Assembly (NCBI GenBank): GCA_021731025.1
Contig: JAKFYD010000022.1
Span: 1 to 48,480, forward strand
DNA length: 48,480 bases
Reading direction: 5' to 3'
Source: Pseudobdellovibrionaceae bacterium
GTDB lineage: Bacteria; Bdellovibrionota; Bdellovibrionia; Bdellovibrionales; Bdellovibrionaceae
Of this stretch, positions 1 through 48,480 are shown piece by piece. Numbering within the stretch: the stretch's first letter is position 1; the number at the start of each line of letters is the position of its first letter. The notes under the pieces were generated by a model. It was not told the DNA's origin and ran no database searches. It saw only the letters and a program-made list of their open reading frames with translations. The translations under genes were made by a program, and so were the position numbers.

Positions 1-249
1 CTGGTTATTTATAACTTTAATATTAAAAATAACGTTCTCAAAAGCGAGTATGTTAATTGGGATAAAGCTTGTAACTCTCAAGAAAAAATCAACATGATAG
101 AATGTCAAAAAAAGCTCTATGGATTCCATGTTCTCGTAGACATTTCCACTGACTTGGCACAATTCGCATTTCAAAAATCTGAAAAGTCGCCAGAAGATAC
201 AAAGCTAATTTCTTCATTGCAGGAAAGGATTTCTAAATATGAAAAGTAG
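1..249 (+). CDS. C-terminal end of an unidentified protein (5' end outside window)
   Basis: Frame 1 is open from the first base and ends at TAG 247-249, giving 82 residues with no start inside the window. I do not recognise the family. The visible part is hydrophilic, with two Cys (in ACNSQ and IECQK) and a charged C-terminal helix. The next gene starts at 239, inside this frame, an 11-bp overlap that suggests translational coupling and one operon. Nothing here gives a function. It could be the tail of an exported partner of the next protein, but that is only inference. Confidence 0.6.
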   Translation: MVIYNFNIKNNVLKSEYVNWDKACNSQEKINMIECQKKLYGFHVLVDISTDLAQFAFQKSEKSPEDTKLISSLQERISKYEK

Positions 250-1186
250 TATGCTTATCTTTTTATATATTATCTTTTCCGCAAAAAATCTAATCGCGAC
301 TGATCTATGCTCAACTAAAGCCTGCCCTCAAGGTAAAGAGCCCATTTCAATTTGTTTTTCAGAACCAGAATACTATTCTAATTTGATGACAAGAACTGAT
401 GTATTCACATCTTGCGGCTATTTTACGAAAATTATTATTGCTAAAACTACTGCCGATATTTCAAAAGCTCTAGATGAACTCATCGCAGATTGTAAAACGA
501 TTAAAGAACTACGCTTTACGGGCCATGGCATTGAGGGAAACCAGGTTGCAGGCGATTTAAACTACCAAACGGTTCAGAATCTAGAGAAATATGCATGTGC
601 CTTTGATAGAAAGGCAGAGATTGAATATATGGGCTGCAATGTTGGAAAAGGCTGTGTTGGAGACATGCTGCTTTACCAAACTGCAAAGAATTTGCTTTCT
701 GTTAGTGGTGGTAGCGTTAAAGCCGCCACGACATATTCTATTGGTATTCCGCCTATTCTTCCGACTGTCAGTATAAATGGGAAGCATCGAAAATTAATTT
801 ATGATCCTAAAAAAACACCTTCAGACAATTGGAAACTGACAGGCTTAGCAATAAGTGATGGGGGTAGCATAAATGAAAGATGTTCTAACGAAATGGATGA
901 ACTCATTGAGGAGTTCAAATCTGCTAAAGGTGAAGCCATCGAAAAAGGATGTGATCTTAACTATAGCCCAATTAACCGCGAACGTCTTAGTGAATATAAA
1001 AGCCTACAAAGACGCCTTTCTGTGCAGCCACCCTATTTGCAATCGGCAGATTCAGAGGGCTGGAAGAGTTTAGTGTCTAGTATTGATTCGTTAAAATATA
1101 GTATTCGCCTATTTGAAATGTGCGAAGCGCCTATGAATAGACCGAGTAAAACTAAAGCAGAGGAAGGCGCTGATGGTGCGAAATAA
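239..1186 (+). CDS. exported protein with caspase-like (clan CD) His/Cys motif, DUF4347-like
   Basis: 315 residues. An N-terminal hydrophobic segment (about 5-20) looks like a signal peptide. The core 88-160 has a hydrophobic strand ending in TGHGIEGN (His96-Gly97) and, 37 residues later, a strand ending in MGCNVGKG (Cys133). The order strand-HG, then strand-Cys-x-x-Gly, is the catalytic dyad layout of clan CD peptidases such as caspase, clostripain, CHAT and C80, and is close to DUF4347 domains. Family knowledge would predict cysteine peptidase or autoprocessing activity after export; that is inference. The C-terminal third (200-315) is charged and unassigned. Several other Cys residues suggest disulfides. 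It overlaps the upstream gene by 11 bp. The start was chosen for the signal peptide and the overlap. Confidence 0.7.
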   Translation: MKSSMLIFLYIIFSAKNLIATDLCSTKACPQGKEPISICFSEPEYYSNLMTRTDVFTSCGYFTKIIIAKTTADISKALDELIADCKTIKELRFTGHGIEGNQVAGDLNYQTVQNLEKYACAFDRKAEIEYMGCNVGKGCVGDMLLYQTAKNLLSVSGGSVKAATTYSIGIPPILPTVSINGKHRKLIYDPKKTPSDNWKLTGLAISDGGSINERCSNEMDELIEEFKSAKGEAIEKGCDLNYSPINRERLSEYKSLQRRLSVQPPYLQSADSEGWKSLVSSIDSLKYSIRLFEMCEAPMNRPSKTKAEEGADGAK

Positions 1187-1442
1187 GTAGCGAATTCGTA
1201 ATCTTAAAGTTTAAAGCAGAAATTTTTTAGTTAAAAATCGAATATGTATCCTCAAATAATTCAAAGTAGATTCTATCGATCGACTGGCTACTAAAGACTG
1301 TTTTCTGGGTAACACTGTTTACATGAATGAACCTTCTTGATCTTACAAAATTTTGCCTATTAAAGTGAAAATTGGCGCCAGCAAAACTGCGCGCCATATG
1401 CTTTTGTAAGAAGTGATTTTGGTGAACAGATATGAGTGACAA

Positions 1443-2300
1443 CTACTTTTCCTGGAAAAAGAAAACTTCCCTTGAGAGGCTTTCTTCCTTGAATTTTCCA
1501 CAAGTATTCTCCGCTAGTCCCTTACACACGGCTGTTTGGTGGATCACCGGGTTGTGCATAGAAGCAGAGACGATTTTTCCGGTGCTTAGATTGATATTGA
1601 TTATCGTATTAATTGTCTCAAGACCATATTGTATTACATATGACCCATCTTTTAGATCAATCACATTAAACCAATTGTTAGAAGTATTTTTCATAAATCG
1701 ATTTAACCATTTTAATTCGGTTGGATAAGAGTAATTACAAATATTTTTTGAAGGAACGTTTGCGACTCTGAATGATGCGTAGTCTCCCTTTACAGATACC
1801 AAAGTTATTTCAAAATCAATGCAGTCGGCCCCAAATATAACGACATTTCCATCAGTCCAGGTAGCTGGAATACCCTTATTGTCGACGTAGTCATGGTCGT
1901 TAATATTTCTTACTTTTGATTTGGCTGCCACAAAATAATTTGCGTAAAAATTTAGAGTATCTAGGAGAGCTGCTGTGTTTGCGAGACCTTTTGGAGGGAG
2001 TCCCATTTTAAAGTTTGGATCATGAGAAACATGTTGACGAAATTCTAATGGAACTTCAATTTGAATCCCGTTTTTTGTGATTTTATTCCACTGCAGTTCT
2101 TCAAAGAAAACACCGTCAGCACCTTTTTTTACTATGGAAATTGCGTTTCCTTCGTATCCACCAGTAGGGTTTCCATTGGAGTAATAAGAATTCAAAATTC
2201 GATATTTCAGGATTTCGCCTTCGACGTATTTTCTCTCCAAAATGCCGGCAAACGCAAATTTGGTAGAACTAAACACTAATAAAACCAATAATAATTTCAT
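1443..2300 (-). CDS. exported protein of unknown function
   Basis: 285 residues when started at the ATG 2298-2300. An in-frame start at 2396 exists, but the chosen ATG is followed at once by a classic signal peptide (MKLLLVLLVFSSTKFAFA) and preceded by an AGAGG ribosome site about 8 bases upstream. The mature part is rich in Asn, Tyr and Lys with scattered hydrophobic strands, as in a beta-rich periplasmic or surface protein. Three Cys near the C-terminus (CKGLAENTCG region and an upstream C-N-Y) could pair. I recognise no family. It converges with the gene ending at 1186. Its 5' side faces the IS element about 310 bases away. Confidence 0.7.
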   Translation of the reverse strand: MKLLLVLLVFSSTKFAFAGILERKYVEGEILKYRILNSYYSNGNPTGGYEGNAISIVKKGADGVFFEELQWNKITKNGIQIEVPLEFRQHVSHDPNFKMGLPPKGLANTAALLDTLNFYANYFVAAKSKVRNINDHDYVDNKGIPATWTDGNVVIFGADCIDFEITLVSVKGDYASFRVANVPSKNICNYSYPTELKWLNRFMKNTSNNWFNVIDLKDGSYVIQYGLETINTIININLSTGKIVSASMHNPVIHQTAVCKGLAENTCGKFKEESLSREVFFFQEK

Positions 2301-2614
2301 AATTTTAGGTCCTCTTGCAGGGCTGAAATTTACCACAATGATTGTCAATTGGAAGATACCCTGTAAATAAACCCAATCTTTTTCTGCTAGTCGCAATATC
2401 GTCGTAATGAGCTATTTGAAGCCGCAGGAGTTCAGGGATTTTTAGGGTAGCGCTTAAAGATTAAAAAGCTCAGTTTAGGTAACAGAAGTAAGTGAAAACA
2501 AATGCGCCAGGACGTCACTCCCGACGGTTCGAAAAGCTCAGAATTCATGGCCAATAAACTTATAAAGACCAAAAGGCTCTTTAGAACACTATTAAGGTAA
2601 GCCCAAAAACATTC
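2301..2614. other. intergenic stretch between exported protein and IS element
   Basis: No credible gene. It holds the AGAGG ribosome site of the minus-strand gene just above 2300 and two copies of AAAAGCTCAG (2464-2473 and 2532-2541), which may be chance. The IS element entered at its right edge, after ATTC 2611-2614. The flank beyond the IS (4158-4291) also shows no gene, so the insertion appears to have split an intergenic region rather than a gene. Confidence 0.5.
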
Positions 2615-2632
2615 GGGCCTGTTGAAAAAGTC
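2615..2632 (+). repeat. left terminal inverted repeat of the IS
   Basis: 18 bp, GGGCCTGTTGAAAAAGTC, a perfect match to the reverse complement of 4140-4157. It is preceded by the ATTC target duplication. Confidence 0.93.
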
Positions 2633-2692
2633 TCTGCGCATATTGTCGGCGGAATTGGATGATGGTTTTATTCGATTTAAGAGGACGCCATC

Positions 2693-4135
2693 ATGCAAGG
2701 ACAGCATCAGTACCAGCCAGAGCTTTTTAGCGAAATTAATTATGAAGAGTTAATACCCAAGGGTCATTTGCTTCGAAAGATCGATCAAGTTTTGGATCTT
2801 TCATTTTTGCCCGAGTTGACAGCATCACTTTATTCTCAGTCCCAAGGCCGACCTTCGATTGACCCAGTGATTTTTATTCGTATGGTTCTTTTAAGCTACC
2901 TCTATAATATCGATTCTGATCGTCAGCTCTGCGAAGAAGTTGGTTACAACCTGGCGTATCGTTGGTTTTGCAGGCTTTCGCTTAGAGACGCAGTTCCTGA
3001 TCACTCTTCGATTACGCGCATTCGCGATCGACTGGGTGAGAAAGTTTATGAAAAAATATTTGAATTAGTTGTCGAGCAATGTCGTAAAGCAGGTCTCGTT
3101 AAACTTGAACAAGTCATGGTCGACGGATCTGTGATTAAGGCAAATGCTTCGATTTACAAAATGCAAGAACGAGATGAAAAAAAAGATGACGATCCCAAAG
3201 ACCCACCTTCTTCGAGGCCTGCTCATTCAAAGGACGGCTTAAGTGTAAATGACCTTCGCAAAAAAGGGATCGGTGGAAAAAAAATTTCCAACAAAACCCA
3301 TTTTAACCCAGCTGATCCAGAAGCTACTTTATCTGGTAAAGCTGGTGAGAATAAAGCTCTGGCTTACAAAACTCATCACGCTATTGATGCAGACTCACGC
3401 GTGGTCGTTGATTGCCATGTCACAACGGGCGCCGTTAGTGATGTTACAATGCTCATCGAACGAATCAATCGCATTCAAGAAAAGCATAATAAAAAGATCG
3501 GTGAGATCATTGCTGATCGTGGCTATGGATCTGCAGAGAATCTGGAGGAATTAGAAAAGCAGGATATTAAATCCAATATCCCATTGTGGAGTTCAAAGGT
3601 TGGAGAAGCCTTTTTTAGAGAGATCGAAGCTGGATTTAGAGTTGAAACTGAGAATAATAAAGTTTTTTGTCCCGAGAGTCATGAGATGAAGTTCTCCAGT
3701 AACGATCGAACGGGACAGAGATCACTATGGACATTGAAAAGAAGTGTCTGCATGAGCTGCCCTAGAGCGCTAACATGTTTGACGGCCAATGAATATAAAG
3801 TCAGAGGGAAGCGATTTGCTGTTCCTGATCATCATAAGCTTTTTAAAAGAGTTACTGAAAAACAAAAAGAGCCTGAATTTAGAAAAAAACTTTGGGAGCG
3901 GATGTGGAAGATGGAAGGTGTTTTTGCTGAGGCAAAATCTCATCATGGTATGCGACGGGCCAGGTACCGCGGTCGAGCAAAAATGCAGATCCAAGTTTAT
4001 CTGACTGCAACCGTGCAGAACCTAAAGCGGCTAGCAGGTTCTGCCATTGGAGAACTTGACGGAATTATAAGAACTTTGATCCAGAATCTTTTTGATCGGA
4101 ATTTTGGGACCGAAATCCATAAATTTGCGGTTTAA
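2693..4135 (+). CDS. DDE transposase, IS1182 family
   Basis: 480 residues, the usual length for IS1182-type transposases. The N-terminal domain (1-120) contains the DUF772-type pattern: RKIDQVLDLSFL, GRPSIDPVI and a SLRDAVPDHSSITRIRDR segment. Likely catalytic residues are Asp144 in MVDGSVIKAN, Asp275 in IIADRGYGSAEN and Glu413 in GVFAEAKSHHGMRRARYRG; the last has the YREK-like arrangement of the IS4/IS5 superfamily. A zinc-ribbon-like Cys set lies before the Glu (C326, C353, C356, C362). It catalyses cut-and-paste movement by binding the 18-bp ends. ATG follows GAGGACGCC, a GAGG ribosome site 6 bases upstream. No frameshift or stop, so it looks functional. Confidence 0.93.
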   Translation: MQGQHQYQPELFSEINYEELIPKGHLLRKIDQVLDLSFLPELTASLYSQSQGRPSIDPVIFIRMVLLSYLYNIDSDRQLCEEVGYNLAYRWFCRLSLRDAVPDHSSITRIRDRLGEKVYEKIFELVVEQCRKAGLVKLEQVMVDGSVIKANASIYKMQERDEKKDDDPKDPPSSRPAHSKDGLSVNDLRKKGIGGKKISNKTHFNPADPEATLSGKAGENKALAYKTHHAIDADSRVVVDCHVTTGAVSDVTMLIERINRIQEKHNKKIGEIIADRGYGSAENLEELEKQDIKSNIPLWSSKVGEAFFREIEAGFRVETENNKVFCPESHEMKFSSNDRTGQRSLWTLKRSVCMSCPRALTCLTANEYKVRGKRFAVPDHHKLFKRVTEKQKEPEFRKKLWERMWKMEGVFAEAKSHHGMRRARYRGRAKMQIQVYLTATVQNLKRLAGSAIGELDGIIRTLIQNLFDRNFGTEIHKFAV

Positions 4136-4139
4136 AATC

Positions 4140-4157
4140 GACTTTTTCAACAGGCCC
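4140..4157 (-). repeat. right terminal inverted repeat of the IS
   Basis: GACTTTTTCAACAGGCCC, the perfect reverse complement of the left end, begins 4 bp after the transposase stop. It is followed by the second ATTC copy at 4158-4161. Confidence 0.93.
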
Positions 4158-4291
4158 ATTCCCTTTTGTTCAGCCTTGTAACTTAAAAATCGGGATTTCC
4201 CTCTGAGATTTAATTCGAACTGAGCTTTCTGTAGCAGAAAAATTTTGTCTTAAAAGAAAGCGGTCTTAATCAAAAGGCTCGCAAAAACAGC

Positions 4292-5119
4292 TCACACTTT
4301 ATCAGTTATCTTAAAAAAATCTAAATTAAATGAATGAACTCCTTCAGCTTGCGAGTCTTTAATAATCATTTTCACTTCTTCTATACAGGTTACTAACATG
4401 CTTTTTATCTTAATAAAGTCTTCGTTAGAAATAGTAATTACGGAAGAATAATGCAGGTCATTGTTAAGATTTTCTTTCTCTAAAGATCGAATAGCTAACA
4501 TTCTCCAGTTCGTATGGAATTTAGAAATCATTGGCGAATCGGAACTCAAATGAATTCTGGTTGTCCCAACTAGAAATCGGTTATTTTCAGACTGAATTGC
4601 TAAACCGATTGAAACGAGAAACTCTAAAATTTCTGCAGTTCGTTTTAATGATATACCCAAATATTCACTGAGTGCTTCTTTATATTGGAGCTCTGGAATT
4701 GTTAACATGACATGAATCGCACCATACAGCCACGAGCTGTAAAAAATGGCTTGATCTTCTCTTGTTAAGGTTTGTTTAACACCAAGCCTATCTTTTAAAA
4801 TGAGCCTTCTTTCCAAAACTTGATCAATATGTTGTTTAAGCCTTATTTTTAAAGCTTTTGTACCTGCCCTTTCAAGTTGAACAAGTAACAGAAAAAATTG
4901 TGACTCTTCATTCGTATGTCCTAGGTATTCATTAGTGCCCTCAGCTTGTTCCATACTTAACTGTGAATTGCCGTTGAGAACCTGTGAAATGTGAGATAGC
5001 GGAACAGAAATGTGCTTGGCCAAAGCCATCCTTAATCCACGGCCGCCCTTAACCTGAGAATGAATATATTCGTTTAGATAATTTTTATAACTCTTATACG
5101 AAAATATATCTTTTTTCAT
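4292..5119 (-). CDS. TIGR02147 family protein (putative transcription regulator)
   Basis: 275 residues, typical for TIGR02147, a paralogous family mainly in Fibrobacter and Bdellovibrio-type bacteria. The N-terminus has the family signature: FSYKSYKNYLNEYI, then LRMALAKHISVPLSHISQVLNG, a helix-turn-helix-like stretch, then QAEGTNEYLGHTNEESQFFLLLVQLERA. A second winged-helix-like part is seen around 145-185 (LSEYLGISLKRTAEILEFLVSIGL). No signal peptide or membrane segment, so it acts in the cytoplasm. Function is inferred: DNA-binding regulator, never clearly proven for the family. There is no ribosome site before the ATG. An AT-rich 11-bp dyad lies 28 bases upstream and may be its operator. 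Confidence 0.85.
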   Translation of the reverse strand: MKKDIFSYKSYKNYLNEYIHSQVKGGRGLRMALAKHISVPLSHISQVLNGNSQLSMEQAEGTNEYLGHTNEESQFFLLLVQLERAGTKALKIRLKQHIDQVLERRLILKDRLGVKQTLTREDQAIFYSSWLYGAIHVMLTIPELQYKEALSEYLGISLKRTAEILEFLVSIGLAIQSENNRFLVGTTRIHLSSDSPMISKFHTNWRMLAIRSLEKENLNNDLHYSSVITISNEDFIKIKSMLVTCIEEVKMIIKDSQAEGVHSFNLDFFKITDKV

Positions 5120-5147
5120 AATTTCAATTAGTTATCGGCTTAATTTC

Positions 5148-5179
5148 ATTAATAATGAAGGTATATCATCATTATTAAT
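5148..5179. promoter_or_regulatory. AT-rich dyad, candidate operator in divergent promoter region
   Basis: ATTAATAATGA (5148-5158) and TCATTATTAAT (5169-5179) are perfect 11-bp inverted arms with a 10-base spacer. It lies between the divergent TIGR02147 gene (start 5119) and the exported protein at 5365. One helical turn between arms fits a dimeric regulator, and autoregulation is the simplest guess. A second, smaller dyad, GGGTTAAAACCC, is at 5229-5240. No convincing -35/-10 pair was found. Confidence 0.45.
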
Positions 5180-5364
5180 AAAATTGTTCTATTTTATTAC
5201 CGAGCACTTGCTATATAACTAACGCAACGGGTTAAAACCCTAACAACGGAGAAAGGTACCCTATTTTAGCGAAATTAACTGAGAGCTTTTTTAAATCAAA
5301 GGCTATCAATTTTTAGCGCGAAAAATCGGATTAAATCTTGCTCTTACAATCACTGGAGAAACAA

Positions 5365-6498
5365 ATGTATTTTAAACCGCATAAAATAAACCTAGTATTC
5401 CTTGGTCTGACGTTTATTGCCAATCTGTCTAGTTCTTTTGCGCTCGCCGAAGGTGACATCAGCGAAAACGCCATTTCGATTCCTTCTGAAAATTTATTGG
5501 GTGGTGATGGCAGTGGAGGTGGAGGGACACATAGCTGTCTAACTTATTCACTCGATAAACAAGGCCATAAAATTATTAAAAGTGGAACTTCTGAGCTCTA
5601 CGATCTGTATGAAGCTCGAGTGGCCCATGGATACAACCTCGTAAATTCCACAGGCAAAACCGCAAATGAACTTTTAAACGACGCAATGATGAAAATTTAT
5701 ACTGCTAACCCGGTCTATGCAGGCGCTGTTTTAGATAAGCTTAAGTTTTATACGAGTCGCAAAAAAATGCTGGCGAAAAAATCTTTTAATGTTTTGAATG
5801 ACGCTCATATTGTTTTTGTGGATCAAGGCTGTAGCTATAAACAAATCGCGCAATGGAACGATGGATACAATGCTGTTGTCATCGATAGCGATCTTTATGG
5901 AATTTTTAGAAAATCACCCCTTAATATGGCGGCTCTTGCCTTACACGAGGCCGTGTATGCAGTAGAACGAGCAAGCTCAGGAGTAAAAGACTCTGACAAA
6001 ACGAGAAAACTCGTGGGCCAAGCATTTTCTGATGCTCGAGTAGACCTTATCAAAAAAGTAAACAATGTGTTTCACATCAAAGCAGGCCACTTTTACTCGT
6101 GGATATTAAAAGCCCTCGATGGCCAATCGCATGCAATTGTAAATGTTGGATCTTGGCAGGATAAACTTATGAAAACTTCATCTGTCTTTAGATCTACTTG
6201 GACTGGGAAACTATCAACCAGCCCAGACAACTCTCAAGTTGCATCAATGGCTTCTCCTGTTGAAATATCAAATGGTACAGTTGTAATTGAATATGGTTTT
6301 TATCAAAGCGAAAGAGAAGTTGAGTCACCGCTGAGAATACATTTTCAAATCTATGAAGATGCACGACTTCCCGTCTATTCAAGAGTCATATCAAAAAATG
6401 AATTAGATAATAATGGCAGAGTTGATGGGAATTTAGTTCTTGCACTTCCTTATGAAACTGCAATGGGCCAAACAATAGACTCGCTCACTCTTGATTAG
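5365..6498 (+). CDS. exported protein with GGDGSGGGGTH motif and degenerate HExxH-like site
   Basis: 377 residues from ATG 5365; a TTG 27 bases earlier is in frame, but GGAGA sits about 6 bases before this ATG. Signal peptide about 7-28, ending FALA. Then a glycine-rich stretch LLGGDGSGGGGTHSC (44-58), seen in other exported Bdellovibrio-type proteins as far as I recall. Segment 188-202 reads NMAALALHEAVYAVE. It looks like a zincin helix, but Tyr198 stands where HExxH has its second His, so zinc peptidase activity is doubtful. The C-terminal part (260-377) is beta-rich. Specific function unknown. It heads a run of four exported proteins on the same strand. Confidence 0.65.
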   Translation: MYFKPHKINLVFLGLTFIANLSSSFALAEGDISENAISIPSENLLGGDGSGGGGTHSCLTYSLDKQGHKIIKSGTSELYDLYEARVAHGYNLVNSTGKTANELLNDAMMKIYTANPVYAGAVLDKLKFYTSRKKMLAKKSFNVLNDAHIVFVDQGCSYKQIAQWNDGYNAVVIDSDLYGIFRKSPLNMAALALHEAVYAVERASSGVKDSDKTRKLVGQAFSDARVDLIKKVNNVFHIKAGHFYSWILKALDGQSHAIVNVGSWQDKLMKTSSVFRSTWTGKLSTSPDNSQVASMASPVEISNGTVVIEYGFYQSEREVESPLRIHFQIYEDARLPVYSRVISKNELDNNGRVDGNLVLALPYETAMGQTIDSLTLD

Positions 6499-6556
6499 TC
6501 GTTTACCAATTTCACTATTAACCGATTCGAATTTAAGATTAACTTAAGGAGAATTT

Positions 6557-6880
6557 ATGAAACTGAATTTATTAGTTATTGTTTGCCTTATTTCTGGTGG
6601 AATAACACAAACAGCATTTGCAATCTCGACCTATTCACTGTCAGAAATTTGCAACAAGTATTCCGATGACCAACGGAACTGTCAGCGAATTCCTTTTTGC
6701 CAGTTGCAAATGATCCCTGCCCGAGCCGGTGGATGTCATGCACGTATTGGCTTTGAATACATGGAAAATGCCTGCACAACTATCAGTATCGAGAACTGTA
6801 ATCCTGTAACAACTGGCTGTCAGGTCTATGGACCTTCAAGAGCACAGGCATTTTGTTCAGCAGTTCGAGAAAGTCTCTAA
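6557..6880 (+). CDS. small exported Cys-rich protein
   Basis: 107 residues. Signal peptide of about 22 residues ends TQTAFA. The mature part has many Cys (about nine), for example in ICNKYSDDQRNCQRIPFC and ENCNPVTTGCQVYG, so several disulfides and export to periplasm or outside are likely. A strong AAGGAG ribosome site lies 6-7 bases before ATG. No family recognised. The pattern of a short Cys-rich mature domain recalls small periplasmic or secreted proteins of predatory bacteria, but that gives no function. It is 58 bp after the previous gene and 45 bp before the next, so co-transcription is possible. Confidence 0.65.
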   Translation: MKLNLLVIVCLISGGITQTAFAISTYSLSEICNKYSDDQRNCQRIPFCQLQMIPARAGGCHARIGFEYMENACTTISIENCNPVTTGCQVYGPSRAQAFCSAVRESL

Positions 6881-6925
6881 AAGTTTTTACTGGGAATGAA
6901 ATTTCAAATAAAAGGAGTATTACCT

Positions 6926-7231
6926 ATGAAAAATTTCTTTGCCTTATTGACAGCAATTTTATTGGGATCGCAAATGGGTGCTGCCGGGGAGCCGAACTAC
7001 TGCGCTATTCAGGCTTACAAGAATCTGCAGTTCTACATGAATGTCAAAGGCACCTACATGTATTCATGCCAATGGATTAATGGCGATTATTATTCCAATG
7101 GAAGACCAAAGGGAGAGAATTGTGATTTGAGCGTAAAAAGCGCCACAGGGCAAATATCCAATTGGTCAGTGGACCTGGATAATCAATGCCACGGCTTGAG
7201 AAGTGGTCCTAATAGCATCCAACCAAGATAA
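6926..7231 (+). CDS. small exported protein
   Basis: 101 residues from ATG 6926, which follows AAAGGAG; an earlier in-frame ATG at 6896 would put non-signal residues in front of the signal peptide. Signal peptide about 1-19 (MKNFFALLTAILLGSQ...), mature start near AAGEPNYC. The mature part has four Cys and many aromatic residues (MYSCQWINGDYYSNG). No family recognised. It belongs to the run of exported proteins from 5365 to 7663. Confidence 0.6.
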   Translation: MKNFFALLTAILLGSQMGAAGEPNYCAIQAYKNLQFYMNVKGTYMYSCQWINGDYYSNGRPKGENCDLSVKSATGQISNWSVDLDNQCHGLRSGPNSIQPR

Positions 7232-7244
7232 GAAAACTTTTAAG

Positions 7245-7283
7245 GTAGGGATTGCCGTATATTAAACAAACACTAATCCCTAC
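7245..7283. repeat. inverted repeat, possible mRNA hairpin
   Basis: GTAGGGATT (7245-7253) pairs perfectly with AATCCCTAC (7275-7283) across a 21-base loop, between two small exported-protein genes. There is no T-run, so it is not a standard terminator. It could be an mRNA-stability hairpin or an operator. Confidence 0.35.
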
Positions 7284-7339
7284 AAGCAATAATTCGAAGA
7301 ATAAATTAATCTGAAGTTAAACTAAATTTAGGAGGTTCT

Positions 7340-7663
7340 ATGAAAAAATTCTTAATCCTTATTTCTTTGATAACCCTTTCATCATCAGCTTTTGCTGCAA
7401 TAAGTATCGGCAATGCTCCGGGCCTTTCGGATAGTGATCTGAAACAATTTCAATGTTCAATAAACGTACAGCAAATTGATCCCGAGACTGGAGATCGGGG
7501 CGAAAAAGGTTTGGTGTATTCAATAGTCGTGGCTGCTAACTTAAATAATGCAAAAGCAGCGGCACTCAATAAATTAAATTTTTATGGACCAGTGAAGGGC
7601 TCGCTATGTTATTTGAATAATGATGGTCGTCAATTTGAGATAAAAAGTATTGCTTGCAATTGA
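7340..7663 (+). CDS. small exported protein
   Basis: 107 residues. Clear signal peptide MKKFLILISLITLSSSAFA, mature start AISIGNAPG. GGAGG ribosome site 5-6 bases upstream of ATG. The mature domain looks like a small beta-rich fold (LVYSIVVAANLNNAKAAALNKL) with three Cys (QCSIN, LCYLN and the penultimate residue). No family recognised. It is the last gene of the exported-protein run and is convergent with the minus-strand frame ending at 7739. Confidence 0.65.
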   Translation: MKKFLILISLITLSSSAFAAISIGNAPGLSDSDLKQFQCSINVQQIDPETGDRGEKGLVYSIVVAANLNNAKAAALNKLNFYGPVKGSLCYLNNDGRQFEIKSIACN

Positions 7664-7738
7664 TCTTAAGGCGTATCCAAAATCACTACCTACCGTTACA
7701 AAGTCTCATCAAGAAGGCTCAGTCAGCTAAGCCTTCGC

Positions 7739-8086
7739 TTAAGACTGCCCCATAAATCTATGCTTTCTTGATCTAACGTGAGACCTAGCACGACCATCTA
7801 AGATCAACTCAGAATTTCGCCTAAGCCTTCCAAGCTTACGAACTATAGTCGTTCTACCATAGCCGTAATAAGCTGTAATACGGTCCATACTCCATCGATC
7901 AATCCACCTTTTAATCGCCAGATCCTGAAGGTCGATCTTATCTTTGTTCCAAACAAGGTGATGATTCGTTCCCACGCTCAAAACGCTTGTTTCGAGTAGT
8001 TTGGCGTAGCCTTCACCAATTTTCTCCCCCTCAAAATCCTTCGGACATGCGGTTTGGCACGTGCTTGCTGAGCAAGCCCGCGCCAA
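7739..8086 (-). CDS. small helix-turn-helix protein or 5'-truncated recombinase remnant
   Basis: The frame gives 115 residues from a TTG at 8086, but the first ~25 residues are read through a palindrome and are probably not genuine. A later in-frame GTG at 7975 would give about 78 residues. The informative part is AIKRWIDRWSMDRITAYYGY followed by RTTIVRKLGRLRRN. It resembles the DNA-binding helix-turn-helix at the end of serine recombinases or a resolvase-type HTH: a W..M..I....GYGRTTI pattern followed by basic residues. No catalytic recombinase domain is found next to it. Either it is a stand-alone DNA-binding protein or the tail of a degraded recombinase. The start is unresolved. Confidence 0.4.
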   Translation of the reverse strand: MARACSASTCQTACPKDFEGEKIGEGYAKLLETSVLSVGTNHHLVWNKDKIDLQDLAIKRWIDRWSMDRITAYYGYGRTTIVRKLGRLRRNSELILDGRARSHVRSRKHRFMGQS

Positions 8087-8120
8087 ATCCGAACTTGTAT
8101 TTTTAGGGGGAGAAAATTGG
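8016..8120. repeat. nested palindrome with two outward-facing ribosome-site arms
   Basis: Outer arms: CCAATTTTCTCCCCCT (8016-8031) and its perfect 16-bp reverse complement (8105-8120). Inner imperfect hairpin: about 8051-8089, centred on GCTTGCT-G-AGCAAGC (8063-8077), extended by GGTTTGGC against GCCAAATC with a few mismatches. Each outer arm contains GGGGGAG reading outward, which would act as a ribosome site on both strands. It could be a recombination or inversion site, a small non-autonomous element, or a very stable regulatory structure. Confidence 0.7.
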
Positions 8121-8192
8121 ATGTCTTTTGCTGTTAGCAGGATTGAGTTTGCCTTGCGCCTTTGGCGCGCCGGTGTTTTTCGGTGGCTCTAA
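8121..8192 (+). CDS. possible 23-residue hydrophobic/cationic peptide
   Basis: An ATG directly at the right end of the palindrome opens a 23-codon frame, MSFAVSRIEFALRLWRAGVF and then RWL, ending TAA 8190-8192. GGGGGAG (8106-8112) sits 8 bases upstream, an ideal ribosome site. The peptide is hydrophobic with four Arg, compatible with a membrane-active or leader peptide. It ends 8 bp before the convergent kinase gene. It is short enough to be chance; the ribosome site and position are the only support. Confidence 0.3.
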   Translation: MSFAVSRIEFALRLWRAGVFRWL

Positions 8193-8199
8193 ACACTTT

Positions 8200-10062
8200 T
8201 TACAATGTTAGGCTTTCAAAAGTTTGCTCTCGAGACAAATTTTGTATGGAATTCAAATTACGTAAAATTATTTCTATCAAATTTTCTTTATCAACCGGTT
8301 TTAATGCAAAGTCGTCAAAACCACTTGGAGTTGCGCTCAATGTCCCAGCTGTTAAAACAATGACCGGGGTGTGCGGCAGTCCTTCTTTTTCTTCCCAGAC
8401 TTGCATCGCTAGAGCTGTTTGTGTTCCATCAAGGCGAGGCATTTGCATATCCAACAGAATGATATCAAATTTTTGTGCCTTAAATAAATCAAGCGCTTCA
8501 TTGCCATCATTCACAGTTGTGATTAAAAAGCGCCCATCTTGCTCTAGAAGTGACTTAAGAATAACTAAGTTATCAAGACTATCATCAGCGATAAGTAATG
8601 AAAGCTTCCGATTCAAAAAAATTTCATTTGAAGAAATCACTTTTGAATTTTCTTCTTTCTTTTTAGCCGTATGCGCAGATTCCATTTTAATAGAAAATGT
8701 GAACTCGGTACCAACTCCCAAATGACTCTTCACACTGATCTTTCCTCCCATCAATTCAACAAGCTGTTTTGCAATAGCCAAGCCTAATCCTGTTCCTCCA
8801 CCCTTTCGAATCGGATCCCCTTCAGCTTGCACAAAAGCATTAAAGATCTTCGGCAAATCGGACTCAGAAATTCCAATACCAGTGTCAGTAATTTTAAATT
8901 CAATGGTTTGAACATCATCAACAAGGCTTGTTCTTTTAACTACAAGATCGACATGTCCATAGTCGGTAAATTTTATCGAATTGCCCATAAGATTGTCCAA
9001 AACTTGTCTCAATCGATGTGAATCACCTTTCACATGCGGATCTATTTTTTCATCCCAAATACATTTGATTGAAATGTTTTTTTCTTTAGCTTTAAATGAA
9101 TTGAACTCGATCAAAGAATTCAAAAATTCTTCAAGATCGAAACTCTCGATATTAAAACGAGTGTTACCAGATTCGATTTTTGAAAAATCGAGAATATCAT
9201 TTATTAAGGTTAACAAATGATGACTTGTGTATTTGAGCATCTCGTTGAATTTTCTCTGTTCCGAAGTCAGCTTGGTGGATTCTAAAATATCCGGAATTCC
9301 AATGATGACGTTTAAAGGGTTACGGATTTCATGACTGACGTTAGCAAAAAAGTTTGACTTCATTTGCAGAGCATCGATCATTGTTTTTTTCGCCAGTTCA
9401 AGTTCTCGCGTGATTTTATCTTTATGGTAAAAAATGTAAATTAAAGCCAGTCCCATGAGAATTGTTAAAAATGACAACAGGGATCTTAAACGAATGCTTC
9501 TTTCTAAGGAGCGATGATAGTACCGATCGTAATTCAGAACAATTTCATTCGACAGATCCGTTAATCTTTCATTCAAGGCGACAATTTGAGAATAGGGTTC
9601 TTGATGGCTTCCCTCAAACTGCCTTAAATTCGGCAATCGATAAGCCAAATCAATAAAATCATGAAATATTTTTCTTTGCGAAGCCAGTAGGCCTGAAATG
9701 TTTGGGGTCGGCGCAGGAGGAATAAGAATTTCCCCCTCGGCGTGCAAAAATTTGCTGATATTCCCACCCATTTCCAAAGCTAAAGACTGTTCAATAAATA
9801 AATTTGTTGAATCTTTGATATTAAAGTTAAATCCAAATTGATTGAGAAGAAATTCATTAAAAAGTTTTTTGGAAAGCATCCTTTGTCGTCCCGCCATATC
9901 AACTACGTAATTATCAACGACATCGTCTTCAATACTGATCCAAGTTATGTACAAGTTCAAAGACACAATGATGATGATCGCGAGCGGAACTAATAAGACA
10001 GCTTTTCCTTTGAGTTTCAACATGGGCGAAATGTTTAATCTTTTCTTAAACTTTAGCAACAA
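8200..10062 (-). CDS. hybrid sensor histidine kinase with PilJ-like sensor
   Basis: 620 residues from TTG 10062; an ATG at 10023 (residue 14) is an equally good start and neither has a strong ribosome site. Order: membrane helix about 20-42; periplasmic PilJ/NarX-type sensor 43-190 with the signature YVVDMAGRQRMLSKKLFNEF; second membrane helix about 194-212; coiled linker; HisKA with phospho-acceptor His244 in NVSHEIRNPLN; HATPase with DTGIGI and GGTGLGLAI; receiver with phospho-acceptor Asp538 in LLDMQMPRLDG and the conserved Lys in ALKPVD. It senses a signal outside the inner membrane and passes phosphate internally; the output partner is not in the neighbourhood. A long inverted repeat lies upstream at 10094-10145. 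Confidence 0.93.
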   Translation of the reverse strand: MLLKFKKRLNISPMLKLKGKAVLLVPLAIIIIVSLNLYITWISIEDDVVDNYVVDMAGRQRMLSKKLFNEFLLNQFGFNFNIKDSTNLFIEQSLALEMGGNISKFLHAEGEILIPPAPTPNISGLLASQRKIFHDFIDLAYRLPNLRQFEGSHQEPYSQIVALNERLTDLSNEIVLNYDRYYHRSLERSIRLRSLLSFLTILMGLALIYIFYHKDKITRELELAKKTMIDALQMKSNFFANVSHEIRNPLNVIIGIPDILESTKLTSEQRKFNEMLKYTSHHLLTLINDILDFSKIESGNTRFNIESFDLEEFLNSLIEFNSFKAKEKNISIKCIWDEKIDPHVKGDSHRLRQVLDNLMGNSIKFTDYGHVDLVVKRTSLVDDVQTIEFKITDTGIGISESDLPKIFNAFVQAEGDPIRKGGGTGLGLAIAKQLVELMGGKISVKSHLGVGTEFTFSIKMESAHTAKKKEENSKVISSNEIFLNRKLSLLIADDSLDNLVILKSLLEQDGRFLITTVNDGNEALDLFKAQKFDIILLDMQMPRLDGTQTALAMQVWEEKEGLPHTPVIVLTAGTLSATPSGFDDFALKPVDKENLIEIILRNLNSIQNLSREQTFESLTL

Positions 10063-10093
10063 TAAATCTTTATGCAGCTGCCCAAGGTATTTA

Positions 10094-10145
10094 AATCATT
10101 GTTTGTTTATTTAAAATTTAAAAGAGTGGATTCTAAACAATGATT
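10094..10145. promoter_or_regulatory. inverted repeat upstream of the hybrid kinase gene
   Basis: AATCATTGTTT (10094-10104) and AAACAATGATT (10135-10145) are perfect 11-bp arms separated by 30 AT-rich bases, 32 bases upstream of the TTG start. No T-run follows, so it is more likely a paired regulator site than a terminator of the upstream gene. Confidence 0.4.
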
Positions 10146-10286
10146 GTTGAGATACAATTTAGAATTGAATCGATCCGTTTTTTTACATTATCTTCAGTCA
10201 AATCATCATCTTCGGAAGTTTGATTTTATGTTATGATTTTTTAACAGCGCATCGAAGAGGCGGTGGAGATCTGCCCCAACCTGAAT

Positions 10287-11171
10287 TCAAGTCAATTTTC
10301 CTTCGGATTCCTTCAATGATTCGATTTCTTCCACAGGTTTAGCTACGGGGAAGAAATTGATATTAACTTGAAATAGCTGCCGTGACAGATATTGATCTGA
10401 TCGAAATCGAGTCACGAGTTCAGCCGCAAATTGTTCAGTCAACTTTAGGAACTCTTCTTTTTCTTCCGTATTCATAGGCAGCAGTAAACTTCTGAACCTT
10501 CTGAGATCTTTGGGCTTGTGGAAGGATTTAATGGCGTCTTGAAAGCTATTTTCATGGAAGACCTTCATGGCTATATCGCCGAACTTATCAGAGACTTTAA
10601 AATTTTTATTTTTTGTTTTCCAATGATATTCACCCTCGATTTCAAAAGCTTGAGCTAAGCCAAGATCTTCAAGCTTTTTTAGACTTTTCAGGACTTTGTC
10701 TTTGTTGCAATCGAAGATCAGGGAAAGGCGCTCGGCCGTTGGCGTGATATCTTCAAAGCTGAGCAAAGTAAGAAGTTTCGGTAAGAATGGATCTGAGAGA
10801 AATTCAAAATAGTTTTCAATCTCTTTCTGTCCAGTTAACGTTTGTATGATTTGAATAATCTTTTTTCCGAAAACTTGACGATCTCGTGAAGTTTTAGCTT
10901 GAGAATATTGGACAAGAAAATAGAAAAATTCTTTCTCTGCAGGTGAAAATAAACTTTTTTCACTGAAAGCAGAAATAAAATTCGGAGTAATGCGCTTTTT
11001 CTGCAAAATAATCATGCGCAAATAAGATCGGCTTTGAAAGCCAAGCTCCTGGGACCATTTTTCATACGAAAAATCTGATGCTATTTTCTTTCTATAATTA
11101 AAATAGTCATGCAAGTAGGTAGCCGCATGAAGGTAATCGACTAAGATAGGTTTTTTTATGTTTTCATCCAT
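10287..11171 (-). CDS. TIGR02147 family protein (putative transcription regulator)
   Basis: 294 residues. The N-terminus carries the family pattern: PILVDYLHAATYLHDYFNYR, then FSYEKWSQELGFQSRSYLRMIILQKKRITP as an HTH-like unit, then FSPAEKEFFYFLVQYSQAKT. A central second helical domain (LTPTAERLSLIFDCNKDKV-type region, about 140-185) resembles a winged helix. Cytoplasmic, no signal. It is a second, clearly diverged paralogue of the protein at 4292-5119. Role inferred as a regulator. It is followed on the same strand, 224 bp later, by the hybrid kinase, so a functional link is possible but unproven. No good ribosome site before the ATG. Confidence 0.85.
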   Translation of the reverse strand: MDENIKKPILVDYLHAATYLHDYFNYRKKIASDFSYEKWSQELGFQSRSYLRMIILQKKRITPNFISAFSEKSLFSPAEKEFFYFLVQYSQAKTSRDRQVFGKKIIQIIQTLTGQKEIENYFEFLSDPFLPKLLTLLSFEDITPTAERLSLIFDCNKDKVLKSLKKLEDLGLAQAFEIEGEYHWKTKNKNFKVSDKFGDIAMKVFHENSFQDAIKSFHKPKDLRRFRSLLLPMNTEEKEEFLKLTEQFAAELVTRFRSDQYLSRQLFQVNINFFPVAKPVEEIESLKESEGKLT

Positions 11172-11444
11172 GCCATTAAGCTCAACACTCCAAGTTTAAG
11201 CTGTCAACAGTGACTGCCTTATAGCCCAGAGTGCGTGCTCTAACAGGAGCACATTGAAGTCCAAAGAGCAAAACTCATCCTAACTGTTATAAAGTTCTAC
11301 AGTCTTTATTTATATTAGCTAATACGCGCTATTCAGCTGTGGCACTTCTTTTGAATTCTTAGGTCGTAAATAAGAGTTACTGCTTACCGTCGTTTATTAA
11401 AACGCGAGATTCACGGTGCTCAAAAATAGAAAAAGGAGATCTTT

Positions 11445-12008
11445 ATGAAAAGTTTTTTGAACATCGTGATTTTAGTGAGCGCATTTTCAGTCTTGAGTCT
11501 GAATTCTGAAGCTGGCACTGGCGATATCGGGTCCGTAGGTGATCCAACGATAGCACCTGCCTCTGAAGTTGAATCTTTTGTTGTTTGCGGACATATTCCT
11601 GGCACTGTTTCAAAAAATGGTGAAGAGTTTGAAATTTGGGAAAAGGCTGATATTACGCTTAATCTTGATAATCGTACGCTTTCATTTGATCGCTATATCG
11701 GAGTAATAGGACAGCCCGAAAAAAAAATGTTTCGTGAGCTCTCCTTTTTTGAGCGGCTTCAATTGAACGACTTCAGTACCCGTGACTCTGGAACATTTTC
11801 AAATTTAGAAGAACTGCCTGTTGAAAATATTAAAGATATTTTGGGTGATCACATAGAATCCGAAAATGTCGAAAAAATTTACAAAGGTAAATCGTTTTGG
11901 TCAGAAAAAAGTGGTGTTTTAATCAAGTTAAAAAACGGAGATAAAATTTTTAGCACAGGAATGATTTACTCCACTTATGCAAAACACTGCCAACAATTTA
12001 AAAAATAA
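11445..12008 (+). CDS. exported protein of unknown function
   Basis: 187 residues. Signal peptide about 1-24 (MKSFLNIVILVSAFSVLSLN, then SEAG). AAGGAG ribosome site 7-8 bases upstream of ATG. The mature protein has a Gly/Ala/Pro-rich lead (GTGDIGSVGDPTIAPASEV), then a beta-rich domain with two Cys: VVCGHIPG near the start and HCQQFKK at the end, a likely disulfide closing the domain. No family recognised. It converges with the exported protein at 12087, with two hairpins between them. Confidence 0.65.
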   Translation: MKSFLNIVILVSAFSVLSLNSEAGTGDIGSVGDPTIAPASEVESFVVCGHIPGTVSKNGEEFEIWEKADITLNLDNRTLSFDRYIGVIGQPEKKMFRELSFFERLQLNDFSTRDSGTFSNLEELPVENIKDILGDHIESENVEKIYKGKSFWSEKSGVLIKLKNGDKIFSTGMIYSTYAKHCQQFKK

Positions 12009-12026
12009 TTATACTTTGTTAGAGAT

Positions 12027-12082
12027 GCAAAAGTGCCTGGAAATCCTGAAGTTCAGGTGCTTTTGCTGCCCTTAAGAAGGGC
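12027..12082. terminator. two hairpins between convergent genes
   Basis: First hairpin: GCAAAAGTGCCTG (12027-12039) with CAGGTGCTTTTGC (12054-12066), a 13-bp stem with two G-U pairs. Second: GCCCTT-AAG-AAGGGC (12068-12082), perfect. They fill the gap between a plus gene ending at 12008 and a minus gene ending at 12087, where a bidirectional terminator is expected. There is no clear T-run after the stems, so efficiency is uncertain. Confidence 0.4.
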
Positions 12083-12086
12083 TGTA

Positions 12087-12431
12087 TCAGTTGGTATTTG
12101 TACATTTAAGATTTTGAGATTGGATATTTAAACTTTTTGAAATGATACTGGCAATTCGGGATTCTTTGATAGTTGCTAAAGACATTTGAAGGTCGTCGCC
12201 TTCGCCGGAACAAGTGTATTTAGTGAGTTCAGAATTATAATCAAAAGAAGTGTCGCACTTAAAATCAAAAAATTGCATTGGTCTGCTCATAGTCATTAAT
12301 CGGACTGTGTCTTTTTTTAATATAATCTCTGCTGACTGTGGAAGTCCTTCTTGATTGTCTTGAGTGGAACAGTAAAAATCAGCGTGTGCGCGAAAAGATA
12401 ACAAAAGAGCAAATACAATTAATGTTTTCAT
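12087..12431 (-). CDS. small exported protein
   Basis: 114 residues. Signal peptide about 1-17 (MKTLIVFALLLSFRAHA), mature start DFYCSTQDN. Four Cys (FYC, FKCD, YTCSG, LKCTN) would give two disulfides. The rest alternates polar and hydrophobic residues, suggesting a small beta fold. No family recognised. It is followed upstream on the same strand by the repeat protein at 12545-12976, 113 bp away. Confidence 0.6.
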   Translation of the reverse strand: MKTLIVFALLLSFRAHADFYCSTQDNQEGLPQSAEIILKKDTVRLMTMSRPMQFFDFKCDTSFDYNSELTKYTCSGEGDDLQMSLATIKESRIASIISKSLNIQSQNLKCTNTN

Positions 12432-12544
12432 AAATACCTCGGGTAGGGTTACTTAACACAATCATTAGTAGTTTTCTATTGCAGTGAAGTTTTTGTATAA
12501 AACCAGCATATTTTGAAAACCTGATGAATAACTGTATTATTCGA

Positions 12545-12976
12545 TTAATTATTTAAACAGCTATGGGTGCCGCCGGTAAGCTTGTTACAGACTTCAAAAG
12601 TAGCTTTTGCTTTAATACAATCATGAGTCCAGCCAGTGACCTTGTTGCAAGCATCAAATCCTGACTTTGCTTTAATACAATCATGACTCCAACCAGTGGC
12701 TTTATAGCAGGCATTAAATCCATGTTCATCTTCTGTTTTAATGCAATCACGCTTGAACCCGGTAGCATTATAGCAAGCTTCATATCCAGATTTTGCTTCA
12801 ATGCAATCGCGTTTCCAACCAGTAGTGTTATAACAAGCTTCGTATCCAAGGTCAGCCATCAAACAATCTTGTTTCCACCCTGTAGTCTTGTAACAAGCTT
12901 CAAAACCATCACCAGGTTCTGCGTAAGCTAGCGATGCTTGAAGAAATAAAATTAAGATCGAAAAAGAAAGTTTCAT
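12545..12976 (-). CDS. exported protein made of six Cys-rich 20-residue repeats
   Basis: 143 residues. Signal peptide 1-19 (ends SLAYA), then six repeats from residue 24 to the end. Consensus G-[FY]-x-A-C-Y-x-x-T-G-W-x-x-D-C-I-x-A-x-x: GYEACYNTTGWKRDCIEAKS is a typical copy. Unit 3 is two residues longer; unit 6 is degenerate (CNKLTGGTHSC). Each unit has two Cys ten residues apart, so a chain of small disulfide loops is likely. No known family recognised. A good ribosome site (AGGAG in CTAAAGGAGTC-type context) precedes the ATG. It may be a surface or binding protein; repeat number may vary between strains. The function is unknown. Confidence 0.7.
   Translation of the reverse strand: MKLSFSILILFLQASLAYAEPGDGFEACYKTTGWKQDCLMADLGYEACYNTTGWKRDCIEAKSGYEACYNATGFKRDCIKTEDEHGFNACYKATGWSHDCIKAKSGFDACNKVTGWTHDCIKAKATFEVCNKLTGGTHSCLNN
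12548..12907 (-). repeat. six tandem ~60-66 bp coding repeats
   Basis: Direct repeats in the minus-strand gene, visible on the plus strand as recurring AATACAATCATGA/CAATCGCGTTTCCA-type segments every 60 bases, with one 66-base spacing. Each encodes one Cys-x9-Cys unit. Units 2 and 3 are most alike; the last is most diverged. Confidence 0.75.
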
Positions 12977-13223
12977 TTTAGACTCCTAAAGGATTTGCAA
13001 CTGTACCATGAATTTTAATTTGAAGCCCTTGTATAGAGAGGATTGCGGAAAACTTTCTAATATGTCTAAAAGTTTGACAAAAGAATTGATCGTCAAAATG
13101 TTTTTCATCGACCAAATGTAAATGAACGCACAGTTTGTTTTAGCGTTGCTATTTGGAGGGACCTTAGGTTTCTCTACTGGTTTTCATTATGGACCGAGTT
13201 CCTGGTTGATGGGTGGAACTTAA

Positions 13224-13421
13224 TTAAAATCGACAGTCGAACTCGCCGAAATAAATTCCTGGAAGGGGCAGACCTTGAGGTATGTATCGTGCTTTGTAGG
13301 TGACTCTTTCAATAAAGTTTTCAGCATTCAGAAATATTTTGAAAGACAATTTTTTAAAAAGACCACTCTTGCATAAGACTGTTAGCACTTTATCACTCTC
13401 TCTAGTGACGAAATAATTTTC
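13224..13421 (-). pseudogene. possible remnant of a TonB-dependent receptor C-terminus
   Basis: Within the 445-base stretch 12977-13421, which has no complete gene, the minus strand is open for 65 codons. It ends LNAENFIERVTYKARYIPQG then LPLPGIYFGEFDCRF and TAA 13224-13226. The order N-x-x-N-F, Y-x-x-x-Y, G-x-P-x-PG, then alternating residues to a terminal Phe, is how TonB-dependent receptors end. There is no start. The frame is continuous with, but separated by a stop (13422-13424) from, the exported protein upstream. The remaining bases up to 13223 hold only the upstream region of the repeat-protein gene. Confidence 0.35.
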
Positions 13422-13787
13422 TTACTCTAAGCAGCCAGCGGTGCGGTAACCCAATTCAGTTTTTGACTTGTAGGCCTCGGTGAAAATTCTGTGGAGGTCA
13501 TTGTCATTTAAAGTTGTGATGATTGGGAGATGCCCCATGCAGTGAGCGAATTTCACTTCTTTTTGAAAAGCAAAATCGGGGTGGGGAGGTGAGGATTTTT
13601 GATTGCAGGCATCGTAGCCCGCAATAACGCCGACTTTCTCTCCGCAAACTTGAGCTTTTTGGTGACAGGTCGCTGATGTTAAATCAACTTCGCATGCTGA
13701 CTGTTGAGTGGTGGATTGAGCGTGAGCTGAAGTTATCATTAAGCTAAAGGCTACGAAAAGGATTCTGTTTGATAATTGTTTTTGCAT
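13422..13787 (-). CDS. small exported Cys-containing protein
   Basis: 121 residues. Signal peptide about 1-23 (MQKQLSNRILFVAFSLMITS AHA split at AHA-QS). Six Cys in the mature part: SACEVDLTSATCHQKAQVCG, YDACNQK, AHCMGH and AGCLE. GAGGAG ribosome site 6 bases upstream of the ATG. No family recognised. The GYDAC motif weakly recalls the repeat protein at 12545 (GYEACYN), which may be chance. Just downstream in the same frame lies the possible receptor remnant. Confidence 0.6.
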   Translation of the reverse strand: MQKQLSNRILFVAFSLMITSAHAQSTTQQSACEVDLTSATCHQKAQVCGEKVGVIAGYDACNQKSSPPHPDFAFQKEVKFAHCMGHLPIITTLNDNDLHRIFTEAYKSKTELGYRTAGCLE

Positions 13788-13805
13788 GGTTTTCTCCTCG
13801 ATGGC

Positions 13806-14120
13806 TTACTTTGCAAAATGGAGGTCAGTTCCGCGTTGGTCTATTTTTAGATGGGTGAGCTTAACTGTAAAACTTTTTGGCAGTGCCTTTTCGGGGCAGT
13901 TGGTTTCTGATTTGGATGGTGAGAGGGGTGGCTCTGCTTTTTCTGCGGTGTTGATGAATATTTTTGAGAATTTTCTTGACTGGGATTTCAGCTTCGCAGT
14001 GGCCGTGTAATTAGGAATTTGTTTAGTTGACTCGGTCCTTCTTGCTCCGAGATTTTGCTTCCAATGTTGGGCTTTTTCGAGCGTCTGAGTGGCGTTTTTT
14101 AATTGAGTTTGTTCTTCTCT
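13806..14120 (-). other. 105-codon open frame without a start codon
   Basis: The stretch 13788-14185 has no standard gene. On the minus strand it is open from a TAA at 14121-14123 to TAA 13806-13808, encoding a Lys/Thr/Gln-rich sequence (for example KNATQTLEKAQHWKQNLGAR near the start and VKLTHLKIDQRGTDLHFAK at the end), with no ATG, GTG or TTG in frame. It stops 18 bases before the next minus gene, whose GAGGAG site follows directly, like an operon partner. It could be a decayed gene or chance. A plus-strand frame over the same bases (13786-14010) looks non-coding. Confidence 0.25.
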
Positions 14121-14185
14121 TTAACCTCTAATTTCCCTCTGAAATTGGCTTTTAAATTGTATGTTATAAGTTCTGTGAGGTGAAT

Positions 14186-15055
14186 ATGATTTCAAAATTA
14201 AATAATAAAGAGTTGGATCAAAAGATTAAATCTTTAGCCAGAGCCGAGAATAAACTTTTGGCAATTGTGATTGAGCATATTAAAGAAGCTGACCGAAGAA
14301 AACTTTACTTGGATTTTAATTATGCAAATCTCTATGATTATCTAGTTAAGGAATGCGGTTATCCTGGAGGCTCCGCTCAAAGAAGAATTGATGCGGCAAG
14401 GTTATTAGCCATTGAGCCAAAGCTTAAAGCTAAAATAGAATCTGGAGAAATTAATTTAAGTCAGACTACCCTTTTACAAAAAGCTTTCAGAGAGAAGAGT
14501 CAAACAGTTACCCCAGAACAAAAGCGAAGCTTAGTTGCAAAGATATGCGATAGAACAGTTGCTGAGTCTCAAGTTATAATTTCAAAAGAATTAGATCTTA
14601 AAGTTAAAGCTACTACTAAAGTAACCCATCAAAAAGATGAAAGCGTAAGAATTGAGATAACTCTTACAAAAGAAGAATGGGAATCCCTTCAAAAAGCACG
14701 AGATCTAGCCTCAAATGCTACGCAATCAAATGATTTACCCAAACTCATAAAATACTTATCAGAAAAATTTATTAAACAAAAAGAAGGATCCACTGCCACC
14801 GTGGCAGTAAAAAAACAAGTTTTGCAAAGAGATCAATGTTGCCAGTACAAAGATCCTTATACTCAAAGGCTTTGTGGAAGTAGATGGAATCTCCACATCG
14901 ATCACATCAAACCCAAGTGGGCCGGAGGCGCGGATGACATTGAAAACCTCAGAGTTCTCTGCCAGAAACACAATCATCATATCTACCGCCAACAAGCCGG
15001 AATAAAATCCATCTCATCTCGCACTCCAGTCGGAGCAGAAGTGCCACTAAAATAG
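14186..15055 (+). CDS. HNH endonuclease family protein
   Basis: 289 residues from ATG 14186; GAGG sits 5 bases upstream, while the in-frame GTG at 14180 would lie inside that site. The N-terminal half is helical and basic (LDQKIKSLARAENKLLAIVI; YDYLVKECGYPGGSAQRRID), as in the multi-copy HNH proteins of Bdellovibrio and relatives. The C-terminal HNH domain reads QRDQCCQYKDPYTQRLCG, HIDHIKPKWAGGADDIENLR, VLCQKHNHHIYR. It has the HIDH metal-binding His pair, the central Asn and final His, plus a Cys set likely holding zinc. Expected activity is metal-dependent DNA cleavage; the biological target is unknown. The dispersed multi-copy nature of this family suggests a selfish or phage-related origin. 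Confidence 0.85.
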   Translation: MISKLNNKELDQKIKSLARAENKLLAIVIEHIKEADRRKLYLDFNYANLYDYLVKECGYPGGSAQRRIDAARLLAIEPKLKAKIESGEINLSQTTLLQKAFREKSQTVTPEQKRSLVAKICDRTVAESQVIISKELDLKVKATTKVTHQKDESVRIEITLTKEEWESLQKARDLASNATQSNDLPKLIKYLSEKFIKQKEGSTATVAVKKQVLQRDQCCQYKDPYTQRLCGSRWNLHIDHIKPKWAGGADDIENLRVLCQKHNHHIYRQQAGIKSISSRTPVGAEVPLK

Positions 15056-15195
15056 ACATTTGCGCTGAAATACGCCATGCTCATCGAAAATCGTTCTCAA
15101 TTGCGTGATGTCAATCTTGCTTTATCAGGGGCCTTAGTTGCCAATTTCCGAGCTTTAATTTATATTTCTGCAACTGCATTCCCAACTCTAACCAA

Positions 15196-18100
15196 TTGCT
15201 GAGTATAGGTTCTCGTGGACCAAATCAACCACAGCAGGGAGATATTCTGGCCCGCAAATCCAGCCTAACTCACAGCAAATTAGCTTATGCCGTTATCGGT
15301 ATTGGTTCTTCGTCGGGTGGGGTTAGTCCTCTTCGCAAGCTGCTCGGTAAAATAGATAAACTTCAAGATGCCGCTTTAGTTATTGTGCAACATCTGGGAG
15401 ATAAATCTGAAGAGTTGGCTTTGGAGTTCCTGCAGGGTGCGGCGAAGATTCCTGTGGTTGAAATCAAATCTGGGCTTTCTTTAAAACCGAACACCATCTT
15501 TCATGCCCCTCCTCATTCCTATGTCACTTTGAAAGAGGGCGTGTTTCGAGTTGAGACCCTGAAAGAAAAGAATCAAACGACCACCTCGGGCATCGATTCC
15601 TTTTTTAAGTCTCTGGCCAGTGATCAATCAAAAAAATCTGTAGCTATCGTGTTGTCAGGTGAAGGCGCTGATGGAGCGTTAGGGCTTCGTGCTGTTAGCG
15701 ATGCTGGGGGAATGACTCTTGTGCAGGATCCTGAAACTGCGGAATTTCCTTCGATGCCGCAGAATGCATTGGCGACAGGAGCTGTTGATCATACTCTTTC
15801 TCCCGAGGAAATTCCCGAACACATAATCTCTTACAGTAAATACATAAAGAATCTCTTTAACGAAGAAAAAACGGCGGGCTTGCCTCGGCAAATCGCTGCC
15901 GCTCAGAATGAAATTTGCGAAATCATTTTCAAAGCTACAAAGCATGACTTTAAACATTACAAGACGAGCACTTTAGTTCGTCGGATTCAGCGACGAATGC
16001 AGGTGCTGCAAATCGCTTCCGTCGATGAATATGTTAATCAGCTTTCCCGGGATCGAAAAGAGATTGATTCTCTTTTTAAAGAACTCCTGATTAATGTCAC
16101 AAGTTTTTTTCGCGATCCAGAGGCTTTTGAAATTTTAAAAACTGAAGTTCTGGAAAAGGCCTTAAAGGCTCGAAAGAAAGATCAGAAGTATCGAATTTGG
16201 ATCGCGGGATGTTCCACCGGCGAAGAGGTCTACACTCTGGCCATTTTAACTCAAGAAGTGATCAGCAAAATTGCGAAAGCACCTGAAGTTCAAATCATTG
16301 CCACGGATATTGATGAGCATGCGCTGGCCATTGCTAGAAAAGGGACTTACCCCAGTACAATTGCCGCTCATGTTTCTCCTCAAAGACTTAAAAAATATTT
16401 TGTAAAAAAGGGAAGCAAATATGTGGTCTCTCGCGAGCTGCGTGAGATGGTTCTTTTTTCCTCCCACAACTTCATCAGTGATGCGACCTTTTCACAGATT
16501 GATCTTTTGTCTTGCAGAAACGTTCTCATTTATTTGGGCTCCCACCTGCAGAAAAAACTTTTTTCCATGTTTCATTATGCCCTTGTGCCGGGAGGCCATT
16601 TATTTCTGGGCACCAGTGAATCATTGACGGGGCACAAAGAACTTTTTCGGGTCATCAGTGCAAAACACAGAATCGCGCAAAGAAAAAGCACAGTGATTCG
16701 GCCTCCGGGATTTTCAAACACGATACCCCACGCTTTTGTTCATCAGTCGAATGGAACAACAAAGAATCACGAAGCCGATATCCATCAAGTCAGTCAAAGA
16801 ATTCTCTTGGACGAGTTGGCTCCCAAATACATCGTGGTCAATGAAGATGGACAGATCATTTCCGTTTCTTCGGGAATCACTCAGTATCTTGAACCTTCCG
16901 AAGGAAATTTCCAAAATAATCTTTTGCGTTTGGTGAAGCCAAGCCTGCGTGTGGGATTAAGAAGTGCCTTTACCGAATCGAAAAGGATAAAAAGAAAAGT
17001 TGTTCATCAAGATTCGACAGCAGAAATTGATCACGAGACGGTGAGAATAGGCATCACCGTTCAACCCATGCCACAACTCGGGGATGAATCCGAATTGTAC
17101 ATGGTGGCTTTTCATTATTTTGGTCTTGTTCCTTTGAAAAAGAATCGGAAAAATCTTAAAGACACGGGCTATGACACAGCTATGGTGGAGCAACTCGAAG
17201 GCGAAGTCGTCGCTTTACGTCAGGAGCTGGATCGCTCGGTTCAGGATTTAGAAGCTTCGAACGAAGAGCTGAAGTCTTCGAATGAAGAATTGCTTTCAAT
17301 GAACGAAGAGCTGCAGTCAGCGAATGAAGAACTGGAAACTTCAAAAGAAGAAGTGCAAAATTCCAACGAAGCCTTGCAACGAGCAAACTCGGATCTTGAA
17401 AATTTATTAGCCAGTACTCAAATTGCAACTCTGTTTTTGGATGACGACTATCATATCAAAGGTTTTACACCGGCAATTAAAGACATTTATAATATTCGTC
17501 CTGGAGACCTTGGAAGATCGCTTTCGGACTTTACCAGCCGCGCTCTTGTAATGCCTGATTATCCTTCGGTCGAAAAAATTCACGAAGACTCATCGCCGGA
17601 AAATGAAATTTTACTTCCGGAAGGCCGAATTTTTCTGCGCCGTCTCCTTCCTTATAAAACCTCTGAAAATAAGAATGAAGGTTTGGTAGCTACCTTTATC
17701 GAGGTGACAGAACTTCGTCGCAGTGAAGGAAGATTTTTAAAGCTAGCCAACTCTGTGCCTGTTATTGCCTGGAAAACCAATGCCGAAGGTGCGGTCGAGT
17801 TTTTCAATTCGCGATGGTACGAATACACAGGCCAATCCTCGAATAAAGCTGAAGGTTGGGGCTGGCAAAGTGTGGTGCATCCCGAAGATATCGCCATTAC
17901 TGATAGAGCTTGGAGAACCTCATTAAAAGAAGGCAAAGACTTCAAAATTGAAAATCGCTTACGACGGCATGACGGTGTCTACCGTTGGCATTTGGTTTCG
18001 GGCATTGCTCACAGAGATGAAACCGGAAGAGTTACTGAGTGGTTTGGAACTTGTATTGATATTCAAGATCAAAAAGAAAAAGTCGATGTTCTAGAGCAAA

Positions 18101-20805
18101 GTGGTCATGCTTTAAAAACAATTATCGAAACAATACCTCAATACATTTGGCGAGCGACTCCGGATGGTGCCATCGATTACGCCAGCGAAAGACTTTGTGA
18201 ATTTGTCGAACTGTCTTTAGATCGTATTCTTGGCTTCGGATGGGTCGAGATTGTTCATCCTCACGATCGCAAATCGGTGATCAAACTTTGGGAGCAAAAA
18301 CGAAAAGACTTTCTGCCCGTGAGCTGCAGCTTTAGAATTTATTGCGGCAAAGATGTTGAATACCGTTGGATAAAAATGGAAGCAGTTCCTTATTTTGATG
18401 AAGAAGGAATTTTAACGAAATACTACGGAACTTGGAGTGATATCCACGGTCAGGTCATTGCCGAAAATATGAGAAAAGAAAGTGAAGGCCGCTTTCAAGT
18501 TATGGCCGACACAGCCCCTGTTTTAGTGTGGATTGCTGGGGTGGATAAAAAAAGGACTTGGGTGAATAAAGGGTGGTTGGAATTCACAGGTCGAATCATG
18601 GAGAACTCTTTAGATTTTAAGTGGACCGAATGCATTCACCCTGATGACCTTGAACGCTACTTAGAAATTTATCACCAACACTTTGAAACGAAAACTCCGT
18701 TTCAGTTGGATTATCGACTTCGTTATCACGATGGAACCTACCGATGGATTGGGGCTCGCGGTGTTCCAAGATTCAGTCCTGACGGCACCTTCGAGGGTTT
18801 TATCGGTGCCTGTCTTGATATCCATGATCAGAAACGAGCGACCGAACTTATCCGCTCGAGTGAAGAGCATTTTAGAACTTTAGTAGATAACTCTCCAGCT
18901 GTGATGTGGATCGTCGACAAGCAGGGCCAATGCACTTACCTCAGTAAACAATGGTACGAGATCACCGGTGGAACTCCTGATCACGATTTGGGTGCTGGTT
19001 GGTTTGAACATATACATCCTGACGATCAAGAGAATACCAAAAAGAATTTTTTCGAAAGTTTTCAAGCTCGGGAAAAAATCGATCTCAAGTATCGCCTTGA
19101 GCACAAAGATGGATCTTACCGCTGGGCTATGGATTTAGGAATGCCTCTGCAATCAAAAGAAAATGATTTCTTGGGTTACATCGGTACTGTTGTCGACATC
19201 CATGATCAAGTGGCTAGCGAAGGAAAACTCTTTGATCTGCGAGAACGCTTCGAACGTTCTGCTGCTGCGACAGACCTCGGTGTCTGGTACTGCGATCTGC
19301 CTTTTGATGAATTAATTTGGAATTCAGAAGTTAAAAGACATTTTTTTATGAATCCTGATGCCCGTGTCACTATGGACGATTTTTACGCTCACCTCCATCC
19401 TGACGACCGCAAGGGGACTCAAGAGGCCATTCAGCATTCCATCGATAAGCGTGCTCCATACGATATTGTTTATCGCACGATTGATCCCCACGACTCGAGA
19501 AAATTAAATTGGATTCGCGCCATTGGTTGGACCGATTACAATGAAAAAGGCGAACCCCTGCGCTTTGATGGAATTACTTTAAACATCACCAACGAATATA
19601 GAAATCAGCAAGAATTAAGTCGAGCTAAAGTGGAAGCTGAGCAAGCCCGCCGTACTGCTGAAGCTGCCAGTGAATCAAAAACTCGATTTTTGGCAAATAT
19701 GAGTCATGAAATCAGAACTCCGCTTTCGGCGATCCTTGGATTCAGTGAACTTCTCAAAGGGAAAACTCTGCCGGGAGACAAAGAAGCGGAATTCCAGCTT
19801 GATCGCATCTTAAGAAACGCCGGCCAATTAGGAAAACTTTTGGATGAGCTTTTGGATCTTTCCAAAATCGAAGCTGAAAAGCTTGAAATTGAAAAATCAG
19901 ATTTTGATTTATACAGCGCTGTGGATGACGCGTTTTCAACAGTCAGCTTGGTCGCACGAGAAAAGGGAATAGGCTTCGAATGGCACAAAAAAGGCGATGT
20001 TCCGCGAAATATCACTTCGGATCAGACGAGATTTAAACAAATCTTGATCAATATTGTCGGTAACGCCGTGAAATTCACCGAGCGCGGCAAGGTGGACGTT
20101 GAACTCGAAACGATTAAAATTTCTAAAAAAGAATTTTTACAAATCAAAGTGACAGACACGGGGATTGGTATGTCACCAGAGCAGCAGGCGAAAATTTTTG
20201 AACCTTTCATTCAAGCCGATACCTCAGTGACCCGAAAATATGGGGGCACGGGATTGGGTCTTATTCTTTCCCGAAGACTAGCGCGATTGTTAGGCGGTGA
20301 CTTATTCATCGAGCAAAGCCAATTGGGTCAAGGAAGTTCCTTTTTCATTCGCATTGAACTGGAGCGGGGAAAGTCGTCTCAAAAAAACCATACTGAAAAA
20401 GAAGACATTGCATCTCGGCTTAATGGCAGCGCTTTGAAAGGTAAAAATATTCTTGTGGTGGATGACTCTCCCGATAATCAAAGCATCATTCGACTTTTTA
20501 TTGGAAAACATGCGGGCGTGGTCGAGATCGCGAACAACGGTCTTGAAGCTGTCGAAAAAATGAAAGTAAGAAAGTTCGACGTTGTACTGATGGACATACA
20601 AATGCCAGTGATGGATGGTTACCAAGCCCTTCGCGTGGCGACCGAGAATGGCTACCGCGGACCTATCGTGGCGCTGACGGCCCACGCGATGAAGGAAGAA
20701 AAAGATCGCAGTTTAGCGGCAGGCTTCACAGATTATCTGTCTAAGCCCATCAACAAAGAAATGCTCATTCAGAAATTGGTCGAGCTGTCTCGTAAAGATT
20801 CTTAA
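15196..20805 (+). CDS. CheB-CheR fusion multi-PAS hybrid histidine kinase
   Basis: 1869 residues, very large. Order: CheB methylesterase about 30-215 (Ser in GIGSSSGGVSPL, His66 in VQHLGD, Asp159 in GEGADGALG); CheR methyltransferase about 230-495 (TSFFRDPEAFE, IWIAGCSTGEEVYTLAI, LSCRNVLIYL); PAS-like; long coiled coil 663-735 (repeats of SNEELKSxNEEL); about six PAS/PAC domains 735-1465, most with W..xxHPDD and YRW motifs; HisKA with His1504 in MSHEIRTPLSAILG; HATPase (DTGIGM, GGTGLGLIL); receiver with Asp1800 in LMDIQMPVMDG. Such fusions are known in many bacteria. It links methylation-type enzymes with phosphorelay, and cytoplasmic sensing is likely since no membrane helix is seen. The start is a problem: the only canonical codon is TTG 15196, without ribosome site. 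GGGAG at 15238-15242 precedes in-frame ATT and CTG codons at 15244 and 15247. Confidence 0.9.
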   Translation: MLSIGSRGPNQPQQGDILARKSSLTHSKLAYAVIGIGSSSGGVSPLRKLLGKIDKLQDAALVIVQHLGDKSEELALEFLQGAAKIPVVEIKSGLSLKPNTIFHAPPHSYVTLKEGVFRVETLKEKNQTTTSGIDSFFKSLASDQSKKSVAIVLSGEGADGALGLRAVSDAGGMTLVQDPETAEFPSMPQNALATGAVDHTLSPEEIPEHIISYSKYIKNLFNEEKTAGLPRQIAAAQNEICEIIFKATKHDFKHYKTSTLVRRIQRRMQVLQIASVDEYVNQLSRDRKEIDSLFKELLINVTSFFRDPEAFEILKTEVLEKALKARKKDQKYRIWIAGCSTGEEVYTLAILTQEVISKIAKAPEVQIIATDIDEHALAIARKGTYPSTIAAHVSPQRLKKYFVKKGSKYVVSRELREMVLFSSHNFISDATFSQIDLLSCRNVLIYLGSHLQKKLFSMFHYALVPGGHLFLGTSESLTGHKELFRVISAKHRIAQRKSTVIRPPGFSNTIPHAFVHQSNGTTKNHEADIHQVSQRILLDELAPKYIVVNEDGQIISVSSGITQYLEPSEGNFQNNLLRLVKPSLRVGLRSAFTESKRIKRKVVHQDSTAEIDHETVRIGITVQPMPQLGDESELYMVAFHYFGLVPLKKNRKNLKDTGYDTAMVEQLEGEVVALRQELDRSVQDLEASNEELKSSNEELLSMNEELQSANEELETSKEEVQNSNEALQRANSDLENLLASTQIATLFLDDDYHIKGFTPAIKDIYNIRPGDLGRSLSDFTSRALVMPDYPSVEKIHEDSSPENEILLPEGRIFLRRLLPYKTSENKNEGLVATFIEVTELRRSEGRFLKLANSVPVIAWKTNAEGAVEFFNSRWYEYTGQSSNKAEGWGWQSVVHPEDIAITDRAWRTSLKEGKDFKIENRLRRHDGVYRWHLVSGIAHRDETGRVTEWFGTCIDIQDQKEKVDVLEQSGHALKTIIETIPQYIWRATPDGAIDYASERLCEFVELSLDRILGFGWVEIVHPHDRKSVIKLWEQKRKDFLPVSCSFRIYCGKDVEYRWIKMEAVPYFDEEGILTKYYGTWSDIHGQVIAENMRKESEGRFQVMADTAPVLVWIAGVDKKRTWVNKGWLEFTGRIMENSLDFKWTECIHPDDLERYLEIYHQHFETKTPFQLDYRLRYHDGTYRWIGARGVPRFSPDGTFEGFIGACLDIHDQKRATELIRSSEEHFRTLVDNSPAVMWIVDKQGQCTYLSKQWYEITGGTPDHDLGAGWFEHIHPDDQENTKKNFFESFQAREKIDLKYRLEHKDGSYRWAMDLGMPLQSKENDFLGYIGTVVDIHDQVASEGKLFDLRERFERSAAATDLGVWYCDLPFDELIWNSEVKRHFFMNPDARVTMDDFYAHLHPDDRKGTQEAIQHSIDKRAPYDIVYRTIDPHDSRKLNWIRAIGWTDYNEKGEPLRFDGITLNITNEYRNQQELSRAKVEAEQARRTAEAASESKTRFLANMSHEIRTPLSAILGFSELLKGKTLPGDKEAEFQLDRILRNAGQLGKLLDELLDLSKIEAEKLEIEKSDFDLYSAVDDAFSTVSLVAREKGIGFEWHKKGDVPRNITSDQTRFKQILINIVGNAVKFTERGKVDVELETIKISKKEFLQIKVTDTGIGMSPEQQAKIFEPFIQADTSVTRKYGGTGLGLILSRRLARLLGGDLFIEQSQLGQGSSFFIRIELERGKSSQKNHTEKEDIASRLNGSALKGKNILVVDDSPDNQSIIRLFIGKHAGVVEIANNGLEAVEKMKVRKFDVVLMDIQMPVMDGYQALRVATENGYRGPIVALTAHAMKEEKDRSLAAGFTDYLSKPINKEMLIQKLVELSRKDS

Positions 20806-20812
20806 TTTAAGG

Positions 20813-21721
20813 TTAAAAATTTTCGGGAACTGCTGCCGAGGTCAAGGATGAAATAAAATCTTGAAGGTTATTTTTCTTTTCGATCACGCTCAAAAAGTCA
20901 AAGTTAAGTAATTCCTCTCGAGATTTCTGAAATCCACAGAGTCGCAAGTGCAGACCTGTGGTGACTTCACGGAATCTTTGGTCCAAGGTAAAGCCTATTC
21001 GGGAAAGATATCTCAAAGTTTTAATTTTTTTCGGATCGCTGATCGTTTCGCCAAAAGCTAGGGCTAAGGTGCGGGAAAAATCTTTCTCATTCGTTTCTGG
21101 GGCTAAAAAATTAGCTCTTAAATAAGTTAAAATAAAAAATTTAAAAATCGATTTTGCACCCAGGTCTTCGATGGCTTTGGATAGGTGGGTGCACTCTTCG
21201 AAGAGAAAGGTGTAAGAGTTCCATTCATAAAAAATGCGGTGAAGTTGGTCTTTCGCATCTCGAACGGCTACAAGTTCGCAGGCATTGGCAAAGGACTCTT
21301 CCAGTAAAATCCGCAAAAGCTTTTCTTCGGGTCGAACATCCTTAAAAAATCCAGAGCCAAGGCTTCGAGCAATAGCATGGCAGGACTCGTGGAAAACATA
21401 ATTCTTTCGAAGGTTGTCCGAGATATCATCCCAAAAAATTTCAGCATTTGAATTAATTTTTTCGAGAACACTGACATTATCCAGATACGGAAGCGTTTTT
21501 GATTCTAAAATATTTTCTAGCTGACTGAGGGATAAAGCTAAGTAAGCTTCATTCACTTTATTGCTGTAACTATAGCCATTCGCCACGACGCTTTCGCGAA
21601 TTTTTGCAAAAATCCGGTTATGCTTTACAAGGTATGAATCACCAAAGTTTTTGCTTAAGCTCAGGGGAGAAGTAAATTTCACCTGAGCTTCCAGCAAGCG
21701 GGTTAGCTTCAACGAACTCAT
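20813..21721 (-). CDS. putative HExxH metallopeptidase-like cytoplasmic protein
   Basis: 302 residues, no signal peptide. Residues 108-118 read YVFHESCHAIA, an HExxH motif (His111, Glu112, His115) in a helix. About 26 residues later comes LLEESFANACELVAVRD, whose Glu141/Glu142 could be the third zinc ligand of a gluzincin. The flanking PEEKLLRILLEESFANA helix fits that fold. No closer family is recognised. Its ATG overlaps the stop of the DUF1993 gene by 4 bp, so the two are translationally coupled. It converges with the giant kinase gene, only 7 bp apart. Confidence 0.6.
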   Translation of the reverse strand: MSSLKLTRLLEAQVKFTSPLSLSKNFGDSYLVKHNRIFAKIRESVVANGYSYSNKVNEAYLALSLSQLENILESKTLPYLDNVSVLEKINSNAEIFWDDISDNLRKNYVFHESCHAIARSLGSGFFKDVRPEEKLLRILLEESFANACELVAVRDAKDQLHRIFYEWNSYTFLFEECTHLSKAIEDLGAKSIFKFFILTYLRANFLAPETNEKDFSRTLALAFGETISDPKKIKTLRYLSRIGFTLDQRFREVTTGLHLRLCGFQKSREELLNFDFLSVIEKKNNLQDFISSLTSAAVPENF

Positions 21722-22224
21722 TTTTTTAAGGGCATCGGACCCAGGTAATCCTTTTTCCCAACGTCCACGCCATTGTGCCGAAGAATCGCGTAAGCCGTGG
21801 TGATGTGGAAGTAAAGGTTAGGGAGAGCGTGCTGTTGAAGGAACTCTAACCCAGTCAGATACTGCCCTTCCCAGCGAGGTTGGGAAATGCGGCGCTCTTT
21901 CGATTCGGCGAAGTCCTTTTCGGTAAAATCACGAAGATAAGAAATTGTATTGGCAATGCGCTCTTTCAACTGAGGCAAAGTTTTTTCGTTGTCAGGGCAC
22001 TGAGGAGCATCTTTACCTGTCAGACGAGAGACTCCCAGTTTGGCTGTGTCGCAGGCGATTTGAACCTGGCGAATGAAATTGAACTGATCAGGAGCCAAAC
22101 GAGCATTCAGTAAAACCTCGACATCAAACTTTTTTGTTTTAGCGTAGTCTTCGGCTTTATCTAAAATGTGGGTTAAATTGCTGAGCATTTTTGTAAATTG
22201 GGGCACGGTCATTTCGTAAATCAT
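21718..22224 (-). CDS. DUF1993 family protein (DinB-like four-helix bundle)
   Basis: 168 residues, the normal length for DUF1993. Family features: MIYEMTVPQFTKMLSNLTHI at the start, VLLNARLAPDQFNFIRQVQI, then the C-terminal FLQQHALPNLYFHITTAYAI and LRHNGVDVGKKDYLG. The His residues in LPNLYFHITTAYAILRHNG correspond to those kept in the DinB/DUF1993 fold, possible metal ligands. Biochemical role of the family is not established. AGGAG ribosome site before ATG. It is first in a two-gene unit, with a 4-bp overlap to the putative metallopeptidase. Confidence 0.88.
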   Translation of the reverse strand: MIYEMTVPQFTKMLSNLTHILDKAEDYAKTKKFDVEVLLNARLAPDQFNFIRQVQIACDTAKLGVSRLTGKDAPQCPDNEKTLPQLKERIANTISYLRDFTEKDFAESKERRISQPRWEGQYLTGLEFLQQHALPNLYFHITTAYAILRHNGVDVGKKDYLGPMPLKK

Positions 22225-22312
22225 ATTTTCTCCTGCTTATTTGCAGGAATCTAAGCTGGTTTCGTACAGAGAACAGCTCTTAATGCAGGACGGAATTGAA
22301 TTTAGCTGCTTT

Positions 22313-23149
22313 TTAAGGCGCCGGAGCTAACTTTTTTTGAAGTTCATGCTTTTGTTGGCGCAGATGAGAGACTAAAATTTCTAATTCACGGAGAAGTTTC
22401 GTCAACTCGACTTTTTCATCCTCTATTTTTATATTTTTTAAATCAGTTCTGAGTTCAAGAATCTGTGCATCGATGCTTTGGATGGTCTCTTCAGTGGCTT
22501 GTTCATAGGGATTTGTTAATGCCTTATTTCGTAAGTTCTGTTTTTCACTTGAACTCAAGGATTCCTGGTATTGTCGAACCATTTTGTAAATCGTCTGCCC
22601 CGTTACGAGTGTTATTGTCGCACCAATGGTAAGAATCATTGTTCGACCAGCCCACTTAAAAACTTTTTCCGTCCAGGCGAGCTGTCGCACGACGAAGCTG
22701 GAGATTTTAGCGATCAAAAATCCTCCACTGATGAAGCTCGCTGTATCCACAGTGAAGGCCGATGTCTTTCCCTGGAGATCCAGTTGGTGAAGGAAGAAAA
22801 TAAAAAAGCTTTTAGCTAAAGCCACCTCTTTATAACACTCATCGAGAGCTTTTTTAAATTCCTTGGATCTGACAATCTGGCTTAAGAATTCCTCTTGATT
22901 GAGATAGCTGTATTCGCTGTAGCCCGAACTGAAAGAGTTTTTGAGAACTCTTTGTCCTAACTCTGTTGCGGCCAGAGGATTTTCATACTGGCGAGAAAGA
23001 TCCGAGATGTAGTGAGATGGATTATCGCCAGGGTAGGACCGGCAGGCCTCTTTTGTCAGTTGATAAAAGTTAGTGGGCTCTTGAGCTTCAGACTCAAAAA
23101 CACAAACTAATACCAGCCATAAAATAAATCCCAGTCGGCAGCTTCTCAC
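22313..23149 (-). CDS. exported/membrane protein with C-terminal coiled coil
   Basis: 278 residues from GTG 23149, which is preceded by AAAGGA 8 bases upstream; an in-frame GTG at 23179 would add ten residues. Signal sequence MRSCRLGFILWLVLVCVFES. The first domain has two Cys (KEACRSYPGD and DECYKE). Hydrophobic segments about 130-150 (SFFIFFLHQL), 160-178 (SFISGGFLIAKISSF) and 192-212 (MILTIGATITLVTG) suggest membrane anchoring, followed by a charged coiled coil to the end (about 230-278). No family recognised. It lies 88 bp upstream of the DUF1993 gene on the same strand; joint transcription is possible. Confidence 0.6.
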   Translation of the reverse strand: MRSCRLGFILWLVLVCVFESEAQEPTNFYQLTKEACRSYPGDNPSHYISDLSRQYENPLAATELGQRVLKNSFSSGYSEYSYLNQEEFLSQIVRSKEFKKALDECYKEVALAKSFFIFFLHQLDLQGKTSAFTVDTASFISGGFLIAKISSFVVRQLAWTEKVFKWAGRTMILTIGATITLVTGQTIYKMVRQYQESLSSSEKQNLRNKALTNPYEQATEETIQSIDAQILELRTDLKNIKIEDEKVELTKLLRELEILVSHLRQQKHELQKKLAPAP

Positions 23150-23240
23150 TTGAAGAATCCTTTGCAAGGAGTAACCCACATCAGAATAAGCCAGTCGCTC
23201 GAGAATCTTACAAAAACAGTCGCCACAAAATCAGCTCGAC

Positions 23241-23263
23241 AACTGTCTAATGTTTAGACAGTT
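23241..23263. promoter_or_regulatory. perfect palindrome in the 23150-23452 gap
   Basis: AACTGTCTAA-TGT-TTAGACAGTT: 10-bp arms and a 3-base loop, lying between divergent genes (start 23149 minus, start 23453 plus). It could be an operator or a hairpin. The half-site ACTGTCTAA recurs upstream of 45593 (around 45481). Apart from the GAGGGGGAG ribosome site near 23440-23448, nothing else clear is seen in this gap. Confidence 0.45.
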
Positions 23264-23452
23264 TTAAGAATCTCCTCTCGAAGAAGCTAAGAAAAATTTA
23301 GAACTGGCATTAGTAAAAGTCTTAATCCTTCAAGCGACGACACGCGTTGCTTGCAAGTTATATTTTTGACCGGCACATCTTTTGATTGCTAGCTTTTCCC
23401 GGGGCCAATTTGTCGCTGGTAACAGCACAGTTGGAAAAATTGAGGGGGAGTT

Positions 23453-26400
23453 ATGAAAAGGTTTTTGCATCTTCGCACTTTGTCTATTCTCGGTCTTTTA
23501 AGTTTTTCCATTTTTATTTTTTCTTGTTCAAAAAATAAATCTCAAAACACTCGCAATTGGGAAATGATTGGTGGCGAGGTCGGCGACAAAATATTCAGCA
23601 ATCGCCCTCAGAATGTTCAGCAGGCTGTGCTGCTGGTGAAGCTTCAAACTTTGCCGCTGTTTAAAACTCTTAAAATTGAAAATGATAAAAAAACCATTGA
23701 TGTTGAACAGGCCAAAAAGATCGAAGCCGAGCAAGCTGAACTGACCGAGAATTTAAAAAAGATCTCTCCCGAAATTAAAGTGTTATTTCGTTACCGTTTA
23801 GTGTTGAACGCCATGAGCATTCTGGTTCCAGAAGCTTTGGTTGAAAAAGTTAAAGCTTTACCCGGAGTCGCCACTCAGGAAAAATCGCAAATTTTTTCTC
23901 GGCCTTCAGTGAATCTCACGGAAATCAAAGAAGCTGCTCAAAAATTGGGTGAGTTAAACTCGGTCAATTTTATTGGTGCCGATAAAGTTCATCAGCGTGG
24001 TCTCAAAGGTCAGGGACAAAAAATCGGAATTATCGATACAGGAATTGACTACACTCACGCCATGTTTGGCGGAGCAGGAACTATCGAAGCTTACAAGGCC
24101 ATCGACCCTGCAAAACCCAGCGAAGTTTTTCCTAACCCGAAAGTTGTGAACGGAATCGACTTGGTCGGAACAAATTTTAACGGAGCTTCTGATCTAGCTG
24201 CCGAGCGAATTCCTATGCCCGATACTAATCCCATTGATGAAGCAGGACATGGAACTCATGTGGCAGGAACTGTGGCTGGTCTTGGTGATGGAATTAACAC
24301 TTATTCTGGTGTCGCCCCCGAAGCCAGTCTTTATGCTATCAAAGTTTTTGGTGCCGTTGGTTCTACCACCGACGAAGTCGTCATTGCTGCCATGGAGTGG
24401 GCCGCTGATCCGGATCAAAATTTAGATTTGAAAGATCAACTTGATGTTGTGAATTTATCATTAGGAAGCGAGTACGGTTCAGCCCATGTGATGTACACAG
24501 AAGCGATTGAAAATCTGACTCAGGGTGGAACCATCGTGGTGGCTTCCGCGGGGAATTCGGGACCTCAGCGTAATATCGTTGGCGCACCCAGTGTTGCTGA
24601 AGAAGCAATCAGTGTTGCGGCAACCATCGACGGAATGGAACACAATTGGAAATTTGCGGCAGTTCGTTTCCATTACGAATCTGCAGCTTCGGAATTAGCA
24701 GAAGCCGTGGAAGGACCAGCTTCCAAAAAAATTACTGAAACCGGTGATGTTCAAGGTGAAATCGTTTATGTCGGTACAGCGAATGAAGATTTTACTCCCG
24801 AAGTGATCGAAAAAATAAAAGGTCATGTGGCGCTGGTTGATCGGGGTGGAAAGTTTTTTATCGAAAAACTCACACGAGCAGCAAAGGCCGGAGCCATTGG
24901 TGTCATCTTGGCCAACAATCAAGATGGCCCTCCCTTCGCTATGGGAGTAGGTGGACCTCAAGATAAGCCAATTGAAGTCCCCGCAATCATGATCACAAAA
25001 AGTTTGGGTGATAAAATTAAACAAGAGTTATCGGCCAATCGAAAAGTGCGCATTCAGTTTAAAACGGATGAACGCGTCGAGCGACCCGAGATGATCGACA
25101 GCATTACCGGTTTTTCTTCACAAGGGCCTCGCTTCGAAGATGCCTTAATTAAACCAGAAATTTCTGCTCCGGGTGAAAATATTATTTCGGCAGCTATGGG
25201 AAAAGGGAAAGAAGGGATTAAACTTTCTGGAACTTCGATGTCGGCTCCCCATGTCGCGGGCGTCGTTGCCTTATTAAAACAATCACATCCCCAAATGAGC
25301 GTGAAAGAAATCAAATCCTTACTGATGGGAACAGCAAAATCCATTCAAGCCAGCGATAAAACAATTTATCCTGTCAGTCGAATGGGTGCAGGCCGCGTGC
25401 AAGTGGAAGCTGCTGTTCAATCACCAATGATCAGCTCAACAACAGGGATTTCATTGGGAATCGTCAGTCTGGAAGGTCAAAAAACAATTCGAAGAACCTT
25501 AAATCTTAAAAATACCAGCGCTGAAGACCTGCAACTGAAACTTTCATTCCAAGGCTCACCGCAAATTCAAATTGATGAACAGAATATAGAAATCAAAGGC
25601 TTTTCAAAAAAAGATATCACTGTAGAGATTCGCCTTAAGGCGGATGGCCTCAAAGAAGGGCCTAGCGAAATGAGTGGAATCTTGCAGCTCAAAAGCGGAG
25701 ACAAAGAAGTTTTCCGATTTCCTGTTTTAGCTTTAGCCAGCACCGTGTCCCAAGTGAAAGCAGCTTCGCTTGTTGTTAAATCAACTTCATCTTTAGGATC
25801 TGCAGGCAGTGCCGTTGATTTGACTCTCAAGAATTTCAGTCGACAAGCTGGTGGTGCGTTGTTGTTCAATTTGTTGGGCACCGATGAAAGAAAAGTCGAT
25901 ACTTCTCACAATCCTTTGGGAAGTCGATCTTGTGATTTACAAACTGCAGGTTACCGAATTATCAATGGTAAATTACAAATTGCCATTAAGCTTTACGATT
26001 CAGTAACAAGCTGGCATCTGTGTGAAGTTTCTGTGCTCATTGATGCGAATGGGGACTCGGTACCCGAGCAGGAAATTGCTGGAGTGCCCAGCGAGCGTCT
26101 GCCAGGCCTTCAAGGAAAAGAATTTGTAACTTTATTATTAAATGCAACTTCAGCCCGCGAGATTCGTAAAAAATACGAAACTGAATTAGATGCGTCTTTG
26201 GCGACTCCAGGCGCGAAGCGTCCCGCGGCACCTAATTACACTCCGGCGGTGATGGCAACGGATGCAATGAAAGTTTACAATTCGTCATCGGTCGCTCTGA
26301 TTCAAGTTGACGTTGCCGTTCTTAAGCTTAAGCCAACGGGTGAGTTTGCTATCAAGATTGCAACTTCAACTTCGGAAGACTTGAATTTTGAAACTGATGA

Positions 26401-26629
26401 TTTTTTAGGCAACAAGTGGCTCAGCTTAGATTTGAACCCAAAAGCTCAATCCTTCCTTCAAATACCTGAGCTGGTTACTGTCGGCGCCCTTTCCGAAGTT
26501 CACCTGAATTTGGAAAAAGGCCAAGGAATTGCACCTTTACTCATCTTGTATCCGCAAAACCAACCCACCGTAGGTCTGCGGGAAGGGGACGAGCAAATGG
26601 AGCTTCCTGAAGCCATTTATAAACCCTAG
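23453..26629 (+). CDS. subtilisin-like (S8) serine protease, lipoprotein
   Basis: 1058 residues. Lipoprotein signal with lipobox FIFSC (Cys25), so it is anchored at an outer or inner membrane surface. A propeptide-like region (about 55-145) precedes the S8 domain. Triad: Asp195 in IIDTGIDYTH, His266 in AGHGTHVAGT, Ser595 in SGTSMSAPHVAG. A PA domain is inserted between His and Ser (about 400-535). The C-terminal 400 residues are beta-rich and resemble Fn3-like accessory modules. This layout matches the large cell-surface subtilases. A role in digesting prey protein is plausible inference for a predator. Strong GAGGGGGAG ribosome site. A second S8 protease lies at 33674. Confidence 0.93.
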   Translation: MKRFLHLRTLSILGLLSFSIFIFSCSKNKSQNTRNWEMIGGEVGDKIFSNRPQNVQQAVLLVKLQTLPLFKTLKIENDKKTIDVEQAKKIEAEQAELTENLKKISPEIKVLFRYRLVLNAMSILVPEALVEKVKALPGVATQEKSQIFSRPSVNLTEIKEAAQKLGELNSVNFIGADKVHQRGLKGQGQKIGIIDTGIDYTHAMFGGAGTIEAYKAIDPAKPSEVFPNPKVVNGIDLVGTNFNGASDLAAERIPMPDTNPIDEAGHGTHVAGTVAGLGDGINTYSGVAPEASLYAIKVFGAVGSTTDEVVIAAMEWAADPDQNLDLKDQLDVVNLSLGSEYGSAHVMYTEAIENLTQGGTIVVASAGNSGPQRNIVGAPSVAEEAISVAATIDGMEHNWKFAAVRFHYESAASELAEAVEGPASKKITETGDVQGEIVYVGTANEDFTPEVIEKIKGHVALVDRGGKFFIEKLTRAAKAGAIGVILANNQDGPPFAMGVGGPQDKPIEVPAIMITKSLGDKIKQELSANRKVRIQFKTDERVERPEMIDSITGFSSQGPRFEDALIKPEISAPGENIISAAMGKGKEGIKLSGTSMSAPHVAGVVALLKQSHPQMSVKEIKSLLMGTAKSIQASDKTIYPVSRMGAGRVQVEAAVQSPMISSTTGISLGIVSLEGQKTIRRTLNLKNTSAEDLQLKLSFQGSPQIQIDEQNIEIKGFSKKDITVEIRLKADGLKEGPSEMSGILQLKSGDKEVFRFPVLALASTVSQVKAASLVVKSTSSLGSAGSAVDLTLKNFSRQAGGALLFNLLGTDERKVDTSHNPLGSRSCDLQTAGYRIINGKLQIAIKLYDSVTSWHLCEVSVLIDANGDSVPEQEIAGVPSERLPGLQGKEFVTLLLNATSAREIRKKYETELDASLATPGAKRPAAPNYTPAVMATDAMKVYNSSSVALIQVDVAVLKLKPTGEFAIKIATSTSEDLNFETDDFLGNKWLSLDLNPKAQSFLQIPELVTVGALSEVHLNLEKGQGIAPLLILYPQNQPTVGLREGDEQMELPEAIYKP

Positions 26630-26649
26630 CATTTTCTACGAAAAATTCG

Positions 26650-26677
26650 ACCCATGGAGAATTGACAGACCATGGGT
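26650..26677 (+). terminator. hairpin after the lipoprotein protease gene
   Basis: ACCCATGG (26650-26657) pairs with CCATGGGT (26670-26677) around a 12-base loop, 20 bases past the stop. Only a weak T-rich stretch (TTGCTTGTCTCTTT) follows, so termination is plausible but not certain. Confidence 0.4.
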
Positions 26678-26771
26678 TGCTTGTCTCTTTGGCAGATAAA
26701 CATTTCTGCAATAGAATCAGAATCTTAAGCCCGGATACAAATTCTGCCCAAGCCTATGAAAATTTTAATAA

Positions 26772-26790
26772 AAATGCATTTTTTGCATTT
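26772..26790. promoter_or_regulatory. inverted repeat just upstream of the pgi promoter
   Basis: AAATGCA-TTTTT-TGCATTT, 7-bp perfect arms, ending 5 bases before the -35 box of the sugar operon. Its position fits an activator or repressor site; the regulator is unknown. Confidence 0.4.
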
Positions 26791-26795
26791 CTTCC

Positions 26796-26823
26796 TTGGA
26801 CATTTTGATCAAGCTTTTATAAA
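26796..26823 (+). promoter_or_regulatory. sigma70-like promoter of the pgi-PTS operon
   Basis: -35 TTGGAC (26796-26801), 16-base spacer, -10 TATAAA (26818-26823). The expected transcription start, 6-7 bases after the -10, falls at 26829-26831, exactly at the GTG-ATG that opens pgi. No ribosome site precedes it, so a leaderless mRNA is likely. Confidence 0.55.
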
Positions 26824-26831
26824 CATTCGTG

Positions 26832-28088
26832 ATGCTGAAAATTTTAAAAAGTTCATCGGTTCGAAAAAATACAAATTCAGATGCGGAAGCTCTATTTCAT
26901 CGCGCTGAAAAAAGTGTCGATTTTGTTTTAAAAACAAAGCCTGGTGGATTGCTTGAAATCGAAACACAACTCGAAATGGCCACTCAGTGGGAACAACAAC
27001 TTGCGCCTTTTAAATCTCGTCATAGCGAATTTTTTCTCGTCGGTATCGGTGGCAGCAGTTTAGGAGTGCAAGTTCTTGCAGAAGCTTTTCAGAAAAAAAA
27101 TATTCACTTCGTTGATAACGTTGATGCACTTCACTTTGAAACCCAATTGGGCGGAATCAAAAATTTAGAAAAAGTGGGATGGCTATTTGTTTCAAAAAGT
27201 GGACGAACCATCGAGACCTTGGCGGCCTTAGAACTCGTTCAGCAATTTTATCAAGAAAAATCAATCCCTCTCGAAGCTCACACTCTTGTTATCACCGAAG
27301 AAAAAAACAGCGATCTTTTCAATTGGGCCAAAAAGAAAAATGTTCCAATGTTTCCAATTCCACTTTCTGTCGGTGGACGATTTTCTGTTTTAAGTACGGT
27401 TGGAATTATTCCGGCAATCTTGATGGATCTCAATGTGCAAGAATTGAAAACTGGCGCTTTAAAAGCTTACGGTGAGCGTGAAAGTTTAGTCACACTCACC
27501 GAAGAGGTGTTGGCCAGTTTTTCACGTCAAGAGTGGGTCACCTTACTGTGGAGTTACAGCTCTCGTCTGAAATCCTTTGGAGCTTGGTGGCAACAACTGT
27601 GGGCCGAATCTTTAGCAAAAAAAATGAATCGAAAAAATCAAACGGCCGAGCGGGCGAGCACTCCAGTTCCTTTGGTCGGTGCAACAGATCAGCACAGCAT
27701 CCTTCAACAAGTGATGGAAGGCGCGCGGGACAAGATGGTTGTATTCTTGCGTGTGGATCAGGCCGAAGCCGGTGAGTTAATTTTTAAAAATCCACAGATG
27801 TCAGAAACACAAAGCCTTAAGGGGAAAACTCTAGGGCAGCTTCTGGCGGCAGAAGCCCAAGCCACTCAGCAAGCTCTTGAGCAAGTGGGGATTTCCAATT
27901 TAACTTTGCAGATTCCTCGTTTGCGCGAAGACAATTTAGCTTTCATGCTGATGTACTTCCAGCTTTTGGTTATGGCCTTAGGCGAAGCTTTAGATATTAA
28001 TACGTTTGATCAACCTGGCGTCGAGCTGGGAAAAATAATGGCAAAAAAATTACTGAGCGACAATTCTCAGACCTTACAAGGTCTATAG
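26832..28088 (+). CDS. pgi: glucose-6-phosphate isomerase
   Basis: 418 residues from ATG 26832 (a GTG directly before it, 26829, could also start). Interconverts glucose-6-phosphate and fructose-6-phosphate in the cytoplasm. Family motifs: LVGIGGSSLGVQVL (phosphate loop), FVSKSGRTIETLAAL, GGRFSVLSTVGIIPA, GATDQHSILQQVMEGARD (catalytic Glu region) and LRPRLREDN-type helix before the C-terminal Lys in GVELGKIMAKKLL. Shorter than the enteric 550-residue form but close to Gram-positive-type enzymes of about 450. First gene of the sugar operon; glucoamylase starts 10 bp later. Linking it to the PTS makes sense, as the PTS delivers glucose-6-phosphate. Confidence 0.93.
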   Translation: MLKILKSSSVRKNTNSDAEALFHRAEKSVDFVLKTKPGGLLEIETQLEMATQWEQQLAPFKSRHSEFFLVGIGGSSLGVQVLAEAFQKKNIHFVDNVDALHFETQLGGIKNLEKVGWLFVSKSGRTIETLAALELVQQFYQEKSIPLEAHTLVITEEKNSDLFNWAKKKNVPMFPIPLSVGGRFSVLSTVGIIPAILMDLNVQELKTGALKAYGERESLVTLTEEVLASFSRQEWVTLLWSYSSRLKSFGAWWQQLWAESLAKKMNRKNQTAERASTPVPLVGATDQHSILQQVMEGARDKMVVFLRVDQAEAGELIFKNPQMSETQSLKGKTLGQLLAAEAQATQQALEQVGISNLTLQIPRLREDNLAFMLMYFQLLVMALGEALDINTFDQPGVELGKIMAKKLLSDNSQTLQGL

Positions 28089-28098
28089 GAGCATTAAG

Positions 28099-29589
28099 AT
28101 GAGCAGCATTTTCAAATCTATTTTGTTTTTTAGCTTCGTCTTCACCTTTGGCTTTCCGACCAGTTCGTGGAGCCTTGATCTCAATGCTCAGTTCGGCCGT
28201 TCGGCTGACCTTCTTATGCAAAATCTTTTTCGCAACGACATCGCCCCTGGCGCCGTCATTGCGGCCACATCAAAACAAAACCCTGAATACTTTTATCACT
28301 GGGTGCGCGATGCAGGCTTAGTTCTCGAGACCAGCCTCGATCTTTATGAATCGGGTCGAGTGAATTCGGCGCAAAAACAAAGATTGCAGAAATTCTTTTT
28401 AGATCATGTTCTGTTTTCACAAAAAGCTCAGCAGAATTCACTCAATGCGGGTGGCTTAGGTGAGCCTAAGTTTTTCGTCGATGCCCAAGTTTACACTGGG
28501 CCTTGGGGACGTCCTCAAAATGATGGACCAGCCTTGCGATCTTCGTCATTGACTCGAGTTCTTTCCATCGCAATTCGTGAAAATTGGCCTCAATTGGAAG
28601 AATTGAAAAAGATTTTATACCAATCTCAGCTGCCGGCCCAATCCATGCTTAAAATGGATCTCGAGTACGTGACAAAACACTGGCATGACATCAATGTCGA
28701 TCTCTGGGAAGAAGTTTACGGTCATCACTTTTACACTTTGATGACTCAACGAAAAGCTCTCCTGGTTGGTTCTCAGGTGGCGCAAGCTTTCGGTGATCCC
28801 AATGCGGCTCAATATTATCTTCAGCAGTCTCAACGTATTGGCCAAGACCTGAATCGATTTTGGGATCCCAATCGTGGTTATATTTATGCAACCTTGTCCT
28901 ATGCAGGAACCGTTTCTAAACCTGTTACTAAGAACGCTCGGCCCACAAACAAAGTGTTAAATAAATCTCAGCTGGATTCTGCAATTATTTTGGCGGTTCT
29001 TCATTCAGAAACCGCTGATGATGCTTTTTCATTTACGGATGATCGCGTAATTTCGACATTTCAAAAGTTAGCTGATTCTTTCAACGCAATTTATCCAATC
29101 AATAAAAATACGGCTGCAGCTCCAGCTTGGGGTCGCTATCCTGAAGATACTTACGATGGATACCAAACCAACAGCGTTGGTAATCCATGGGTATTAACCA
29201 CGGCAGGAGCGGCAGAATATCTTTACCGCTTAGCTATGAAACTCAGACAGAGAAATTCCGTGACCATCAATCAATACAATATCGATTTCTACACAAGGAC
29301 GGCACAGCTACCTAACTTACAAATTGGCAAAACTTTGGTGCGTGGGACAGCTGACTACAACCAGATGTTGCAAAACATGATGAACGAAGCTGATCGTTAT
29401 TTTTCACGGGTTCTTTTGCATTCTCATTCTGATGGCTCCCTTTCCGAGCAGATCAATCGTCACACAGGTTTTATGCAAGGAGCGACTAATCTGTCTTGGA
29501 GTCACGCCAGTGTTATCACGGCGAAATTATCTCGAGATAGAGCCAACAGTTTTGCAGATCTTCGCAAATCTAACCGAGGGCGACGATGA
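28099..29589 (+). CDS. exported GH15 glucoamylase
   Basis: 496 residues, signal peptide about 1-25 (ends SSWS). GH15 features: RDAGLVLETSLDLYE after YFYHWV (substrate pocket), DLWEEVYGHHFYTLMTQRKA with general acid Glu204, and SLSEQINRHTGFMQGATNLS with general base Glu450 followed by WSHAS. It releases glucose from the non-reducing ends of alpha-1,4-glucans such as glycogen, starch or maltodextrin, in periplasm or outside. AGGAG ribosome site overlaps the pgi stop region; the 3' end overlaps the PTS permease start by 4 bp (ATGA). Genomic context with a glucose PTS argues for glucose as product. Prey glycogen as substrate is inference. Confidence 0.92.
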   Translation: MSSIFKSILFFSFVFTFGFPTSSWSLDLNAQFGRSADLLMQNLFRNDIAPGAVIAATSKQNPEYFYHWVRDAGLVLETSLDLYESGRVNSAQKQRLQKFFLDHVLFSQKAQQNSLNAGGLGEPKFFVDAQVYTGPWGRPQNDGPALRSSSLTRVLSIAIRENWPQLEELKKILYQSQLPAQSMLKMDLEYVTKHWHDINVDLWEEVYGHHFYTLMTQRKALLVGSQVAQAFGDPNAAQYYLQQSQRIGQDLNRFWDPNRGYIYATLSYAGTVSKPVTKNARPTNKVLNKSQLDSAIILAVLHSETADDAFSFTDDRVISTFQKLADSFNAIYPINKNTAAAPAWGRYPEDTYDGYQTNSVGNPWVLTTAGAAEYLYRLAMKLRQRNSVTINQYNIDFYTRTAQLPNLQIGKTLVRGTADYNQMLQNMMNEADRYFSRVLLHSHSDGSLSEQINRHTGFMQGATNLSWSHASVITAKLSRDRANSFADLRKSNRGRR

Positions 29590-31499
29590 GCGTATTCCAT
29601 AAGACATTCTCTCTGCTCCAGAAGGTGGGTCAGTCCCTGATGATCCCTGTTTCGGTACTTCCCGCAGCAGGTTTATTGGTTGCATTGGGCCGTCTGGTTA
29701 AAGATCAAGCAGAATCGGGTTGGATTCATACAACCGGGGAAGTGATGTTTTCGGGGGGCTTGGCTATTTTCGAACAACTTCCTGTCGTTTTCGCAATGGG
29801 AGTCGCGGTTGGTTTTACTCAAGGGGCTGGTGTTGCGGCTCTTGCGGCCGGCGTTGCTTATTTTACTTTGGTCAATGTCTTAAAAGTTATTTCTTCTTTA
29901 TCTCCCGATGTCGCTGCTATCAACACCGGAGTTTTCGGCGGAATTTTAATTGGTGCGATGACGGCAGCTCTTTACAATCGCTTTCATAAAACTCAACTGC
30001 CTCAAGTTTTGGGATTTTTTTCGGGAAAGCGCTTAGTGCCTATCCTTGCTGCGGCTTCCGCTTTGGTTTTAGGTTTAGCTTTAGGTGTGGTATGGCCGCC
30101 CATTCAATCGGGAATTCACTCGTTCGGTACGGCTGTGATGAGCTCTTCATTTGGACCTGCAATCTATGCCGCAGGAAAAAGACTTTTAATTCCTCTGGGT
30201 TTACACCATGTTTTTTACGCTCCTTTCCTGTTTGAGTTTGGTGAATATGTGAATGCCGCTGGGCAAGTTTTAAAAGGAGAATCGGCTCGATATTTTGCGG
30301 GCGATCCCACAGCAGGAAAATTCATGGCTTCGGAATTTCCTTTAATGCTGTTTGGTTTACCGATGGCCGCCTTTGCTATTTACCTAAGAGCACGACCAGA
30401 AAATCGCAAAGCTGTTGGCGGGATGATGTTGTCTGCGGGATTGACCTCGATCATCACGGGAATTACTGAACCGATTGAGTTTGCCTTTATCTTTGTCGCT
30501 CCTGTCCTTTATGTCTTGCATGTGTCCTTGGCTTTTCTGTCGGGATCACTGACTGCATTTTTTGACGTGCATTTGGGCTATACCTTTTCGGCTTCACTGA
30601 TCGATTTGGGCTTAGGATTCTTTAATCAAAAAAATTCTTGGGCCTTAGCCGCCTTCATTGGGCCATTGATGGGTTTGCTTTATTTTAGCAGTTTCTATAC
30701 TCTGATTGGCTGGTTTAATTTAAACACTCCAGGTCGAGAAATAGGAAACGAAAACAGGGAAGAGGCGGCCCAAGCGCCAGCGGGAACTTCCCGCAGCCGA
30801 AATCTCTCTGAAAAAGCGAAAAAAGTTTTAGTCGCTTTGGGTGGCGGATCAAATATTAAAGATCTTGAAGCTTGTATTACTCGGCTGAGACTGCAATTGA
30901 ATGATCCTAAAATCGTGAATAAGGATGAGTTAAAGTCTTTAGGCGCTGCCGGTATCATGCAATCGGGTCCAAACATGCAAGTCATCTTTGGAGTTGAGTC
31001 TGATCATCTTAAAGAAGAAATTAAACTTCTAATGCAGCGGGAACCCATTAAGTCTCGAACTTCGCTTAAAACCCCAGTCCCTGGAAAAATTGTTGATCTT
31101 GCCGATGTGCCCGACGAAACTTTTTCTCAAAAAATTTTGGGAGATGGTTTTGCCGTTGAGCCTTCTGAGGGAATCGTAACTTCACCTTGCAATGGGGAAG
31201 TGATGCATATCTTTCCGACGGGTCATGCTGTGGCTTTGAAGTCGGACCAGAACTTAGAGATTTTGATTCACGTCGGAATAGATACGGTAAAAATGAAGGG
31301 TGAAGGCTTTAAGGCCTTCGTGAAAACGGGCGATAAAGTTCGCTTGGGACAAAAATTAATTGAATTCGATTTGGAATTGGTTCGTCAAAAAGCAAAATCA
31401 ACTTTAACACCAGTGATTGTTACGAACATGGATTCTGTAGCTCAATTTCAAGTGCAAAAAAATTCTCCGGAATCAGTTTTGCAAATTGAGTTGGCTTAG
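29586..31499 (+). CDS. ptsG: PTS glucose-type EIICBA permease
   Basis: 637 residues. EIIC membrane domain about 1-385 (about ten membrane helices, with GITEPIEFAFIFVAPVLYVL), EIIB about 410-485 with phospho-cysteine Cys430 in NIKDLEACITRLRLQL, EIIA about 495-637 with active His562 in LIHVGIDTVKM and the helper His in TGHAVAL. This is the glucose/N-acetylglucosamine branch in C-B-A order on one chain. It imports and phosphorylates the hexose using phosphate from HPr. Glucose rather than GlcNAc is favoured by the glucoamylase and pgi neighbours, and there is no nagA/nagB here. Translationally coupled to the glucoamylase gene. Confidence 0.92.
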   Translation: MSVFHKTFSLLQKVGQSLMIPVSVLPAAGLLVALGRLVKDQAESGWIHTTGEVMFSGGLAIFEQLPVVFAMGVAVGFTQGAGVAALAAGVAYFTLVNVLKVISSLSPDVAAINTGVFGGILIGAMTAALYNRFHKTQLPQVLGFFSGKRLVPILAAASALVLGLALGVVWPPIQSGIHSFGTAVMSSSFGPAIYAAGKRLLIPLGLHHVFYAPFLFEFGEYVNAAGQVLKGESARYFAGDPTAGKFMASEFPLMLFGLPMAAFAIYLRARPENRKAVGGMMLSAGLTSIITGITEPIEFAFIFVAPVLYVLHVSLAFLSGSLTAFFDVHLGYTFSASLIDLGLGFFNQKNSWALAAFIGPLMGLLYFSSFYTLIGWFNLNTPGREIGNENREEAAQAPAGTSRSRNLSEKAKKVLVALGGGSNIKDLEACITRLRLQLNDPKIVNKDELKSLGAAGIMQSGPNMQVIFGVESDHLKEEIKLLMQREPIKSRTSLKTPVPGKIVDLADVPDETFSQKILGDGFAVEPSEGIVTSPCNGEVMHIFPTGHAVALKSDQNLEILIHVGIDTVKMKGEGFKAFVKTGDKVRLGQKLIEFDLELVRQKAKSTLTPVIVTNMDSVAQFQVQKNSPESVLQIELA

Positions 31500-31533
31500 C
31501 TTTGGGCTAATTTAAAAATCACAGGAGTAAGAG

Positions 31534-31794
31534 ATGGAAGTTAAAAAAAAGATCTTGAACGAAGAAGGTTTGCACGCAAGACCTGCTGGGGTCTTCGCTA
31601 AAGTGGCCTCGGGGTTTCAATCGAAAATTGAAGTGGCTTACAACGGTCGTGTTATCAACGCAAAATCTTCAATGAGCTTAATGACCTTGGGTTTAAGCAA
31701 AGACAGTGAAATCGCAATTCGCGCCGATGGTCCCGATGCTGAACAAGCCTTGGCCAAAATATCTGAAGTCGTTGATCAGAAGTTTCAAATTTAA
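31534..31794 (+). CDS. ptsH: HPr phosphocarrier protein
   Basis: 86 residues, normal length. Phospho-acceptor His14 in EGLHARPAG. The SSMSLMTLGL motif around Ser46-Met47 matches the regulatory serine segment of HPr proteins. It takes phosphate from EI and passes it to EIIA of the neighbouring permease. AGGAG ribosome site before ATG; 34 bp after ptsG and 11 bp before EI. No HPr kinase is seen in the window, so Ser46 regulation cannot be assumed. Confidence 0.95.
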   Translation: MEVKKKILNEEGLHARPAGVFAKVASGFQSKIEVAYNGRVINAKSSMSLMTLGLSKDSEIAIRADGPDAEQALAKISEVVDQKFQI

Positions 31795-31805
31795 AGGAAT
31801 GTGTC

Positions 31806-33512
31806 GTGAAAGTTTTTAGTGGAAATTCCGTATCTATTGGTTATGCCATGGGTCCCGCATTAGTTTTGAAAAAGGCGGATTTCAAAATTACTAAAGACAC
31901 AAATAACGATGTTCAAAAAGAGCTCGATGTCCTTAAGCAAGCGCTGTTGAAAGCGACCGTCGATCTGGAATCGATGAAAAAGAAATCCTTCGAGCTGGGC
32001 CGAAAAGCCAGCGGTGAAATTCTTGAAGCCCATTTGATGCTCTTGGCTGATCCCGAAGTTGAAGATCAAAGCCAACAAAAAATTTCCTCGGGTGAGTCTG
32101 CAGAGAAAGCTTATTTTGAAGTCACTGAAGAATTTCGCAAAATGTTTATGCAGCTGAAGGATCCCTACCTGCAACAACGGGCCGTGGATCTTCAAGATAT
32201 TCGTCAGCGAGTTCTTTTTTACATTCAAAATCCCACTAAAAATTATCCTGATCTTAATCTTCAAGAGCCAACGGTCATTCTTGCTGAAGATTTGACCCCG
32301 TCCCAAATTCTTTCCATGGAAAGAAAAAATGTTCTTGGTTTGGTGACGGTGGAGGGGAGTGGAACATCGCATACAGCGATTCTTGCTCGATCATTAGAGA
32401 TTCCTTCTCTAGCCGCAATGCCCGGCGAAGTTTTATCTTTGAAAACAGGGAATGAAGTTTATCTGGATGGCGAAAAAGGTAAATTATGGGTGGATATTGA
32501 TGAAGCCGAAAAAAAATCTTTTTTGCAAAGCCGTTCGCAGTATGAAGGAAAACTAAAGTCCCTGGAACAGCTGCGTGGCCAAAAGACAAAGACCAAAGAT
32601 GGAGTCGAGATCACTCTTGCGGCGAATATCTCTGGTCCACAAGATTTAGAATCTTTGAAAAAAAATGATGCAGAAGCGGTTGGTCTTTACCGCACAGAAT
32701 TTTTATTCCTTGATCGAGTCCAAGCTCCCAGTGAAGAAGAACAGTATGAAGTTTACCGCCAAGTTTTCGCTGGGCTCAAAGGACGGCGAATACTGATCAG
32801 AACTTTAGATATCGGCGGAGATAAAGTTGCTGACTATTTGAAAATGAAAAAAGAAGAGAACCCTTTTCTGGGTGTTCGCGCTCTTCGCTTGTGTTTTCAA
32901 CGGCCCGAAATTTTTCGCACTCAGTTGCGAGCTTTGTTGCGAGCTGGTCATGATGCTGAATGGGGCTTGATGTTTCCCATGGTCAGTCAACTTGAAGAAC
33001 TTTTGCGAGCTAAATCCGTGCTGGATGAAGTGAAAGCAGAGCTTAAAAAAGAGAACGTCGCTTTCAGTGAGAAATTCCAAATTGGTATTATGGTTGAAAT
33101 TCCCTCTGTAGCCTGGATGATCGACATCTTTGCTCCTCATGTGGATTTTGTCAGCTTGGGCACAAATGATTTACTTCAGTACACTTGTGCTGCTGATCGA
33201 TTGAATCCTGAGCTCAAATCTATTTACAATCCCTTCAACATTGGTTTTCTCAGACAAGTTCATCATGTCTTAAAGACTTGCTGCGAAAAAAATGTGCACG
33301 CTGGAATCTGCGGTTCCTTGTCTCATCACCCTCTTTTGATGCCTTTTTTCATAGGATGCGGTGTTGAAGAATTAAGCATGACTTCTCAGCATGTACTTTC
33401 TACACGCGAAGCGATCGGAAAGCTTGATTCCTCTAAGTGTCGCGCTCTTGTCGAGAGAGTCCTTCAATGCTCGACAATCACTGAGGTTCAGCAAATCTGT
33501 AAAGATCTGTAA
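31806..33512 (+). CDS. ptsI: PTS enzyme I (PEP-protein phosphotransferase)
   Basis: 568 residues, normal length, GTG start with AAGGA 8 bases upstream. Phospho-His189 in GSGTSHTAILAR, matching the E. coli numbering. PEP-binding barrel shows LGLYRTEFLF-type and ILIRTLDIGGDK motifs, GVRALRLCFQRPEIF, VEIPSVAWMIDIFAPHVDFV, SLGTNDLLQYTCAADR, and the GICGSLSHHPLL Cys loop of the active site. It phosphorylates HPr from PEP. Last gene of the operon, so general and sugar-specific PTS parts are produced together. Confidence 0.96.
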   Translation: MKVFSGNSVSIGYAMGPALVLKKADFKITKDTNNDVQKELDVLKQALLKATVDLESMKKKSFELGRKASGEILEAHLMLLADPEVEDQSQQKISSGESAEKAYFEVTEEFRKMFMQLKDPYLQQRAVDLQDIRQRVLFYIQNPTKNYPDLNLQEPTVILAEDLTPSQILSMERKNVLGLVTVEGSGTSHTAILARSLEIPSLAAMPGEVLSLKTGNEVYLDGEKGKLWVDIDEAEKKSFLQSRSQYEGKLKSLEQLRGQKTKTKDGVEITLAANISGPQDLESLKKNDAEAVGLYRTEFLFLDRVQAPSEEEQYEVYRQVFAGLKGRRILIRTLDIGGDKVADYLKMKKEENPFLGVRALRLCFQRPEIFRTQLRALLRAGHDAEWGLMFPMVSQLEELLRAKSVLDEVKAELKKENVAFSEKFQIGIMVEIPSVAWMIDIFAPHVDFVSLGTNDLLQYTCAADRLNPELKSIYNPFNIGFLRQVHHVLKTCCEKNVHAGICGSLSHHPLLMPFFIGCGVEELSMTSQHVLSTREAIGKLDSSKCRALVERVLQCSTITEVQQICKDL

Positions 33513-33586
33513 CGATTTTCGTTTGACGATGCATAAGCAGGCCTTATGCGCGAACGCTTCATTTATAAGAAATTTCAATTAGTTCC

Positions 33587-33615
33587 TTGAACTTTCCCCC
33601 AAATTTTAATGAAAT
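33587..33615 (+). promoter_or_regulatory. weak promoter candidate before the second protease
   Basis: TTGAAC (33587-33592), 17-base spacer, TGAAAT (33610-33615). Each box matches the sigma70 consensus at four of six positions. The transcript would start near 33622, at the foot of the CGACGGAA hairpin. Confidence 0.3.
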
Positions 33616-33620
33616 TTTAT

Positions 33621-33639
33621 CGACGGAAATGTTCCGTCG
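33621..33639 (+). promoter_or_regulatory. leader hairpin before the second protease gene
   Basis: CGACGGAA-ATG-TTCCGTCG, perfect 8-bp stem with a 3-base loop, 34 bases before the ATG. No T-run follows, so it is an operator, or a 5' stabilising or regulatory hairpin, rather than the terminator of ptsI. Confidence 0.45.
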
Positions 33640-33673
33640 TATGTTCGACAAGGAAGTTTAAAGAGGGGGAACC

Positions 33674-35368
33674 ATGAAAGTAACTATCAGTACCATTAAA
33701 ACCGCTGTGGTTTTAGCACTGGCCCTAGGATCATTCGATCTTCACGCCAAGGAGCAAAGGGTATTAGTCAAGATAAGGAACCAAGCCATTTTTAATTCTC
33801 TGGTGCAGGCTTCACCACAAACAGTCAATGGTAAGAACAGCGCAAGTGGAGTTTCAGTTAATCAAAAAACGATTGAAGCTGTTTTCCCAAATGTTCGCAT
33901 GCAGTATGAAAATAGTTTGAACACCATGAACGCTATGGTGGCGACTGTTAATTCAGAAGCTGATATCGAAAAGCTTCGTCAGAATCCTTATGTAGGCTAT
34001 GTGGATGTCGAAGTTTTCCATCCAGCGCCGCGTCCTATGAGAGGGACCATCTACACTCCCTTGGCTGAAGGAGTTGAGCAAGCTCAACAGTCAGGAACTC
34101 CATGGGGGATTAAAGCTGTTAAAGCTATAGAAGCATGGAAAGTCGGGGACATGGGACAAAAATCTCGGGTTCTTGTTTTAGATACGGGGATTGATAAAAA
34201 TCATCCTTCAATTAAAGAAAATTTTGAAGCCGGAAGAAATTTTGCGGGCGAGATGAGTATAAATGCTGAAGATTATGCAGACACTCAAGGTCATGGAACG
34301 CATGTTTCAGGAACCATCGCGGGAGTCTTGGACTCGACAGGTTTTTCTGGTGTTGCGCCAAAAGCTAAATTGCTGATGGGCCGTGTTTGTGGTGAAAAGG
34401 GTTGTTCGAACATTGCCATCGCCGAAGGAATTAACTGGGGTATCGAGAAAAAAGTTGATGTCATCAGTATGTCATTAGGTGGACCATTCGCAACGCCTTC
34501 AGAGCGGGATGCAATCACGAAAGCTTTCGCTTCTGGAATCACTTTGGTGGCTGCTACAGGGAACGATGGAAAACCTCAGGTCAGTTATCCTGCGGCTTTA
34601 AGCGAAGTGATCGCAGTCGGCGCAACAGATATTCAAGGAAAGCGCGGTGAGTTTTCACAGTACGGTCCCGAGCTAGCGATCATGGGCCCAGGAGTCGATG
34701 TTTTGTCTTCGGTTCCAGTAGGTTCAGGACGAGCTTCGAAAGTTCAATTAGGTCTTGATGGCCGTATGGCTTTGGTCACCAGCAATGCTTTCCCTGGTTC
34801 CCGCGCCATCACTCAGGCTATGGAAAATCAACTGGTCTATGTTGGCTTAGGTAAAGAAGAAGATTTTGCTCAAGCGAACGTGCAAGGAAAATTTGCTTTG
34901 ATCAAACGTGGTGAGATCCGTTTTTCTGAAAAGGCTCAGAACGCGATCAATAATGGAGCGACTGGAGTTATTATTTTCAACAACGTCGACGGACTTGTTC
35001 GTGGCGGGTTGAGTGAGGATGGCTCAGAAATGCCAGTTCCTGTTTTCGGGATCGACAAAGCAGCTGGAGAAGCCGCAGTGCAAGCTCTTCAACAAGGAAA
35101 GACGGTGACGAGCCGAGTAGCAATTGAGGTTACCGATTACTCTGCTTTTGATGGAACATCGATGGCAGCTCCTCATGTCAGTGGAGTTATTGCATTGATG
35201 AAATCCTCCAATAAAGGATTAACTCCTACGCAGGTGAAAGAAATTCTTCAGAAAACAGCGACTCAGGTCGCAGAGAATCGCAATAACGAATACGGTGCGG
35301 GCATCGTTAATGCTGAAGCTGCTGTGAAAGCTTCAAAAAGCGCTGAGTCTTCTGCGCCTATGCCTTAA
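33674..35368 (+). CDS. secreted subtilisin-like (S8) serine protease
   Basis: 564 residues. Signal peptide about 1-25 (ends DLHAKEQ). Propeptide of I9 type about 27-120. Triad: Asp170 in LVLDTGIDKNHP, His207 in GHGTHVSGTIAG, Ser496 in DGTSMAAPHVSG. A PA domain is inserted between the oxyanion Asn region (AATGND) and Ser (about 370-470). Shorter than the lipoprotein protease at 23453 and without its C-terminal modules. Likely released to periplasm or outside. GAGGGGG ribosome site. A clear terminator follows at 35393. Confidence 0.94.
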   Translation: MKVTISTIKTAVVLALALGSFDLHAKEQRVLVKIRNQAIFNSLVQASPQTVNGKNSASGVSVNQKTIEAVFPNVRMQYENSLNTMNAMVATVNSEADIEKLRQNPYVGYVDVEVFHPAPRPMRGTIYTPLAEGVEQAQQSGTPWGIKAVKAIEAWKVGDMGQKSRVLVLDTGIDKNHPSIKENFEAGRNFAGEMSINAEDYADTQGHGTHVSGTIAGVLDSTGFSGVAPKAKLLMGRVCGEKGCSNIAIAEGINWGIEKKVDVISMSLGGPFATPSERDAITKAFASGITLVAATGNDGKPQVSYPAALSEVIAVGATDIQGKRGEFSQYGPELAIMGPGVDVLSSVPVGSGRASKVQLGLDGRMALVTSNAFPGSRAITQAMENQLVYVGLGKEEDFAQANVQGKFALIKRGEIRFSEKAQNAINNGATGVIIFNNVDGLVRGGLSEDGSEMPVPVFGIDKAAGEAAVQALQQGKTVTSRVAIEVTDYSAFDGTSMAAPHVSGVIALMKSSNKGLTPTQVKEILQKTATQVAENRNNEYGAGIVNAEAAVKASKSAESSAPMP

Positions 35369-35392
35369 ATTTTGAATCAATAAGTGAGATTG

Positions 35393-35425
35393 AAAAGAGG
35401 AACTGGAAACAGTTCCTCTTTTTTT
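35393..35425. terminator. rho-independent terminator, probably bidirectional
   Basis: AAGAGGAACTG (35395-35405), loop GAAA, CAGTTCCTCTT (35410-35420), then TTTTT. The A-run before the stem gives the T-run for the opposite strand, so it can also end the minus-strand kinase gene, whose stop lies at its edge (35424). Confidence 0.9.
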
Positions 35426-36839
35426 ATGCAGCATAGTTTAAAGTGAGCTCGATGCAGGTGCCGGGTTCGGTACTGTCTACAATGCGAATATTGCCACCCA
35501 TAAGCTCTATGTACTGCTTAACGATAGGTAAGCCCAAGCCAGTTCCTTTTTCGCCTTGAGTGCCTACGGAAGTGGTCGCGTGATTCAAATCAAATATTTT
35601 GCTGCGTTTTTCACGAGCAATGCCGACGCCAGAATCTTGAATCGAAAGACAAACCTTTCCGGGTGTGGGTTGGGTCGTGCGAATCAAAATGCTCCCGCCA
35701 CTGTGCGAGAATTTAATCGCATTGGAAATGATATTTGACAGCACATGGTTTTTTAGCCAGGCGTCGTTAGCCATCACACGCTGGTTTTTTAAATCCTTGT
35801 GATCGAAATCAACGGTGACATTTTTTTCCCGAAGCTTGTCTTCGTAAAGATCAATAACATCTTTAATAATGATATCCAGGGAAACTTGTTGAAGTGAAAT
35901 GTCTGTTTTTCCTAATCTTTGAGCATAAGAATTTCGGGCTTCTTTTAGAATCGAGTCCACGGCACTGATCGCCTTTTTAATTTTTTCAGCCTTAGTTCCT
36001 AGCAGCGACATGAATTTCTCGGGGTCAGATATAAGGAGATTGACGTTATAAAAGACAATGGTCAGTGGATTGGTAAGATCATGAACCAAGGCCGCCAAAC
36101 GAGACTGACTGTCTTTGAGGATAGAATCAATATCATCGTTTTTCTTCTTTAAGTTTTCAAAAGCTAAAGTTAATTGAGCATTAGATTCACGCAATTGCAG
36201 GGTTCGGATAGCAACTTCATCGACCAGGCCCTTGTTATAATCTTGTGAAATTTTTTGTAGGATGAAGATAGGAACATACACAGCAAAACAAAAGAAAAAG
36301 ATAAGTGTGAATGAAAAACCAACGATAGCGTATTCAGGAACGGGGCGTACAAACGGGTAATCAAAAAAGTGGATGGCATCAACGATCAATAGAAATCGAT
36401 ATCCATTCGTGATGATATCGCTTTGGCTTCTTTTAAAATGTTTAAATGCTCCGTGAAATAGAATGACTCCACAGGCTGCGCAAAAAATTCCTGAGCCTGT
36501 AGTGTAAGAGCTACCAAGGGCAAGGAGAGCAGCCCCACAGAGGACACTAAGTCCTAATATGTAGTTATAGAAACGGAATGGAAGCTGGGTGTCTGTCGCG
36601 ACTGCTAAAATCTTTAGCAAGTAGATAACCGTCATCCAGTTCGCAGAAAAGGCCAGGAATCCAAATAGATCAGTTTGAGGGAACAGGCCCTGTCCTATAA
36701 AACCCAAAATTCCGCTCACCCAAAATAGAAGTAATTTTTTCAGAAGGCGATGTTTAAATCCAATCCACAGAAAACACGCCATGCCCGTGCTCAGAAGTAA
36801 AACGACGCCGAAGATGAAGATTAACGTGTTTAAAATCAT
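35424..36839 (-). CDS. membrane sensor histidine kinase
   Basis: 471 residues. Several hydrophobic segments cover 1-195 (for example 5-25, 34-50, 58-80, 93-110, 116-130, 145-160 and 172-193), a multi-pass sensor of unknown ligand. Coiled linker 200-245. The phospho-acceptor box is AALVHDLTNPLTIV (His253): H-D-L-T-N-P instead of the usual H-E-L-R-T-P. HATPase: HVLSNIISNAIKFSHSGG (N box), DSGVGIAREKR and GEKGTGLGLPIV. No receiver domain, so an unlinked response regulator must be the partner. Divergent from the GNAT-like gene. Weak ribosome site. Confidence 0.88.
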   Translation of the reverse strand: MILNTLIFIFGVVLLLSTGMACFLWIGFKHRLLKKLLLFWVSGILGFIGQGLFPQTDLFGFLAFSANWMTVIYLLKILAVATDTQLPFRFYNYILGLSVLCGAALLALGSSYTTGSGIFCAACGVILFHGAFKHFKRSQSDIITNGYRFLLIVDAIHFFDYPFVRPVPEYAIVGFSFTLIFFFCFAVYVPIFILQKISQDYNKGLVDEVAIRTLQLRESNAQLTLAFENLKKKNDDIDSILKDSQSRLAALVHDLTNPLTIVFYNVNLLISDPEKFMSLLGTKAEKIKKAISAVDSILKEARNSYAQRLGKTDISLQQVSLDIIIKDVIDLYEDKLREKNVTVDFDHKDLKNQRVMANDAWLKNHVLSNIISNAIKFSHSGGSILIRTTQPTPGKVCLSIQDSGVGIAREKRSKIFDLNHATTSVGTQGEKGTGLGLPIVKQYIELMGGNIRIVDSTEPGTCIELTLNYAA

Positions 36840-36953
36840 TCTGATCTAGTTTTCGGTAATACTTAAGGCCAGCTAAAGTTTAATTTTATTAACAGAACAA
36901 AATCTTTTAACAAGACAAGTCTCAAAATAAATCATAATACTTTATTTACAAAA

Positions 36954-37712
36954 ATGAGACATTTTATCAAAGAGCATTATTCACATTTATATTCGCAATC
37001 TCAACTCGAGATGTACCAAGACTTGTCCTTGTACATTTTGCCGGGCAAATACTGGGGAAAGCGCTTAAAAAGCATTTACCACCAGGCATTCTCTTTTTGG
37101 CACTTCCACTGGAACAAGGCATTTACGGAAATAAACTTGCAAATGAGTTCGACTAGCGAGGAATTTTGTCGTCATGATAAAGCGATCGTTCTTGTCCATC
37201 GAGATAAAGTCGTTGGACTTGCGTTGGTGGACCGTTTTGATCTGACAAACCCTATACATCGTAAGCACAATTACTTTTCAAATTATCCAGAGCTAATTGT
37301 CGAGAAATTAGCGCAGGTTTCTCGAGGTGTTATAACTCGAACATTTGGGTATTTGGCAATTGATCCTGAATATCGAAAAAATTATGCCTTGGCCGATATC
37401 ATTCTTGGGTTGGCCGTAAAAGAAATAAACTGCGAGTCCAATCCTTTTATGATCACCTACACACGGAATACTCGGAAGACTAATGAACTCACTTATCGCC
37501 TAGGGGCTAAATGCATTGGCGAAAGACTCTTGGTTCGTGGCGAAGACTCTGATTTTGTTTATTTTGATCATTCAAGTTTAGAGGTTTTGAAGCAACACCC
37601 TCAGTTTGCTGTTATCGACAGGCTCTGGGAAAAAAGAATTACTGACCCTCTATCTGAAGCTTATGAAAACCAATTCCTTAAAGGAGAATTAAATGAAGAA
37701 TCTCAGTTGTGA
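36954..37712 (+). CDS. GNAT-like N-acyltransferase fold protein
   Basis: 252 residues, cytoplasmic. Residues 76-95 (KAIVLVHRDKVVGLALVD) and 131-156 (FGYLAIDPEYRKNY then ALADIILGLAVKEI) resemble beta strands 2-4 and the acyl-CoA or acyl-carrier binding motif A of GNAT enzymes, here R-K-N-Y-A instead of R-G-x-G-A. Length and the variant motif fit FeeM-like N-acyl amino acid synthases better than small acetyltransferases; this is inference. It overlaps the diiron oxidase gene by 20 bp, so the two are coupled and may act on one metabolite. No ribosome site seen before the ATG. Confidence 0.55.
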   Translation: MRHFIKEHYSHLYSQSQLEMYQDLSLYILPGKYWGKRLKSIYHQAFSFWHFHWNKAFTEINLQMSSTSEEFCRHDKAIVLVHRDKVVGLALVDRFDLTNPIHRKHNYFSNYPELIVEKLAQVSRGVITRTFGYLAIDPEYRKNYALADIILGLAVKEINCESNPFMITYTRNTRKTNELTYRLGAKCIGERLLVRGEDSDFVYFDHSSLEVLKQHPQFAVIDRLWEKRITDPLSEAYENQFLKGELNEESQL

Positions 37713-38379
37713 ACAAGTTTACGAAAAAATGTTATCGGCCATTGATGAAATTGCAGAGTCTGCACATCAGTTTCCTTGGGAAGATAAAAATCATTACGCG
37801 AATTGGCTGGCACAAAGCTTCTTCTACGTTCAGTGGACGACTCGTCAGTTAGCATTGGCATCAGCAAAATCAAAACCGATGACTGAAGATTCCCTTCACT
37901 GGCGTTTTATAGAAGAAGCTAAAGAAGAGAAGCGTCACGAATTGTTGGCTCTTCAAGATTTGAAAAATTTGGGTTTTTCTCCAGAGCAGTTTGAAGAATT
38001 GCCTCACACTTCTTTTTTCTATCAGACGCTTTCTTACCTCATTGAAAACGAGCATCCCATTGCGATACTTGGTTATTCATTAACCTTAGAAGGTTTTGCG
38101 GCTAAACGTTTGACTGAAATCTATCCGCGCATTAAAAATGCTCATCCTGAAAAAAGCATCTCTTTCTTAAAGCTTCACTGTGAAGTGGATGTGGATCATT
38201 TTGATAATGCTTTGCCTTACTTGAAGTCGTGCCCTGTTGAGCTTTTGCCTTTGGTTGCTCAAGGGATTAATCAGTGCCGCGCGGTTTATAAAGGCATCCT
38301 TACCGATATTCAAGCTGACGAGAAATCAAAGCTTAAAATGAGACAACCTCGTAGCGAAAACGAACTTGCGTTTCAATAA
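37693..38379 (+). CDS. heme-oxygenase-like diiron oxidase (iron-containing redox enzyme family)
   Basis: 228 residues, all helical. Candidate metal ligands: EEAKEEKRHELL (Glu75/Glu78/Glu79, His82), TLEGF (Glu133), and LHCEVDVDHFDNA (His162, Asp166, His169 with Glu164/Asp168 nearby). This is the spacing expected for the heme-oxygenase-like diiron proteins, which lack a heme His at the start and activate O2 for hydroxylation, desaturation or C-C cleavage. GGAG ribosome site inside the end of the preceding gene. Substrate unknown. The coupling to a GNAT-like enzyme suggests a small biosynthetic pair. Confidence 0.75.
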   Translation: MKNLSCEQVYEKMLSAIDEIAESAHQFPWEDKNHYANWLAQSFFYVQWTTRQLALASAKSKPMTEDSLHWRFIEEAKEEKRHELLALQDLKNLGFSPEQFEELPHTSFFYQTLSYLIENEHPIAILGYSLTLEGFAAKRLTEIYPRIKNAHPEKSISFLKLHCEVDVDHFDNALPYLKSCPVELLPLVAQGINQCRAVYKGILTDIQADEKSKLKMRQPRSENELAFQ

Positions 38380-38413
38380 TTATTAAGACTTAAGGTCAGT
38401 CGTAAATTTCCGA

Positions 38414-38439
38414 AAAGCACTCTGAAAGCAGGGTGCTTT
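38414..38439 (+). promoter_or_regulatory. hairpin covering the ribosome site of the next gene
   Basis: AAAGCACTCTG (38414-38424), loop AAAG, CAGGGTGCTTT (38429-38439): 11-bp stem with one G-U pair. The AGGG ribosome site of the kinase ATG (38441) is inside the right arm. It may work as a terminator for the upstream pair or as a translation block on the kinase. Confidence 0.6.
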
Positions 38440-38440
38440 G

Positions 38441-41059
38441 ATGATCAAAGGCGACACGTGGAACTGGCGGTTTATTCCTCTTATCTTTGGGGGGCTTAGT
38501 CTATGTGTTGTCATTATGGGCATCTTTGTCAGTCATTACCTTTCCAACGAATACACGACAGCCATTGAAATCAATCAACGATGGACCGCCTACCTCGAAG
38601 AGGTGGACGAACTTCACCGCTTCGCTGGTGAGGTCAACCTGCCTGGTAATGATGTTTTTGATACAAAGAATCCCGATAAAGATGTTAAGCATTTTGAAAC
38701 AGCCTTACACCGATTTAATGTCAAGCTAGAGATGATACAGGTCCATCTCGCTCGCGAAAATGTTCCTCTGACAAGAGAGCTTTCCGAGAGTATTGCCAGA
38801 GTGCAAGGTGACATTGCCGACATGTCCATCCAAGAGCGTTCGATTTTTGAGAATTTCAAAAAGGGAAATTTCGAGGAGGCCACCCGCAAAATGGCATTAA
38901 TGGATCGTGAGTACATCAATGTTAGGGAATCCATCTTCAGTGTGCGGCGGGTTCTTCGGGGCATGCAAAACGACGTGCTCCGAGAGCAGCGGGAGCATGG
39001 CCAAAATCTTCGCAAACAAGAAATCTTTTTTATTTTTACCTTGGGGCTTATTGCGATCCTTGTAATCACCTATGGTGCTCGTTTATCGCGGCTTGTTTCT
39101 AAAGCGAATCATTTGTTTGAACAAAAAAGAAAAGCTTTGGACGTTTCTTCGATAGTGATTATCGTTAATCCCTTAGGAAAAATTGTCTATGTGAATAAAA
39201 ACTTGCTTCGTCTCAGTGGATATTCACAAGAAGAACTCGAGGGTAAAAATTATCGGGATTTCAATTCAGATGAGTCTTTTGGAAAGCAATTTGATGAGCT
39301 TTGGCGAAGTATGTCGGCTAAAAAAGTTTGGCGGGGTGAGTTTAAAAATCATTCAAAGTCGGGCCGTCCTTACTGGGTCAACTCGACGGTGGTTCCATTG
39401 CTGGATGAAAACGGTGAGCTTGATAGCATCGTTGACGTGCAATTCGATATTACGGACAGTAAACAAATTCAAGCTGACTTAGTCGAAGCGAAAACCCAAG
39501 CCGAACTGGCTCATGCCACAAAGGCGCGATTTCTAGCAAACATGAGCCATGAAATTCGCACGCCCATGAATGGAATTATTGGAATGACCAGTTTGCTGAT
39601 GGATTTCACGAAAGATCCTTTGCATCTCGAGCGCTTGAAGATTATCCAAAATTGCGGAAATTCACTTTTAGATCTCATCAACGATGTGCTGGATTTTTCA
39701 AAACTCGAAGTCGATAAAGTCGAGCTTGAAAATGAACCTTTCGATGTGCATGCGACAGCAAAAGAAGTTGTTGAACTGCTGGGGACTCGGGCTTCTGAAA
39801 AAGGCATTCCTTTAAATTATCTTCCCGATGCACAGATGCCGACTTGGATCAAAGGCGATGTCACACGCTTTCGGCAAATTTTAACCAACCTGGTGAGCAA
39901 TGCTCTTAAGTTCACCGAAAAAGGTGGAGTTAAAATTTTGAGCTCAGCGAAAAAATCAGACGATGGTCATTGGCTCGTCGAATTCGCCGTAAAAGACACA
40001 GGAATTGGGATTCCCCCAGAGCTCAGAGATAGACTGTTTCAGTCTTTCTCTCAAGTCGACGCATCGACAACTCGAAGATTCGGCGGAACGGGATTAGGCT
40101 TAGTGATCAGTAAAGGCCTTTGTGAAAAAATGGGTGGAACTATTCGCGTTGAAAGCGAAGTTGGAAAGGGCTCAACATTTTTCTTTTCGATGAAGGTGTC
40201 GGAAGTTATTGAGACCCACCTTCAAAAAACGCAAAGTGTCCCCAGCGAATACGACGAGACTATGGGTAAAGCTCATCCCTTGCGCATTCTGGTGGCCGAA
40301 GACAATCGCACGAATCAGTTGGTCATTCTTGGGCTTCTCGGAAAATTTGGTTATCAAGCTGATATTGCGTCGGATGGTAAACAAGTTTTAGAACAACTTG
40401 AAAAGAAGAATTACGATTTGATTTTTATGGACAGTCATATGCCCGAGATGGATGGCTTCGCGGCAACTCGCGAGATCATCAAGAGATTCGATTCAAAGTC
40501 AAAGCCACGGCCGAAGATCATTTCGCTTTCGGCGAGCACTATGAAGCAGGATATTGATAAATGCTTTGAATCGGGAATGGATGGCTTTGTCGGAAAGCCA
40601 ATCACCATCGCGGCACTTATAAAAACTTTAAGTCATTGTCAGTCATCCGGTTCCCATGAAGCTAACTTTGAAAAGGTAAATAAACAGATGCAAAAAAAAC
40701 CATCGACCGTTTTCGACTCTAAAACATTTTTAGAACGCTTTGCTGGATTGGAAGCCTTAGCACATGAGGCTATTGGTAGTTTTTTAGAGATGTTGCCGGG
40801 TCTTATGGAAGATCTAGAAAAAGCATTGAAAAATCATGATTCCCACAAAATTGAAATTTCGGCCCATACCATTAAGGGCTCCGTTGTTAATTTCTGCGCA
40901 GAAAGCTGTCGTGACCTTGCTTTTCAAATTGAAGAGATGAGCCATCAAAAAGATTTTCAAACTTCAGAAGCAATGACAGTTTTTAATAAATTAAAAAAAG
41001 AACTGGATCTTTTAAAAATCGAGTTGAATGAGTTTTGCGCTGAAAAGAAAAGCGCCTGA
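38441..41059 (+). CDS. hybrid histidine kinase with PAS, receiver and HPt domains
   Basis: 872 residues from ATG 38441; a TTG directly before it is less likely. Membrane helix about 11-32, extracytoplasmic helical sensor 33-195, second helix about 197-216, PAS 235-345, HisKA with His370 in MSHEIRTPMNGIIGM, HATPase (DTGIGIPPELRDRLF, GGTGLGLVIS), receiver with Asp664 in IFMDSHMPEMDG and Lys in GKPITI, HPt with His809 in ISAHTIKGSV. It contains the whole phosphorelay up to the final response regulator, which is not adjacent. The start region is unusual because its ribosome site lies in a stable hairpin. Confidence 0.94.
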   Translation: MIKGDTWNWRFIPLIFGGLSLCVVIMGIFVSHYLSNEYTTAIEINQRWTAYLEEVDELHRFAGEVNLPGNDVFDTKNPDKDVKHFETALHRFNVKLEMIQVHLARENVPLTRELSESIARVQGDIADMSIQERSIFENFKKGNFEEATRKMALMDREYINVRESIFSVRRVLRGMQNDVLREQREHGQNLRKQEIFFIFTLGLIAILVITYGARLSRLVSKANHLFEQKRKALDVSSIVIIVNPLGKIVYVNKNLLRLSGYSQEELEGKNYRDFNSDESFGKQFDELWRSMSAKKVWRGEFKNHSKSGRPYWVNSTVVPLLDENGELDSIVDVQFDITDSKQIQADLVEAKTQAELAHATKARFLANMSHEIRTPMNGIIGMTSLLMDFTKDPLHLERLKIIQNCGNSLLDLINDVLDFSKLEVDKVELENEPFDVHATAKEVVELLGTRASEKGIPLNYLPDAQMPTWIKGDVTRFRQILTNLVSNALKFTEKGGVKILSSAKKSDDGHWLVEFAVKDTGIGIPPELRDRLFQSFSQVDASTTRRFGGTGLGLVISKGLCEKMGGTIRVESEVGKGSTFFFSMKVSEVIETHLQKTQSVPSEYDETMGKAHPLRILVAEDNRTNQLVILGLLGKFGYQADIASDGKQVLEQLEKKNYDLIFMDSHMPEMDGFAATREIIKRFDSKSKPRPKIISLSASTMKQDIDKCFESGMDGFVGKPITIAALIKTLSHCQSSGSHEANFEKVNKQMQKKPSTVFDSKTFLERFAGLEALAHEAIGSFLEMLPGLMEDLEKALKNHDSHKIEISAHTIKGSVVNFCAESCRDLAFQIEEMSHQKDFQTSEAMTVFNKLKKELDLLKIELNEFCAEKKSA

Positions 41060-41083
41060 AGCTTCTTTCGAAAAGAAATTCAG
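41056..41083. terminator. hairpin between convergent kinase and RMD1-like genes
   Basis: CTGAA-GC-TTCTTT, loop CGA, AAAGAA-A-TTCAG: interrupted stem overlapping the kinase stop, in a 34-bp gap between convergent genes. No T-run, so efficiency is uncertain. Confidence 0.35.
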
Positions 41084-41093
41084 CTTTGCAGGT

Positions 41094-42206
41094 TTAATTG
41101 AAAATATTTTTAATTAGGGGAATTAACTCGAGGCTAATCAAGGCAATAATGGTTAGCTCAAGAATATGACTCTTCCGATTGTTGATATTGTCCAACAGCA
41201 AGGCCGAAATATCAGCCAAGTTTTTGAGTTTATTATCAATACTGGTTTGCCAATCAGAAAACCGAAACTTTTTTGAAGCCGAACGAAAAACAACCGAGTG
41301 ATAAAGATCTCCGATGACCTTCAGCGAGTTTTCAACACTTTCGACGATTTCTGCAATTTCGATATAGTTTTGTCCTGCGCCCAATGCAATTTCGCTATAT
41401 CGCGACGAGAATATACTCATATTCTTGAGTTCAATGGCTGAATAAATTTCCCGCAGCTTGCGATCAAGGACGTCGTCGTAATAACGCATTTCTAAGAGTT
41501 GATTGAGAGCGAACTCGATAACATCAGGAATATCCAAGGATCCACTGGGCTCAACCACTAAAGCCGAGTTCCAATCGATCAAGGCGAGATCGTTTTTGTA
41601 ATATTGCAATTTTGATTCATAAATTCTTTCGGCGTTCTGCAAGGAAAGGCTATGGTTTTCCTCATTCAGAATAAGCGCGGCGACATCTTCATGTTTCAGC
41701 AAATCGGATGCATCGGCAATTTCAGGGCTCATCCGTTCGACATAGTAAAGAATGTAATCTTCGAAAACTTCCCACTCGTTGATGCGACCCATGGCGGGTT
41801 GAATTTGCAAAGCAAACTCTCGAGATTTAGCTCTAGCATAGGTGTCAAGTACTTCGAAATTCTGAATGACCGACGAGAATTCTTTCAGCTGCGATATCGT
41901 AAAATTTTCAGGAATGGTAAAATCAAAAGTGAGAGAGAGAGTCCCGAAGTCCCAAACTTTAGCGCTTATTTCAGAATTGTAGTCGATATCTTTTATTTTA
42001 AAGCGATAACTTCCTAAATTAACACTCAAGGGATCATTAGAAACAATAACAGCTTGGCGATCACTTTTTTTAAGAGTGAATTTCGAGCGAGAAGGTGCAA
42101 CTTCAGTTAAAATTTTGCTCGCTTTTTCCAAATTGATTTCTTCACCGATGTCAAAGACCCGGTAGACCAGAACTCGGCCTTTCACGATTTTGTAAAGTGA
42201 ACTCAT
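41094..42206 (-). CDS. RMD1/YagE-like (DUF155) protein
   Basis: 370 residues. The central and C-terminal parts carry the DUF155 pattern: a strand-rich domain with VWDFGTLSLTF, then NSALVVEPSGSLDIPDVIEF and ALNQLLEMRYYDDVLDRKLR, then a long amphipathic helix and a C-terminal membrane helix (about 348-367, ILELTIIALISLELIPLI). Yeast RMD1 and relatives are membrane-associated proteins of poorly defined role. A tail-anchored cytoplasmic protein is expected. No ribosome site before the ATG. Alternative: a diverged family with similar layout. Confidence 0.65.
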   Translation of the reverse strand: MSSLYKIVKGRVLVYRVFDIGEEINLEKASKILTEVAPSRSKFTLKKSDRQAVIVSNDPLSVNLGSYRFKIKDIDYNSEISAKVWDFGTLSLTFDFTIPENFTISQLKEFSSVIQNFEVLDTYARAKSREFALQIQPAMGRINEWEVFEDYILYYVERMSPEIADASDLLKHEDVAALILNEENHSLSLQNAERIYESKLQYYKNDLALIDWNSALVVEPSGSLDIPDVIEFALNQLLEMRYYDDVLDRKLREIYSAIELKNMSIFSSRYSEIALGAGQNYIEIAEIVESVENSLKVIGDLYHSVVFRSASKKFRFSDWQTSIDNKLKNLADISALLLDNINNRKSHILELTIIALISLELIPLIKNIFN

Positions 42207-42355
42207 GGGGTAAAATTAACAGAAGTCCGAAGCGAAAGGTATGGAACAATAAAAGCTTCTTGTTATTTGCGTCGCGGCATTATATCGAAGTTCCGTAATC
42301 TTTTAATTTAAGTTATATTTTTATTTTCCACAAAAATGGGGTTTTAAACCAACAT

Positions 42356-45300
42356 ATGACTTTATCAGATCTTTCGATACGTAAGCCTGTATTTGCCTGG
42401 ATGTTGATGTTTGGTCTGATCGTCTTCGGAGCCATCAGTTTTACGCGCATGGGTATCAGTGAAATGCCCGATGTTGAATTTCCCATCATTGCCTTAACTG
42501 CAAGATATGAAGGAGCTGCTCCCGAGGTCATTGAAGCTGACGTTGTGGATCCATTGGAAGATGTTCTGATCAGCATTCAGGGCGTAAAAAATATCACTTC
42601 AAAGGCAAGGGTTGGTATTGCCGAGATCACCATTGAATTTGATTTGAATCGTGATATTGATGCCGCTTTTCAAGACGTGCAGGCTAAAGTTTCACAAGCT
42701 CAGCAAATGTTACCTAGTGAGATGGATCCTATTTCAGCAATGAAAATTGCGATTTCAGAGTTTCCAATCATGTGGATCTCGGTGACCAGCGAAAAAATGA
42801 ATTTGATGGACCTGATGGTCTTCGTGAAAAACGACGTTCGTGACAGAATCACCACAGTGCCTGGAGTGGGTAACCTTTGGATGCCGGGTTATCTTGAGCC
42901 GAATTTACGGGTTTGGGTTAATAACAATGTTCTGAATCAGTATGCACTTTCTGTTTCTGACATTGTTAATAACATTCAGAATGAACATAAAGAACCACCT
43001 TCGGGTCGAACTCAATTTGAAAACAAAGAATACAGCTTGCGAACTTTAGGAGAAGAAAAGTCTTCACAGGGATTTTCCCAATTGCTGCTGAATTCCCGCG
43101 GGGCTTTGCCGAATTTTAATCCTATTCCCTTAGAGAAAGTGGCCAGAGTTGAAGAAGGAACCGTCGACGTTCTTCAGTTTGCTCGCACGAATGGGGTGCC
43201 TGCAGTCGGCTTAGGAGTCGTTAAGCAGCGGGGAGCAAACGCCATCGCCGTGGCTCAAGGTGTGAAAAAAAGAATTGATGAAATTCAAAAAGATCTTCCT
43301 GAAGGAACAAAGATCATTGTTAACTTCGATGGAACAAAGTTCGTTGAAGAATCTGTTGCCGAACTCATTTTGACTTTAGTTCTAGCTGCACTGTTAACCT
43401 CGATCGTGTGCTGGTTGTTTATCGGTTCGTGGTCTTCGACCGTGAATGTTCTTATGGCCATACCGACATCGGTTCTGGGAAGTTTTATCATTCTGTATTT
43501 TGCAAACTTCACTTTAAATATTTTTACTTTGCTGGGTCTTAGTTTAGCGATCGGGATCGTCGTCGATGATGCGATCATGGTTTTGGAAAATATCATTCGT
43601 CATCGCGAGCAGGGACGTCCACGAGTCCAAGCGGCCTTAATTGGTGCTCGAGAAATTACGTTTGCCGCCATGGCTGCTTCCGTTTCCTTGGTGGCCATTT
43701 TTCTTCCCATTGCTTTTATGGAAGGAATCATTGGGCGCTTCTTATTCGAATTCGGTGTGACTCTCAGTGCGGCGGTGATGATTTCCTTGCTCGAGGCTTT
43801 AACTTTGACGCCCATGCGGGCCGCGCATTTCAAGGGCGGAATCGAACGTCGCACTCGCTTTGGAAAATATTTCGAAGGAAAATTCATACAGTTGTTTCGT
43901 TTTTACGAAAGAACTTTGGCTTACACCTTAGAGCACCGTTGGAAAATTATTTTAAGCTCTTTGGTCTTTTTTATGCTCAGCTTTCTTTCCATTAAATTTT
44001 TGCGTGGGGAATTCCAACCACCTCAAGATCAAAGCATGTTGATGATTCAGATGACCAATCCGCCAGGTTCGGCCATCACTTTGACCGATGAACGAGCGAA
44101 GATTGTCGAAAAGTTTTTATCCGAGCGTTCAGAAGTGCAGTCTTATTTTGTGGCGGCTGGTGGATTCACTGGTGGCGAAACTAACGTTGCTATGATCTTT
44201 GTCGAGCTGAAACAAAAAGGTCATCGTGGTGTCGACGCCGTTAAGAAAAAAGAACTCAGCCAACAAGAAGTGATCGAAGTGGTGAGGGAATTTTTAAACA
44301 AAACGATTCCCGAAGCTAAACCTCAGGTTCAAGATCCTTCCACCCAAGGTTTTGGCGGTGGGGGAGGCAGCGGTTTTCCCATCGAGTTTACCATTCAGGG
44401 ACCTAATTGGAATGAGCTTGGAAAAATGGCCGAACAAATCATCGCCGAGCTCAAAGATAAGAAAGTCATGACCGATATAAACTCGGATTTGTTGACCGGG
44501 GCCCCCGAGCTTCACATTATTCCCAATCGACGAAACGCTTCAGATCGGGGAGTTGCCATCAATGACATCGGCAAAATTGTTAACGCAGCTTTGGGTGGAG
44601 CCATTGCGGGCTCTTATGAAAAAGGCGGGCACCGCTATGACATTCGTGTGAAAATGGAAGAGGACGAACGTTCCCCTGAAGCTCGAATTAAATCTCTTTA
44701 CGTGAGAAACAATCGCGGAGAACTAGTTCCAATTTCTTCAGTTGTCGATATTAAACAAGCCAATGTTGCTTCATCGATTTCGCGAAAAAATCGTGAACGG
44801 GCTATCACCATTTTTGGAAACGTCGGCACGGGCCTAAGTCAGCAAGAAAGTTTAACGAAGGCTGAAGAGATCACAAAATCTCTTTTGAAGCCGGGCTATT
44901 CGTTTCATCTCAGCGGATCTGCCGAAGAGTTTATTAAGAGCTTCGTTGGTCTATTTATATCCCTTGTGCTGGGGTTTGTTGTTGCCTACATGGTCTTAGC
45001 TTCACAGTTCAATAGCTTTATTGATCCTTTTACAGTCTTTGTCGCTTTGCCATTCAGTTTTTCAGGAGCTTTTTTGGGATTGCTGATTGGGCAACAGACC
45101 ATCAATCTTTTCAGCATGATTGGTTTAATTTTGTTGATGGGTATCGTTAAAAAGAATTCGATTCTGTTAGTGGATTTTACGAATCAAGTGCGGGATCAAA
45201 AAAAGGTGGATGTGAAGACAGCACTGCTTGAGGCCTGTCCTAATCGCCTTCGTCCTATCCTGATGACTTCTATTGCGACCATTGCCGGTGCCTTTCCTGC

Positions 45301-45463
45301 CGCCCTGAGCTTTGGCCCTGGTGCAGAGGCTCGTCAGCCCATGGCCATTGCGGTTATTGGGGGAGTGTTAGTTTCAACTCTATTGACCTTATATGTTGTG
45401 CCTAGTGTGTACAGCTTATTGGCCCGCTTTGGCCGCCGCGAAGAAATTGTCGATACAAATTAA
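42356..45463 (+). CDS. RND efflux permease (AcrB/MexB-like, HAE1)
   Basis: 1035 residues, usual length. Twelve membrane helices in two sets: first about 12-30 and 335-540, second about 850-1020, with large periplasmic loops between. The proton relay pair is present in AIGIVVDDAIMVLENIIRHR. Porter-domain features include VEEGTVDVLQFARTNG and the glycine-rich GFGGGGGSGFPIEF loop. It uses the proton gradient to export drugs or lipophilic compounds through a tripartite pump, but no membrane-fusion or outer-membrane gene is adjacent. It must share partners coded elsewhere. No clear ribosome site before the ATG. Confidence 0.94.
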   Translation: MTLSDLSIRKPVFAWMLMFGLIVFGAISFTRMGISEMPDVEFPIIALTARYEGAAPEVIEADVVDPLEDVLISIQGVKNITSKARVGIAEITIEFDLNRDIDAAFQDVQAKVSQAQQMLPSEMDPISAMKIAISEFPIMWISVTSEKMNLMDLMVFVKNDVRDRITTVPGVGNLWMPGYLEPNLRVWVNNNVLNQYALSVSDIVNNIQNEHKEPPSGRTQFENKEYSLRTLGEEKSSQGFSQLLLNSRGALPNFNPIPLEKVARVEEGTVDVLQFARTNGVPAVGLGVVKQRGANAIAVAQGVKKRIDEIQKDLPEGTKIIVNFDGTKFVEESVAELILTLVLAALLTSIVCWLFIGSWSSTVNVLMAIPTSVLGSFIILYFANFTLNIFTLLGLSLAIGIVVDDAIMVLENIIRHREQGRPRVQAALIGAREITFAAMAASVSLVAIFLPIAFMEGIIGRFLFEFGVTLSAAVMISLLEALTLTPMRAAHFKGGIERRTRFGKYFEGKFIQLFRFYERTLAYTLEHRWKIILSSLVFFMLSFLSIKFLRGEFQPPQDQSMLMIQMTNPPGSAITLTDERAKIVEKFLSERSEVQSYFVAAGGFTGGETNVAMIFVELKQKGHRGVDAVKKKELSQQEVIEVVREFLNKTIPEAKPQVQDPSTQGFGGGGGSGFPIEFTIQGPNWNELGKMAEQIIAELKDKKVMTDINSDLLTGAPELHIIPNRRNASDRGVAINDIGKIVNAALGGAIAGSYEKGGHRYDIRVKMEEDERSPEARIKSLYVRNNRGELVPISSVVDIKQANVASSISRKNRERAITIFGNVGTGLSQQESLTKAEEITKSLLKPGYSFHLSGSAEEFIKSFVGLFISLVLGFVVAYMVLASQFNSFIDPFTVFVALPFSFSGAFLGLLIGQQTINLFSMIGLILLMGIVKKNSILLVDFTNQVRDQKKVDVKTALLEACPNRLRPILMTSIATIAGAFPAALSFGPGAEARQPMAIAVIGGVLVSTLLTLYVVPSVYSLLARFGRREEIVDTN

Positions 45464-45592
45464 GCTGACTTTTTCTGGCACTGTCTAAATCTGAGACATG
45501 ATTTTCATTCTATCTTATTGAAGCCCGTAGCTTTTCAAGCGGAACAGGCCTTGCTTTGGACATAACCGGTTGATTTTACCAAAGGAGTATAA

Positions 45593-46081
45593 ATGAAAAC
45601 GAAATCAGGTTTGTTAGTTTTATTGTCCGTGTGCAGTGCCTTTGCCGGAGTCCAAAATCTTGATACTAAAGTGGCTAGCTGTGGGGCTGCGGTTAGCGTT
45701 TCAAGAAATGGAAGTCAGTTGATCTTAACAGTTGATAATCAAAACTGTAACGAGGTGAGAATTAACTTGCCCGGCTTGTCAGTGAAAGAACGACTGACTC
45801 GTGGTGCGGTCACTAATCTCGATATTTCAAAAGTTTCAGGCGCAAAAATCCCGGTGTCGATCGATAACGAATTTTTGGCTTTAGATTTATCTCAATCTTC
45901 AGCTGGGACGAATGTTGTTATTGAACAAAGCGAAGAGCAAAAGCGTTTGACTCAGCTACAAATTCAAGAAGCTGAAAGAAAGCGTGCCGCTGAAAGAGCT
46001 AAAGCTACTGCTGCTGGTGCTGCTGTTGTTGGTCTGGCTGGTGCTGCCGTTGTCAGTGAAGCTTCAAAAGGCGAACACTAA
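45593..46081 (+). CDS. exported protein with alanine-rich helical tail
   Basis: 162 residues. Signal peptide about 1-19 (ends CSAFAG). AAAGGAG ribosome site 6 bases upstream of ATG. Mature part: beta-rich domain with two Cys (ASCGAAV, NQNCNEV), then a charged coiled helix (EEQKRLTQLQIQEAERKRAA) and an Ala/Gly-rich hydrophobic end (TAAGAAVVGLAGAAVVSEAS) that could insert in a membrane. No family recognised. The next gene starts 4 bp after its stop, so they are probably co-transcribed. Confidence 0.65.
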   Translation: MKTKSGLLVLLSVCSAFAGVQNLDTKVASCGAAVSVSRNGSQLILTVDNQNCNEVRINLPGLSVKERLTRGAVTNLDISKVSGAKIPVSIDNEFLALDLSQSSAGTNVVIEQSEEQKRLTQLQIQEAERKRAAERAKATAAGAAVVGLAGAAVVSEASKGEH

Positions 46082-46085
46082 ATTT

Positions 46086-47264
46086 ATGAATTTGAAATGC
46101 TTGGTGGCGGTCTTCGCCTTTTTTGCAATTAATTTGCTGGTTGATCAAAGCCAAGCTGTTTCATTAGAAAAACTCGATCTGTACGAAGATCTTGCTCTTA
46201 TCGATCGCCTTCATCAAATTCAAAGTCGCAGTGAAGATCTGCTCCATCAGTGTGGCCTCGCTAAAAATAGCGTGCAGTCGCTCTTGACTCACAAGGCGAT
46301 TTATCGAGCTGAAAAGTTAGGCACTGTCGAAGGTCGACAATTTGTTAAAGACGGAATTTTGTATAAAATCAAAACGATTCGCGAGGCTATTCCACAAATT
46401 ATCCAATGCCATGGACTTAAATTCACTCAACTGGATGAAATGATGGTTCTGTCACCTCGGCAACCGCTTCCATTGCAAAACGCCCTAAGATTAATCTGTC
46501 TTAAATTGCCAGGTTCTACTTCCTGCGTGCAGGAAGTAGGGCAGATGTTGTCGGATTTGCGACCTCATTGCTTTCAATCTCTGCGAACAGGCTTGGGAAA
46601 TATCAATGAAAAGCATGCGTGTTTCGCAGGGGACAGGCCCATGGATGCGGCTCTTACTAAAGTTTATAAGGATGATAAACAGAAACAAGTTTTTATTTAT
46701 GCGGATCTTCTCTATCAAAAATCTTTAGAGTCCGCTGCATCTTCACAAATTGAACTCGGAGATATACTGAAAGTCTCAAATAATTCTGACAATGCCTCAG
46801 AGCTGATGAGTCTTCTAGCTGCAATTTCCACCAGCGGAAATTCAGGTCTAACAGGTTGGATGCAAAGTTTGGAAGATCGATGGCTGATCGAAGGTTTGAT
46901 GGGTACGGAAGATCCTAAGGTGGTCTTCGGAGAATTTAGACTTTTGCAGCAAGCAAAGATTCGTTATCAGGTGGCCCGCGACAAAATAGAGCAAAAAAAG
47001 ATCAAGTTACTTTTGAATGGTCACGATGTTTCCCAATGGAACCGACATAACTTTATGGCTGCGTTCTTAGGCTGCCACTATTCAAATATAAACCCTAAGA
47101 CTGTCATAAATTTTATCAAGGCTTTGGGTTTAGGTTACGAAAGTAAAGACTTTATATCTCATTGGTTGGAAGGAATCTCGATGAAAGATTCCTTGGAAAA
47201 TTTCCGTGCGGATACAGACCGTTACGCTGATTCCGGAAAGATCGGGATAGAAATATGTCGGTGA
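46086..47264 (+). CDS. exported protein of unknown function
   Basis: 392 residues from ATG 46086; the same frame is open back to 45984, but that stretch overlaps the previous gene and this ATG is followed by a signal peptide (MNLKCLVAVFAFFAINLLVD, ends SQAVS). The mature protein is mostly helical with seven or more Cys (HQCGL, IQCHG, LICLKLP, SCVQEV, HCFQSL, ACFAGD, GCHYSN, EICR), so disulfides and periplasmic location are likely. No family recognised. Expressed with the preceding exported protein (4-bp gap); the two may work together. Confidence 0.65.
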   Translation: MNLKCLVAVFAFFAINLLVDQSQAVSLEKLDLYEDLALIDRLHQIQSRSEDLLHQCGLAKNSVQSLLTHKAIYRAEKLGTVEGRQFVKDGILYKIKTIREAIPQIIQCHGLKFTQLDEMMVLSPRQPLPLQNALRLICLKLPGSTSCVQEVGQMLSDLRPHCFQSLRTGLGNINEKHACFAGDRPMDAALTKVYKDDKQKQVFIYADLLYQKSLESAASSQIELGDILKVSNNSDNASELMSLLAAISTSGNSGLTGWMQSLEDRWLIEGLMGTEDPKVVFGEFRLLQQAKIRYQVARDKIEQKKIKLLLNGHDVSQWNRHNFMAAFLGCHYSNINPKTVINFIKALGLGYESKDFISHWLEGISMKDSLENFRADTDRYADSGKIGIEICR

Positions 47265-47360
47265 AGAACTTAATTTAGAATCTCATTTTAAGACAAAAAA
47301 TTTTGTTTTACCGGGCCTGCTAAAGAGCTGTGTTAGTATTTAATCTAAATAAGAGTAAAT

Positions 47361-48356
47361 ATGGAAAAACGTTTGGCCTTGGTGCTACTCCTAGTTATTT
47401 TTGTTCCTTTTCAAAACTGTTCAAAGTCATTTGAAGGAATGTCTTATTTGCGCTTGGATGAAAGCTTGAATACGAATTCAAGTTCACCAAACGAATCTAA
47501 TTCGAATGAAAACACAGAAGCTCCTGCTCTGCCCAATAACAATTCTAATCCTGGCTCAAGTAAAACCAAAATCTGTGAAAACAACACAAAACAAATCGCT
47601 TTCCCTGGTGCCGAGGGTTTTGGTCGTTGTGCTCAGGGAGGTCGTGGGGGAAAAGTCATTGAAGTGACGAATCTTAACGACGCGGGTACGGGAAGCTTGC
47701 GAGATTGTATGCAGCAAAGTGGGCCTCGCACCTGCGTATTTCGTGTGAGTGGGATTATTAACTTAACAACCTGTACGGTTTCTTGCTCAAGTGTTGGGAA
47801 CTGTCCGAATGCTCAAAGCTCCTGCCAATGGCCAACGATTCAAGTCAATCATCCTTATTTAACCGTTGCGGGACAAACGGCTCCCGGTGATGGGATTATG
47901 ATTAAAGGTGGTCTTGAAACTGGCGGAAGTCTAAACCCTGTTAATGACATCATCTTACGTCACCTTCGCATTCGACCTGGGTATGATTTGCCCAATATGA
48001 GTTCGATATTTATTCGCTCCAATAATTCTATTGCAGATCATCTCTCGGTGGGTTGGGTGACTGACGAAGGCATTGCTGTTGCGGGAACAAGTGGCAAGGT
48101 TACAAAAGACGTTACCATTCAGTGGAGTATTTTTAGTGAAGGAAGCCACGGTCTTGCTATTGGTGGCGGGAACGCAAACCCAGCCTCGAACATCACTGTG
48201 CACCACAATTACTTTGCCATGAATTGGGTGAGAAACCCCCAAGCTCTCAGTGAAGGTGGACAAGATAATGTCGTTGATATCGTCAATAACCTTTCTTACT
48301 TTTGGAATGACTCGACAACCAGTGCTCCTTGTCGGGGGTATTTTCATCATAATTAG
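47361..48356 (+). CDS. pectate-lyase-like lipoprotein, apparently C-terminally short
   Basis: 331 residues. Lipobox VPFQNC (Cys20), then an Asn/Ser-rich linker (35-70). The catalytic-type domain begins AFPGAEGFGRCAQGGRGGKV, followed by VTNLNDAGTGSLRDC and a run of parallel beta-helix turns (VAGQTAPGDGIMIKGG, DIILRHLRIRPG, HHNYFAMNWVRNPQ). This is the PL1/pectate-lyase-like pattern. It stops abruptly after VDIVNNLSYFWNDSTTSAPC at TAG 48354-48356, while family members usually continue for another 100 or more residues. Either a truncated gene or a short variant. Substrate unknown. No continuation was found in the other frames of the remaining 124 bases. Confidence 0.75.
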   Translation: MEKRLALVLLLVIFVPFQNCSKSFEGMSYLRLDESLNTNSSSPNESNSNENTEAPALPNNNSNPGSSKTKICENNTKQIAFPGAEGFGRCAQGGRGGKVIEVTNLNDAGTGSLRDCMQQSGPRTCVFRVSGIINLTTCTVSCSSVGNCPNAQSSCQWPTIQVNHPYLTVAGQTAPGDGIMIKGGLETGGSLNPVNDIILRHLRIRPGYDLPNMSSIFIRSNNSIADHLSVGWVTDEGIAVAGTSGKVTKDVTIQWSIFSEGSHGLAIGGGNANPASNITVHHNYFAMNWVRNPQALSEGGQDNVVDIVNNLSYFWNDSTTSAPCRGYFHHN

Positions 48357-48480
48357 AGTTAGTTCGGAGTTAGTTTAGTTTTTGACTCTGCGGTCATTGC
48401 AAAAGATTTTAGATTTGCGATTCTTTGAACGTGTTTTTGATAAATAAAAATAATTTCATTCAAAGGAATCAGAGTGACGA

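Follow-up and report, generated by a model that had tools for sequence, protein, structure and literature searches.

A GNAT-fold acyltransferase gene paired with a heme-oxygenase-like oxidase gene across Bdellovibrionota, a putative module for N-acylation and oxidation

The window, that is, the whole stretch of 48,480 nucleotides that was analysed, lies on contig C27 of the 3.49 Mb genome G000. It contains an open reading frame (ORF) for a predicted GNAT-fold N-acyltransferase (referred to below as the GNAT), followed on the same strand by one for a predicted heme-oxygenase-like diiron oxidase (HDO). The features of the locus are, with HDO codons counted from position 37693:

35424-36839, minus strand: histidine kinase, divergent neighbour (PF02518, E 8.5e-24); context, outside the conserved module
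36954-37712, plus strand: GNAT-fold N-acyltransferase ORF, 252 amino acids, TGA stop, start codon uncertain
37693-37712, plus strand: 20-bp overlap of the GNAT and HDO reading frames
37693-38379, plus strand: HDO ORF, 228 amino acids, PF14518
37927-37938, plus strand: HDO ExxH ligand motif, E79-H82, invariant in 31 relatives and equivalent to Glu86 and His89 of MboA
38089-38091, plus strand: predicted HDO ligand E133, invariant in relatives
38176-38199, plus strand: HDO ligand motif H162-xxx-D166-xx-H169, invariant in relatives
38438-41059, plus strand: hybrid histidine kinase with PAS, HisKA, HATPase, REC and Hpt domains (Pfam), downstream neighbour; context only

Both ORFs, and the overlap between them, were confirmed at the places where a previous reading, made from the sequence only, had put them. 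The sequence AAAGGAG is located about 8 nt upstream of the ATG of the HDO, while no clear Shine-Dalgarno sequence is present ahead of the GNAT ORF, which makes its start codon uncertain. Between the stop codon of the HDO and the start of the hybrid histidine kinase, an inverted repeat (AAAGCAC...GTGCTTT, 38414-38439) forms a possible terminator or operator. The same genome contains a second, divergent pair on contig C33, of which the HDO is 37% and the GNAT 20% identical to the window proteins. The C33 copy is part of a complete set of XRE, cl1, HDO and GNAT genes (XRE and cl1 are described below), whereas the window copy has no adjacent cl1 or XRE gene and is flanked by the two histidine kinases instead.

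The GNAT ORF was modelled with AlphaFold2 using the family alignment, resulting in a pLDDT of 91.5. From this model, the assignment of the first protein to the GNAT alpha/beta fold is firm, and the absence of this fold, on which the sequence-only reading would have had to be abandoned, is not what was found. Z-scores of 8 or higher were obtained for 904 of the 999 aligned chains, and the top matches listed are GNATs. The acyl-homoserine-lactone (AHL) synthases BjaI and RpaI are the best structural matches (Z 15.5, 195-199 residues aligned, 8-9% identity), level with arylalkylamine N-acetyltransferases (Z 15.4) and followed by FeeM (Z 14.0); AHL synthases are also among the best matches found by Foldseek (E 1.5e-5 to BjaI). 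As the Z-scores fail to separate AHL synthases, FeeM and arylalkylamine N-acetyltransferases, the structural match fixes neither the acyl chain nor the acceptor. At the sequence level, Pfam and NCBIfam gave no match for the window GNAT, LuxI-type models included, and 36 of its relatives have scattered weak matches only, among which neither a LuxI-type model nor the FeeM model PF21926 occurs; none of the Bdellovibrionota members tested reaches PF21926. Profile comparison gives a weak match to FeeM (hhalign probability 39.6, E 3e-4). In the motif A pyrophosphate loop (Q/R-x-x-G-x-G/A), as aligned in GNAT alignment A2, R141 is near-invariant and the glycines are mostly absent. The protein can be called FeeM-like, as it had been, with regard to its fold, but not with regard to its sequence, and AHL synthases and arylalkylamine N-acetyltransferases score equally or higher. 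Neither FeeM nor AHL synthase was adopted as a label for the window GNAT, because the fold scores tie with those of other GNATs. Another GNAT-like family (MKLQIVIIDEPIH...), divergent and scarcely recognised by profile A2, was observed at L071:7283-8005, L072:7234-7941, L230:3457-4203 and L231:4080-4817, with an HDO alongside in L071 and L072 and none in L230 and L231.

The HDO ORF matches PF14518 (iron-containing redox enzyme) with an E-value of 6.7e-13 and 49.3 bits, against a cut-off of 28.9, and its AlphaFold2 model, again from the family alignment, has a pLDDT of 95.7. In the model, the chain adopts the seven-helix heme oxygenase fold. The closest solved structure is 3dde (Sden_3740; Z 22.7, 20% identity), and the next matches are HrmI, UndA and CADD (Z about 18.5 over 198-219 residues), with TenA and heme oxygenases close behind (Z 17-18). 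Residues E79, H82, D89, G127, E133, H162, D166 and H169 are invariant in the alignment of all 31 GNAT-linked HDOs. From this conservation and the profile alignment to MboA, a 3-His/3-carboxylate site made up of E79, H82, E133, H162, D166 and H169 is predicted. These six residues had been part of the ligand set put forward from the sequence; the other two members of that set do not hold, as only the window copy and the two relatives nearest to it have a glutamate at residue 75, most others having a histidine, while E78, although near-invariant, is by analogy with MboA not at the ligand position. The identification of the protein as a diiron oxidase candidate is borne out by the Pfam match, the modelled fold and the invariant ligands. 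Such a 3-His/3-carboxylate set is canonical for HDOs according to a 2026 review (PMC13108848), in which about a dozen members of the superfamily are counted as characterised, acting chiefly on fatty and amino acids.

Co-occurrence of the two genes was surveyed in an even set of 241 Bdellovibrionota genomes, with the GNAT present in 106 and some PF14518-like HDO in 132. The HDO matches were split into two classes, 107 strong and 42 weaker PF14518-like ones. A GNAT lies within 3 kb of 103 of the 107 strong matches and, in the same genomes, of one of the 42 weaker matches, which is an HDO fragment (L237). The pairing is far beyond chance and occurs throughout the phylum; the genes are not, as the sequence-only reading had considered possible, unpaired in relatives. 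A GNAT is also located at nearly every HDO locus among 80 relatives, and a pattern scan of the genome contigs with the tighter alignment A3 yielded 15 loci only. Two of the four unpaired strong HDOs are at contig ends (G224 and G029) and a third has a divergent GNAT-like gene beside it (G040). The fourth, in G006, has been kept without an adjacent GNAT and seems truly unpaired.

The arrangement of the 103 pairs varies: in 87 the GNAT precedes the HDO, in 11 the HDO precedes the GNAT, four pairs are divergent and one is convergent. The median gap, measured between aligned ends, is 44 bp. In G244, the GNAT and HDO domains are fused in a single 458-residue ORF. Conserved proximity with varying order and orientation, together with retained duplicates and the fusion, indicates that the GNAT and the HDO are functionally coupled. 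Alternatively, the two enzymes could work in parallel branches.

Two types of regulator-like genes recur beside the module: genes for XRE-type HTH proteins (HTH_31/HTH_3) and for an undescribed family of proteins of about 245 residues, cl1 (alignment A4). A cl1 gene is found within 5 kb of at least 70 of 131 GNATs, with XRE genes directly beside it, and orphan cl1 copies, up to six per genome, are located far from any GNAT. Six such copies are present in G036 and tandem copies in G192 and G170 (cl1 ORFs L167-L171 and L173), a pattern like that of LuxR solos. By eye, cl1 has a PAS-like sequence pattern, and one member matches Pfam PAS_3 with an E-value of 0.088; a PAS identity was not firmly supported by Pfam, by a PDB profile search or by a PAS alignment, the latter being a weak test with a single PAS sequence. 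No oxidase or cl1 gene is located near eight second GNAT copies in Bdellovibrionaceae (L149-L152 and L233-L236), the majority of which belong to the B. bacteriovorus genus (g7). At L064:5462-6193, a short-chain dehydrogenase/enoyl-ACP-reductase-like gene (PF13561, E 2.4e-45) abuts the GNAT on its upstream side, on the same strand. Another PF14518 HDO, in G124 (L180:3776-4673), adjoins a 77-residue acyl-carrier-like ORF; judged by eye, the cluster also has genes resembling a ketosynthase and a short-chain dehydrogenase.

For the 28 GNATs lacking an HDO within 3 kb, the neighbouring genes were read. About ten of these GNATs have a membrane fatty-acid desaturase nearby (PF00487, with E-values of 1e-36 or lower in tested members), which at several loci overlaps or abuts the GNAT. 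A fusion of the GNAT to a VAO-type FAD oxidase (770 residues) occurs in G195, and an oxidase of this type is encoded by a gene overlapping the GNAT in G163; the GNAT of G242 has an acyl-CoA dehydrogenase next to it, and that of G054 a divergently oriented gene for a B12-binding radical SAM protein. HDO and desaturase are both present at L069, L077 and L155. Both fatty-acid desaturases and acyl-CoA dehydrogenases are enzymes that modify acyl chains. The HDO is replaced by unrelated oxidases, fatty-acid desaturases and VAO-type FAD oxidases, most of them enzymes of acyl-chain chemistry, and this replacement gives the strongest hint that the product of the acyltransferase, or its acyl precursor, is what the partner oxidises. 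Unrelated oxidases swapped at one operon position amount to a natural experiment on the purpose of the oxidation step.

Among 397 Pseudomonadota genomes, PF14518 is present in 131 and FeeM (PF21926) in 125. By coordinates, an HDO and a true FeeM are adjacent in three of them (G253, G321 and G390). The G321 FeeM matches PF21926 with an E-value of 1.3e-29, while its HDO matches the Bdellovibrionota HDO profile with an E-value of 8.5e-71 and is placed inside the GNAT-linked clade of the tree (0.88 support); the HDOs of G253 and G390 belong to another lineage. The G321 pair links the GNAT, itself without a family name, with a known N-acyl amino acid synthase, despite the weak direct profile similarity.

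The reading we favour, in our judgement rather probable, is that the products of the two genes form a biosynthetic module of two enzymes in which an amine or amino acid is N-acylated and then oxidised with O2. For donor, acceptor, step order, product and biological role, we infer the following scheme. The GNAT-fold enzyme would acylate an amine, for which an amino acid is the likeliest candidate; the group transferred is probably a fatty acyl carried by CoA or ACP. The HDO, with its predicted 3-His/3-carboxylate diiron site, would then use O2 to oxidise the conjugate, on the acyl chain or the amino-acid part, by desaturation, hydroxylation or oxidative decarboxylation. As XRE and cl1 genes stand beside the module across much of the phylum, an XRE regulator and the cl1 protein plausibly control the product or sense it. 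That the pair could make and oxidise an N-acyl compound had already been suggested from the sequence; the suggestion is strengthened by the oxidase swapping, the fusion and the true-FeeM pair of Pseudomonadota, with substrate and product staying putative. Counting against the favoured reading are the thin sequence matches of the GNAT, the lack of XRE and cl1 genes at the window copy, the second GNAT copies that have no neighbouring oxidase and the unpaired HDO of G006.

A role that is compatible with this chemistry, and that we put forward tentatively, is cell-to-cell signalling, with the GNAT as an autoinducer synthase, the oxidase tailoring the signal and cl1 and XRE proteins receiving it. 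The proximity of the GNAT fold to AHL synthases, the frequent cl1 genes with XRE genes directly beside them and the many orphan cl1 copies, reminiscent of LuxR solos, make this an attractive hypothesis. Against it, the resemblance of cl1 to PAS domains is weak, with our own PAS test being negative, and the window pair has neither a cl1 nor an XRE gene next to it. A wider version, which is speculative, holds that Bdellovibrionota produce undescribed oxidised N-acyl signals by means of a LuxI/FeeM-shaped synthase and an oxidase that can be exchanged (an HDO, a membrane desaturase or a flavin oxidase) and would set the identity of the signal, to be read by cl1/XRE and by cl1 solos.

The reverse order of steps, with the HDO first making an acyl or amine precursor for the GNAT, by UndA-like fatty-acid oxidation or as an unusual amino acid, seems doubtful to us. 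UndA and MboA show that the fold can handle both substrate classes (PMC13108848, PMC13185094), and this order does not clash with the gene data, differing from the favoured acylation-first scheme in step order alone; in the Tyz precedent, however, acylation precedes oxidation. It is unlikely that the product is a structural aminolipid comparable to ornithine or glycine lipids, whose acyl chain the HDO would modify. GNAT-fold N-acyltransferases (OlsB) start aminolipid synthesis, and desaturases do occur as alternative partners of the GNAT. Glycine-lipid genes, glsB and glsA, are named in PMC12479983; however, no OlsA/GlsA-type O-acyltransferase was noticed among the recurrent neighbours clustered, where regulators recur instead. 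It is most improbable that the HDO belongs among ordinary TenA thiaminases, PqqC proteins or heme oxygenases and has an unrelated GNAT beside it; this was rejected, because the metal ligand set is complete and invariant, while pairing and fusion with the GNAT also speak against what is suggested by a common fold and the TenA and heme oxygenase Z-scores.

The pair is real and conserved; each enzyme comes from a known superfamily, and their combination adds a variation to "acyltransferase plus oxidase" biosynthesis. No description of the GNAT/HDO pair was found in the literature searched (open-licence papers). In a phylum known for its predators, a conserved and repeatedly duplicated pair of enzymes, accompanied by regulators, appears to be dedicated to a small molecule not described in that literature. 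In G036, presumably B. bacteriovorus, the GNAT lies at 2370668-2371315 and the HDO at 2369966-2370601. The two or three adjacent genes in B. bacteriovorus present a simple genetic target for finding a predator metabolite or signal, and N-acyl conjugates would be an added substrate class for the HDO superfamily.

When compared with known systems, the window HDO is closest in structure to 3dde, the uncharacterised HDO-fold protein Sden_3740 of Shewanella denitrificans. The mangotoxin acetylenase MboA (PDB entry 9ypi), an HDO aligned with a profile E-value of 4e-7, has Glu86, His89, Glu143, His172, Asp176 and His181 as its crystallographic ligands (PMC13185094), which correspond to E79, H82, E133, H162, D166 and H169; however, the substrate of MboA is a tripeptide produced by ATP-grasp ligases, and MboB serves as its reductase (PMC13185094). 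FeeM (PDB entry 2g0b) shares the GNAT fold and, in the three Pseudomonadota genomes, an adjacent HDO, but the Bdellovibrionota members tested do not match its Pfam model and the profile match is weak. BjaI and RpaI, although the best structural matches of the window GNAT, have very low identity to it and no counterpart in LuxI-type sequence matches, and no LuxR was noticed beside the Bdellovibrionota pair. The nearest parallel in logic is the TyzA/TyzC system for tyrazolone of M. tuberculosis and its relative OxzA/OxzB (PMC10404671), which likewise combine a GNAT-fold N-acyltransferase with an oxidase that uses O2 to act on the N-acyl product. TyzA N-acylates tyrosine or phenylalanine with lauroyl-CoA, and its model best matches FeeM and BjaI; TyzC is a flavin oxidase that desaturates the N-acyl-tyrosine with O2 (PMC10404671). 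N-acyl dehydrotyrosine clusters pair a synthase with a nitroreductase-family desaturase in the same manner (PMC12479983). Tyz and Oxz also have a ThiF cyclase, whereas none was seen among the recurrent neighbours clustered in Bdellovibrionota, a set in which not every neighbour was typed. The oxidase position is taken by a flavin enzyme of the nitroreductase family in Tyz/Oxz and by an HDO, a fatty-acid desaturase or an FAD oxidase at the Bdellovibrionota loci. By this analogy, we propose that the window pair follows the Tyz logic, acylate and then oxidise, with a non-homologous diiron oxidase.
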